Below are positions 1-64,000 of a stretch of 64,000 nt of DNA, piece after piece. The notes under the pieces are model-generated. The model was not told where the DNA came from, made no database searches, and was given only the letters and a program-made list of their open reading frames with translations. Position 1 is the first letter of the stretch, and each line of letters begins with the position of its first letter. The DNA is from Amia ocellicauda. Its lineage: Eukaryota; Chordata; Actinopteri; Amiiformes; Amiidae. The position numbers and the translations under genes were made by a program. Location: assembly GCF_036373705.1 (NCBI RefSeq), contig NC_089863.1, positions 24,247,917 to 24,311,916 of the forward strand. Reading direction: 5' to 3'.

Positions 1-59
1 AGGCGCTCCTATATACAGCACTATGGACCGGAACCACTGTAGTGCCGACTGTAAACCAC

Positions 60-600
60 TCATGTTAGACAGTGACTCTGCTATAGAGTCCAGTCCAGTC
101 CAGTCAGTGACTATGCTATAGAGTCCAGTCCAGTCCAGTCAGGGACTCTGCTATAGAGTCCAGTCCAGTCAGTGACTCTGCAGAGGTCCGGTCCAGTCCA
201 GTCAGTGACTCTGCTACAGAGTCCAGTCCAGTCAGTGACTCTGTTATAGAGTCCAGTCCAGTCAGTGACTCTGCAGAGGTCCGGTCCAGTCCAGTCAGTG
301 ACTCTGCTACAGAGTCCAGTCCAGTCAGTGACTCTGTTATAGAGTCCAGTCCAGTCAGTGACTCTGTAGCAGTTCAGTCCAGTCAGTGACTCTGCTATAG
401 AGTCCAGTCCAGTCAGAGACTCTGCTATAGACTCCAGTCCAGTCCAGTGACTCTGCTATCGAGTCCAGTCCAGTCCAGTCCAGTCTAGTCAGGGACTCTG
501 CAGCAGTCCAGTCCAGTCCAGTCCAGTCCCATCCAGTCCAGTCCCATCCAGTCCAGCCCTTCAGTGACTCTAAAAAAGTTCAATCCAATCTGGTCCAGTC
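60..600. repeat. minisatellite, AGTCCAGTCCAGTCAGTGACTCTG-type
   Basis: Tandem array of imperfect units built from GTCCAGTCCAGTCAGTGACT followed by CTGCTATAGA or CTGCAGAGGT variants. It fills the 5' part of SHE intron 1 and reaches to within about 20 bases of the SHE exon 1 donor at 617-618. A longer period is visible, because blocks with CTATAGAG, CTACAGAG and GCAGAGGTCC recur in order. Reading frames across it are shadows of the repeat. Confidence 0.9.
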
Positions 601-618
601 CAGTCCAGTCAGTCTTAC

Positions 619-1107
619 CGTGTCTGTTTTGCTGCCATTCTTCCCCTTCTCGCTCTCGGTTCCACTGGCCGGTCCCGTCCCATTGCCAGGGCTGTAGTTC
701 TGGCTCTTGTCCACCTTGTCCACTTTGATAAGCCGGCTGATGTAGGCGCTGGCCCCCTTCCCGGGCCGGGGCTGCTCTTCGGAGCCCGGCTCGACCCGGG
801 AATTCTTGCGGCTCTTTCCTTGGATCAGGCCCTGTATGTCCCACCCTTTCCCGTCCTTGATGGAGCCGGTCCCGGCCGCGTGCCCGTTCCTGCCCAGCTC
901 GATGGCCGAGTTCTTGCGGTTCCGGCCCGACAGCAGCGAGCCGGGCCCGGACCCCGACTCCGCTGCCACGGCCGAGTTCTTGCGGAGGGTCCTGGTGCCG
1001 GTGGCCGCGGGTTTGGGCCGTTGCGGGGTGGCCGACTCGGAGGCGGAGCGGATCCGGTCGGTGCCGTTCTTCAGGGTGCTGGGGAGGTCGCGGAACCAGC
1101 GGGCCAT
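619..1107 (-). CDS. she: SHE, SH2 domain-containing adaptor protein E, first coding exon (partial gene)
   Basis: Minus-strand exon with ATG at 1107-1105 and a GTAAG donor immediately past 619. It gives 163 codons in phase 0. The protein starts MARWFRDLPSTLKN and has repeated RKNSA/RKNSR boxes (LRKNSAV, GRNRKNSAIELG, GKSRKNSRVEPG), a GLIQGKSR segment and SAYISRLIKVDKVDKSQNYS. These match the N-terminus of vertebrate SHE in order. SHE is a cytoplasmic SHB-family adaptor whose SH2 domain is encoded by later exons, which lie beyond the left edge of this window. The gene is divergent from TDRD10, as in human. The RKNS boxes look like basophilic kinase sites, which is inference. No frameshift or stop is seen in the exon. 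Confidence 0.85.
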
Positions 1108-1796
1108 GGTGCTGTGGGCTGAGAGAGCCGGACCCCCCGGCCTGCCATACACTGAGCTGCAGGGACACAACACTCACTACACAGCGCTCACTAGAGTACA
1201 CAACACAAGTCTCAGTACTCAACACAACACTCACTATACAAAATTACACCACACAACATCTACAACACAACACCACAACAACACCGCCACCCATCCACCA
1301 GCTGACCAGGCCCAGGATCTCATGGGATCTGGCCTCGGGACACGTGCTCATAACATTTCACTCTGGTCATACATCTTATACATCTGCAGCCTATATAAAT
1401 CAATCAATCAATCAATATATTTATCGGTGGATCCGTCGTGACAGCATCGCGCACTAAAGGGTTAATCTATGTCCTGAACACCTGCCCCGGCCTGAGATAT
1501 GCGCTCGGTTCCGATCCGGCTGGGCTGGCCTCCGGGTCCCCTTTGATCTTCTGGTCTTAAGGAGGTGGAGACGGCGGCGGCGCCTGGTCTCGGACTCTTT
1601 AACAATAGTAGACAATGAGGACTGCCGTACTCAGAGCCGGACCGGACACACCTAACACAGTCGTGACTATGTCTGATCTGATCTCATATGGACCCGCTGC
1701 AGCGATTGTCATTTCGATAATCCTGTGATCGCCCTGTTATTGAATACAATAGCTGGACTGAAAATACCTTTACTACCACTACTACTGCCGCTAGTG

Positions 1797-1841
<45 letters not shown>

Positions 1842-1996
1842 AGGTAGACGCCAGTTGTAAAGCTAATTCAGTATGTTGTTAGATTTGTTTTAATGAATCA
1901 ACTACAACCGCTGGTATTGTTACCATTTCTATCAATGCTACTACTAACTTACTACAGTACTACTACAATTACTATTAATAATAATATCCAGTTGAT

Positions 1997-2000
<4 letters not shown>
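1108..2000. other. SHE upstream region / SHE-TDRD10 intergenic
   Basis: Holds the probable SHE promoter and 5' UTR on the minus strand. A CA-rich stretch (about 1160-1300) is followed by mixed sequence and an (ACT)n trinucleotide run near 1797-1842. No other gene was recognised. Confidence 0.4.
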
Positions 2001-2007
<7 letters not shown>

Positions 2008-2035
<28 letters not shown>

Positions 2036-2547
2036 GCTGCTAAAAAAAAAGTATGCATTCCCCCTACCTAATGCCCGGAGTGTCCGTCCCTGTGTCTGAC
2101 TGTCCGGCCGTCCGGCCGTCCGTCTCTCGGTCTCACTCGGCGTCGGTGTGGCGCTGGCGTCCGCCGCTCGGTCCAAGTCGGATGCGGCGTCCTCGCCCCT
2201 GGCGCTGCTCCTGGCTCTGTCCCGGTTCTGGCTGCGCTTCTGGGTCGTGTTCCGTGGTCCCGGGTCCCATTCCCAAGCCCCTTGGTTGTCAACTCTGCTC
2301 CACTGAATGCCAGAACCCAGAGGTGCCGGGGCTTTCGACCGGGGCAGGGAGGAGGGGATTTGAGGGTGGCGGTGGGGGGTGGGGGGGGTGCGTGTGGAAA
2401 AGTCAGTCACAATGCATGGGCGTGGCGTGGTGTAGGTTTCTTAACCACACACACACACACACACTCTGCCCAGTCTCTGTGAGAGTGTGTGTGTATGAGC
2501 GTGTGTGATTTGTGTGTATTGTTCCACTGTACTATTGGGTGTACAGT

Positions 2548-2617
<70 letters not shown>

Positions 2618-2620
2618 TCA
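2008..2620. repeat. microsatellites (CT)n and (AC)n
   Basis: (CT)n at about 2000-2032, (CA)n at about 2444-2463, and a compound (CT)n(CA)n at about 2551-2618. Between them is GC-rich sequence (about 2060-2400) with no recognisable coding exon on either strand. It may hold 5' UTR or promoter sequence of TDRD10, but nothing proves that. Confidence 0.8.
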
Positions 2621-3308
2621 CAGAAACTTTTTAATCTCATGATTGCGCTTTCCTGTGAAAATGCCGTCGGCCCACCTCCTCCCTGCCCCTCTCACTTTGT
2701 CTGTGCTGAGCGGCAATGCACTGTATTGTACTGTAATGCAGTTTACTGTACTTTACTGTATTCTACCGCACTACATTGTACTTCAGTTTTACTATACGCA
2801 ACTATAAACTATACTATAATGTAGCCTATTTTATGGTACTGTAATTCTGTGCAGGAAACTACCAGCAATCGGGATCTTTGGATTTTTCTGATTGGTCGAT
2901 TGCTTGATTGATTAATTGGTTTGCGTGATATTGGGTATGTCAATATAGTATTGCATACAGAATAAATATGAATGAATCACCATAATAATCGCCACTGATG
3001 TACTGAATTAAATAAGCTTCCCTCTTATTATTCCCGCACTCACACAGTGAGTATTTATGCTTATAAACACTGGTGAAATTGAGAGTGAATGGGATAACGC
3101 CTTAGATACAGGTTACTGGATAAGGGCGTGAGACAATAAACAAACAAACAAACAAACACATAATACAAATATTATTATTATCAATAATATTATTATCATG
3201 ACGATTATTGTTAATTGCAAACAAACGAGATAAGGAAGAGCAGAAAGGAAATGAAAGGTTGATTTTCGCCCCGTCAATCATGTGCATTGGCTGCAGTGAA
3301 CACTGTAT

Positions 3309-3326
3309 GGCACTAGGGGGCGCTGG
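3309..3326 (+). promoter_or_regulatory. CTCF-like site
   Basis: GGCACTAGGGGGCGCTGG matches the vertebrate CTCF core (CCAC/CTAGGGGGCGC-type) at nearly every position. It lies upstream of the TDRD10 coding exons, between SHE and TDRD10. Weaker cores occur at about 8703-8717 (AGCAGGGGGCGAC) and, on the reverse strand, about 47597-47615. Sequence match only. Confidence 0.4.
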
Positions 3327-3484
3327 TGCCGATCGCACCCACACACACCGACCGGGTGTTTTTTATTTATTTAAACATCTGTGGCGCATGTGTTGCGATA
3401 CATCAATCAAAATCTAAATACAGTTAATAAAATAACACCAATAAAAAGAGGAGATTGTCCATGTAATCACAGAGTGCAGTCCAT

Positions 3485-6400
3485 ATGATCGGACATCAGG
3501 TGACGTACGTGTACGTGGCGCAGACGATCTCTCGGGTACCGCTGGGCCGCAGCCTCCCCGCTAAATTTACAGGCCAGCGCGGCAGGGTGGACTGGACCCC
3601 GGCAGCAGCTGGAAGGTGAGTCGGTGTCTTCTCGTGTTTTCCGATTTAGGGAAAAATGACTTTAAATGACTTTGAACATGTATGATGTATTTATGTATTT
3701 CTCATTTTAAAGGATTATCAAACATTGTCATTTCGAAAAGTGATTTTAACACACATTATTAGTATTATTATAATTATTATGATTATCATTATTATCATCA
3801 TTATTACTATTATGATTATGAGTAGTGCTGGTGCACTAACAAGATCGTACAGTATCTAGTAGTAGGTGAAGTTGTTACAGTGTGCAGGTTTATGTGTGTA
3901 AGTGTGATTGTGCATAGTGTGTGACTGGTGTGTGATTGTGTTGAGTGTGTGGCTGTTGTGTGTGATTGTGTTGGCATGTGTGACTGTGGTGGCGTGTGTG
4001 ATTGTGTTGGCATGTGTGACTATGGGGTGTTGGCGTGTGTGTGATTTGTGCTGAGTGTGTGACTGGTGTGTTAGTGTGTGTGTGATAGTGCTGATTGTGT
4101 GACTGACTGTGCCGAGTGTGTGACTGTGGTGTGTTAGCGTGTGCGATTGTCTCTCTTTCTCTCTGTCTGTCTGTCTGTCGGTCCGTCCATCTCTCTCTCT
4201 CTGTCCCTCTGGTTGTCCGTCTCTCTCTCTCTCTCTCTGGTTGTCCGTCTCTCTCTCTCTCTATGTCCATCTGTCTGTCTGTCCCTCTATCCCATTCCCT
4301 CCCTCTACCGCTCTCTCTCTCAGGACGAGATTCTGCAGCTGTTCTCTGCGTTTGACAGCCAGACTGTCCGTAAAATTGTGAACGGGGCAAAATGGTATAA
4401 ATATCTATAATAATCATAATAATAATTATAATAGTAATGATATAGACGCACAGTACAGAATATCTCTCTCTCTCTCCAGTTTTGCGTTCGTGGATCTGGG
4501 CAGTGAGTACAGGGTCTCCTCAGCCGTGGCACAGCTGAACGGACAGATGTTCCAGGGGCGCAAGCTGAGGGTGGACAGAGCTGCCCCCCCAGTGCCCCCT
4601 CACACACGGGACAACTACACCCCCCCCAGAGAGGTAACTCACACTAACTGACTGACTGCCCAACACACTGACTGCCGAAACGCTGACTGCCTGACGGCCC
4701 GACACACTGACTGCCCGACACGCTGACTACCTGACTGCCCGACGCACTGACTATCTGACTGCCCCACACGCTGACTATCTGACTGCCCCACACGCTGACT
4801 ATCTGACTGCCCCACACGCTGACTACCTGACTGCCCCACACGCTGACTACCTGACTGCCCCACACGCTGACTATCTGACTGCCCCACACGCTGACTGCCC
4901 CACACGCTGACTGCCTGACACGCTGACTACCTGACTGCCCGACACACTGACTGCCCCACACACTGACTACCTGACTGCCCGACACGCTGACTGCCCGACA
5001 CCCTGACTGCCCGACACCCTGACTGCCCCACACACTGACTGCCCCACACACTGACTACCTGACTGCCCGACACGCTGACTGCCCGACACCCTGACTACCT
5101 GACTGCCCGACACCCTGACTGCCCGACACCCTGACTGCCCGACACCCTGACTGCCCGACACCCTGACTGCCCGACACCCTGACTGCCCGACACCCTGACT
5201 GCCCCACACACTGACTACCTGACTGCCCGACACGCTGACTGCCTGGACTCTCCCTCCTCCCTCCCCCCTCCCCCCTCCCCCCTTCCTCTCTCTCTGTCCA
5301 GGAGTGCAGTGTGACAGAGCTCTCAGACAGCCACTGTCACAGGTGAGCGTCTCTCTCGGAGCGCTTTTCCACCGACATGGCACCCGTAACATCAGGGGCC
5401 GGGGGGCGGGGTAAAGTAGTCTCCACAAAAAGTTATTGGAGTTCAACCGCCATTTTTAAATTGTCAGAAGAGACGCGAGCAGTGAGGAGAGCTTTGCAAA
5501 AAAATTGGCGAAATCAGCAGCAAACAGCGGTCTGTCACGGAGAGCAACACTTTAGTAACAATATGGTCTCACGAGGTGCACTAACTAGTTAGGAGTTGGC
5601 AAATGGCAGCAATGAAGAAATGTGTTACGGCAGTGTGATGATTAAGATTATGGTTATTGCCGTGATATAGATCGGACAGAAATTGAATAGTGTTTGTTAC
5701 TGAACTGGTCAGAAATGCAGTTTCTTCAGCTGCTGTCAGAAATGCTGTGTTGCGCCAAATGTAGTGCCCCCTACAAATCATGTGTCACTGGTTGGTTTTC
5801 ACATGACACATACAGTGAGGGGGAAAAGTATTTGATCCCCTGCTGATTTTGTATGTTTGCCCACTGACAAAGAAATGATCCGTCTATAATTTTAATGGTA
5901 GGTGTATTTTAACACTGAGAGACAGAATAACAACAAAAAAATCCAGGAAAACGCATTTCAAAAAAGTTATAAATTGATTTGCATGTTAATGAGGGAAATA
6001 AGTATTTGACCCCTTCGATTTAGTACTTGGTGGCAAAACCCTTGTTGGCAATCACAGAGGTCAGACGTTTCTTGTAGTTGGCCACCAGGTTTGCACACAT
6101 CTCAGGAGGGATTTTGTCCCACTCCTCTTTGCAGATCCTCTCCAAGTCATTAAGGTTGCGAGGCTGACGTTTGGCAACTCGAACCTTCAGCTTCTTCCAC
6201 AGATGTTCTATGGGATTAAGGTCTGGAGACTGGCTAGGCCACTCCAGGACCTTAATGTGCTTCTTCTTGAGCCACTCCTTTGTTGCCTTGGCTGTGTGTT
6301 TTGGGTCATTGTCATGCTGGAATACCCATCCACGACCCATTTTCAATGCCCTGGCTGAGGGAAGGAGGTTCTCACCCAAGATTTGACGGTACATGGCCCC

Positions 6401-9400
6401 GTCCATCGTCCCTTTGATGCGGTGCAGTTGTCCTGTCCCCTTAGCAGAAAAACACCCCCAAAGCATAATGTTTCCACCTCCATGTTTGACGGTGGGGATG
6501 GTGTTCTTGGGGTCATTCCTCCTCCTCCAAACACGGCGAGTTGAGTTGATGCCAAAGAGCTCGATTTTGGTCTCATCTGACCACAACACTTTCACCCAGT
6601 TCTCCTCTGAATCATTCAGATGTTCATTGGCAAACTTCAGACGGGCCTATACATGTGCTTTCTTGAGCAGGGGGGCCTTGCGGGCGCTGCAGGATTTCAG
6701 TCCTTCACGGCGTAGTGTGTTACCAATTGTTTTCTTGGTGACTATGGTCCCAGCTGCCTTGAGATCATTAACAAGATCCTCCCGTGTAGTTCTGGGCTGA
6801 TTCCTCACCGTTCTCATGATCATTGAAACTCCACGAGGCGAGATCTTGCATGGAGCCCCAGACCGAGGGAGACTGACAGTTATTTTGTGTTTCTTCCATT
6901 TGCGAATAATCGCACCAACTGTTGTCACCTTCTCACCAAGCTGCTTGGCGATGGTCTTGTAGCCCATTCCAGCCTTGTGTAGGTCTACAATCTTGTCCCT
7001 GACATCCTTGGACAGCTCTTTGGTCTTGGCCATGGTGGAGAGTTTGGAATCTGATTGATTGATTGCTTCTGTGGACAGGTGTCTTTTATACAGGTAACGA
7101 GCTGAGATTAGGAGAGTCCCTTTAAGAGAGTGCTCCTAATCTCAGCTCGTTACCTGTATAAAAGACACCTGGGAGCCAGAAATCTTGCTGATTGATAGGG
7201 GATCAAATACTTATTTCCCTCATTAACATGCAAATCAATGTATAACTTTTTTGAAATGCGTTTTTCTGCATTGTGTTGTTGTTATTCTGTCTCTCAGTGT
7301 TAAAATACACCTACCATTAAAATTATAGACTGATCATTTCTTTGTCAGTGGGCAAACGTACAAAATCAGCAGGGGATCAAATACTTTTTTCCCTCACTGT
7401 ACGTTTATATTCTTACCAGACACCCTTACCCAGGGTGACTTACACAAAATGTAGCCTACATATTTTGCAGTAAGAGAAGATAAAATACACTAACTTCTGT
7501 GCTATAACTTCACACTACACCTGAGGTACATACTGTACACCTAATCTATATACTGCACACCTGCTCTATATACTGCACACACTGTACACTTGGTCTATAT
7601 ACTGCACAACTGGCCTACAGTTAGGTCTATAAATATTTGGACAGTGACACAATTGTCCTCATTTTGGCTCTGTATGTCACCACAATAGATTTGAAAGGAA
7701 ACAATCAACATGTGCTTTAAGTGTAGACTTTCCTCTTTAATTTGAGCGCAGATACATCCAAACTGGGTGAACGGTGTAGGAATTACACCCATTTTTATAT
7801 GTGGTCCCCCAATTTTAGGGGCTTAAAAGTATTTGGACAAACTAACATAATCATGAATTAAATTGTGAGTTTCAATACTTGGTTGCAAATCCTTTGCAGT
7901 CAATGACTGCCTGAAGTCTGAACCCATAGACATCAGCAGATGCTGGGTTTCTTCCCTGGTGATGCTCTACAGGCCTGCACTGCAGTGTCTTTAGTTCCTG
8001 CTTGTTCTTGCTGTTTGGCCTTCAGTTTTGCCTTAGAAATCAAAACAAACCACTATCCAAACCCATGCCATCACACGCTTCACAGATGAGGTGGGATGCT
8101 TTGGATTGTTTCCTTTCAAATCCATTGTGGTGGCATACAGAGACAAAATGATGAAAGTTGTGTCCTTGTCCAAATATTTATGGACCTAACCGTATGTACA
8201 TACAGCTCGATCATCACAATGTAGTTAGAGTACATAAAACTTACTTCTTAAAAGTGTAACTAATTTAAACACATGAAGAAACACAATTCACATTGTTGTT
8301 GCTGCTGTGTGTAGACGCTGAATGAGTTGGATTTGGATGGCTAAATAGGTTATCAGAGCCAGTAGTAAAGCTTGCAAATAAAGGATGTAACCTGCCATGG
8401 TGGTGATTATTATTATTGTTGTGTGTTTACGACTTCTGTTCCGTGCATGCGTTATGTAAGCGTTCGGTTCTTACACCGGAGGAAATGCAGACCGGTTCGT
8501 AAATAATTTAGCTGGTTCCCAGGCCGAGCACCAGCTCCGGCACTGTGCCGGTGGAAAAGCGCTATCGGTATCTTTCTGTGCCGGTGCCTCTACATTAACC
8601 CCCGCCTCTCCCCCTCTCCCTCTCTCGGGCTGTACAGAGTTGTTCCGGTCCCAGGCAGGGAGCTCTCTCTGTACGCGGTGCCCACGGAGATGTGGTGAGT
8701 GAACAGCAGGGGGCGACAACGGGGAGGTCTGCCCTGGACAACAACATCTACTGAACCCAGTTCCAATCGGAAAAGCTTCATGGACCAGACACATCACTTC
8801 TCACCGCTCTCTCCCGGGCGCTCTCAGGGAGGGGGAGCTGCTGGGGGTGCTGCGGGGCTGTCTTGAGGGCCTGAGGTGGCTCCAGGAGCTGAGCCAGGGG
8901 GAGGAGGAGGCCAGAGGGGTTGTGGGGCTGATGCTGAAGGACACCCACCCCCAGTCCCCCTTCTTCTGGGCCATTCCCCTCTCACAGGTACCCGTCCCGA
9001 CTGCCACGTTCCTCCCTGCTCTCTGATTGGTGGTCTCTCTCTTTCTCTCTCTGTGATTGGCTGTCTGTCAATTCAATACAATTAAATTAAATTCTCTCTC
9101 TCTATATCTCCCTCCATATCTTCTCTCTCTGTCTTTCTCTCTCTTTCAGTCTGTCCTGGCCACGTCTACCTGTACATCTCTCTCTTAATCTGTATTTCTC
9201 TAGCGTTCTCTTTGTCTGTGTAGGAGATTTATGGCCTCTCTCTCTCCCTCTCTCCCAGGAGCGCCATGAGCAGATGCTGCAGTTGTTCTCATGTCTGGCG
9301 GAGGTGGAGGGCCTACAGCTGCCCCTGCCCCCTTGGGAGGCCCAGCCAGGGTGCAGGGTGCTGGGGGAGCTGCAGCTGGAGCCGGAGGGGCCTGGGGCCT

Positions 9401-10510
9401 GGAACCGGTGAGCTGAGGGGGAACACTGACACACTGACTAACTGACACACGGACTGACTGACTGACACACTGAGTGACAACAGCTGACACCCTGACCAGC
9501 ACTCTTGACATTCTGCCGGTCTCCCCAGGGGCTGTGTGGTGGAGGTGGGGGGCAGCGGGGCGCTGGTGTGGTTTGTGGACTTCGGGTGCAGTGTGATCCT
9601 CCTGGTCCGCTCCCTGTGCAAACTGGACAGCGCCGAGTTCTGGAGGACCCCCCCCCGGCCCAGCCCTACGCACTGGACCACGGTACCGACTGGCGCACAC
9701 CGCACACACTGACTGACACCCTGTCAAGCGTAGACACCACTGTTTCCTGCACCGCTATTCTGGAGTAAAGGGACAAGGCCGCTCTCCACCTGCTGTAGGA
9801 TGGGTCTTGTAGGTCTGCTGTATGTTATGAAGAGATATTGATTCATCCATATTGTTTTCCTTGTTGTAATCTTATAGATAGTGGTATTTAACGTCACCCG
9901 ATTTTACAGAGGAGTTCGCTATGGATAGTGGCTTTGGATCAGAGATGTGCGTGACGCATATTGTGACTATCGATTATTCCACAGCTGTTCCTCAACTATT
10001 TGAATAGTCCGGCCACCCATTCAAAATGTATGCATATCTATAGCACATTTATTATAATAAGCATGTCTTACCACCTATCTGTAGCCTAGATTTCTGTTTC
10101 CACCAACATTTAGACCAAGTGGATAAGATAGAATACAAATTCATCATTGCTCACAAACTAAACAGTCTACTCGTGATTTATTGTTGCACTAAAGAAAAAA
10201 CAAAGATAAATTGACTTCCCTATGCGTCAAAAAGACACCAGAGGTGACCTCCTGACAGCTGTTCCTGTAGGAAACACTGGTATACACTGAAATATCAATA
10301 ATAATAATAATCGTGTTGTGTTGTGTGTTCAGGGGAGTGGGGCTGGCACAGAGCGGTGAGGAACGTCCTGACGGGGAGGCTGTCAGGAGCACACGACAGT
10401 GAGGTACACACACACACACACACACACTCACACCTTGCACTCATCTCTCTCTCTCTCCACAGCCCCACATCAAGCTGTTCACTCCATCCCCAGGAGATCT
10501 CAGCGACTGA
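3485..10510 (+). CDS. tdrd10: TDRD10-like Tudor domain-containing protein 10, frameshifted in this sequence
   Basis: Exons (plus): 3485-3535 (tentative first), 4324-4394, 4480-4633, 5302-5342, 8638-8694, 8828-8987, 9259-9407, 9529-9682, 10333-10403, 10463-10510 (stop TGA 10508-10510). All junctions are GT-AG and phases match, except for one missing base. The N-terminal part is RRM-like: [10 protein letters not shown], then [13 protein letters not shown] spanning a split Cys codon (RNP1-like), then [17 protein letters not shown]. The C-terminal part is a Tudor domain: [42 protein letters not shown]. The layout follows mammalian TDRD10, and about 318 residues are predicted. Tudor proteins bind methylated ligands and act in germline RNA biology. 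The TDRD10 role itself is poorly known. A C-run at 9648-9656 has 9 C where 10 would keep the frame. As written, translation leaves frame there and meets a stop in the next exon. The first exon ([17 protein letters not shown], donor GTACC) is a weak call, since it lacks part of RNP2. Confidence 0.75.
4640..5245. repeat. minisatellite, CTGACTGCCC(C/G)ACAC-type
   Basis: About 600 bases of CTGACTGCCCCACACG, CTGACTACCTGACTGCCC and CTGACTGCCCGACACC variants in TDRD10 intron 3, starting directly after the donor at 4634. It lacks stop codons in some frames, so long reading frames cross it, but these are repeat artefacts. Confidence 0.9.
6020..7033 (-). pseudogene. Tc1/mariner transposase, interrupted by one in-frame stop
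   Basis: Minus-strand frame of 337 codons from ATG at 7033 ([20 protein letters not shown]) to the stop at 6020-6022 (NKGFATKY end). N-terminal helix-turn-helix: [12 protein letters not shown] and [17 protein letters not shown]. Catalytic motifs: [12 protein letters not shown] (first Asp), [12 protein letters not shown] (second Asp) and [11 protein letters not shown] (Glu). This gives the DDE triad of IS630/Tc1/mariner transposases. The two halves (7033-6647 and 6595-6020) are in the same frame. The only lesion seen is a TAG at 6649-6647, just after KKAHV. It sits where relatives usually have a sense codon, so a single nonsense change is likely. It is presumably inactive as transcribed, although a read-through product would contain all catalytic residues. 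Confidence 0.9.
7078..7172. repeat. long perfect hairpin inside the Tc1 element
   Basis: Left arm CAGGTGTCTTTTATACAGGT and onward to GATTAGGAG, then a short loop (AGTCCCTTTAAGAGAGTG), then the exact inverse of the arm ending in AAAAGACACCTG. Each arm is about 38 bases. It lies upstream of the transposase start codon, so any transposase transcript starting outside it would form dsRNA here. Confidence 0.85.
7616..8194. mobile_element. internally deleted Tc1-like element (MITE-like)
   Basis: Begins TACAGTTAGGTCTATAAATA and ends TTTATGGACCTAACCGTA, with TA on both sides. The subterminal block with TATGTCACCACAATAGATTT recurs inverted near the right end. No transposase frame remains. The same family is represented by a longer copy at about 34690-36275. 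Confidence 0.82.
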
Positions 10511-10889
10511 AGGAGAGGTCAGTCAGTCATTCAGGTGGTCTGTCCGTCAGAGCGTCCATCTGTCTGCTCCAAGGTCACAACCTGAGTTCCGTTGTCTTCA
10601 GGGTTGGTTGGGAGTGCTTCTGCGTCGAAATTACATTGTTTATTTTTTGGTTTTTAAACAGTTGAGGGGAAATTGTGGCAGTGTTTTTGTTTTGCTTGAG
10701 GAATGCCCGTATTACTGTAAAGACCTGTGCTGTGAAAGAAGTGACCAGTACTCCATTATAACCAGTGTCACCAGTATGGTCAGACAGGCGCGCTGCTGTG
10801 CATTTTAATTTGTGGTTGCAGCATATCAGGAAAAGGTCATTTTTATTTATTTTATATGTTTTGTAAATTAGATTATATTCTACCCCCCC

Positions 10890-10895
10890 AATAAA
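10890..10895 (+). terminator. candidate poly(A) signal for TDRD10
   Basis: AATAAA about 380 bases after the TDRD10 stop. It is followed by further AATAAA-like hexamers in an AT-rich stretch (10905-10915). Confidence 0.5.
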
Positions 10896-10899
10896 TCAA

Positions 10900-12940
10900 T
10901 CAATAAATAAAATAAACTATTGCATTGATTTTTGATTTTTGATTTTTTCTGGAGCTACACTATGTCTAAATCGCCACAAGGTGGAGACTCTGTGCAGTTT
11001 TCCTCAGGTGTCTGTCTGCGTTGGCGTTTTGTGTCTGTGCATTAATCTGCTATGTTTGTGCTTTGTGCATAAGTGTCTGTGTGTTTGTGCATCAGTCTGT
11101 GTTTGTGCATAACTGTTTATGCATTAGTTTGTGTTTGTGCATTAGCATGCTGTATGTGTGCACATTACTGTGTGTTTGTCTTTGTGCTTTGTGCATAAGT
11201 GTCTGTTTGTGCATTATTCTGTGTGCGAGTCTTTATGTATTTTATGTCTGTGATTGATTGTGTGGGGGTGTTTGCATTAGTGGGTGTAGTTGTCTGCATT
11301 ATTTTGTGTGTTGTCTGCGCACATGTTGCGTGTGTGTGTGTGCGTGTGTCACAGTGCACATTATATGCATCTGGGCACCTTCTCACTGATTGGCTTGAGG
11401 TCAGTGGCTCTGGAGCACAAACAGTTCAAACAGCCAGAGACAGCTGGGGGGAGGACTGTAGAAGGAGACTCCGACACAGACAGACAGACAGACACACACA
11501 CACACAAAGGCAGCCATTCAGACAGACCGACAGAGGCAGACAGACAGACCGACAGACAAAGGCAGCCATTCTGACATACAGACACACAGAGGCAGCCATT
11601 CAGACGCCATAGAGACAGTCCGAGGCAGCCAGACATGCATGTCAATATTGAAAAACCTGGTAAGAATGTAAAATCACAGTAGCATCAGGGTAAGGTACAT
11701 TGGAGTGTGGTAAAAAAATGCTTAAATATTGTGAAGTGCGGTGTGATGTAATATACACACAAACACAGACCATAAGGGTCTAAGAGTGTTTCCCAAGTAT
11801 CGTTTCCAGCCCGTCTGGATAGAGGAGCCACCAAGACTTGCGCCACTGTCTCGCCGGGACCCCTCTGAGGGACGACACGGAGAGTCACGAGGGCGCGCTG
11901 CAGCACGCGTTCATTCAGGACACATTTAATGTGAAACTAATACCGTGTGATCACAGTCATCAAATATTTAAACCTTAAGCTGCCGTCGAGTTACGGAACA
12001 GAGCAAACTGATGAGATGGATAAAAATAAAACGCACGGGACACAGGTGATGAAGCGAACTTCACAAGAGTTACACCCCCGTCGGCCTCTGCAAGGTCACC
12101 CCGCTCTCGGCATCGCTGGAGAAACACCACCCTCACTACAGTGCCGGCGGTGGGTGACACAAACACGGGAGGGGGAGTCGGTATGTAAATTAGGATCCAG
12201 TGCTGTAATTAAGTACTAATTGGTGGGGTCTGTAGCAAACCAGGGAACAGCAGGAATACTGGAAATGTTTATCAGCTCAATATAACACAAACTGACAATA
12301 GCACAACATGTCATTTAGTGTGCTGCTCCAGAGTTGATGCAGCTCCTCCTGACTTCCTAAGAGCAGTTCAGCAGGGCGGACAGAGTTGGGGGGGGGGAAA
12401 GTGGAAGCACTCCGGGGCTTCCCAGATCTTTAATAATTCAGGATGTGTCCCAAGACGTCGGAGTCACCGTGAGGGAGAGATGTGGCAGCTGTCAGGTTAA
12501 CTGATCCATAAAAACAGGAAAACTTCTTGCCTTCCCTCCCCCTCTCCCCATCCACCTCCACATTCTCCCAGCCTCCTCTCCTTCTCTCCTTCAACTCTCC
12601 CTCCCTTCCTTCTCCCCTCTCATCTTCTCTCCCTCCCCCTCTCCTCCTGCCCACCTGCTCTCCCTTCCTTCCCCCCTCTCTCTCCCCTTCTCTCTCCCTT
12701 CCTCCCTCTCTCTCTCTCCTCTCTGAAGAGCTCTCCCCGGGGACAGTATCTGCAGGTCTGCTGTTATCCTGCTTCTCTCTGGCTCTGTTGTGTTATGGCA
12801 TTACAGCTGGGATTTGCGATCGATAGGGGAAAAATGCTGCATATGTAAACTGGAGTGGCTGCCCGATGGAAAAAAAATATTTTCCTGAGGGCTGATAATA
12901 TTGTAGCAAACATACATATGTATAGAGCCTCATCGTAAAA
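10900..12940. other. TDRD10-CHRNB2 intergenic, no gene recognised
   Basis: Contains TGTGCAT-rich low-complexity sequence (11000-11340), CAGACAGA-type repeats (11470-11640), unique sequence without recognisable exons (11640-12500) and a CTCCCTCC pyrimidine tract (12520-12725). UBE2Q1, which lies between these genes in human, was looked for and not seen. Confidence 0.5.
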
Positions 12941-12942
12941 AG

Positions 12943-14962
12943 TTGTACTGTACCACACTGTCACTGTACTGTACTACACTGCACCACACTGTCACTGTAC
13001 TGTACCACACTGTCACTGTACTGTACTACACTGTACCACACTGTCACTGTACTGTACTACACTGCACCACACTGTCACTGTACTGTACAACACTGTACCA
13101 CACTGTCACTATACCACACTGTCACTGTACTGTACTACACTGTACCACACTGTCACTGTACTGTACTACACTGCACCACACTGTCACTGTACTGTACCAC
13201 ACTGTCACTGTACTGTACTACACTGTACCACACTGTCACTGTACTGTACTACACTGCACCACACTGTCACTGTACTGTACAACACTGTACCACACTGTCA
13301 CTATACCACACTGTCACTGTACTGTACTACACTGTACCACACTGTCACTGTACTGTACTACACTGCACCACACTGTCACTGTACTGTACAACACTGTACC
13401 ACACTGTCACTATACCACACTGTCACTGTACTGTACTACACTGTACCACACTGTCACTATACCACACTGTCACTGTACTGTACTACACTGTACCACAGTC
13501 ACTGTACTGTACTGTACCACACTGTCACTATACCACACTATCACTGTACTGTACAACACTGTACCACACTGTCACTGCACTGTACTACACTGCACCACAC
13601 TGTCACTGTACTGTACCTCACTGTACTGTACTGTACAACACTGTACCACACTGTCACTATACCACACTGTCACTGTACTGTACTACACTGTACCACACTG
13701 TCACTATACCACACTGTCACTGTACTGTACTACACTGTACCACAGTCACTGTACTGTACTGTACCACACTGTCACTATACCACACTATCACTGTACTGTA
13801 CAACACTGTACCACACTGTCACTGCACTGTACTACACTGTCACTGTACTGTACTACACTGTACCACACTGTCACTGTACTGCACTGTACCACGCTGTCAC
13901 TGCACTGTACCACACTGTCACTGTACTACACTGTACCACACTGTCACTATACCACACTGTCACTGTACTGTACAACACTGTACCACACTGTCACTGTACT
14001 GTACTACACTGTACCACACTGTCACTATACCACACTGTCACTGTACTGTACTACACTGCACCACACTGTGACTGTTCTGTACTTACCACACTGTCACTGC
14101 ACTGTACCTCACTGTACTGTACTGTACAACACTGTACCACACTGTCACTGCACTGTACTACACTGTCACTGTATCACACTGTCACTGTACTACACTGTCA
14201 CTATACCACACTGTCACTGTACTGTACTACACTGTACCACACTGTCACTGTACCACACTGTCACTGTACTGTACTACACTGTACCACACTGTCACTATAC
14301 CACACTGTCACTGTACTGTACTACACTGTACCACACTGTCACTATACCACACTGTACCACACTGTCACTGTACCACACTGTCACTGTACTGTACTACACT
14401 GTACCACACTGTCACTTAACTGTACCACGCTGTCACTGCACTGTACTACACTGTACCACACTGTCACTATACCACACTGTCACTGTACTGTACAACACTG
14501 TACTACACTGTCACTGTACTATAACACACTGTCACTGCACTGCACTGTACCACACTGTCACTGCACTACACTGTACCACACTGTCACTATACCACACTGT
14601 CACTGTACTGTACAACACTGTACCACACTGTCACTGTACTGTACTACACTGTACCACGCTGTCACTGCACTGCACTGTACCACACTGTCACTGCACTGTA
14701 CTACACTGTCACTGTACTATAACACACTGTCACTGCACTGCACTGTACCACACTGTCACTGCACTACACTGTACCACACTGTCACTATACCACACTGTCA
14801 CTGTACTGTACAACACTGTACCACACTGTCACTGTACTGTACTACACTGTACCACGCTGTCACTGCACTGCACTGTACCACGCTGTCACTGCACTGCACT
14901 GTACCACGCTGTCACTGCACTGTACTATAACACACTGTCACTGCACTGTACTACACTGTACC
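12943..14962. repeat. 2-kb minisatellite, CACTGTACTGTACTACACTG-type
   Basis: About 2 kb of ACCACACTGTCACTGTACTG, CTACACTGTACCACACTGTC and CACTATACCACACTGTCACT variants, organised in higher-order blocks. The block with GCACTGCACTGTACCACGCT appears repeatedly towards the 3' end. It is open for more than 670 codons in one frame, with a protein made only of repeating His/Cys/Thr/Leu/Tyr. This reflects absence of stops, not coding. Related ACTGTACTACA sequence occurs at 18150-18545 and 41865-41965. Confidence 0.95.
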
Positions 14963-15832
14963 CAGGCCTGTAGCCAGCCTAGTGGAAGGGGGGTTCTTTT
15001 TTTAAAAAAGTGGACCTTTTTGCAGTTTTTCCCCTCATTTTGTATTTAATTATGAGGTTCAAATACTTCATTTTGGTGACTTTTTATGCACTAATTTGTG
15101 CTGCATTAGTTTGTCTTCTGGTATCTTAACGAGCACACTTTTTGATGCACCGAAAATATTTACTACAATGTTGTCAAATTGCTTACCAAGGTCATGTACC
15201 ACCTTTTTCAGTCCAAACACACACACGTGAATGGAGCGCCGACACAGAGGAACACACATCACACACATTCAGAGTAAAAACCTTCTGAATCGGTCACTGT
15301 AGCTATCTAGTTCCACTGGACGGATAATGGTCAGAATGGACTGTTCTTTCTTGACACATGCTACACCCCTCCACTGAGTTTTGTGAAAATCGCTCTTGTA
15401 GTTTTTGCCTAATCCTGACAGACACAGACACACACGAGTGAAAACATTAGCTGCCTTCTGCTCCTGTGGGGTTGACGACTGTTAGCTAGCACATACCTAG
15501 CATTCGCTATCTCAACTGTTCGGTTAGGTAGTAAATATAACAACCTTGCCCTGTTTGGCAGTCTTTTTGAACATGTGTTCAATATTCTGTGACAATGACG
15601 CTGCTGCCTGCTTTCTCTCCCGTCTCTCCTGCTCTTTTCGCCCCATACTCACTATCCAGCTGGATGTCATTGGCCTCACAGATTTTGCTATGAGTGCATA
15701 ACGTCAGTTGCTGCGCATGTAATACTCCTGTAAAGGATGATATTCATGAATACAAAAAAACGGACTTAAATTCTGGACCTTTGGCAGTGGGGGGGTCGTT
15801 CAAACTACCCAACCCCCCCCCTGTCTACGGGC
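14963..15832. mobile_element. non-autonomous TIR element inserted in the minisatellite
   Basis: The repeat stops at CCAGGCCTGTAGCCAG and resumes after TGTCTACGGGCATGAGTAG with CACACTGTCACTGTACTG. The two edges are imperfect inverse copies (AGGCCTGTAGCCAG against ATGCCCGTAGACAG). Poly-G and poly-C tracts flank the interior (GGAAGGGGGGTTC and CCAACCCCCCCCCTG). No reading frame inside resembles a transposase. A hAT-type MITE is the best guess. No target duplication could be fixed because the flanks are repetitive. Confidence 0.6.
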
Positions 15833-15839
15833 ATGAGTA

Positions 15840-17170
15840 GCACACTGTCACTGTACTGCAATCCTGCATTAGATCCTATCAGTTCAGAGGCCTCTGCTAA
15901 ATTAAGCAGCAGCAGAGGTCACTGCTTTCTCAGACCCAGGAGAATAGAGGTGCAGAAATAAACTGGAGAGAGGGGGGACTGGGAGAGGCAGAAGGGAAGA
16001 GGGGAGATGGGGAGACGAGAACAGAGAGAGGGAGACAGGTGGGGGGTAGCAGTAACGCACAGAGACACCCACACACGACAGAGAGCCTGTCAATCACACA
16101 TAAGGAAACACACTCTCTCTGACACACACACACAGTCTATAATTATTATTTTGTTGCTGCAGAGTCGGGGGGCTTCTGGTTTTCATTCCACTTGAGATGT
16201 AATGAATGTCTCAATAGGCTATTAATTGTTTCTAATTGGCCGAAATCTCCAAGTCTTCGGGCGCTGACCATGTTTTTGCAGCCTAGTAATATTCAACAAG
16301 TACAACTAAAATATGGTTATTATTACTATTATTTGATTAGGACACAGAGAGAGACATGCTGTCAAAGCACCCCCCCCCCCCCCCACACACACACACACAC
16401 ACACAGCATAAACACATTTTGTGTGATTTCAGGAGAAAAATATATATATGGGGAAATATCAATTAATGAATTAACAGGGAATACAGCACAATCGGCGACA
16501 GAGACCCACGCACGCCGTTTGCTAATTGGTTGAGGTATGGATTTATGGGACCCTATAGACACTGTATCACCACTGAAACCCGGCAACAGCTACGTCATTG
16601 TCTTTTTAAACGACTGAAAATATATTTGGGACTCAATTCATATTTTACTTACATACGGTCCTGCGTTTTGATTGCGTTCATTGTCGGGATCGGAACTGCG
16701 CTGTTTTCATTCATCCATCCATCCATCCATCCATTCATTCATTCATCGGTTTGGTACTGGGCATGTTATGCGGATAGAGGCAGTGGTGGGAGCTGCACTC
16801 AGACCTTGATCGGTTATGAACATCCATCATTTCGTTTTGGCAGAGTGTGTATATTGAATAAAAAACAGAGAGAGAGAGAGAGAGGGAGAGAGAGAGAGAG
16901 CACAGCAGTGAAAAGCAGCCTGTCACCCCCCTCCCTCGTCTGTCACCACCGCACACCTCCTCTCCCCCTCTCTCTCTCTCTCCCTCTCTCTCGGATCACA
17001 CGGTCGGCGACGATACCAATCCTCCCCACATTGATTCACACAGACGGAGGGGACCGATGGAGACGGGAAGACGCCATATATAGAGACTCCAGCAGGACGA
17101 AAACACCCTCCCCGTCAGCGGCAGCAGCAGCGGGAGCACCGTCCCTGACTCCCTGTCCTCGGCGCGCCGG
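15840..17170. other. CHRNB2 upstream region with microsatellites
   Basis: Poly-C/(CA)n at about 16371-16404, (ATCC)n/(ATTC)n at about 16709-16745, (GA)n at about 16868-16900 and a pyrimidine tract at 16960-16993. The last 200 bases before the CHRNB2 ATG are GC-rich and CpG-rich, which fits a promoter/5' UTR. No exon of another gene was recognised. Confidence 0.5.
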
Positions 17171-17189
17171 TGGCCGGTGGTCCTGGCCG

Positions 17190-17205
17190 CTGTCGCCGGT
17201 GCCGG
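17190..17205 (-). promoter_or_regulatory. RE1/NRSE-like element just upstream of the CHRNB2 ATG
   Basis: On the minus strand the sequence reads CCGGCACCGGCGACAG, about 28 bases before the CHRNB2 start codon. It resembles the REST/NRSF binding element (TCAGCACC-NN-GGACAG) at about 13 of 16 positions. The mammalian beta-2 gene is known to carry such a silencer near its transcription start. The match is imperfect, and the surrounding GC-richness makes a chance match possible. Confidence 0.3.
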
Positions 17206-17232
17206 GGGTCCGCGGGAGACACGCGCGAGACC

Positions 17233-18101
17233 ATGGTCCGCGCGGCGCTGTGGCTCGCGCTCGGGCTGGCGGCCGCCGTCCACAGTGAGTACCGCGCGCC
17301 GGGGGACAGGGGGACACACGGGGGACAGGGGGGTCCCGCACGCCGGGAGAAGGACAGACGTAGGGAGGCAGAAACAGACACGGAAAACAACAAGACAACG
17401 AGGGAGAGAGGACAGGGGAGCCAATACGCCACGCTTTCTTGGGTGTCGACTGTCTTTCCGTCGCTGTGTGTGTGTGTTTTGTTTTTTGCATTAGAAAGAG
17501 GGAGAGGGAATTGGTTTATATGGACATATATAGACAGAGACGGCAGGCTGTGCTCTGAGAGTGATGTAATGCTATTATTCTCATTATTATTATGGTCGTT
17601 ATGAGTTCGTGCTGTGGGCTGTGGGGATGCCTGCGCTCGGCCCCTCTCCCCGTCCCCTGCCACCTGTTCCGTGTGCACAGCTCGGCAATGGCGCATATGC
17701 AGGAGAGGTGAAGAGGCAGAGCGGTGCACACGCACACGCACACGCACACCGCAGCACGGCCGTCTGCGGGCCACCCCGGAGAGGCTGTGCGGTGCCGCTG
17801 TAAACAACACAGTGTGCGTGTTAAAATGTAATGTCTCTCGCGCTATACTGTGTGCACAGTAGCATTCTGGTGCAGCAGCAGCATCATAATAGTAATAATA
17901 ATGGATGCGTGTTCCTCCCGCACTGGAAACATGGTGCAGGCTAATCCCGCTGGAGCCCCCCAGCCCGGCGTGCCGGAGTGCGCCTGTGCGTGTCAGTGTG
18001 GGATTAAACACAGCGTGTCACACTGTGTGGATTTCAGTGTTGCGTACTGCCCGGCTGGAGTAGGCTATGCCGCGTCTCCGTGTGTGTTTGTGTCTGTTAG
18101 G

Positions 18102-18132
<31 letters not shown>

Positions 18133-21100
18133 GCTCTATGTTCTGTGTAGTACACTGCAGGATACTACTGCACAGCACACTACTGCACGGTACACTATAC
18201 TTCTACACACAAGTGTGCTATACTAGTATACTATACTGCACTACAATACTGCACAGTACAGTAAACTATAGTATACTACACCACAGCACAGTACAGTACA
18301 CTATATTACAGCACACTACACTGCTGTACAGTACAGTAAACTATAGTATACTACACTACAGCACAGTATACTACACTACAGTACAGCACAGTACACTACA
18401 CTACTGCACAGTACAGTAAACTATAGTATACTACAGTACACTACACTGCAATACAGCACAGTACAATACTGTACAGTACAGTAAACTACAGTATACTACA
18501 CTACACTACATCACAGTACAGTACACTACAATACAGCACACTGCGCCCTATGAAGCGCACTCTCAGTGCCGTGGTATCTGGGTTAGTGTGCAGGCCGGCT
18601 GTGTGCTGGAGCCGATGATGTGTGCTGGGTGACAGGTAGTGTACTCTGGCTGTCACTGCGACGGCTCCAGCACTCGGCTCACACCCCGCCGAACTCCCCC
18701 CACAGCTGCGCTGTCTGCTGCCATTCGGCTCTGCAGCACCTTGAGGCTGGGAGTGAGAGTGAATGTGTGTGTGTGTGAGTGAGTGGCTCTGTGTGCAAAA
18801 GAGTTTGTGTATTGATGTGTCTTTATGTGATTGTCTTTATGAGTGTGTATCAGTGTGTCAGGGTATCAGTGTGTCAGTCTGTCCGTGTCTGTATATCCAT
18901 GTGTCAATGTGTGCTATTGTCTGTTTGTCCGTGTGTCTGCATATCAGTGTGTCAGTCTGTCAGTGTCTGTGTATCTGTGTGTCTGTGTATCAGTGTGTCA
19001 GTCTATCAGTCTCTGTGTATCCATGTGTCAGTGTGTCTTTGTGTCTGCGTATCATTGTGTCAGTCTGTCCGTTTTTGTGTATGCGTGTGTCAGTGTGTCT
19101 GTGTGGCAGTGTGCCCTAGTATCTGTGTCAGTGTGTCCGTGTGTCTGTGTATCCTTGTGTCAGTGTGCCCTAGTGTCCGTGTGTCTGTGTATCAGTGTGT
19201 CAGTCTATTAATCTCTGTGTATTTATGTGTCAGTGTGTCCGTGTGTCTGCATATCAGTGTGTCAGTCTGTCAGTGTCTGTGTATCTGTGTGTCTGTGTAT
19301 CAGTGTGTCAGTTTATCAGTCTCTGTGTATGCATGTGTCAGTGTGTCTTTGTGTCTGCGTATCATTGTGTCAGTCTGTCCGTTTTTGTGTATGCGTGTGT
19401 CAGTGTGTCTGTGTGGCAGTGTGCCCTAGTATCTGTGTCAGTGTGTCCGTGTGTCTGTGTATCAGTCTGTCCGTGTCTGTGTATCCTTGTGTCAGTGTGC
19501 CCTAGTGTCCGTGTGTCTGTGTATCAGTGTGTCAGTCTGTCCGTGTCTATGTATCCATGTGTCAGTGTGTCCGTGTGTCTGCGTGTCAGTGTGTCAGTCT
19601 GTGTGTGTCTGTGCATCCATGTGTTGGTGTGTCTGTGTGTCAGTGTTCCCTACTGTCAGTGTGTCCGTGTATCCATGTGTCCATGTGTCAGTAATGATAG
19701 GGCCCAGTCTGCTGCCGTTCTCTCAGCCTTCCTTCACTACAGGCTGATTATTTAAAGGCTTGCAAGTGAAAATGCAACCTCATCGACCTGCTGCTGATCA
19801 CAGCCCTCTCTGCAGTGCCCGGATTATATAATATATATCCGTATGCCGGGCTGTGAAGACATTAGAGATGCTGTACAGGACGAGATATAAAACACAACAT
19901 TGAAAACAAATGAATCTTCTGTACCGGGTTGAAAGGAGCGATAATATGAAGTTATGGATTGAATGGACTGAGAAAGCAGGGATGGAGGGAGGGAGGGAGG
20001 GAGGGATGGAGAGAGAGAGACTTGCTGGCGTCTTGCTCACACTCATATAAACCTGATTTACGGCTCGGCTCTCCGGGGAGAAGTGATAATGTGATGTTGA
20101 GAAGAGAAAAAGACAGAGAGAAGAGAGGGGAGAGAGAGAGAGAGAGAGAAAGAGCTTTTAAAGCTTTGGCAATAACGGTCATGCCAATAAAGCTCATTTG
20201 AATTTGAGAGAGAGAGCGAGAGAGATTTAATTTGAAGATTAGATTTTTTCAGGCCGTTGTCACATTCCAGTGAAAGGATTTAACTACCTGACCGAACCAC
20301 TGACACACTGACACACTGCGTGACTGACCAAATGACAACTGCCAGGCATAGCGACTGACTGACTGATTGATACACTGACTGGCACACTGAGACAATGACT
20401 GACCAGCTGACACCCTGAGTGATCAACTGACACACTGACAGACACCCTGACTGACCAACTGACACACTGACTGACTGATTGACTGACACCCGATCAAGTG
20501 ACACACTGACTGATGGACTGACACCCCGAGTGATCAACCGACTCCCTGAGTGATCAACTGACTGACACCCTGACTGATCAATTGACAAAGTGACTGACCG
20601 ACTGACATGTGGGAGAGAGGGAGTATTTCAGAGTATTTGTCTGAAATATGTTTACTTGCTCTTCTTTCCACTCCTCACCTCTCCTCCCCCTCTCCCTATC
20701 CCTGAAGTGTTCATTAACACACTGGCGCAGTTCCACACCCTTACAGCACAGTCATCTCTTCATTATGGTACTGTAGAGATAGATGAAGAGAAAGGTGTAC
20801 CACTCCATCGCCTTCTCTCCCTCCCTCCCTCCCTCTCCCTCCTTCTCCGCCACACCTCTCTCCTCATCTTCTACCCCTTCCTCCTTCTCCTCCCTCCCTC
20901 TCTCTCGGGGGGACCTCTGAACTCTTGCTTCCAGAAGGACGCACAAGTGCCCGAAAGGATGTGACCTTTGACCTTTGTTGCAGGCAGCCTGGCAGCTGAC
21001 ACGGAGGAGCGATTGGTGGAGCACCTGCTAAACCCTGCCCACTACAACAAATTGATCCGCCCAGCAACCAATGGTTCGGAGCTGGTGACTGTGCAGCTCA

Positions 21101-24100
21101 TGGTGTCTCTGGCCCAGTTAATCAGTGTGGTGAGTCTCAAAATACTGTACCACACTTTACTGCACTGCACTGTACTGTACCACACTAATGCGTTACTAAT
21201 GCACTATTGTTTGTTGCAGCACGAGAGAGAGCAGATAATGACGACCAATGTGTGGCTGACACAGGTGAGTGTGTGCGTGTGTGCGTGCAAAACATAATAA
21301 TATACAGTAAAGGTCAGGATTACACTCTCCTGCCTGGAGCCCCGGAAGTTCAGGGACTCTGGTTACGCACTGTGGCTTTAACACCCAGTGCAGCCCCGAC
21401 GCTGTTGAGTCAGTGCGTTGAAGCCAGCACTCTCTAATGCGATGTGAGCGCAGGGAGCTGTGCTGCAGCTGCTGCAACGCTGAGAGGGAGCCGAGCGTGT
21501 CAGAGCGACTGTCACACTGCAGCCAGACTCCCCCCCTCCTCTCTTTGTCTTTCTGTCTTTCTTTCTGTCTCTCTGTCTCCCTCCCTCTCTCTCCTCTCCC
21601 TCCCTAGGGAGTGTCTCTGAGATACTCTTGAGAGTGTATAGTCCAGCTGACGGTGTTTTCACTCTTCCCATTTTGTTGTGTTCCCTCTGTGTGTGTGTGT
21701 GTGTGTAGGAGTGGCAGGACTATCGTCTGACCTGGGTCCCAGAGGAGTTCGACGGGATGGTGAAAGTGCGGCTGCCCTCCAAACACATCTGGCTGCCTGA
21801 CGTGGTGCTGTACAACAAGTGAGAGACCACAACACAACACAACACACCCCCCGCAGTACCCCAGTGACAGCATGGGCCTGGATCCCCCTTCACAACACAC
21901 TAGGCACTTAACAACCGCTCCTCCTCTCTGTCTCTGTCTCTGTCTCTCAAATTCAAATTCATATTCAAAATAAACTTCATTGGCATATGAGCACTTGACA
22001 GCAGTGTTGCCAAAGCATTGACAGACACAGCGAAGAGAACAGAATCAACACAGTGACAAAAGTTAAATAGCTTTACAGATTGTGCAGTTATTGTTCAGGT
22101 GTGACCAGACATGTACAGGGCTGCTTTGCTGTGTTGTTGGTGGTGAGGAGACATGGCTGTGCTGCTCTTGGCCCTGTGGGCTCTGTGACCTGGGTCATTG
22201 AATGTTATGAAACAGAAAGTAAGATAACTACTCTTGTTCTTGTGAGTTTTAACACTGAGTGGAACGATGCTATTTTAATACCTGTGTGCACCCCGTCCTT
22301 AAAATAGCAACTCGTTCGTTCTTTTTAAAGATAGGTTGAAACCGACCAGCACAAAACAAAATAAACAAAGGAAATGTGCATTTTGAACATTTGTACAATA
22401 AACAAAGACGTATGCAAGTTAAAGGTCTTATGTTTATTTCAGTGCAGCATCAGAGTGTGCATAAACGCAATGTCTGAGCAATAAGTACTTGGCAAAGTTT
22501 GTAGTTAGTGAAGGGGAAGGTCTGTGCTCCTCTCTCTCTCACTTTCCCCCTCTTCCCCTATCTCTGAGGTGTCCATCTAGCCATGCCTCCTCTCCCTTTC
22601 TCCCCTGCAGTGCCGACGGCATGTACGAGGTGTCCTTCTACTCGAACGCGGTGGTGTCGCACGACGGCAGCGTCTTCTGGCTCCCGCCCGCCATCTACAA
22701 GAGCGCCTGCAAGATCGAGGTCAAGCACTTCCCCTTCGACCAGCAGAACTGCACGCTGCGCTTCCGCTCCTGGACCTATGACCGGGGCGAGATTGACCTG
22801 GTGCTGAAGACCGACGTGGCCAGCATGGACGACTTCACGCCCAGCGGCGAGTGGGACATCATCGCCCTGCCCGGCCGGCGCAACGAGAACCCGGCCGACT
22901 CGGGCTACGTGGACATCACCTACGACTTCATCATCCGCCGCAAGCCGCTCTTCTACACCATCAACCTGATCATCCCCTGCGTGCTCATCACCTCGCTGGC
23001 CATCCTGGTCTTCTACCTGCCCTCGGACTGCGGTGAGAAGATGACGCTGTGCATCTCCGTGCTGCTGGCACTCACCGTCTTCCTGCTGCTGATCTCCAAG
23101 ATCGTGCCGCCCACCTCGCTGGACGTGCCCCTGGTGGGCAAGTACCTGATGTTCACCATGGTGCTGGTGACCTTCTCCATCGTCACCAGCGTGTGTGTGC
23201 TCAACGTGCACCACCGCTCGCCCACCACGCACACCATGCCCCCCTGGGTCAAGCTGGTGTTCCTGGACAAGCTGCCCACCCTGCTCTTCATGCGCCAACC
23301 GCAGGGCAACTGCGCCCGCCAGCGGCTGAGGCAGCGCCGGAGGGGGCGGGAGCAGCGGGAGGGCCGAGGGGGGCCGCCGGGGGGCCTGGGCGACGTGCCG
23401 GGCGGGCATTTCCGGGACGAGGCCTGCAGCACCTGCTTCGTGAACCGCGCCACTGTGCGGCAGTTCGCCGGTGAGGGCGGGGCGGACGCACTGAATGGCC
23501 TACGGAACAACAACAAGAGCGCGGTCAACAACTCGGGTGCCGGTGCCTCCTCCCTGCCCCTGCCCCTGCACCACCACTCCCCCTCCTGCGCCGCTGCCCC
23601 GCCGCCACCCCCTCCCCCGGGCCCCGGCTCCTCCTCGACCTCCTGCGCCGCCGCACCCCCCCCCGCTGCCGTGCTGCTGCGCCAGGCCTGCCCCGGGCTG
23701 GAGGAGGCGGTGGAGGGCGTGCGCTTCATCGCCAACCACATGAAGAGCGAGGACGACGACCAGAGCGTGAGTCACGGGGCGGAAGGGCTGGCGGGGGCTG
23801 AGGGTATTTGTTGTGGGGGGCCAGAGGGGAGAGGAGTAACTGGGGGCTGGGGGTGTCTGGAGGGATGGGGTTGGGGAATCCGGGACAGAGGCTGACAGGG
23901 GATGGGGTAACTGTGTGTGTGTGTGTGTGTGTGTGCGTCAGTGTATCAGTGTGTGTGTGTTTCAATGCATCTGCGTGTGGTTCAGTGTGTGTGTGTGTGC
24001 GTCTCAGTAAGTGTGTGTGACAATGTGTCAGTATGTGTGTATGCCTGTGTGTCAGTATGTGTGAGTCAGCCTGTGCCAGTATGTCAGTTTGTGTCAGTGT

Positions 24101-24349
24101 GTGTTAGTGTGTCAGTATGTGTGTGTGTCATTATGTGTGTCAGCATGTGTGTTTCGGTGTGTGTGTTGGTGTGTGACCCCTTGCTCTCTGCTGCAGGTGA
24201 GCGAGGACTGGAAGTACGTTGCGATGGTGATCGACCGGCTGTTCCTGTGGATCTTTGTGTTCGTGTGCGTGTTCGGCACCGTCGGCATGTTCCTGCAGCC
24301 GCTGTTCCAGAACTACACCGCCAAGACCATCGTCCACAGCCCCGAGTGA
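17233..24349 (+). CDS. chrnb2: CHRNB2, neuronal nicotinic acetylcholine receptor beta-2 subunit
   Basis: Six coding exons: 17233-17284, 20984-21129, 21220-21264, 21709-21818, 22611-23766, 24197-24349 (stop TGA). All have GT-AG borders and matching phases. Exon lengths of 146, 45 and 110 bases are typical for nAChR genes. The product is 553 residues. Signal peptide [18 protein letters not shown], then [20 protein letters not shown]. Cys-loop C151-C165 ([15 protein letters not shown]). Loop C lacks the adjacent cysteine pair ([15 protein letters not shown]), as expected of a beta subunit. M1 is about 231-254, M2 about 261-283 preceded by the selectivity glutamate E260 (GEKMTLCIS), M3 about 295-318 and M4 about 511-535. 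It forms ligand-gated cation channels with alpha subunits at the neuronal plasma membrane. The M3-M4 cytoplasmic loop is enlarged with proline- and alanine-rich stretches, making the protein about 50 residues longer than human. TMs and the loop end [20 protein letters not shown] are strongly conserved. Confidence 0.97.
18150..18545. repeat. ACTACACTGCACAGTACAGT-type repeat in CHRNB2 intron 1
   Basis: Degenerate tandem sequence of TACACTACAGCACAGTACAG motifs. It is related in composition to the 12.9-15 kb minisatellite. A (GT)n tract lies just before it at about 18105-18131. Confidence 0.8.
18766..19692. repeat. GTGTCAGTGTGTCTGTGTAT-type minisatellite in CHRNB2 intron 1
   Basis: About 900 bases of GTGTCAGTGTGTC, CGTGTGTCTGTGTATC and CAGTCTGTCCGTGTC units with a visible higher-order duplication. 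The segment around 19020-19130 recurs at about 19320-19440. Cys/Val/Ser reading frames through it are artefacts. Confidence 0.93.
20163..20222 (+). mobile_element. non-LTR retrotransposon 3' tail fragment
   Basis: Contains TTTGGCAATAACGGTCATGC, CAATAAAGCTC and ATTTGAATTTGAG and then runs into a (GA)n tract. It matches the 3' end of the longer LINE copy ending at about 38158 and the inverted copy at about 21945-22080. It lies in CHRNB2 intron 1. Confidence 0.6.
20285..20610. repeat. CTGACTGACCAACTGACACA-type minisatellite
   Basis: Units of CTGACACACTGACTGA, TGATCAACTGAC and ACACCCTGA in the last part of CHRNB2 intron 1. It is similar in motif to the TDRD10 intron array at 4640-5245 and to a short tract at 9425-9500. 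Confidence 0.85.
21945..22080 (-). mobile_element. non-LTR retrotransposon 3' tail, reverse orientation
   Basis: TCAAATTCAAATTCATATTC followed by AATAAACTTCATTGGCATA and TGTTGCCAAAGCATTGACAG. This is the inverse of the LINE tail (TTTGGCAA...CATGCCAATAAAG...TTTGAATTTGAGAGA). It lies in CHRNB2 intron 4 and abuts a (TCTCTG)n tract. Confidence 0.6.
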
Positions 24350-25175
24350 CCAATCCCAGGGCTCCTCCCGGCCCCGCCCCCTCCTACTCCGCCGCCCCTC
24401 CTACCAGAATGACAGGAACGAGGGCCAATCACACACACATCCCCACACCCCTCCTCACCACTTTTCCACCACTGAAGAAGAGAAACGGCACAGTCCAATC
24501 AGGACCAAGGAAACTGTGATGGCTGCGTCTGACTGGATTGAGACATTCACCAATCAGAAGCAAAGGACAAAGCGTTGCCAGGCGGCTGTGACCAGCCAAT
24601 CGGAATACAGAGGGTACCCTATACACAGGAGGAGGGGGCGGGGCCGACAGCAGCCAATAGAGTCCTAGAGGAGGAAGGACCGCGGAATCTGAGAGAGAGA
24701 GAGCGAGCCAGCGTGTGTGAGGAAGCTTGCAGGGGGGTCCTTTTATATCTCTTTTCCATTCCAGTCTGCTCTCTCTCTGTTCTTTTGGGGTATGGATGGG
24801 GGGATGGGTCTTCTTTGCCCCTCTCTCTCTTTCCTCTGTGCTGTACAAACTGCACTGCACTGCCCAGCTCCCTCCCAGTCACACACACTGGGACCGGCGG
24901 TCAATTTGGGGTATTTTGGTTGCCGTCCCAATACTTTTGTCCACAGTGTGTATTGTTTTTTTTAATGTCTTATTTTTTTCTTTAACCCTCTCCCTCCACT
25001 TTTCTTTATACCTTTTCACCAAACCTGTCCCTTTACCCCTCTCATCTTTCTACCCCTTTCCCTCCCTCCCTCCCTCCCTCCCTCCCTCCCTCCATCTTTC
25101 TTACCATGAATGTCCAACTCTAGTGTACATCTGCTGTTCAGTGAGGTTTCCTTCTTTCCAAACGGCTTACACGAC

Positions 25176-25181
25176 AATAAA
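25176..25181 (+). terminator. candidate poly(A) signal for CHRNB2
   Basis: AATAAA about 830 bases after the CHRNB2 stop, followed by a GT-rich stretch (TGTTGTGTGTGATTGTGTCT), the usual downstream element. The 3' UTR before it holds pyrimidine tracts and a (CTCC)n run at about 25060-25095. Confidence 0.65.
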
Positions 25182-25654
25182 AGTTTAAAAATAGCGACTG
25201 TTGTGTGTGATTGTGTCTGTGTTTCCACTCCTCCACTCCAGACAGACTGACTTACACACTGAGTGACTCTCAGGGCTCCTATAATTAATAGACAAGATGG
25301 AGCTGCAGTGTCTGATGTCCTGATGTTCAGAGGCTGTGATGTTCCGCTGCTCCCACTGTGGCGCCACAGCTGGGACACATCTGGATCCCAGCGTCTTGCC
25401 CGCGGTTCACTTCACACCCTGCTGCTTTATTAGGCCGCCTGACACAGAGAATTCACTTCTTCTTCTTCTTCTTCTTCCGTTCATCACCGACTCCTCCCTC
25501 AGTTCTCTGGCAACACAGTGATTCACCACAATACCCAGCACCTGTGTTTCTTATATAGCTATGATCAATAATGATTGATACTATAAAAATCCCACTGACA
25601 ACAAGGCTCTCCTCACGCAGACTAAGAGACCTTTTTGTTTGCTGGAAACCTTGC

Positions 25655-26035
25655 TGGACTGGACTGTGTCTCTGTAGGACCAGGGCTGAGACCCTGCTGG
25701 ACTGGACTGTGTCTCTGCAGGACCAGGGCTGAGACCCTGCTGGACTGGACTGTGTCTCTGCAGGACCAGGGCTGAGACCCTGCTGGACTGGACTGTGTCT
25801 CTGCAGGACCAGGGCTGAGACCCTGCTGGGCTGGACTGTGTCTCTGTAGGACCAGGGCTGAGACCCTGCTGGACTGGACTGGACTGTGTCTCTGCAGGAC
25901 CAGGGCTGAGACCCTGCTGGACTGGACTGGACTGTGTCTCTGCAGGACCAGGGCTGAGACCCTGCTGGACTGGACTGTGTCTCTGCAGGACCAGGGCTGA
26001 GACCCTGCTGGACTGGACTGTGTCTCTGGGGTTGT
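25655..26035. repeat. 42-bp minisatellite, about 8-9 copies
   Basis: Unit TGGACTGGACTGTGTCTCTG followed by CAGGACCAGGGCTGAGACCC and TGC. Two copies carry an extra ACTGG. The copies are nearly identical, so the array is young. Two more copies, in inverse orientation, lie 28 kb away in ILF2 intron 10 (about 53763-53857). Confidence 0.95.
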
Positions 26036-26039
26036 GTAT

Positions 26040-27930
26040 CAGCATTGGTAAAGGACAGTACCCCCATCAAGTGGTGGACATGAGGAACTGCATCCTCTTC
26101 ACCAGTCTGAAATTCAGGGGTTGTGCGTTTTTCTACGGTTTGTACATTTTGTTCTACAGGAGATTAGAATAATCTTCTCCTCGGGTTCGTGGAAGTTGTT
26201 TTAATGGATTCAATCCAGAACTTAATATAACAAGAAGGCAGACACAGTGACACAGAGAGAAGGGGAAGCAGCATTCTCTAGAGAGGCAGGGACAAAGAGT
26301 ACAAGGACAGTTTAAAGTTTTATACAGACAAAGAGAGAGAAAGAGAGAGAGGGCAAGATCTCTGCCCCTGCCTGCTCCATGACAAGATCTCACCTGCATT
26401 ATAAAAACCAGACACGAAAATCCCATCTTTAGTCACACCATTTTGTGAAATTATTAATCTTCATTTATTAAAAACAAACAAACATCTTCCTTTCAACCTT
26501 GACATATAACAACAAGATCAACTCACAAGTCTGGGAGAGACCGGAACATATAGAATAAAAACCAACCGAATCAGCATCGTAAATCAACAACACGGCAGTA
26601 ACAACGACTGAAAAATAAAAACGAAAGACCCTGCACGTAAAAAGGGCGCAAAATCTCCCAGTGTCTCAGATATTAAATTAAAAAAAAAAAAAAAATAGAA
26701 ACATGAAATGGAAGAAAAAGAATATATAGTCTTACATCAAAATCAGCGTGTCGCAGGATTGGTTAAGGCTGGTCTGTCCGCCACTTGGCTGCAGTGCATG
26801 ATGGGATACCTGTGGTCACCTGAGCGACGGCAGACAGTGACGCGAGAGGACAGACCGGGACACGGAGAATCGCCGACAGGACGAGAAGAGAAGCGAACGC
26901 ATCCGAAACGAAGCCCACTGCCCTCACTACGTCTGATTCGGAACATATTTACACAGATCTCCAGTTTGATTTATTCCTGTATGTGTGTGCTTTTGCGATT
27001 TTCGTGTATTGTTAGTTACTATGCGTCAGAACGGTTGTATTACGGAGCTGCACACCGATGAGAACTACTGAACGCTACAGACAAATAAAAAACATGAAAT
27101 GAGGCTAACTGATGTGGAACGATATATATTTATATTCAGTCCAGTCCAGCAACACTCTTTTCACATCTCAGTGCCACCGACGACAATACAATAAAAATAG
27201 TCCTTTTTGTTGGACACTGTCCCGTTTGTATCCCAGAGCAGCAAAACACGCACAGGAGGATTGTAAGATAACGATATGTACTTTTCACGTTTATGAACCG
27301 TGTCGTCGAATTCCTTGCTTCTTTTTTTTATTTTTATTTTGGAGTCTCTGTTCAGGCGACAGGACTGTGTCTACAGATAGCACACAAAAAACAACATTTG
27401 AAAACAATGCTGGTCAAACCCAAATAAAAACAGATTCCGATAACTGTCCCGGAGTGATAAAAATAAAGATTTGAATGCGTTAAAAACCAATAAAACGACA
27501 TGGGTCAGAAGGCGTGACGTCACTCACTGCATCTGTAAATCGGTTAAGGCATCGGGGAGGGGGCGTGGCCTAGCCAGGGGACAGCAGCCGATCCTGAGAA
27601 ATGCTTCTGAGCTCGCCACAAAGGGGTGGGGTTAGTCGGGAGGGGTGGGGTTTGCATAATAATGAGGGGGGGGTCAAATAGAAGGAGAAGAATGCAGAGA
27701 GGCGCTTAGTCAGTTTGTGTTCAGAGACGGGGGGAGGGGTTTGGTCAGGAAGCAGTGAGGGCGAGGCTCTGGAAAGGGGGAGGGGCTTGGGTTTCTATAC
27801 ACTAATGAGTGCAGGAAGGGCTAAAGGGGGCGGGGCTTAAAAACCTGCTGCTATAAATACCACTCAATCCCCCACTACTGCTACACTTCCTGTTTACTAC
27901 TACTGCTCCTCCTCCCTCCATCCCTCTCTC
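26040..27930. other. CHRNB2-ADAR convergent intergenic and probable ADAR 3' UTR
   Basis: CHRNB2 and ADAR meet tail to tail here. The sequence is AT-rich from 26440 to 27480. Minus-strand AATAAA hexamers (plus TTTATT) occur at 27327-27332, 26970-26975 and 26464-26469, and any could end the ADAR transcript. From about 27540 it is GC-rich. No coding exon was recognised. Confidence 0.45.
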
Positions 27931-27937
27931 TGTCTCT

Positions 27938-30900
27938 CTACCCCTCCGCAGTGCAGTGGCTGTCCGAGTTGCCGTCCGTACCGCCGCCGCCGCCGAAGCT
28001 CTTCTCCTCGCCGGGCTTGCAGATCCAGGTGCCGTAGCCCCGGGCCTGCAGGGCGGAGAGCAGCGCCACCTTGGCCTGCTGGAAGGGCAGGGCGGCCCGC
28101 TTGGCGTCACAGTAGCAGCCCAGCGCCAGCAGGTCGGCCCGGCCCGCCCGCTCACACTGCGCCCGGAACAGGGCGAAGAGACGCCGCTTGCACACCCGGG
28201 ACACCCCCAGCTGAGCACTGCGGGGAGAGAATTATTGGTGGTTAGACACGCATGTTGGTCGATGTCATTGTCAACGCAGGTCAGTCAGGCCGCACTCGTT
28301 TCACAAGCGGTGTCCAGGTGGGAGAGGGAAGATGCACACTCGTCTCTCTCTCTTTTCACACACGTAAAGATGGGATGCATCATGGGAGCCAGTGTGCCTG
28401 TACATGTAGACATTGTGCTACTACGCAGACTCGTATTGCCTCTCATTTCAGAAGAAAACTCTCCCTCCATAGCTGCCATAATGTATTTTCTGTATTTTTC
28501 ACTATTCATCAGTCAGTTTAGCAGCTTTCACACTGAAGAGTAAAACAGCTTTGTATTTTAGGACAATGTGAACACACCTGTAGCTATATGCACTTTATAA
28601 AACCCCTCACAACCAACATTTCTTGCACATTTGCTTTCTATTGGTTTAATAACTGGCTTCTCAAGTTGTTTTAAAGAGAGCATTGTGCACGATGAGGATT
28701 TTTAAATCTGATTAAAATCGATTCATTTAAGTAGTAATCGACAGATTAATCAATTATCAAAATAGTTGTTTGTTGCAGCCCCAGTCTCGATCTCTCCGTA
28801 CCTCTCCAGGGTGCCCTTGGTCCCGTCCAGAACCTCGACGCTGGACCCGTCCGCCTGGCTCCAGTTCACACTGGACTCTTTGGTGCGGCCCGTGTGCCGC
28901 GTGGAGTCATACACACTGACCCGACCCACCTGTGAGAGAGGGAGGAGACGGAGGGAGAGAGAAAGAGGGAGGGAGGAGATGGAGAGAGAGAGGGAGGGAG
29001 GGAGGAGACAGAGAGCAAGAGGGAGGGAGGGGGGAGGGAGGAGGCAGAGGGATAAAATGGATACAGGAGCAGAGAAAGGAGAGAAACAAACAAACAAACA
29101 CAAACAGAGGGTGTGAGTACAGTGTGAGTAGTACCTTGTGGGGATGGGGGGGGGAGTTTAGGACATGAGTACAGTGTGAGTAGTACCTGGGGGTGGTTGA
29201 GAGTGTAGGGATGTGGGAGGGTCTTTGTGAACTCCTCTTCATCTCTGGCCAATCGGCAGCAGATGGCTCGCGTCAGGTGACCGTGACTGTACAGGTACCC
29301 TGCAGGGACAAACAGAGTGAGTGACAGACTAGCAAGAGAGGTAAACATCCAGACACAGAGGGAGAGAGGGAGGGCCTCCCGGGCCATGGCACTGACCCAG
29401 GGTGACGGAGTGCAGGTAGACGGGCTGCAGGAAGTGGCTGAGCAGCGCCCCCTGCAGGCCCAGCACGTTCCAGCGCAGGATCTTGTCGCTGCAGCTCATT
29501 GTTCGCAGCCGCTCGCCGTGCTGGATGCCGTCCCAGGTGGGCACGATGTCGCTGGACTCCACCGGGATGGTGCCCTCACCTGGGGGGGCGGGGGGAATGG
29601 GAGAAGAAGAGATTGATGCCATCAGAGAAACCCTGATCACGTGGAGGAGGAAGAGAGGCGACCAGAGGACAGGGGGCAGCGGGAGGGACTCACCGTTCTC
29701 CACCTTGGTCCTCAGCTTGCCCTGCTTGGCGTTCTCAAACAGAGGCTGGTGCCCCGGCCCCGCCCCTGCCGCCGGCTCACTGCACGACTTGTCGAACAGA
29801 GCGCCGTCGCCACAGGGGGCCGTACTGAGAGAGAGAGGGGTGTGAGAGAGAGACAGGTGTTATTTCATACAAACATGCATACCATCAGTGTTGCAGCTTA
29901 ATGTAACAAAAAACAAAACATAAATAATTTGTTCGGGCGTCAGGTAGGTTACATCTGCCACACACACAAGCTGCCACACAAATATCAATATTAAACCAAA
30001 ACTCGATAGAGAAAATCTAAAAGTCAAAAGGAAACAAAAACATTGCATAAAACATAGAAACGGCAAAAAGAAAGCTAATCAAATTCCAAATGCAGCTGAA
30101 AGTCACTGCAGATTTCAAAAGAGATATATATATATAGATACACACACACATATGTACAGTCACTCAATTGTCCACACCCAGGTCAGTTTACCCCAGCTCA
30201 GATGGCTTTGTGTGTTTGTGGCCTGTTTAACTGGCACACTGTGGGGGGGTTTACCTGATATACAAGTGGAATGTGATGCCATGTTTGACGCGCAGTTTGC
30301 CATCCTCTGCTGGCTCGAATATGCTGTCCTCAGAGTCCAGCGGCTTCTCCAGCTCACTGTACAGGAACCTGAGAGAGACAGGGAGCGGCAGGGGATGAAT
30401 TCATACAGAGGGACAGCAGGAATGCCATAGACGAGACAGACACACACACACACACACACACTCCACCTCCCTCCCTGTCATTCCTCCACCTCATCTCTCA
30501 GAGGAAATTATACACTCAGCAAGTATGAAGGGCGAAAGGACAGAGACAGGAGAGCACTGGAGGGGCAGCAGAGCTCGACACATGGCACACATCTCTCTCT
30601 ATCTCTCTATCTCTCTCTCTCACCTGATGAACCCTCTTCTGGAGATGATTTCTGCATGGCAGTCGTTAACTGTGTCCCCTTTAAGGCTCAGCTCCTCCCC
30701 TTTAACGCAGCGGTTCCCTAAGTAGGGCAAAACACCAGGCATCAGCATCCACTCCACCCCGCTCTCTCCCCTTCCCTCCCTCCCTCCCTCCCTCACCCCA
30801 CCTCTCCCCATCCCCCTCTCCTCTCCTTGCATTTCTCTGTAAATAATATCCACCCCGTCTCTCTTTTCCTCTCCCTCTGTCCCCCGTCCCTCCCTCCCTC

Positions 30901-33900
30901 TCTCTCACAGCCATGCCCAGACTGTCCCCCCTATTCCCTCCCCTCCTCTCTTTCCCCAATTCCCTCTCTCTCGTACCTGTGCCCAGGCTGACCACCGTGC
31001 CCAGGCTGTCCCCTCTCCTCATGACGAAGGTGGCCAGGATCTTGCGTCCCAGCAGGCTGTGCTGTATGCGGGCGGTCAGCGCATTGAAGCGCTGGTGACT
31101 CAACATGGCCAGCTGGTCATGCAGCGTGCTGCCACTGACCGGCAACTGAGGGGGGAGGGAGAGAAAGAGATGGAGAGGGAGAAAGAGAAAGAGAGGAGGA
31201 GGGAGGGAGAGAATGGGAGGGGCAGTGAGAAAGGGAGGAAGAGAAAGGGGGGGAGAGACAAGGGGAGGGAAAGGGGGAGAAAGGGTAGAGGTGTGAGAGA
31301 AGGAAGGGTTGGGGGAGAGGGAGAGAGAGGGAGGGAGAAAGAAAGAGGAGGAAGGGAGAGAGGGGGAGGGGCAGAGAGAAAGGGAGGGAGAGTCGGAGAA
31401 AGGGGAGAGGTGTGAGAGAAGGAGGGGTTGAGGGAGAGGGAGAGAGAAAGGGAGAGAGAAAGAGAGAGAGAAAGGGAGGGAGGGAGAGGGGTAAGGGAGG
31501 AATAAAATAAAAAAAAAAAGGAGAGGGAAAGACACAAAATGATTTAGGCATCAATGAAAGCGGAGATGGAGAGAGAGGAGGAGGAGAGGGGACAGGAATG
31601 TGCAAGGATGGGGGGGAAGGGGCTGTTACCTCAGGGGCAAGGGGGGTGGTGCGGGCGGCTCTCTCTGCCTCCCCGATCAGCACCCGCAGCGCCGCGTCGG
31701 CTGCCTCCTGCTTGCCCTGCTTCTTACTGCTGGCACACACCGCGGGGAACCAGCGCCCCCCCAGCTTTGCCTGGTACGTGAACCTGAGGGGGGGAAGGGC
31801 AGGGAGAGGGAGAATGTTAGTGTGTTACACTGTACCGCGTTACACTGTCCTATTACAGAGTACTCCCTCCCCCTCTCTTTCTCCCTCTCTCTCTCACCGG
31901 GGTTGATGGGGGGGTCCGGCCTGCTCCACCAGCTTGATCTCGGCGCCGAAGCCCTTGGAGCGCGCATACTCCAGCAGACCGCTGATGGCGTTCTTGTTCA
32001 GGTGGTTGATGAGGTCACCCACCCCGGCCGCGTGGGCTGCCTCCAGCTCCGCCACCGTCAGGGGGGGCAGCAACGGCGCAGCTGGCAGGGCAGGGGGGGC
32101 GTCCTGGGGCTCAAAACTCAGTGCCGGCGGCTGTGGGGGGGGGGGGGGCAGCGTTAGCGTCGCTGGTTCAATTGCAATCGGATAGGTCTTGTACTGGATA
32201 GGCATGCATCGGGGGTTAGGGAGTGTCAGAGCGTTAGTGCCTTGGGCTTGAGGGAGCGTCAGGGCGTCAGTGCCTTGGGCGTGAGGGGGCGTCAGTGCCT
32301 TGGGCGTGAGGGAGCGTCAGTGCCTTGGGCGTGAGGGAGCGTCAGGGCGTCAGTGCCTTGGGCGTGAGGGAGCGTCAGGGCGTCAGTGCCTTGGGCGTGA
32401 GGGGGCGTCAGTGCCTTGGGCGTGAGGGGGCGTCAGTGCCTTGGGCGTGAGGGAGCGTCAGTGCCTTGGGCGTGAGGGAGCGTCAGGGCGTCAGTGCCTT
32501 GGGCGTGAGGGAGCGTCAGGGCGTCAGTGCCTTGGGCGTGAGGGGGCGTCAGTGCCTTGGGCGTGAGGGAGCGTCAGTGCCTTGGGCGTGAGGGAGCGTC
32601 AGGGCGTCAGTGCCTTGGGCGTGAGGGAGCGTCAGGGCGTCAGTACCTTGGGCGTGAGGGAGTGCTGTCCTTCTCCCAGCAGCTCCTGCACAGCTGCCTC
32701 CGCTGCCATCTGCCTGGCCAGCTTCTTACTGTGCGCCACGACAGGCGGGAAGAGCCGGTCACCCACCTTCACCTGGAAGGTGAACCTGAGGGAGGGAGTG
32801 GAGAGAGGGGTAGAGGTGAGAAAGGAGAGAGGGAGAGGGGGCAGACCGGAGGAAAGAGGGGGAGAGAGAGAGGGAGAGGGAGTGGCCCAGGCACCGGCGC
32901 TGCTCTGTGGGCCTGACTGTATTAACACACAGGGCCAGCCGCATACCTGTACCTCACACCCACCACCCCACAGAAGTGCGTCCCTGTCAAGCCTTGGGCC
33001 TGTACATCCTAAATGGATCAGAGGGGACTCTTCAGGGAGGCTCACTTGTTGCTCAGCTCTGGGGTCCAGTGTAATCGACTAACCATCACTGCCATGCCAC
33101 CCCTCACCGAAATCAATTCTGGGAAATAAGGAATAATTTAAGTAAACGTTCACCTCAGGAACTAGCCATACAGAATGGGGGACATATAGAAACATCACAT
33201 TTAAAACCTCTATGCTGAACCCCCGGCACAAGATCTCAAATTAGAACAGCAACAAATTCAGGAAAAACTTGAATCAACAGCTAAAAACAATCAGAACCCA
33301 CTTGACAACCAAATCACTGCAGAAGAACTAACAAACTTACTTACTTTACTTAAATAAAAGATGTTCAAAACGGTCATAAAAAGCCCCTCAATCGCCACCG
33401 TCATACCAGCAGGCATTGGACCACATTACATTTAAACAATGTATTTTTAAAATATACGACTGCACTGATATACTGTATACGTTTTCTTCTGAAAGAGCAG
33501 TATTCCCCCCCCCGCATGTCTGCCTTATTCTGCTTTATTGTTTCTTTATCCACAAAGTGTTGTGCAATATGGAAACGTAAAACAATACAAATGTCTCGCA
33601 AAACATCTGCTGTTTGGAGTGTTTTGCTAAATGCACAGAAGAGCCCCAGAAATCTGAATGTAAGACGTGCAACTGAAAACTGGTCTCACGGAGGAATGAG
33701 CATCTCCAGCTTCATTTAACCAACTAAATTTAAATGCATTGTTTACTAGGCTTAATGGGTCGATTGAACAGAACTGAAAGCAGCAAACTGGATATGAGCA
33801 CGTGTTTAGTACCCAGTTTGCAAATATATTATGTTCACACAAACTCTGAATTGAAAGTAATCTTTTTATTGTGTTACCGTGTCTTTAGTAGGGCCTGACA

Positions 33901-36900
33901 CATATATCGGAGCACCGATATTATCGGCCGATATGGGTCTTTTACAGAAATATCTGTATCGGCACATATTCCACTTTCAAGGGCATTTTTAAATACATTT
34001 TTAAAACCAAATGCAGCTGTGCTGTGCTGTGCTGTGCTGTGCTGCGCTGCGCTGCCTGCGCTATAACCTATCACTGTTGCATCAGCACTGTTGACGCGAC
34101 GCAGTTCTTATTCTAACAACTTATTTTTATAGAATATAGAAATCCTATCCTGCCTTTGTGTGCTGGTGTGCTGTTATCAGCAGTTCACATTCCTTTCTTG
34201 CAACGTATTATCTGCAAATTACCTACCTTTTTACCTATGTAAAATGTAAAAATCCTGCCTTCACTGCATATTTGACAATTTCTCTCTGACAGGGAGGGAG
34301 TTGAGGGGTCCATGCAAAAAAATGTCTGTTTTGCACACTAACAAAAATTAAAAAAAAAAAAAAAAGGAAATATCAGCAGATATATCGGTAATCGGGAAAT
34401 TTCACTTCCCAATTATCTGTATCGGCATCAGACCCTAGTCTTTAGTATTTACTACTTTAAGTATAGGCGTGTTACAGAACAACGGGGTATATTCATCAAG
34501 AGGTTCAAATCGATTAACTGTTTTCCTGTATTGCATAATACAAATTAATGTTAACACATCACCCCGCATACAGTTTATTATGAGTAAGGTGCTTTTACTG
34601 GAAGGTTACATGTTTCATGCACGTAAAATCAATAGCCTCCCTATAAACCATGTGCGTCTAAAAATAAATAAAAACATGATTACTGCTTGAGATGACAATT
34701 GTCATTATTTTGGCTCTGTATGTCACCACAATGGATTTGAAAGGAAACAATCAAGATGTGCTTTAAGTGTAGACTTTCCTCTTTAATTTGAGGGTAGTTA
34801 CATCCAAACTGGGTGAACGGTGCAGGAATTATAAAAATGGGTGTATGTGTCCGCCAATTTTAGGGGCTCAAAGTATTTGGACAAACTAACAATCATGAAT
34901 TAAATTGTGAGTTTCAATACTTGGTGGCAAATCCTTTGCAGTCAATGACTGCCTGAAGTCTGGAGCCCATAGACATCAGCAGATGCTGGGTTTCTTCCCT
35001 GGTGTTGCTCTACAGGCCTGCACTGCAGTGTCTTTAGTTCCTGCTTGTTCTTGCTGTTTGGCCTTCAGTTTTGCCTTCAGCAATGAAATGCTGCTCAGTT
35101 GGATTCAGGTCAGGTGACTGACTTGACCATTGCAGAATATTCCACTTCTTCACTTTAAAACAGTCTTGGGTTCTTTCACAGTCTGCTTCAGGTCATTGTC
35201 CATCTGCACTGTGAAGCGCCGTCCAATGAGTTCTGAAGCATTTGGCTGAATCTGAGCAGATAATAGAGCCCTGAACACCAGAATTCATCCTGCTGCTTTT
35301 GTCAGCAGTCACAGCATCAATAAATACAAGGAACCAGTTCCCCTGGCAGCCATACATGCCCATGCCATCACACGCTTCACAGATGAGGTGGGATGCTTCG
35401 GATCATGAGCAGTTCCTTCCCTTCTCCATACCCTTCTCTTCCCATCATTCTGGCACAAGTTGATCTTTGTCTCATCTGTCCATAGGATGTTGTTCCAGAA
35501 CTGTACAGGTTCTTTAGATGTGTTTTGGCAAACTCTAATCTGGTCTTCCTGTTTTTGGGGCTTGCCAATGGTTTCCATCTTGTGGTAAACCCTCTGTATT
35601 TACTCTAGTGAAGTCTTCTCTTGATTGTTGACTTTGACACAGATACTCTACCTCCTGGAGGGTGTTCTTGATCTCGCCAACTGTTGTGAAGGGGTGTTTC
35701 TTCACCAGGGAAAGAATTCTTGTCATCCACCACAGTTGTTGTCCGTGGTCCTCCAAGGCCTTTTGCTGTTCCTGAGCTCACCGGTGCGTTCTTTCTTTTT
35801 GAGAATGTACCAAATAGTTGATTTGGCCAAACCTAATGTTGCTGCTCCCTCTCTGATTGGTTTGTTTTGATTTCTAAGGCAAAACTGAAGGCCAAACAGC
35901 AAGAACAAGCAGGAACTAAAGACACTGCAGTGCAGGCCTGTAGAGCATCACCAGGGAAGAAACCCATCTGCTGATGTCTATGGGCTCCAGACTTCAGGCA
36001 GTCATTGACTGCAAAGGATTTGCCATCAAGTATTGAAACTCATGAGCATGATTATGTTAGTTTGTCCAAATACTTTTGAGCCCCTAAAATTGGGGGACCA
36101 CATATAAAAATGGGTGTAATTCCTACACCGGTCACCCAATTTGGATGTACGCTCAAATTAAAGAGGAAAGTCTACACTTAAAGCACATGTTTCCTTTCAA
36201 ATCCATTGGGGTGGCGTACAGAGCCAAAATGATGACAATTGTGTCACTATCCAAATATTTATGGACCTAACTGTATATTTTGTTTACAGGTAATCAATAT
36301 AAACAAAATTAAACATCCCTTTGTAGTTTAAAATAAGCAATCTCAACCAGAAATCATGTTTTGTTTTATTTTAAGACGCGCATGGTTTATAGGGAGGCTT
36401 TTGATTTTACATGCATGAAACATGTAACCTTCCAGTAAAAGCACCTTACTCATAATAAACTGTATTTGTGTCACTGTCCAAATATTTATATATATAACTG
36501 TATATAGGATTTTCATTCAAATCTATACACTGGTAGCAAATGTGACAACATCAATAAATTATGCAAATTAGCACCAATGAAGCTTTGAACCTTCAAAGGT
36601 AAAAATGTAACCCGTCTAGCAGTACTTATTTCCCTGATTTAAAACAGTGGAGACGAATATACCCCAACAACTCACGGGGGAACCGGGTTCCCGGACACTG
36701 GCCTTCCTTACCAAGCAGAATATCCCGATTGACAAAATAACAAAAGAATATGAAAGAGAGAATGAAAGGGAGGGGAAGGGGGAGAGACAGAGAGAGAGAT
36801 ACCACTTCACTTTAGCAAACAGCACCATCGAACACTGCACCCACTACACATACCTAGGCCTCACACTCAGCTCAACAGGAAGCTTCAACACGGCGGTGAA

Positions 36901-38150
36901 GACACTAAGAGAGAAAGCGCGCAGGGCCTTCTATGCCATAAAGAGACAAATTAGCATAAAAATACCTGTACAAATCTGGCTAAAAATATTTGAATCCGTA
37001 ATCCAGCCCATTGCTCTCTATGGCAGTGAGGTGTGGGGTCCCCTCACAGGGCAGGAGTTTGCTCAATGGGACAAACACCCAACAGAAACCCTGCTTGCAG
37101 AGTTCTGCAAAAATATCCTACAGGTGCAAAGGAAAACACCGAACAACGCATGCAGGGCAGAATTAGGCCAATACCCATTTTAATCAACATGCACAAAAGA
37201 GCAATTCAATTCTGGCTCCATCTAATAAACAGCGACACACACTCCTACCACCACAAGGCCCTGCAATGCCAAGAGCTGAACCCAGAGAGGAGCCCCCTCA
37301 GCCAGCTGGTCCGCAGGCTCACTGCACAGACACACACCGACACCGGCCAGCCTCAGGACAGCAACACACACATGCACACAATCAGAGTCAACCAAATTAT
37401 CACACAGCACAAAGAAAACTACATCACCCATTGGGAAACACACACACAAGCACAAAGTAAACTGCAGTGCTATCGGGCCCTAAAAAGACACTACACATTG
37501 GCAGAATACCTTAAATTAATAACGAACGAAAACACAATACAAACACAAAAGGATCCTGACCAAATACAGGCTCAGTGAGCACAGCCTGGCCATCAAGACG
37601 GGCTGACACAGGCAGACCTGGCTGCCCAGAGAGGACAGGCTGTGTCCCCACTGCCAACGCCGAGAGGTCGAGACAGAGTTGCACTTTATTCTAAAATGTG
37701 AAAAATATAAACATTTACGAGCAAAATTTTTCCCCAAAATAGCAGATCTCTATAAGAAATTTCCAGACCTGCCAGACTCGGAGAAAGTGCCAGTCCTTCT
37801 GGGAGAGGAGACCAGCTCCATATTACTGGCAGCCCAGTATACAGCTGCCTGCCACAGCCTGAGGGACACAGTGGACACTTAGTCCACACACACAGGGGAC
37901 ACCCTTAGACACAGGCAATGACACCCATGCTACACCGACTTATTACTATTAATATCAATTTTATGTCTCTGACATATGGTTTAAATTGTATTAATTGAAA
38001 TTAATCAGTTAACTGTTTTAACATACATAGTGTATTTATGTATGTAAATGTACATGTATATGTATATGTTCAAAACTGTTGTTTGTCACCATTGCTTTGG
38101 CAATACTTCTTTTTGGTCATGCCAATAAAAGCACGTTGAATTTGAATTTG

Positions 38151-38191
<41 letters not shown>

Positions 38192-40552
38192 GGTGTGGTG
38201 CTGGTGGGGTTACCTGGGGTCGTGGGCCGGGCCCTGCTGGGCCAGGGGCAGGAACTCGCAGGCGCTGGCGCTCTTCTGGCTGAATTCCATCAGCAGGCTG
38301 ACCGGGTTCTTGCCCCCGGGGAGGGAGCGCGACACGGCCACCGCCCCGCCCTCCGGCACCATGCCTTCCGAGGCCACGCCCACCAGGGCCACACCCTGCA
38401 CAACAATGACACACGGTCACACACGCGGCCCCGCCCCTCTGACAGCCCCACTCCGCCTTGGCCCCTCTCTCACCGCGGGGTCGGCAGAGGGGTCGGGGTC
38501 CTGCGCCCACAGCTCCTCCCCGGCCTCCAGCTCCCTCTGCAGCAGCCGCAGCGCCTCAGCCGCCGCCTCCTTCTTTGCCGTCTTCTTGCTGGACGCCTCA
38601 GCCACTGGCAATCTGCGGCCGCCCAGCTCCACCTGCATCCTGAACCTGGGGGGGGACGGGGGTCAGAGCAGTGCAAGAGTAGTGTGTGGGCAGGGGGCGA
38701 GTGGCGGGCGAGCAGTGCGTAAGTAGTGGGCGCTAGGGTTGGGCGATATTAGAAAACTTAAGGGGAGCGCTTTTTCTCTAAAATTCACAAATTGAGATGT
38801 GCAAGTACGGTGGCCCTGTCCTGCACTGGGAGAATAAAGTGTCTTTCTACGTTTGACTCCTTGTTGCAGCCCATTAAACAGGAAAATACAATTGGGATTT
38901 TTTTCTCTTTCAGTCATCTTATTTTTATGATTGTAGGCCCTTTTTTGCGTTTGTACAGTTATGAAGTATTTTTATGATAGGAGAGGATGCCTTTTGTGCT
39001 TCAACCTTTTGATAACATGAGCTTTTTAGTTGTTGAACAAAAAGCAAACTTACAGTTCTTAGCACGGAGCATCCACGAACAATACAACTGAAGGCACACG
39101 TTTTTTTAATCCTCTGAACTGAAATTGGGCATGCATTAATTTATGGGGAAACGATCTGTGATAGAGACATGCGGTTTATTTCTGCTGCTTAGCTTAGCTT
39201 GGTGTGGTTTGTTTACATCGCGTCTGTCCTGGCTGCACTGCGCAGCTGCAGAACACAGGCTTGGTGCTGACCAATGGACGTTACTATGGTCTGTCATCAG
39301 CCTAGAGATCTTTTTTTTTAACCCAATCACAGACCGTGACTCTACCAACATATAGCCAATCCAAAGTACTCGGAAAGCCCTTGGACTCTCAGATGATATG
39401 GCAGGTGTCCGTCCCCCCCACATCGACGCAAAGTGCAAATTAAACAGATTATCATTGATGATTGTCACTATCGTCAATATACAATAATATCGTGGGCAAC
39501 TCCAGTGGGCGCAAGAGATATAACACTGCCCTGGGGTCGAGAATAGGGTGTGTGGAACCAGTAGCATGAGCACTGCGAGTAGGGTGTGAGTAGCGAGCAC
39601 TGACCTGGGGTCGTGGGAGGGCCCGCTCTGCTGCAGGAGCAGGAAGTGGCATGTGTGTCCGCAGTGCTGGGCGTACTCCAGCAGCCCGCTCACCGGGTTC
39701 TTGGCCCGGACCTCCAGCAGCTTCCGCAGCGCCGCCGAGCCGCCGGCCCCCTCCTGCGCCACCGCCCCCCCGGTGCCGCCGCCCACCATGGCGTTCAGGA
39801 ACTCCGGGATCTCGTCCGAGGCCCACTGCCCGTTCTGCCCCAGCTCCCCGAGTGGGGACGAGGTGGGCTGCAGTTCTGGATCCAACTTGGGCTTCTTGCA
39901 TCGGACCTCCTCCTCCTTCTCCTCTTCATCTTCCTCCTCCTGCTTGGCAGCGTTGTGTGGAGGTGGTGGCTGCTGTGGCTGTTCCCCGTTGCCCATTTCC
40001 TGTCCGGCTTCCCCGGCGCCACCCTCCTCCATCAGAGCAGGAAGTGGGACAGCATCTTCCAGATGGGCAGCGGACGGCGGCAGCATCACCGAGGCAACAG
40101 CGGCAGCCGTGGGGGCGGGGGCGGGGCCGGGGAGCTGGGCCTTCCTCTGGCGCTCCAGGCGCTGGCGCTTGTGGTCAGTGAGCTCCCACAGGTGGGGCGT
40201 GATGGCGGCATCCCGCGAGACGTCACCCTGCTTCTCCAGGACGTACAGCGTGGGGTTCACCTGCTTGGCCGTGCGCAGGCCCAGGTTCTTGGCGATGCCC
40301 AGGGCATTGCAGCGGCCCGACGTCAGCAGGTACTGGCACACGCGCTCCCGGATGTCCTCCCTCTCCCCCTCCATCTCTATCTCCAAGTCTGGGAGCGAGC
40401 CGTCCGTGTCAGAGTCCTGCCCAGGTGCCTCTCCTCCGTGTCTCACTCGTTCTCCTCCTCCTCCTCCTCGATCGTCTCTCTCTCGTTCTGTCGCCTCTAC
40501 GATCACCTCTCCTTCCTCCTCCTTGTCAGAGTCCAAATCAAAATCTGGGAAC

Positions 40553-40583
<31 letters not shown>

Positions 40584-41634
40584 CCTCCTCCTCCTCCTCC
40601 TCCTCCTCCTCTGCCTCCTCCTCTGCCTCCTCCTCTGCCTCCTCCTTCTCCTCTCTCTCCCTCTGTCCCTGCTTTCCCCCCAAGCCCCTGCACTCCTCCT
40701 CTGGTCCTACCTCTCTCCGCAGGCTCCAGAGAGGAGGGACGTCCCCGTGCTTCTGGGTGCGGCCCTGGAGCTGCAGCGAGTATAGGGCCCGGTTCACCAC
40801 TGCCTTGGGAAAGCTGAGGGTTCTGACCAGCTTTCGGAGCTCTAGCACCTGACCCGGGTCCAGGGACGCCAGACAGTCCAGCACCAAGCCCTGCACCAGC
40901 CGGTCGTCGGCGTAAGGACGGGCCCCAGCCGCACTACGTGGATTGGGCGAGTTGCGACGGTCGCCGAGGGCCAGGTCCCCCAGGCTCTGGGACAGGCAGT
41001 CGACGGGGTCGGCACACGGGCTTCTCCGCCCGCCTCTGTGGTACCGGTTCTGGCCAGGGTACTGGGCCCAGTTCTGAGCGTGAGTGTGGCTGTATGTGTA
41101 GTCTCCCCTTCCCCTGCTGTAGCCCCTGCAGTGCCCCCTCTGGCCAGGGCTGGCACTGTGGGAGTGGGCGGAGTACGAGCTGTGGTACCCGCCTCGGTGC
41201 TGGGGTGCTCTGGGCCTCTTTCCTGGCCCGGTTCCGACCCCCCCGCTGCTGCCGCCGCTCTTGCCGCTCTCGTTCTCCTCGCCTGCGTCCCTCTCCGCCA
41301 CTCTGCTGGGCCAGGCCGGGCCTTGGAACTGGGGAGCCTGTGTGTTCTGCCCCCGCAGGAACTGCACCTGCTGTAGGTGGAAGTCTGGGTGGCAGCTGTG
41401 GCCGTTGGCGACGGGAGGGTGGGACGGGGGTCCGACTGGAAAGTGTTGTAGGGGGGGCTGGGGCAGTGACCCCGGGGGCGGGAAGGGAGGTGGAGGGCGG
41501 GGAAAGGGGAGCTGGAGTGGCTGCCAAGAGCGGGCCGCCCGGCCGCGACCGGGGTAGCTCTGGTGACAGTTGGCCGAACGCTGACAGGGGGGAGGTTGGC
41601 GCGATGCTCTGGCACGGCCACCTCCTCTGTTCAT
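27938..41634 (-). CDS. adar: ADAR (ADAR1), dsRNA-specific adenosine deaminase, p150-type
   Basis: Fourteen coding exons (minus, in order): 41634-39605, 38645-38474, 38395-38214, 32785-32647, 32130-31898, 31783-31630, 31145-30977, 30717-30624, 30368-30255, 29824-29694, 29579-29397, 29299-29187, 28929-28802, 28217-27938 (stop TAG). All are GT-AG and in phase, giving 1373 residues. Z-alpha is about 240-305 with K277, N281, Y285, P300, P301 and W303. A long acidic run (about 323-360) follows. Z-beta is about 423-487 (N460, Y464, W483). Then come dsRBD1 (exons 1-2), dsRBD2 (3-4; [11 protein letters not shown]) and dsRBD3 (5-6; [24 protein letters not shown]). The deaminase has CHAE with H1047 and E1049, PCGDG with C1100, and MSCSDK with C1169. 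The enzyme converts A to I in dsRNA. Z domains and an upstream ISRE fit an interferon-induced cytoplasmic isoform. M421, just before Z-beta, is a candidate p110-like start. The C-terminus has a non-conserved glycine/serine tail after EEKSF. Human ADAR is 1226 residues. Confidence 0.97.
28680..28784 (-). mobile_element. hAT-like MITE fragment in the last ADAR intron
   Basis: On the minus strand it starts GGGGCTGCAACAAACAACTA and TTTTGATAATTGATTAATC, a common vertebrate hAT MITE end. It lies within about 20 bases of the exon 13 donor (28801). The other end is not obvious. Confidence 0.5.
32215..32662. repeat. minisatellite built on the ADAR exon-intron junction
   Basis: About 15 units on the minus strand of CTCACGCCCAAGG(C/T)ACTG plus ACGCCC, in a 24-bp short form and a 33-bp long form with TGACGCTCC. 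The first unit contains the true end of the ADAR dsRBD2 exon and its GT donor (AAG|GTACTG at 32650-32641). The other 14 units have AAGGCACTG at the same place. Confidence 0.95.
33889..34437. mobile_element. hAT MITE with perfect 8-bp target duplication
   Basis: Ends TAGGGCCTGA and TCAGACCCTA (inverse TAGGGTCTGA). Flanking GTCTTTAG occurs at 33881-33888 and 34438-34445. The interior has ATATCGGAGCACCGATATTA and TCGGCCGATATGG near the left end and TATCTGTATCGGCATC near the right end. There is no coding frame. It lies in ADAR coding intron 3. Confidence 0.9.
34690..36275 (-). mobile_element. degenerate Tc1-like element with transposase remains
   Basis: Same family as 7616-8194, with the right end CCAAATATTTATGGACCTAA then CTGTA. 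The left end starts within the subterminal repeat (TGTCATTATTTTGGCTCTGT), so the outer TIR is lost. Minus-strand fragments include an HTH-like [20 protein letters not shown] (about 35830-35890) and [20 protein letters not shown] (about 35430-35490). The latter carries the first catalytic Asp motif. Several frameshifts and stops make it inactive. Confidence 0.85.
36647..38158 (+). mobile_element. non-LTR retrotransposon 3' end (5'-truncated, frameshifted)
   Basis: Plus-strand fragments of the C-terminal part of a LINE ORF2. 36647-37183 has [20 protein letters not shown] and [20 protein letters not shown] second frame, 37033-37578, has [20 protein letters not shown] and [17 protein letters not shown] third, 37679-37882, has [20 protein letters not shown]-like sequence. 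The switches between frames are frameshifts. The 3' end has TTTGGCAATACTTC, CATGCCAATAAAAGCACG and repeated TTTGAA, then a (GA)n run. It is inserted antisense in ADAR, with its tail about 25 bases from the exon 3 donor at 38213. The LINE clade was not determined. Confidence 0.8.
38155..38190. repeat. (GA)n microsatellite next to an ADAR donor
   Basis: Direct continuation of the LINE 3' tail. It separates the tail from the ADAR splice donor at 38213-38212 by only about 25 bases. Confidence 0.9.
40555..40665. repeat. coding (GAA/GAG)n run in ADAR
   Basis: On the plus strand TTC/TCC/CTC triplets. They encode a long acidic tract between Z-alpha and Z-beta in ADAR (about residues 323-360). Length variation here would not break the frame. 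Confidence 0.85.
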
Positions 41635-42266
41635 AGCGGGGGGGCTGCAAGAGCCGGTGGGGGGTGGGGGGTGGGGGATACGATTGATGATGTGGTGCCA
41701 ACGACTGGAGAGAGGAGAGGGTGTGGAGACTGACTGCGGCACAGACTCACTCACAGCTACAGCACCTGGGTGGGTGGATAGAGATAGAGATGGAGAGAGA
41801 AAGAGAGAGAGGTTGAGAATAAAGTCAGTCCAAAATCTTAAGAACAGTATACAAGAAACCATTAGTGACTGTACTGCACTGTAGCACACTGTGACTGTAC
41901 CGCACTGTGACTGTACCGCAGTGACTGACCGTACCACACTGTGACTGACTGTACCGCACTGTCACAGTACTGTGTCTTGCCCAGGTCGACAGAAACAGGA
42001 TGTCAGTGAAAGAGAATGTCAGTTATTGTCCCTAGGGGTTCCTGCCTGGGCTCACGCCCTCGCCCTCGCCCTCGCCCTGCAGATCGGCCCTCCAGGCTGC
42101 AGCTCCGCTTTCAGGCCCAGCTGACACTGCCCCCTCCCCACAGCAGACAGGAGCCCTGGGATTCCACTCCATTGAGCTGAGATGTTAAGACAGTCAGCAG
42201 GACGTGGGGGGCATCCTGTCTCAACTCAGCTCAATTAGCTGGAATCTCGACACAGTGTCGTGTGTG

Positions 42267-42304
<38 letters not shown>

Positions 42305-43391
42305 GGGTGCACAGATGGTTAGAGAAGTCTCGTCTGCACAAGGACAGTGCTTACCCTGGGGGGGGAAAGCGTCTTTACACCCTGGTTGTTTAGTTACTTA
42401 AATTTAATCCGCAAATGGGACATTTCTGATGAGCAAAATAGCAACACCCCCCCACACCCATAGCAAACCAAACAAAAACACAACACCGCGGTCAACAGCC
42501 TGGGCCCAACAGCTCACGGTAACGCGAGCCGACAGTCCGGCACGACCGTCCCTGTGACTCACTCTTGAGCTAATGCGACTGTACAGCTGGCAGGACCGCT
42601 AGCTATGGCCGAGTGTGTGTGTGTGTGTGTGTGTGTGTTAAGATGGTTAGATACAATCACACACACACACACATGGCCATCGGTCCTGTTCTGAAAATCC
42701 TGAGACCCAGAGCTGAGATTCAGGATTTCGATTAATAACAACAACAAGGACAATAATACTCATAATAAACATGGAGGTTTAAGTGCAACAGTGTGGTGTA
42801 AGTGTTAGGATGTGAATTGTGAACAACAACAAAGTCAAAGTGCTCAGTAAACAATTCAGATCCTTGTCATAATATTATCATCACCTCTAAAACTACTAGT
42901 GCTACATAACTGCAATGCAAAAGGTCACAATTTCACAGAGCCACCTACCTGAACACCGGCCAGTGTAAGCAGCAGGAAATATATGCAAATCAATCCAATT
43001 AAAATACTACTAATGATAATAATAGGTCAAAAAATGCCAACTCTGTAGAGGTGACTGGAAATGGTGAGAGCTGCGGTTTCCCACCCCTCTGTACACCGTT
43101 TGAACAGCGTTATCTCCCAGTGCCCAAAAAACACAGACAAAAATACTTGCAGTCACTCGTGTATGACGACATTTGAAATGAAAGTTAGCCGCACAGACAG
43201 TTCAAAAACGCGTCCACCGTTTTCACCCCCGTCTTCGCTGTTCTGCTCGTTTTCTTTTTTAAAGCAAATGTGCATGATTGCAATGATCACTGCTGCGTGT
43301 CCGTATGCGTGTTGCTCTTGCTGTGATTGCGGAGATCAGGCCCAGGCAGGAGCCCTGCTGTCTGCGGGAGCCGTGCGTGCGATTCGCCGCC

Positions 43392-43408
43392 AGTTTCGCT
43401 TTCCTTTC
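43392..43408 (-). promoter_or_regulatory. ISRE upstream of ADAR
   Basis: Plus AGTTTCGCTTTCCTTTC; minus GAAAGGAAAGCGAAACT. The core GGAAAGCGAAACT fits the interferon-stimulated response element GGAAANNGAAACT exactly. It lies 1.76 kb upstream of the ADAR p150-type start codon, within the CpG-richer stretch. Human ADAR p150 is driven by an ISRE-containing promoter, so this is the likely fish counterpart. Binding is not shown. Confidence 0.6.
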
Positions 43409-43648
43409 TCGGGAAAAGGTCCGTTTTCATTGGAGACAGACGTGCGCTGCCGCGGACACGCCGCTGGGGGGCGCCGGGGGTGTGGGATCTGATCGTGCAT
43501 CCCGAATAAACACGCATGTCTGGATCTGTCTGGGTGGGAGTGTGTGCGTGTCTGAAGCTGTCAAGATAGAGACACACGCACATGGCCTGTCTGTCTCTCT
43601 CATCCGTCCATCTGGAGTTCACTTTCACTGGTAACCACCCATCCCCCC

Positions 43649-43685
<37 letters not shown>

Positions 43686-44764
43686 CGGTCCAGCCCGGTG
43701 CAATGCATTAACATTACAATACTGTGCAAAAAGGACACAAGTGCACCCTCTGTATCCCCATGGGCGGCGTGTGTCCAACTCCTGGTTTCATCACACGTGT
43801 TTTTGTGTGTGTTTTTTCACTCCCTGCCACTACTCTCTCTCTCTCTGCACTGTCCTCCCGGTTAACCTCTCCTCTCCTCCCCCTCTCATCCTATCCTCAT
43901 CTCACCTCTCTCATCTCTGGAGGCCTAGTGCTGTAACTGCACTGCGTTGCTGGTGTCCACAGTGCGTGTGCAGCTACATACACGTACCTCGTTTTAATGC
44001 TCGTTATTATTGTAAACGCGTCGTACCTCGGTGCCTTTGCCGTGGTTGCAGGGCAGAGTTTGCCGGAGGGGAGGCAGCGAGAGAGTTTCCTGTCTCGGTG
44101 AGTCTGTGTGCCGCTTCTCTACGGTGCTATTCCGCAGGGCGACGGGGGAGAGAGAGCGCAAACAAGGAAGACCGGCGCGATGACGTCGATATTGGGCGAC
44201 TCGCTAGGCCACACTAGTTCCGTGTACCAGGATGCTTTGCGCGCCTTAGAGAACGAACTTCCCGCCAAATGTGAACAACCGGTGGCGGGCGTTGTTTTGA
44301 AGTTACTCCACGTTGGGAGCCACTAAAACACCTTTACACACAGTCAACATTACTCTCCCCCACCCCTCCACCAGCGGAGGATGGGGCTGATAGGAAAAAT
44401 TGACCTGAATTACTTGTCAACCAACTTATCTTAGCTATACCCTTGGTTTCAATTAAAATAGTACTAAATGGCTGTCATAATAAAGGGTTAATTTTAATAA
44501 GCACCCAAGTGTTAATAAAGTTAGTTAGTCAAGATGGCGTCTGTATGGTTTAATATAACCTTTATATTAAATTAATATTAAATTAACACATTAATATAAC
44601 CGCTGCACTGTGGGATTTACTACGACATTATTCCCAAGATCAAGGGTCTTTGTTATCCCTTAAGTCCTCCTGCTTGGCTGTTTGTCTCCTTAGACCTACA
44701 TTTTGTGTACAAGACCGACTCATTGGTGTCGCTTCTGCCCAGGTGATTGCAAATCAAATCCATA

Positions 44765-44948
44765 TAGGGTTGCAAAGAGTTCGAAACTTTCCAGACATTT
44801 TCCATGGGAATTTAAGCTGGGAACTTTTGGGGATTTTCCCCCAATTTTCCCCTACATTTCCATTTTATTCCCATCAATTCCCAAATATTCCTGTTAATTC
44901 CCACGAAAAGTGTCCACCTTTGAATACTCCCCAAACTGTGCAACCCTA
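44765..44948. mobile_element. hAT-like MITE
   Basis: Ends TAGGGTTGCAAAG and CTGTGCAACCCTA (inverted). The interior has GAAACTTTCCAGACATTTTC and TTCCCATCAATTCCC. An imperfect flanking ATCCATA/ATCCAAA may be the target duplication. Confidence 0.65.
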
Positions 44949-45371
44949 CATCCAAATAAATACAAAGGAAAGAGTGCAATGTAAAGAGCAATAGTGATGG
45001 CAACAAAAAAAGCAATGTGCACAACAAAGCGGAAAAGGAAACGCAGAGCAGAAAAGGAGCATAGAAGTAGAAATGCATGTTAAAATATATTTATTTAAAT
45101 ATATTTAAAAATATATATAAATAAATATACAAACAAATGGCCCGATATGTAGTCATTTATTTCAGTGTATCAGTGTCACCCACTCACAGTTAATAACTCT
45201 CACAATAAACAGTTCAGTTCTGCACAGACTGTTTATTTTATGGGGCAATACTGCATGTTTGAAAATACATGTATAAATAAATAATAGAAGCAAAAAACAA
45301 TATAGTAAAAAATGAAGAACTTTTCTTAAACCCAAAATTAAAAGTACCTCCTGCCCCCATGGTAATGCAGT

Positions 45372-45377
45372 TTTATT
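45372..45377 (-). terminator. poly(A) signal of the tandem Z-domain gene
   Basis: Minus-strand AATAAA about 50 bases after the stop codon at 45428. The closeness supports 45428-46087 being a terminal, protein-ending exon. Confidence 0.5.
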
Positions 45378-45427
45378 TTAACAATAATTATATTGATATA
45401 CACAGATAACACAAAATAATACACTAT

Positions 45428-46087
45428 TCAAAGGAGACTCCACCAGGGGGGCGTCCCTGGCTCGATGCGGACCCGCCCCTGCCGCAACAGCCAGTACAGC
45501 AGCTGATTGGCCGTCCGCTTGGGCACCCGGAGGGTCCTGGCAACCTGGGCGGCAGACATGGTGGCTCCGGGCTCCAGGGCCCCTAGCACACACAGCACCT
45601 CCTGGGGCCCGCAGCGGGCACCCTGGCGCAGGATCACGCAGCGGAAGCTGGCAAACAGGGGCACCCCCAGCTCCTGAGCCAGCTGGAAGGCGGGGAGGGC
45701 GCCCAGCAGGGAGGGGGCAGAGAGTGGCGGCTGCGCCTGCTGGGTCACAATGGACCCCTGCCCTGGGCTCGTCTCTCCCCTGCGGTGCTGTGGGGCTCTC
45801 GGGGGCCTGAGGGACCAGAGGGGTGGCACTGCATCTCTCCTGTAGAGGGTGCCTCTCCTCTCCAGGGCGTACAGGGTGGGGTTCACCTGCCTGGGGTAGC
45901 GCAGGCCCAGCCCAGCAGCGATCTGGAGGGCAGAACAGCCCGCCCACTCCCCAGCTCTCTCTCTGTCCGCCCTGTTCTCTCGCTCCTTTTCCCGCAGGAA
46001 AGCGCACACTCGTTCAGCCAGATACCCCTCTCCCTTGCCACTGCGTCCTCCGCCTCTCAGCGCCACCTCTCTCTCTCCAGCAGACAT
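45428..46087 (-). CDS. stand-alone tandem Z-alpha-domain protein (Z-DNA/Z-RNA binding), 219 aa
   Basis: Single uninterrupted minus-strand frame with ATG at 46087 (GAC before ATG) and stop TGA at 45428. It encodes two winged-helix Z domains. Domain 1 is about residues 20-95: helix 3 YPRQVNPTLYALERRG with N69 and Y73, beta-wing DAVPPLWSL with P88, P89 and W91. Domain 2 is about 160-219: VPKRTANQLLYWLLRQG with K190, N194 and Y198, wing GTPPWWSL with P213, P214 and W216. These are the positions that contact Z-form nucleic acid in ADAR1 Z-alpha. Domain 1 resembles the ADAR Z-beta of this window ([13 protein letters not shown]), and domain 2 resembles its Z-alpha. There is no kinase, RHIM or deaminase domain. 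It lies upstream of ADAR on the same strand, with its own stop and poly(A) signal. It could be a ZBP1/PKZ-type relative, an E3L-like decoy, or a partial ADAR duplicate. An upstream non-coding exon is possible. Confidence 0.8.
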   Translation of the reverse strand: MSAGEREVALRGGGRSGKGEGYLAERVCAFLREKERENRADRERAGEWAGCSALQIAAGLGLRYPRQVNPTLYALERRGTLYRRDAVPPLWSLRPPRAPQHRRGETSPGQGSIVTQQAQPPLSAPSLLGALPAFQLAQELGVPLFASFRCVILRQGARCGPQEVLCVLGALEPGATMSAAQVARTLRVPKRTANQLLYWLLRQGRVRIEPGTPPWWSLL

Positions 46088-46336
46088 GTCTCCGCTCTTG
46101 TCCTCTCCTTCTCTCTCTCCCTGTCATAAGTTCAACCGTCTCAAGTTATTTATGAAGCACGATATTGTTAATTAACCGTTCATTTCCTCAACATAGTATC
46201 TACAGCTTTAACACATAAACTTATACATATACTTGTTACACAGTTTCACAATTTGAAATGTATACAGGAATGATCAAAAAGAGCACGTTTAAAACAAATG
46301 CATTTAACATATAGACATGTTGGTATTCATGTAATG

Positions 46337-46637
46337 CAGGGGTTCCCAAAGTGCGGCCCGAGGGCCAAATGTGGCCCTCGAGGATGTTTGCTGCGGCCCC
46401 CCAAAGCCAAACTTCAACCACCCCTTTTCTGAAGCTTTTCTATATTTTTACACTTAATGACAATTTTCTGTTTTTGTAATTTGGGGTAAAATAATAAAAC
46501 AACCATTAAAGTTAATAAATGTCCCCTAACAGAAATGTATAGGAAATCAAATTGGTAGTTAATTTTCTGCTGCGCCCCCCCCATCCCATGCAACCTCGGG
46601 AAATTGGCCCTCCATCACCAGACATTGGGAGCCCCTG
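46337..46637. mobile_element. hAT MITE with perfect 8-bp target duplication
   Basis: Starts CAGGGGTTCCCAAAGTGCGG and ends CATTGGGAGCCCCTG. Flanking ATGTAATG is at 46329-46336 and 46638-46645. It is Charlie-like in its termini and has no coding frame. It lies about 250 bases upstream of the tandem Z-domain start codon, so it may sit in or near that promoter. Confidence 0.92.
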
Positions 46638-46649
46638 ATGTAATGAATA

Positions 46650-47925
46650 TGTATACATATTCCTGTAATACCGTCAGTTACCGGGGGGAGGTAATAATGA
46701 GCTCTCGCTATACTCTCTTTAAACATTGTTACAAACATATCAACATTTTGTATGTTTATAATTTTAATAAAAACAAACTACCTCCGAGCGTTTTGGGAAC
46801 ACCTCTCCTAAATGAACATACATACAATCAAACAGAAGTAATTAAGACATTATTACAATTAATTCTATATATTTGATTGTATCTAAACACGTAGAGTATG
46901 TTTACCTGCAATGCACACGGCTCCACTAACGGACAAACTCAAACCATCGCAAGTTATTTACGTGTTGCCTTGGCAGCGCAGAATATCACATCTGCAAAAA
47001 CCAGTTAAGAAAGAAGTTAATTGCTTTAGTTTACTGTTTTTATTTAATTGCATCAATGTCAATGACGCCAAAACGCGCTGGTGCTCAATATCATTTACCC
47101 CAGACTTATGCAGATGTTGCATCTAAATATATATTAATCATTTAGCCGTCTATATGATGTCTATGCTGTTGGAACATATACTGTGTTTGATCTTGCTTGC
47201 AGCCCATTGGAATTACAGAGATGGTGGAAGATGGAGAAGGAAAAGCAATTGTTGGATAAGAAGCTGGATGTGAGTGTGAACTGGGATATTCAGTTGTCAC
47301 GTCTACACTTGAATATCAAGGTTTCAAGCATATAGTGTAACTGGATCTCATTAAGCTGATCCCTGATGTCTTTGGTGTAATAAACTTATTTTTGAAGGAA
47401 AAAGATCCCACTAACAACACTCTAAAATGACACCCTATTCCCACATTGGCATTATTAATGTGCGTTCCTAATAAAGCAACTAGATAAATAATTTCTTATT
47501 ACCTGTAACCTGTTACGCTCAAATAAATTGCCATCTGTGTGGGATCATTCATCTCTAATAATTGATTCTCATTGAAAAGCTTGCCATATTAACATTGCCC
47601 CCTGTTGGTGCTCCTGCTATTTTCATAGGAACTTATTTATTTATGTGTTAACGTATTTTTTTGGTTAATATGTCTCTTAAGATTGTTATATTTCTTGCTT
47701 GTTTATTTAACATAGGATCAAACAAAAATAGATACATTCCACATATATTCCACAGAACAGCGATGGCACTAAGACAATATAATAATAATAACGCTTTATT
47801 ATGAAAGTGTAAAACTAAGATGCGTTTTAAATGCCATTCTACCTGAAATGGGCCAGTGGAAAACAAACAATGATAATAAATATGTACAATCACTCGGATT
47901 GCTTTGAATATAGATATGAATTTGA
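46650..47925. other. AT-rich intergenic, no gene recognised
   Basis: Upstream of the tandem Z-domain gene and downstream of the tRNA. No exon, tRNA or transposon end was recognised. CCAACAGGGGGCA on the minus strand at about 47600-47612 resembles a CTCF core. Confidence 0.35.
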
Positions 47926-47932
47926 CACAAAA

Positions 47933-48004
47933 TAGCAGAGGATGGTTTCGATCCATCGACCTCTGGGTTATGGGCCCAGCACGCTTCCGCTGCGCCACTC
48001 TGCT
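47933..48004 (-). tRNA. initiator tRNA-Met (CAT anticodon)
   Basis: 72 bases on the minus strand. It begins AGCAGAGTGGCGCAGCGG (A box TGGCGCAGCGG), has GGGCCCATAACCCAG (anticodon CAT), and a T arm with GGATCGAAACCATCC (the eukaryotic initiator AUCGAAAC form instead of TTC). It ends CTCTGCTA and is followed by TTTT. A1 pairs with the 3' arm as in initiator tRNA-Met. It lies about 320 bases from the ILF2 start codon, in divergent orientation. Confidence 0.96.
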
Positions 48005-48119
48005 TATTCATATCAGCCCGCAAAACGACATATTTTACGATTCTTTGACGTCACTTGTGCACCCCTTCTAGCGGCGTCTTTCAGTCAAGACACGTCACAG
48101 GGGCATTACTACAAACGCC

Positions 48120-48325
48120 ATCTGCGCTCTCCGTCTGTAGTCCCGCCTCCTTCTCCAGCTGGCCAATCCCTGCGAGGCCTCCACACGCTTGCGCGCCTGT
48201 GATTGGCTGCCCAGCGATCCTTCTACCGTCTCCACCTGAGCGAAACCAGTGCAGTACGGACAGCGTGAGGGAAGCGGCGAGTTTATCCTTTGGGGTTTTA
48301 TTAAAGCATCAAAACGTCGTACGCA
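48120..48325 (+). promoter_or_regulatory. ILF2 promoter / 5' UTR region
   Basis: CpG-containing sequence with two CCAAT-type boxes (GGCCAATCC at about 48160 and GATTGGCTG at about 48201), directly before the ILF2 ATG at 48326. There is no obvious TATA box. The neighbouring Pol III tRNA gene is divergent. Confidence 0.5.
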
Positions 48326-55237
<6,912 letters not shown>

Positions 55238-55379
55238 GCCTGGCTGCCTCGGGTCTGCCGAGAGAGGTCAGTCCAGGCAGGGACTCGGCAGCGTTGCGTG
55301 AGATGGGCTCCAAGTTTCCTGGCTCTGGTGCCGGAGGGAGGGGAATTCAAAAGACAAACAAACAAAAGAAACATGTTCC

Positions 55380-55385
55380 AATAAA
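55380..55385 (+). terminator. proximal poly(A) signal of ILF2
   Basis: AATAAA about 140 bases after the ILF2 stop. A second candidate AATAAA is at 56400-56405, followed by TGTGTGTTTTAATGTTCTGT. The stretch between holds a GAGAGA/ACCTAGAGAG purine repeat (55530-55830). Confidence 0.6.
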
Positions 55386-55529
55386 ACCTTAAATCAAGCA
55401 ATCAGTGCCATTAGGGTTTCCAGTTAGATTGAGTAATTAGCAGAGCAGAACAGAGTCAACACAGAGAGAAAGAACAGCTGGCACTGAGCTCTGTGTGTGT
55501 GTGTGTGTGTACAGTGAACAATCTCTCTG

Positions 55530-55830
55530 AGCGAGAGACAGAGAGAGAGACCTAGAGAGAGTGAGAGAGCAAGAGAGAGGGGGAGATGGAGCGAGACCTA
55601 GAGAGGGGGGGAGACAGAGAGGGAGGTAGAGAGAGAGACCTAGAGAGGGGGGGATTGAGAGAGGTTGAGACGGAGAGAGTGACCTAGAGTGAGAGAGAGA
55701 GAGGAGGAGACGGGGGAAGAGGGGGAGACGTGGAGAGAGACCTAGAGACGGGGAGATGGACAGAGTGCAAGAGAGAGAGGGGAAGATGGATAGAGTGGGA
55801 GACGGAGAGCGAGGGGGAGCAAAGACACGG
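55530..55830. repeat. GAGAGAGACCTAGAGA-type purine repeat
   Basis: Imperfect tandem units GAGAGACCTAGAGAGGGGG and GAGATGGAGCGAGACC. Either in the distal ILF2 3' UTR or just beyond it. No gene. Confidence 0.85.
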
Positions 55831-55839
55831 ATTGCATTT

Positions 55840-57130
55840 CCTGGGTTGGCACCAGTGTGGCATGGATGAGTGCCAGCCCCACTGGGGCAGCCAGCTGGCA
55901 GCCCCCTCACCTCCGCAGGGTGACTCTTTCTAGTGTTCATGTCCTCTCTGCCCCCCCACTCGTGCTCTCGCTCTCTCCAGTCCGTTGGCTGAGCTCTATT
56001 GGCTCGACTCATTTAAGCATCTTTACCGCAGTGCCAGGGAGCTATTGTTACATCTGAGGACCACAGCAGCACCTGCCATCATAACTAACTGTACAGGTAT
56101 TAACCCCCTCTCTCTCTCTCCCCAGGCTGTTATAACCGTGTCCGCTCCCGTCTGCAGTTCCCAGGAAGATCTTTTTTTTTTTTTGGGGGGGGGGGGTTTT
56201 CTCTCTCTCCTGGGACGGGTGCGTAGCTCTTCTGGGCCAGACAGGGCCGCTCCGCTCGCGGCGCCAGGGAGTCAACGCCAGCAGACGCCTTCACACACGC
56301 TCTTCCTCTGAATTCTCACTTTTTTTTAATTTTTATTTTGTAAACTGTTTGTTTTTACAGGTTTTTTTTTTTTTTATTGTTGTAGTTGTTACCGACCAGA
56401 ATAAAATGTTGAAATGTGTGTTTTAATGTTCTGTGTCTTTCGACTGTTTCGTGGTTCGGAGAGTCCTGTGGGATGTGAATCATTTTAAGTTATTTATTAT
56501 TATTGGTATTTGTCTCATTTCCAGGCTGGACGGGGGTGGGACCTGTGACACACACACGCACACTGGCTAATGTGTTTCTGGTCGCAGCGCGTCTGTAATG
56601 TTTTTTGGCAAATGAATGCAAGCAGTGAGAGAGACTGCTGTCGGTGTGGCGGGGTTTCTGGATAATTTAATGCCGGGGCTTCTGGACAGGCTCAGTGGGA
56701 ACGCCAGAGATAAACGGGCACATTTGTTCTCGGCGTCCCTGTTTTCCAGTCTGTTCTGTTTCCTGTCAATCGCATTAGCGGGAAACCCAGCGGCGAGGGC
56801 AGCCAGCAGTGGGCGGCAGTGATGGGGCTCTGTGTGTGGAGCAGCGCTGCCCGGCGGTCAAGGCCAGAGCCTCATGCCAACGGGGCTGCACTAGAGAGAG
56901 CGTGGGTTCCTGTGACTTTGTTTAGAGGGGCAACTAGGTCTTCAAATAAACCTGTTCGGTGTGTGTGTGTGTATAAATATATATTTAGTGTATGTGTATA
57001 TTAGAAAAAATAGTACCACAGGAAAAAAACGAAACTCTATAGTGTGCTATAATGCACTGAGAATGCAAAACATTATATATCATATTGTACTGCACTGCAT
57101 TGGGCTGTGCGAGCACTGCCCGTGTTTTAA
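55840..57130. other. downstream of ILF2, no gene recognised
   Basis: Mixed sequence with poly-T/poly-G at about 56171-56200, the distal AATAAA at 56400, and a GT-run near 56958. No coding exon was recognised. Confidence 0.4.
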
Positions 57131-57139
57131 CGTAGTACT

Positions 57140-57330
57140 ACAAACATGAAGTTGCAACTACAACTCCCAGCGCATTTTTGCAGCCAAGCCCACGACCATC
57201 CTTTGCCGCAGAGTGTGGGATCGGAGTCATTATAATACGCGCCTGCGCAGCTCCGGTTTCGCGACTGCGCGGTGTCTCCTGGGAGTTCTCCGGCGTTCGC
57301 AGGTGGCTTGGCGGATGAAGACGTCACCAG
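57140..57330 (+). promoter_or_regulatory. CpG-type promoter without an identified gene
   Basis: ACTACAACTCCCAGCGCA at 57157-57174 matches the ZNF143/THAP11 (SBS) motif. CGCGCCTGCGCAG at about 57238-57250 and ACTGCGCGG at about 57262-57270 are NRF1-like. The combination is typical of TATA-less housekeeping or bidirectional promoters. An ATG at 57315 starts a short frame with no recognised homologue. Confidence 0.45.
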
Positions 57331-57724
57331 TACGGTTTGTAATTAAACTAATCATCCATTTTATTTCCCATATTTGTGCACCCACTTTCACACTGCTTTG
57401 AGTATCTCCTCGAAGTGCCGTGTAGATACGTGGCGACATTCAATTTTCTTATTTTTAAGTAGTGTAGTGAATATAGTGTCGGGTGGGGATTTAGTACAGA
57501 AAGTTGTCTGTATTACAAACCAGACAACGATGTATGTGTTTATTTTTTAATTCAATAAGCTTAAAAACCTTTAGATACATTGCTGTTCTGATGTTGTGTC
57601 CAGGAAAATAGTTCCCAACACGTTGAGGCTGATATCTGGTATATGCGAGCAGTGATTGGCTGTTGGCACAACCTTTAATACAATATTACACCTTACCTTA
57701 TTGCTTTGCTGGTTTGCACTGCAT

Positions 57725-57920
57725 CTGGGGTTTTCAAACCGGTCCTGGAGGACCCCCTGCCCTGCTGGTTTTTGTTCCAACCTAGGTCTTAATTACTTAA
57801 TTGAATGGTATATTGTTTTTTTTTTAGGTCAATTAAGGATTCAATTAAGCAATTAAGACCTCAGTTGGAACAAACAACAGCAGGGCAGGGGGTCCTCCTG
57901 GTCCGGATTGAAAACCCCTG
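57725..57920. mobile_element. foldback hAT MITE with perfect 8-bp target duplication
   Basis: Starts CTGGGGTTTTCAAACCGGTC and ends GATTGAAAACCCCTG. CACTGCAT is at 57717-57724 and 57921-57928. Most of its 196 bases form two inverted arms (GGACCCCCTGCCCTGCTG on the left, CAGCAGGGCAGGGGGTCC on the right). Confidence 0.95.
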
Positions 57921-57929
57921 CACTGCATC

Positions 57930-59180
57930 ATGACGGAAAGCTTTGCGTGGTCTGGGTTGCGGCCGCTGATTGCTGGTGATCTCTTCAGGTATGAAAATGC
58001 TGACTCGCAAAAATAGATCAAACAAATGTTGTCGAGTATTTGCCCGATTTTTCTCATATTTGGATGTTTTCCCTCCACAATAAAGTTGCAGAAGTTCTCC
58101 TGTGCTCTCGAGCTGACTGCCGATGTCTTCATGTGAAACAATGAAGCTGTTTTTGTTGTAATGTCATCAACATCAAGCATCAAAGGACGAATGTAGCTAC
58201 ACTTTCCAGGATGGCAAGGTCTGCGATAATGCTGTACGTCTGTTCAACGTATATAGCAGTGCACAATGTGCTGGGTTTTCCCCTGACTTTCGAGCTCCGA
58301 CATCACATTTTTGAAGTGTCCCAGTTCTTGTTGCTGCACTTGTGAGGACAGCCATTTTATTTTTGTTTAACAACTGCCATGGAACTAATCATGCCAACAA
58401 TAGTCTTGACCTTTCCTTTTAGTAATTCAAGTAATTGAGCTCATTCAACCAGACAGTGAAGTCAATCTTAACAGCCACACTTCGTCTCCCAACTGCTTGT
58501 ATTCTGCATCTTTTGGGGCCAGAAACTCCTTGATTTCCGATAACAGATCCCTACATCTCTGCAGCAATCTACCTCTACTAAGCCACCTCCAATGTGATAA
58601 ATATCCTCCCATCGAGTTTTTCCTTTCGGAGAGATAATTTTGAGCACGTCTGTCTTTGCCGCTCATATCTTCAGACACCATTCTGATGGAAATGCACAAC
58701 TGACGTGTGTCGACTCGCCAGATTGAAGTGATTTACGTCTTCTGTCAGCTGTTCTGCCAGATCCTCACCCATCACCCCACGGCGCCATGTAACAGTCTTT
58801 CTAGAAAGCTGAACATCCTTATTAGCTGAAATAATTTCCGATATATTTTTGAAATCGTCAAACGGTGACTCCGCTGCCTCTAAACGGGCCTCTTTTCTCG
58901 TTTCTCCATCCTGAAATGGTTTCTTGTGCTTGGCCCGTATGCAGTCGTGGCTGCCTTTGATTGTGAGCTGGGCCTGTTAAAGATTGATCGTTGGGCAGCG
59001 TTTTGAGACTTCAGTCCCTTCACCGTTTTATTTCGAATTTCACGTTTAGCTGGAAAGGCGCTGTCTTGCTTCTTGTGCAGTTTTGAAATGCTTCACGACA
59101 CGTCCCTTCCCTAGAGCGGCGCTTGAGTGACAGATCAGACAGACACGTATTGAATTCGTAGAGGGGAAAAAAAATCATCT
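57930..59180 (-). pseudogene. hAT-type (ZBED/SCND3-like) transposase remains
   Basis: Minus-strand fragments. About 58780-58850: ANKDVQLSRKTVTWRRGVMG. 58445-58699: LSEIKEFLAPKDAEYKQLGD and EVWLLRLTSLSG. 57845-58183: ISGRNPDHAKLS and ESAFSYLKRSPA. The order and spacing resemble the domesticated hAT family of ZBED5/SCND3/FAM200-like proteins. Multiple frame changes and stops show it is dead. Family assignment is by remembered motif style, not by a search. Confidence 0.55.
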
Positions 59181-59579
59181 TCCTCCCACTCGCTGTGAAA
59201 GTGGCAGGTTTTTCAGTTTCGTGCTGCTTAGTCCAGGATTACTCACACAAAGAACTTTATTGGAAAACAAAAAAAAAAACATTACACAACAGGATTATTA
59301 TTTGGATTAATTATTTTGACAGCTCTCCCTCTTTCTTAGTGTGGAACGTAAATGTACTACCTAGCGACAGTGCTTGTGCTTGCAAGTACGGTGGGGCGGG
59401 TTGGTCAAATTATATGTCAATCAAGCTTTTTTGGTGTATTTAGGTTATACAATAATAGTTGAGCAGGAAGCACATGGTGTTAATGAACGGTGGACCTCGT
59501 TATCAAGGAGACCCTGTAAATCGGCAAAATATATATATTTAGTGCATATGTTTAGAAAACTTATTCGATCTTCTAGATA

Positions 59580-60478
59580 CTGTTACTACTTCTACTACTA
59601 CTGCTACTACTAATGTTTCTACTGCTGCTACTACTGCTGCTACTTCTATTACTACTGTTACTACAACTACTGCTACTACTACTACCGCTACTTCTAATGT
59701 TTCCACTGCTACTGCTACTACTTCTGTTACTGCTACTACTAATTTTTCTACTGCTGCTACTACTACTGCTACTTCTATTACTACTGCTACTACTACTGTT
59801 ACTACAACTACTGCTACTACTACTACCGCTACTTCTAATGTTTCCACTGCTACTGCTACTACTTCTGTTACTACTACTACTGTTACTACTGCTACTACTA
59901 ATGTTTCTACTGCTACTGTTAATACTGCTTCTACTACTACTGTTACTACTGCTACTACTAATGTTTCTACTGCTACTGTTAATACTGCTTCTACTACTAC
60001 TGCTACTACTACTATTAATACTGCTGCTACTACTGTTTCTATTACTGCTGCTATTACTGCTATGACTACTACTGCTACTAGTGCTACTACAACTGTTGCT
60101 ACTACTACTACTGTTACTACTGCTACTGCTATGACTACTACTACTGCTTTTATTACTACTACTGCTTTTACTACTGCTGCTACTACTGTTACTACTACTG
60201 CTACTGCTATTACTACTACTGTTAATACTGCCACTACTGATACTACTACTACTACTAATGTTTCTACTGCTGCTACTTCTGTTACAACTGCTGTGGCTAC
60301 TGTTACTACTACTGCTGCTGCTACTACTGCTATCACTGCTACTGCTACTGGTGCTACTAAAACTGTTGCTACTACTATTGTTACTACAGCTACGACTGCT
60401 AATACTAATACTACTACTACCACTACTACCGTTACTACTGGTACTGCTACTACTGCTATTAATAATAATAAGCAATAG
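59580..60478. repeat. 0.9-kb (ACT/GCT)n trinucleotide-type repeat
   Basis: Imperfect ACTACTGCTACTACT and TTACTACTGCTACTAATGTT units with 60-90-base higher-order duplications. For example, the block with AATGTTTCTACTGCTACTGT recurs near 59899 and 59959. It is open in several frames on both strands, giving poly-Ser, poly-Leu, poly-Val or poly-Thr, none of which is credible protein. Confidence 0.95.
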
Positions 60479-60484
60479 AAAGAT

Positions 60485-61700
60485 TAATGCTCTTCGCTTG
60501 CCCTGTTTTGAGATTCAGCGATTCCCATGAAACTCGACGCAGACATAAACGTCTCGTTCCTCGAGTCTCCGAACAGCGAGGTCTCCACCGGGGGGCGCCC
60601 TGCCTCTTACGTCCAGTGGCACCACACAATAACAACAGCCATAACAGAGATCCGATCACAGACACGGGCTTCCCGTACTGGAAGCCGGACTGACGTCTGT
60701 TACTGGCTGTTTAATAATTAAAAGTGCTCTGTCTCTTACTCGATTTCAGCCCTATTGGCCCAGAGCCTGCAGGTATTAATAGTGTGTTCATCCATTATTC
60801 AAGTATATAGAGAGCAAGGGCAGGACCCCCGGACGAGGCTATAACCGGGTATAGAGAGGGCTAGGCCAGTACCCCCAGACGAGTGCAAGTAGCCCACCTG
60901 GGTGCAGCTAATAATGACTGGCGCAGGAGTTTGTGCTTTAAGTCTATTCTATGCTTGTCTATATATATTTAATCTACGTCATACTCCTGTCCACGTTGTG
61001 CCCCCACCCCCGCCTCCCCAGAAGGCGGCCTGGGCAGATTTACAGCCCCGTGTTTGTGTACTCTCGCTCATTCTGACGCTCTTAGATAATTTATACGCAT
61101 ACACATATTTCTGCTGATGCGTTGGAGCCGGTATGGGAAGTTTCCTGGAACAGAGGCCATAAATGAAATGTATGAGGCTGGGGAGGGGGAGGCAGTACAC
61201 CACGCCACACAGCAGTCCGCGTCCTTTCTCTTCCAGTCCTGCTGTGGAGGACATGTTGTGCTCCAGTTATTTGCTTTAATTAGTACAAGATAAACCCGTT
61301 TTTCCTCCTGGTTTCTCTCCTCATTGTTGTTGCTCCCCCCCCCATCCTCGCTGGAGATTTAAGCCCAGGATCCAGACACGTCTTTTAAGCCTCTCCTGCA
61401 GTATATTCCCGTGTTTGGTCCGTTGCGGAGGGCGCTGTTCTGGACCCAAACCCGGCTGAACTGCAGGCGATGGGAATGAGTTGCCTGCAGTGTCAGTGAA
61501 TCGGCCTCCCTGGTAACCTGTTGCGACTGCTGCAAATAGAGCCAGTGTTTGTTCATCTGCTCTAAGTCACTTTTAGTGGCGTTGGGTCGTAGGCGGTCTG
61601 CCACCTGGTGTGGTATCTTCCTGTGCGGTATCTTCCTCATCAGATAGCTTGTGGCCCCAGGACCCCCTCACCGCACCACATCAATATTTAACATCACATA

Positions 61701-61738
<38 letters not shown>

Positions 61739-62511
61739 TATAGGCTGTTCTGTGTTTCTCTTGCATTATTGACCACAGTGAACAGGCTGGTCACCTGTTG
61801 TGCTGAGAGGAGGGGGAGGGACTCCCACAGGCCCGCCACTGCCCTCCTTTCAAAGCAAGCTAGAAAAACAACCCTCAGACAGTCACATGACGTCATCGCC
61901 CCACTTAAAAATTCAACCCCACTTCCACCCTAACCCCAGCCACGCCCCACTCTCTCTGTCTGTCCCCCGTAGGACCTGCAGGAGATGTCCCTCCATCGTT
62001 CAGCTCCTTTTCTAGTTTTATCTACTCCTCCTCTCCTTCTTTTTTATCGACTTCATCCAAGGTGACGTGCTGTGCTGTGTTTTTGCCTGCGGGGTGGTGC
62101 TCTTGAGCGTGGTAGAAGTGCGATCGGTCCCTGAGTCCTGGGGCCACAGGGCTGCAGTGCGCTGCGCAGGACCGCGTGCTCAGACTGGTTCCTGACAGCC
62201 TGCAGGGAACGGGCATATCTTTGACAACCCAGAAAATGGAGAAAAAGAAGGCATGACACACGGCGCCGAAGGGCAGAGAAAGGCCAGATGCGTCCCCTGC
62301 GAGACCCAGCCTCACGTCGCGGCCCCGGCGCTACTGTCTTTATTGGTTTCCCTGAAAACTGATGACTGATAAAGTCCTGGGAGAAATGCTAATTGGCCTC
62401 ATTAAGCAAGCAATTAGGGTCTGCTGAGTGCCAAAAGGGCTCAGAGGGAACACAGACGGGAGCGTAATTAAATCAAAGCAAGACTGCAGCCTGGTGCTGG
62501 TGACCACCCCC

Positions 62512-62562
<51 letters not shown>

Positions 62563-64000
62563 TAAGCATGAAGCCTCATTGTACAGTGTGTGTGTGTGTG
62601 AGTGAGTGAGTTTGAGCTCTTGAGCAGAAACCCCAGGGAAGAGGGTTAATTTAAGTACTGACCGTGCAGAAAGGTGACAGGAACAGATAAGGGGAAAAAT
62701 AACATATGGTAAAAAAGGAAAAAACAATAAGACGAAAAGCCGCAGTGATACGACTTAATCTCAGGGCAATAACCCACTTCCAGTTTAACCCTAGTGGAGA
62801 ATTCTGTCTTAAGTCCTTTATTTAGGGACGGAAGCTCCTCCCACTGGCTCGTCCCATTTCCACAATGATCATTAGTATTATTTTTAAAGATATCGAAGAC
62901 ACCTAATATACCATAGCATTTAAGAAATTCTCTATTCTACCGTCCACACTCCATGGCATGTGTCCCTTGTATCAAAGTCCCCAAATGTATCATGGTGCAG
63001 AGTTTTTTATTGAGATTTGTATGTCATCCCCCTCTCAGTGGTGTAAATGGATCCTCCCCGGGAGTATAAAAGGGCATTGGTGCTGCCGGGACATCACCTG
63101 TACACTGCCCTGTCTCAGACACAAGATGCTTTATTATCAGATGGCCGCCTGCTCTCTAGCAAGACAACACGTCCTCTCTCGGCTCCCTGGCGGTGTTGGG
63201 GCGTGTCCAGGCGGGGGATTTATGTGTTTTTCTGAGTGCGTAGTCTAAAGGCCAGTCCGGCACGCCATCCCGCTTCCAGCCCACCGCCTAGCAACCGAGT
63301 CCTTCCCCTCACCCACAAAGACACTTTATTTTTCTTTTTTCTTTTTCTCTTGTTTGTCTTTTCTCCGGCTATAACTTCCTCCCACCCCCCCATTCCCCTT
63401 TTATCTGTTTTTCCAGCGTCGTGACTTCCAGAAACAAGCTCCAATTAGCCCAGAGTGGAGATTGATATACTATAGAGATATATAGATGTAGGTATAGATA
63501 TTTTTTATGTTCTGTAATAAAGATGACTGGCAGAGACATACGTAGACAGGTAGATATAGATAGGGAGATAGAGAGAGCTACGGAGATGGAGAGAGAAGGA
63601 TGGAGAGTGATAGTTAGAATGATAGGGGGAGAGAGAGAGAGAGAGATAGAAAGATAGAGATACAAAGATGGGCAGAGAAAGATAGAGAGTGAGATAGAAG
63701 GAGAGTGAGAGAATGATGAGATATAAAGATAGAGTGGTGAGAGAAAGAGAGAAAGAGAGGGAGAGCGAGAGAATGATAGAGATAGAAAGATAGAGGGAGA
63801 GCAAGAGAGAGTTAGAATGATAGAGAGGGGGAGAGAAAGATAGGGAGAGGGAGAGTGAGAGTTAGGATGATAGAGATAGAAAGATAGAGGGGGAGAAAGA
63901 GAGAGAGAGAAATTGATAGATCAGTCGATCAGGGATGGGCGACTCCAGTGTCCTCCGCCCTGCGTTCCACATCTTAATTAACTGGACCAATTATGTGACT
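60485..64000. other. right-hand flank, no gene recognised
   Basis: Unique-looking sequence with a CTCF-like core (CACCGGGGGGCGCC near 60587), (TA)n at 61703-61742, (CA)n at 62513-62560, a pyrimidine tract at 63320-63365 and a (GATAGA/GAGA)n region at 63540-63930. Short frames (for example minus 61359-61640 and 62022-62315) were not recognisable as exons. Confidence 0.5.

Follow-up and report, generated by a model that had tools for sequence, protein, structure and literature searches.

The excerpted text of a 2023 review counts three eukaryotic proteins with a Zα domain, ADAR1, ZBP1 and PKZ (PMC10523160), to which excerpts of a later paper add candidates from corals and protists (PMC11298590). 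The excerpts of PMC9881149 and PMC11298590 assign PKZ to salmoniform and cypriniform teleosts, and a duplication of PKR and PKZ early in teleosts is a speculation in the excerpts of PMC7137213. Parts of the same literature describe how such proteins interfere with each other. ADAR1 competes with ZBP1 (PMC9881149, PMC10523160), and in a gel assay the Z domain of the viral protein ORF112 wins out over PKZ in binding Z-DNA (PMC9881149). Some tandem Z domains with their natural linkers also phase-separate and convert A-form RNA (PMC9881149, PMC10523160).

ADAR1, ZBP1 and PKZ each carry an effector domain. The frame described here, called ZZ for its two Z domains, carries none. It lies in a window of 64,000 nucleotides, the whole stretch of DNA that was analysed. 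Among the matches listed from the open-licence PMC literature, no title or abstract opening names a Z-domain-only fish gene.

A GC-rich two-Z-domain frame upstream of ADAR

ZZ is a single open frame of 219 codons, TGA stop included (45428..46087, minus strand; open frame and Pfam), as the first-pass annotation had claimed. A frame scan places its ATG at 46087 and its stop at 45428-45430. The predicted protein has a mass of 24 kDa, a pI of 10.7 and a net charge of +14. An AATAAA polyadenylation signal follows 51 nt past the stop (45372..45377, minus strand; motif match). The ATG is flanked by G at −3 and T at +4; 12 open codons precede it, preceded in turn by a stop and then CAG, so ZZ may have an additional 5′ exon.

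The frame coincides with a sharp GC island: ZZ has 68% GC overall and 63-73% in steps along the frame, against 27-45% in the flanks at 44.4-45.4 and 46.1-48.0 kb. Of 20,000 sequences simulated with the dinucleotide make-up of ZZ, 0.19% leave this particular frame open, and 0.53% have at least one open frame out of three. Other long frames occur in the same stretch, one of 195 codons on the same strand and two of 179 and 126 codons on the opposite one. Given these frames and the GC content, the open frame by itself is only moderately telling; it is the two domain matches described below that rule out a chance origin. Elsewhere in the window (59570-60480), a long imperfect trinucleotide tract of ACT/TAC type leaves several frames of both strands open.

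The coding exons of ADAR, located by tblastn with gar and tarpon ADAR, run from 41634 to 27953 on the minus strand and encode two Z domains, the dsRNA-binding and the deaminase parts. ZZ is thus upstream of ADAR on the same strand, in agreement with the earlier reading. Sequence comparison places the Zα domain of ADAR at 40711..40902 and its Zβ domain at 40165..40356, both on the minus strand. This ADAR is 82.7% identical to that of spotted gar over nine exon blocks, 73-78% identical to 17 further proteins with all nine blocks, and 69% identical to P0017 (six blocks). The comparison comprises 19 other proteins with any block, with P0020 (one block, 50%) set aside; P0019 and P0022 yielded none. 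These identities suggest that the DNA comes from an animal related to gar, probably bowfin. On its other side, ZZ is neighboured by ILF2, seen as five exon pieces on the plus strand (51950-54765; PDB match to ILF2, 4.8e-81). A tRNA-Met gene lies between the two (47933-48004, minus strand).

An interferon-response-element-like AGTTTCGCTTTC occurs between ADAR and ZZ (43392..43403; motif match only); being 3′ of ZZ, it suits ADAR better. A motif search 5′ of ZZ, up to ILF2, found no strict interferon element.

ZZ shares its strand with ADAR and precedes the first ADAR coding match by about 3.8 kb, so it could form all or part of an alternative 5′ coding exon, giving ADAR an isoform that carries additional Z domains. 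One moderate splice donor within the frame, CAG|GTGAAC at 45887, would fit such an arrangement. However, no other donor in the frame passes the score threshold, and this one would cut the first Z domain in helix 3, while its codons CAG GTG AAC are also found inside the ADAR Zβ domain. In addition, ZZ has its own stop directly after the second domain and a polyadenylation signal soon after. We therefore hold a role as an ADAR exon to be highly improbable.

Two Z domains on a basic protein

The Pfam z-alpha model (PF02295), whose use the first-pass annotation had suggested, matches both domains of ZZ. The whole protein scores 75.7 bits (E 2.9e-21, cut-off 21), and singly the domains reach 40.2 and 38.4 bits in the genome search, each above the cut-off. 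Six further families at E ≤ 1 are general winged-helix models, all under their own cut-offs. As no further Pfam family exceeds its cut-off, nothing besides the Z domains is detected in the frame, again as had been stated.

Domain 1 (residues 22-94; 45806..46024, minus strand; Pfam, alignments and AlphaFold model) is of the ADAR Zβ type. Domain 2 (residues 159-219; 45431..45613, minus strand) is of the ADAR Zα type. The helix-3 Asn-x3-Tyr and the wing Pro-Pro-x-Trp, read in both domains at first sight, are N69, Y73 and P88-P89-L-W91 in domain 1 and N194, Y198 and P213-P214-W-W216 in domain 2, so both domains have the helix-3 Asn and Tyr and the wing Trp of the Zα family. The Lys noticed four residues before the Asn of domain 2 is K190; domain 1 has Pro65 there. 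This position is presumably K169 in human ADAR1 numbering. The Asn, Tyr and Trp of human ADAR1 are N173, Y177 and W195, according to excerpts of PMC11298590.

AlphaFold predicts two confident folds. Domain 1 has a ten-residue mean pLDDT of 85-97, and the alignments show its helix 1 followed by some 14 additional residues (about 35-48). The model of domain 2 is 0.8 Å from human ADAR1 Zα in its complex with Z-RNA. The closest PDB relatives of ZZ are also human ADAR1: 9b83 (1.3e-11), 1xmk for domain 1 (2.7e-6) and 5zu1 for domain 2 (7.7e-6). The 64-residue linker (residues 95-158; 45614..45805, minus strand; AlphaFold model) is mostly of low confidence, with pLDDT below 50 at 115-137 and 140-153, and is probably disordered, judging from the model; two helices are weakly predicted in it, at 132-139 and 144-153. 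Altogether, fold and contact residues make it quite likely that domain 2, and probably the tandem, binds Z-RNA or Z-DNA.

PKZ and other Z-domain loci in the genome

At E ≤ 0.001, a threshold that weaker paralogues might escape, the z-alpha profile finds six sites in the 988 Mb genome, all on one 36.2 Mb contig. Two are in ADAR and two in ZZ; the others are at 24.749 Mb and 23.121 Mb. The exon at 24.749 Mb codes for two Z domains, and PKR-type kinase exons follow on its strand. Joined together, the kinase pieces match Pfam Pkinase at 1.1e-46 (profile positions 1-194 of 263) and PKR as the best PDB entry at 2.3e-48; the joined sequence consists of five pieces hand-picked from open frames, without the last part of the kinase. 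Judged by these matches, the locus is PKZ, 455 kb from ZZ.

The PKZ gene (C20:24742000-24750000, minus strand) thus combines a two-Z exon with PKR-type kinase exons in a probable holostean, and PKZ may therefore be older than teleosts. In the alignment, Lys replaces the helix-3 Asn of its second Z domain and the wing Pro-Pro is absent; these altered contact residues may entail an unusual reading of Z-form nucleic acid. An interferon-element-like AGTTTCGTTTTC is found about 1 kb 5′ of the Z exon (L001:2734; motif match). The site at 23.121 Mb belongs to a second, decayed copy of PKZ (C20:23119361-23122543). Its Z exon is still open over 171 codons. Of the five kinase pieces, the first is broken across frames and the second is partial, and three did not turn up in the 40 kb searched.

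The sole RHIM match in the genome (C2:31510919) is on a different contig from ZZ, and no ZBP1-like partner is seen at the sensitivity of the genome-wide RHIM and z-alpha searches. With PKZ a separate locus that has its own two-Z and kinase exons, ZZ is not a PKZ exon. Splicing of ZZ into PKZ or ZBP1, which would have spoken against a stand-alone gene, is thereby made unlikely.

Domain order and ancestry

ZZ has a Zβ-type domain followed by a Zα-type one, the reverse of ADAR, and its domain 2 joins ADAR Zα in the best tree. The first domain of PKZ is also of Zβ type; the second is ambiguous and does not clearly share the domain-order argument that links PKZ with ZZ. From its sequence, ZZ appears to derive from the kind of tandem Z module found in ADAR and PKZ. 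An origin from ADAR, or a functional tie to it, had been suggested from its position. The ancestry in the ADAR/PKZ family of Z domains stands; plain duplication of the adjacent ADAR pair would leave the reversed order unexplained. Nor does the sequence point to a recent segmental copy: when 43.0-48.4 kb is compared at the nucleotide level with 27.0-43.0 kb, there is only one match, of 52 bp (86.5%; 45859-45910 to 40233-40284), inside ZZ domain 1 and ADAR Zβ and with dissimilar flanks. What ties ZZ to ADAR is the genealogy of its domain types, and the proximity may or may not be functional.

The affinity of domain 2 to ADAR Zα also bears on whether ZZ is a remnant of a PKZ or ZBP1 gene that lost its kinase or its RHIM. 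Against such an origin, PKZ is present 455 kb away with its own Z and kinase exons, and the ZZ frame, free of kinase and RHIM, ends in a stop codon with a polyadenylation signal behind it. A remnant is very unlikely.

Selection and conservation

ZZ has diverged far from the ADAR domains of its own genome. Amino-acid identity is 52% for domain 1 (60 codons) and 39% for domain 2 (59 codons), with 55% and 37% of third positions identical. Pairwise NG86 estimates are dN 0.52 and dS 0.73 for domain 1 (ratio 0.72), and dN 0.72 and dS 1.23 for domain 2 (ratio 0.59); GC bias may lower dS in this comparison. These ratios, below 1 but not low, indicate weak constraint or fast evolution.

We simulated neutral substitution starting from the present frame, at 0.1, 0.2, 0.34, 0.5 and 0.7 substitutions per site. 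The frame stays open in 14%, 3.7%, 0.8%, 0.5% and 0.1% of 2,000 runs, respectively, for substitutions alone, with the 4 to 31 frame-breaking indels expected left out. The full set of ten contact residues survives in 8.8% of runs at 0.1, in 1.1% at 0.2 and in none at 0.34-0.7. The rare survival of frame and contact residues favours a long history as a coding gene, and ZZ has probably been an independent one for a long time.

Conservation of the frame in other fish, on which the first-pass annotation had made its reading depend, was not found. A single-sequence search of 5.8 billion proteins returned only ZZ itself (one of 1034 candidates), and a profile search of the same set with E up to 10 returned 11 of 6212 and no orthologue. 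The 11 comprise ZZ, nine sequences that read as ADAR fragments and P0033; the six ADAR fragments with both domains have Zα before Zβ. P0033 (source ena, a 596-bp contig) has 81 residues and one Zβ-like domain, with Val-Asn-Pro-Gln-Leu-Tyr and Pro-Pro-Leu-Trp. The 90% cluster of ZZ is one sequence from one contig, the window's own. The protein set includes ADAR from gar and many teleosts, and an unannotated single-exon gene would escape it; ZZ is either lineage-restricted or overlooked.

This isolation, together with the high dN/dS, would also suit a non-functional or barely functional relic: a lineage-specific, unexpressed copy of a Z exon, open by accident. GC-rich DNA keeps frames open more easily by chance, as the additional frames of 195, 179 and 126 codons illustrate, and the decayed PKZ copy shows that Z genes do die in this genome. 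Yet despite its large divergence from the ADAR domains, ZZ has no stop or frameshift, it retains ten of ten tested contact residues, and AATAAA follows soon after its stop. We regard a relic as unlikely.

A possible mode of action

The reading we prefer, tentatively and as a whole at somewhat less than even chances, is that ZZ is a genuine, independent and diverged gene whose basic protein has a flexible linker between its two Z domains, lacks an effector and acts by occupancy of Z-RNA. ZZ is distinct from the PKZ locus and from the ADAR coding exons. Of this chain, the structure and the contact residues are shown; binding, expression and competition are inferred. For two binding modules on a basic flexible linker, occupancy would be the simplest mode; the lack of a catalytic partner suggests it, with a confidence just short of balanced. 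ZZ would compete for Z-RNA or condense it, and its occupancy would set the threshold for phosphorylation of eIF2α by PKZ and for editing by ADAR p150. The role of sensor or brake first proposed is plausible by analogy; most likely, ZZ would buffer Z-RNA against PKZ and ADAR p150. Counted against this reading are the missing orthologue match, the lack of a strict 5′ interferon element, a dN/dS of 0.6-0.7 and Pro65 in domain 1.

The same features could serve a scaffold. ZZ may be a real Z binder that nucleates condensates of the stress-granule type or acts as a co-sensor, recruiting partners through its linker rather than competing. Phase separation is tied to tandem Z domains, a disordered linker and positive charge in the excerpts of PMC9881149, and ZZ has basic domains, a net charge of +14 and a 64-residue, largely low-confidence linker; partners might dock at the weakly predicted helices of this linker, 132-139 and 144-153. 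On the other hand, the Pfam search reveals neither a RHIM nor a kinase, a dsRBD or any further signalling domain in ZZ. We consider a scaffold possible, if doubtful.

By analogy with E3 and ORF112, an occupying ZZ would be a host-encoded decoy that lowers the access of PKZ and ADAR to Z-RNA. For ORF112, excerpts of PMC9881149 hold plain competition to be insufficient, as not every Z-binding domain could replace it; this argument either favours condensation as the mode or weakens the viral analogy.

Comparison with known Z-domain proteins

Like ZZ, the module of ADAR1 p150 has both of its domains, of the same types, in one exon, and it is a neighbour on the same strand. It differs by having Zα first and by the 52% and 39% identity of its domains to those of ZZ, which also lacks the dsRNA-binding and deaminase domains (Pfam) and ends after domain 2. 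PKZ, the fish Z-DNA-binding eIF2α kinase, resembles ZZ in its two Z domains in one exon, with the Zβ type first, and in being on the same contig; the C-terminal PKR-type kinase has no Pfam match in the ZZ frame. ZBP1/DAI likewise has a Z-domain pair on a linker (PMC2291453, PMC9881149, in excerpts), whereas Pfam finds no RHIM in ZZ and the PDB search matches ZBP1 more weakly than ADAR. Poxvirus E3 and cyprinid herpesvirus ORF112 have, as ZZ does, a Z domain without deaminase, kinase or RHIM. Unlike these antagonists, ZZ sits in a host chromosome beside ADAR, with ADAR-type sequence, and no viral relative was confirmed among viral contigs.

A bolder proposal, which we hold to be quite unlikely, is that ZZ represents a fourth class of vertebrate Z-domain proteins, a dedicated host Z-RNA decoy that restrains PKZ and ADAR p150, and perhaps also the surviving stand-alone form of a Z module that once fused to a PKR-type kinase to give PKZ. 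A module shared by ZZ and PKZ is suggested by their one-exon Z pairs, both starting with the Zβ type unlike ADAR, and by the presence of ADAR, ZZ and PKZ within about half a megabase of one contig. If a host gene with only a Z module is confirmed, cells, and not only viruses, would exert control by occupancy of Z-RNA. The domain order of ZZ offers a testable hint about the way in which PKZ came by its Z domains, and the linked ADAR-ZZ-PKZ set in a probable holostean is a natural place to study Z-RNA control. In its layout, ZZ stands outside the three known vertebrate Z-domain proteins, as an unusual variant within a familiar family of domains.
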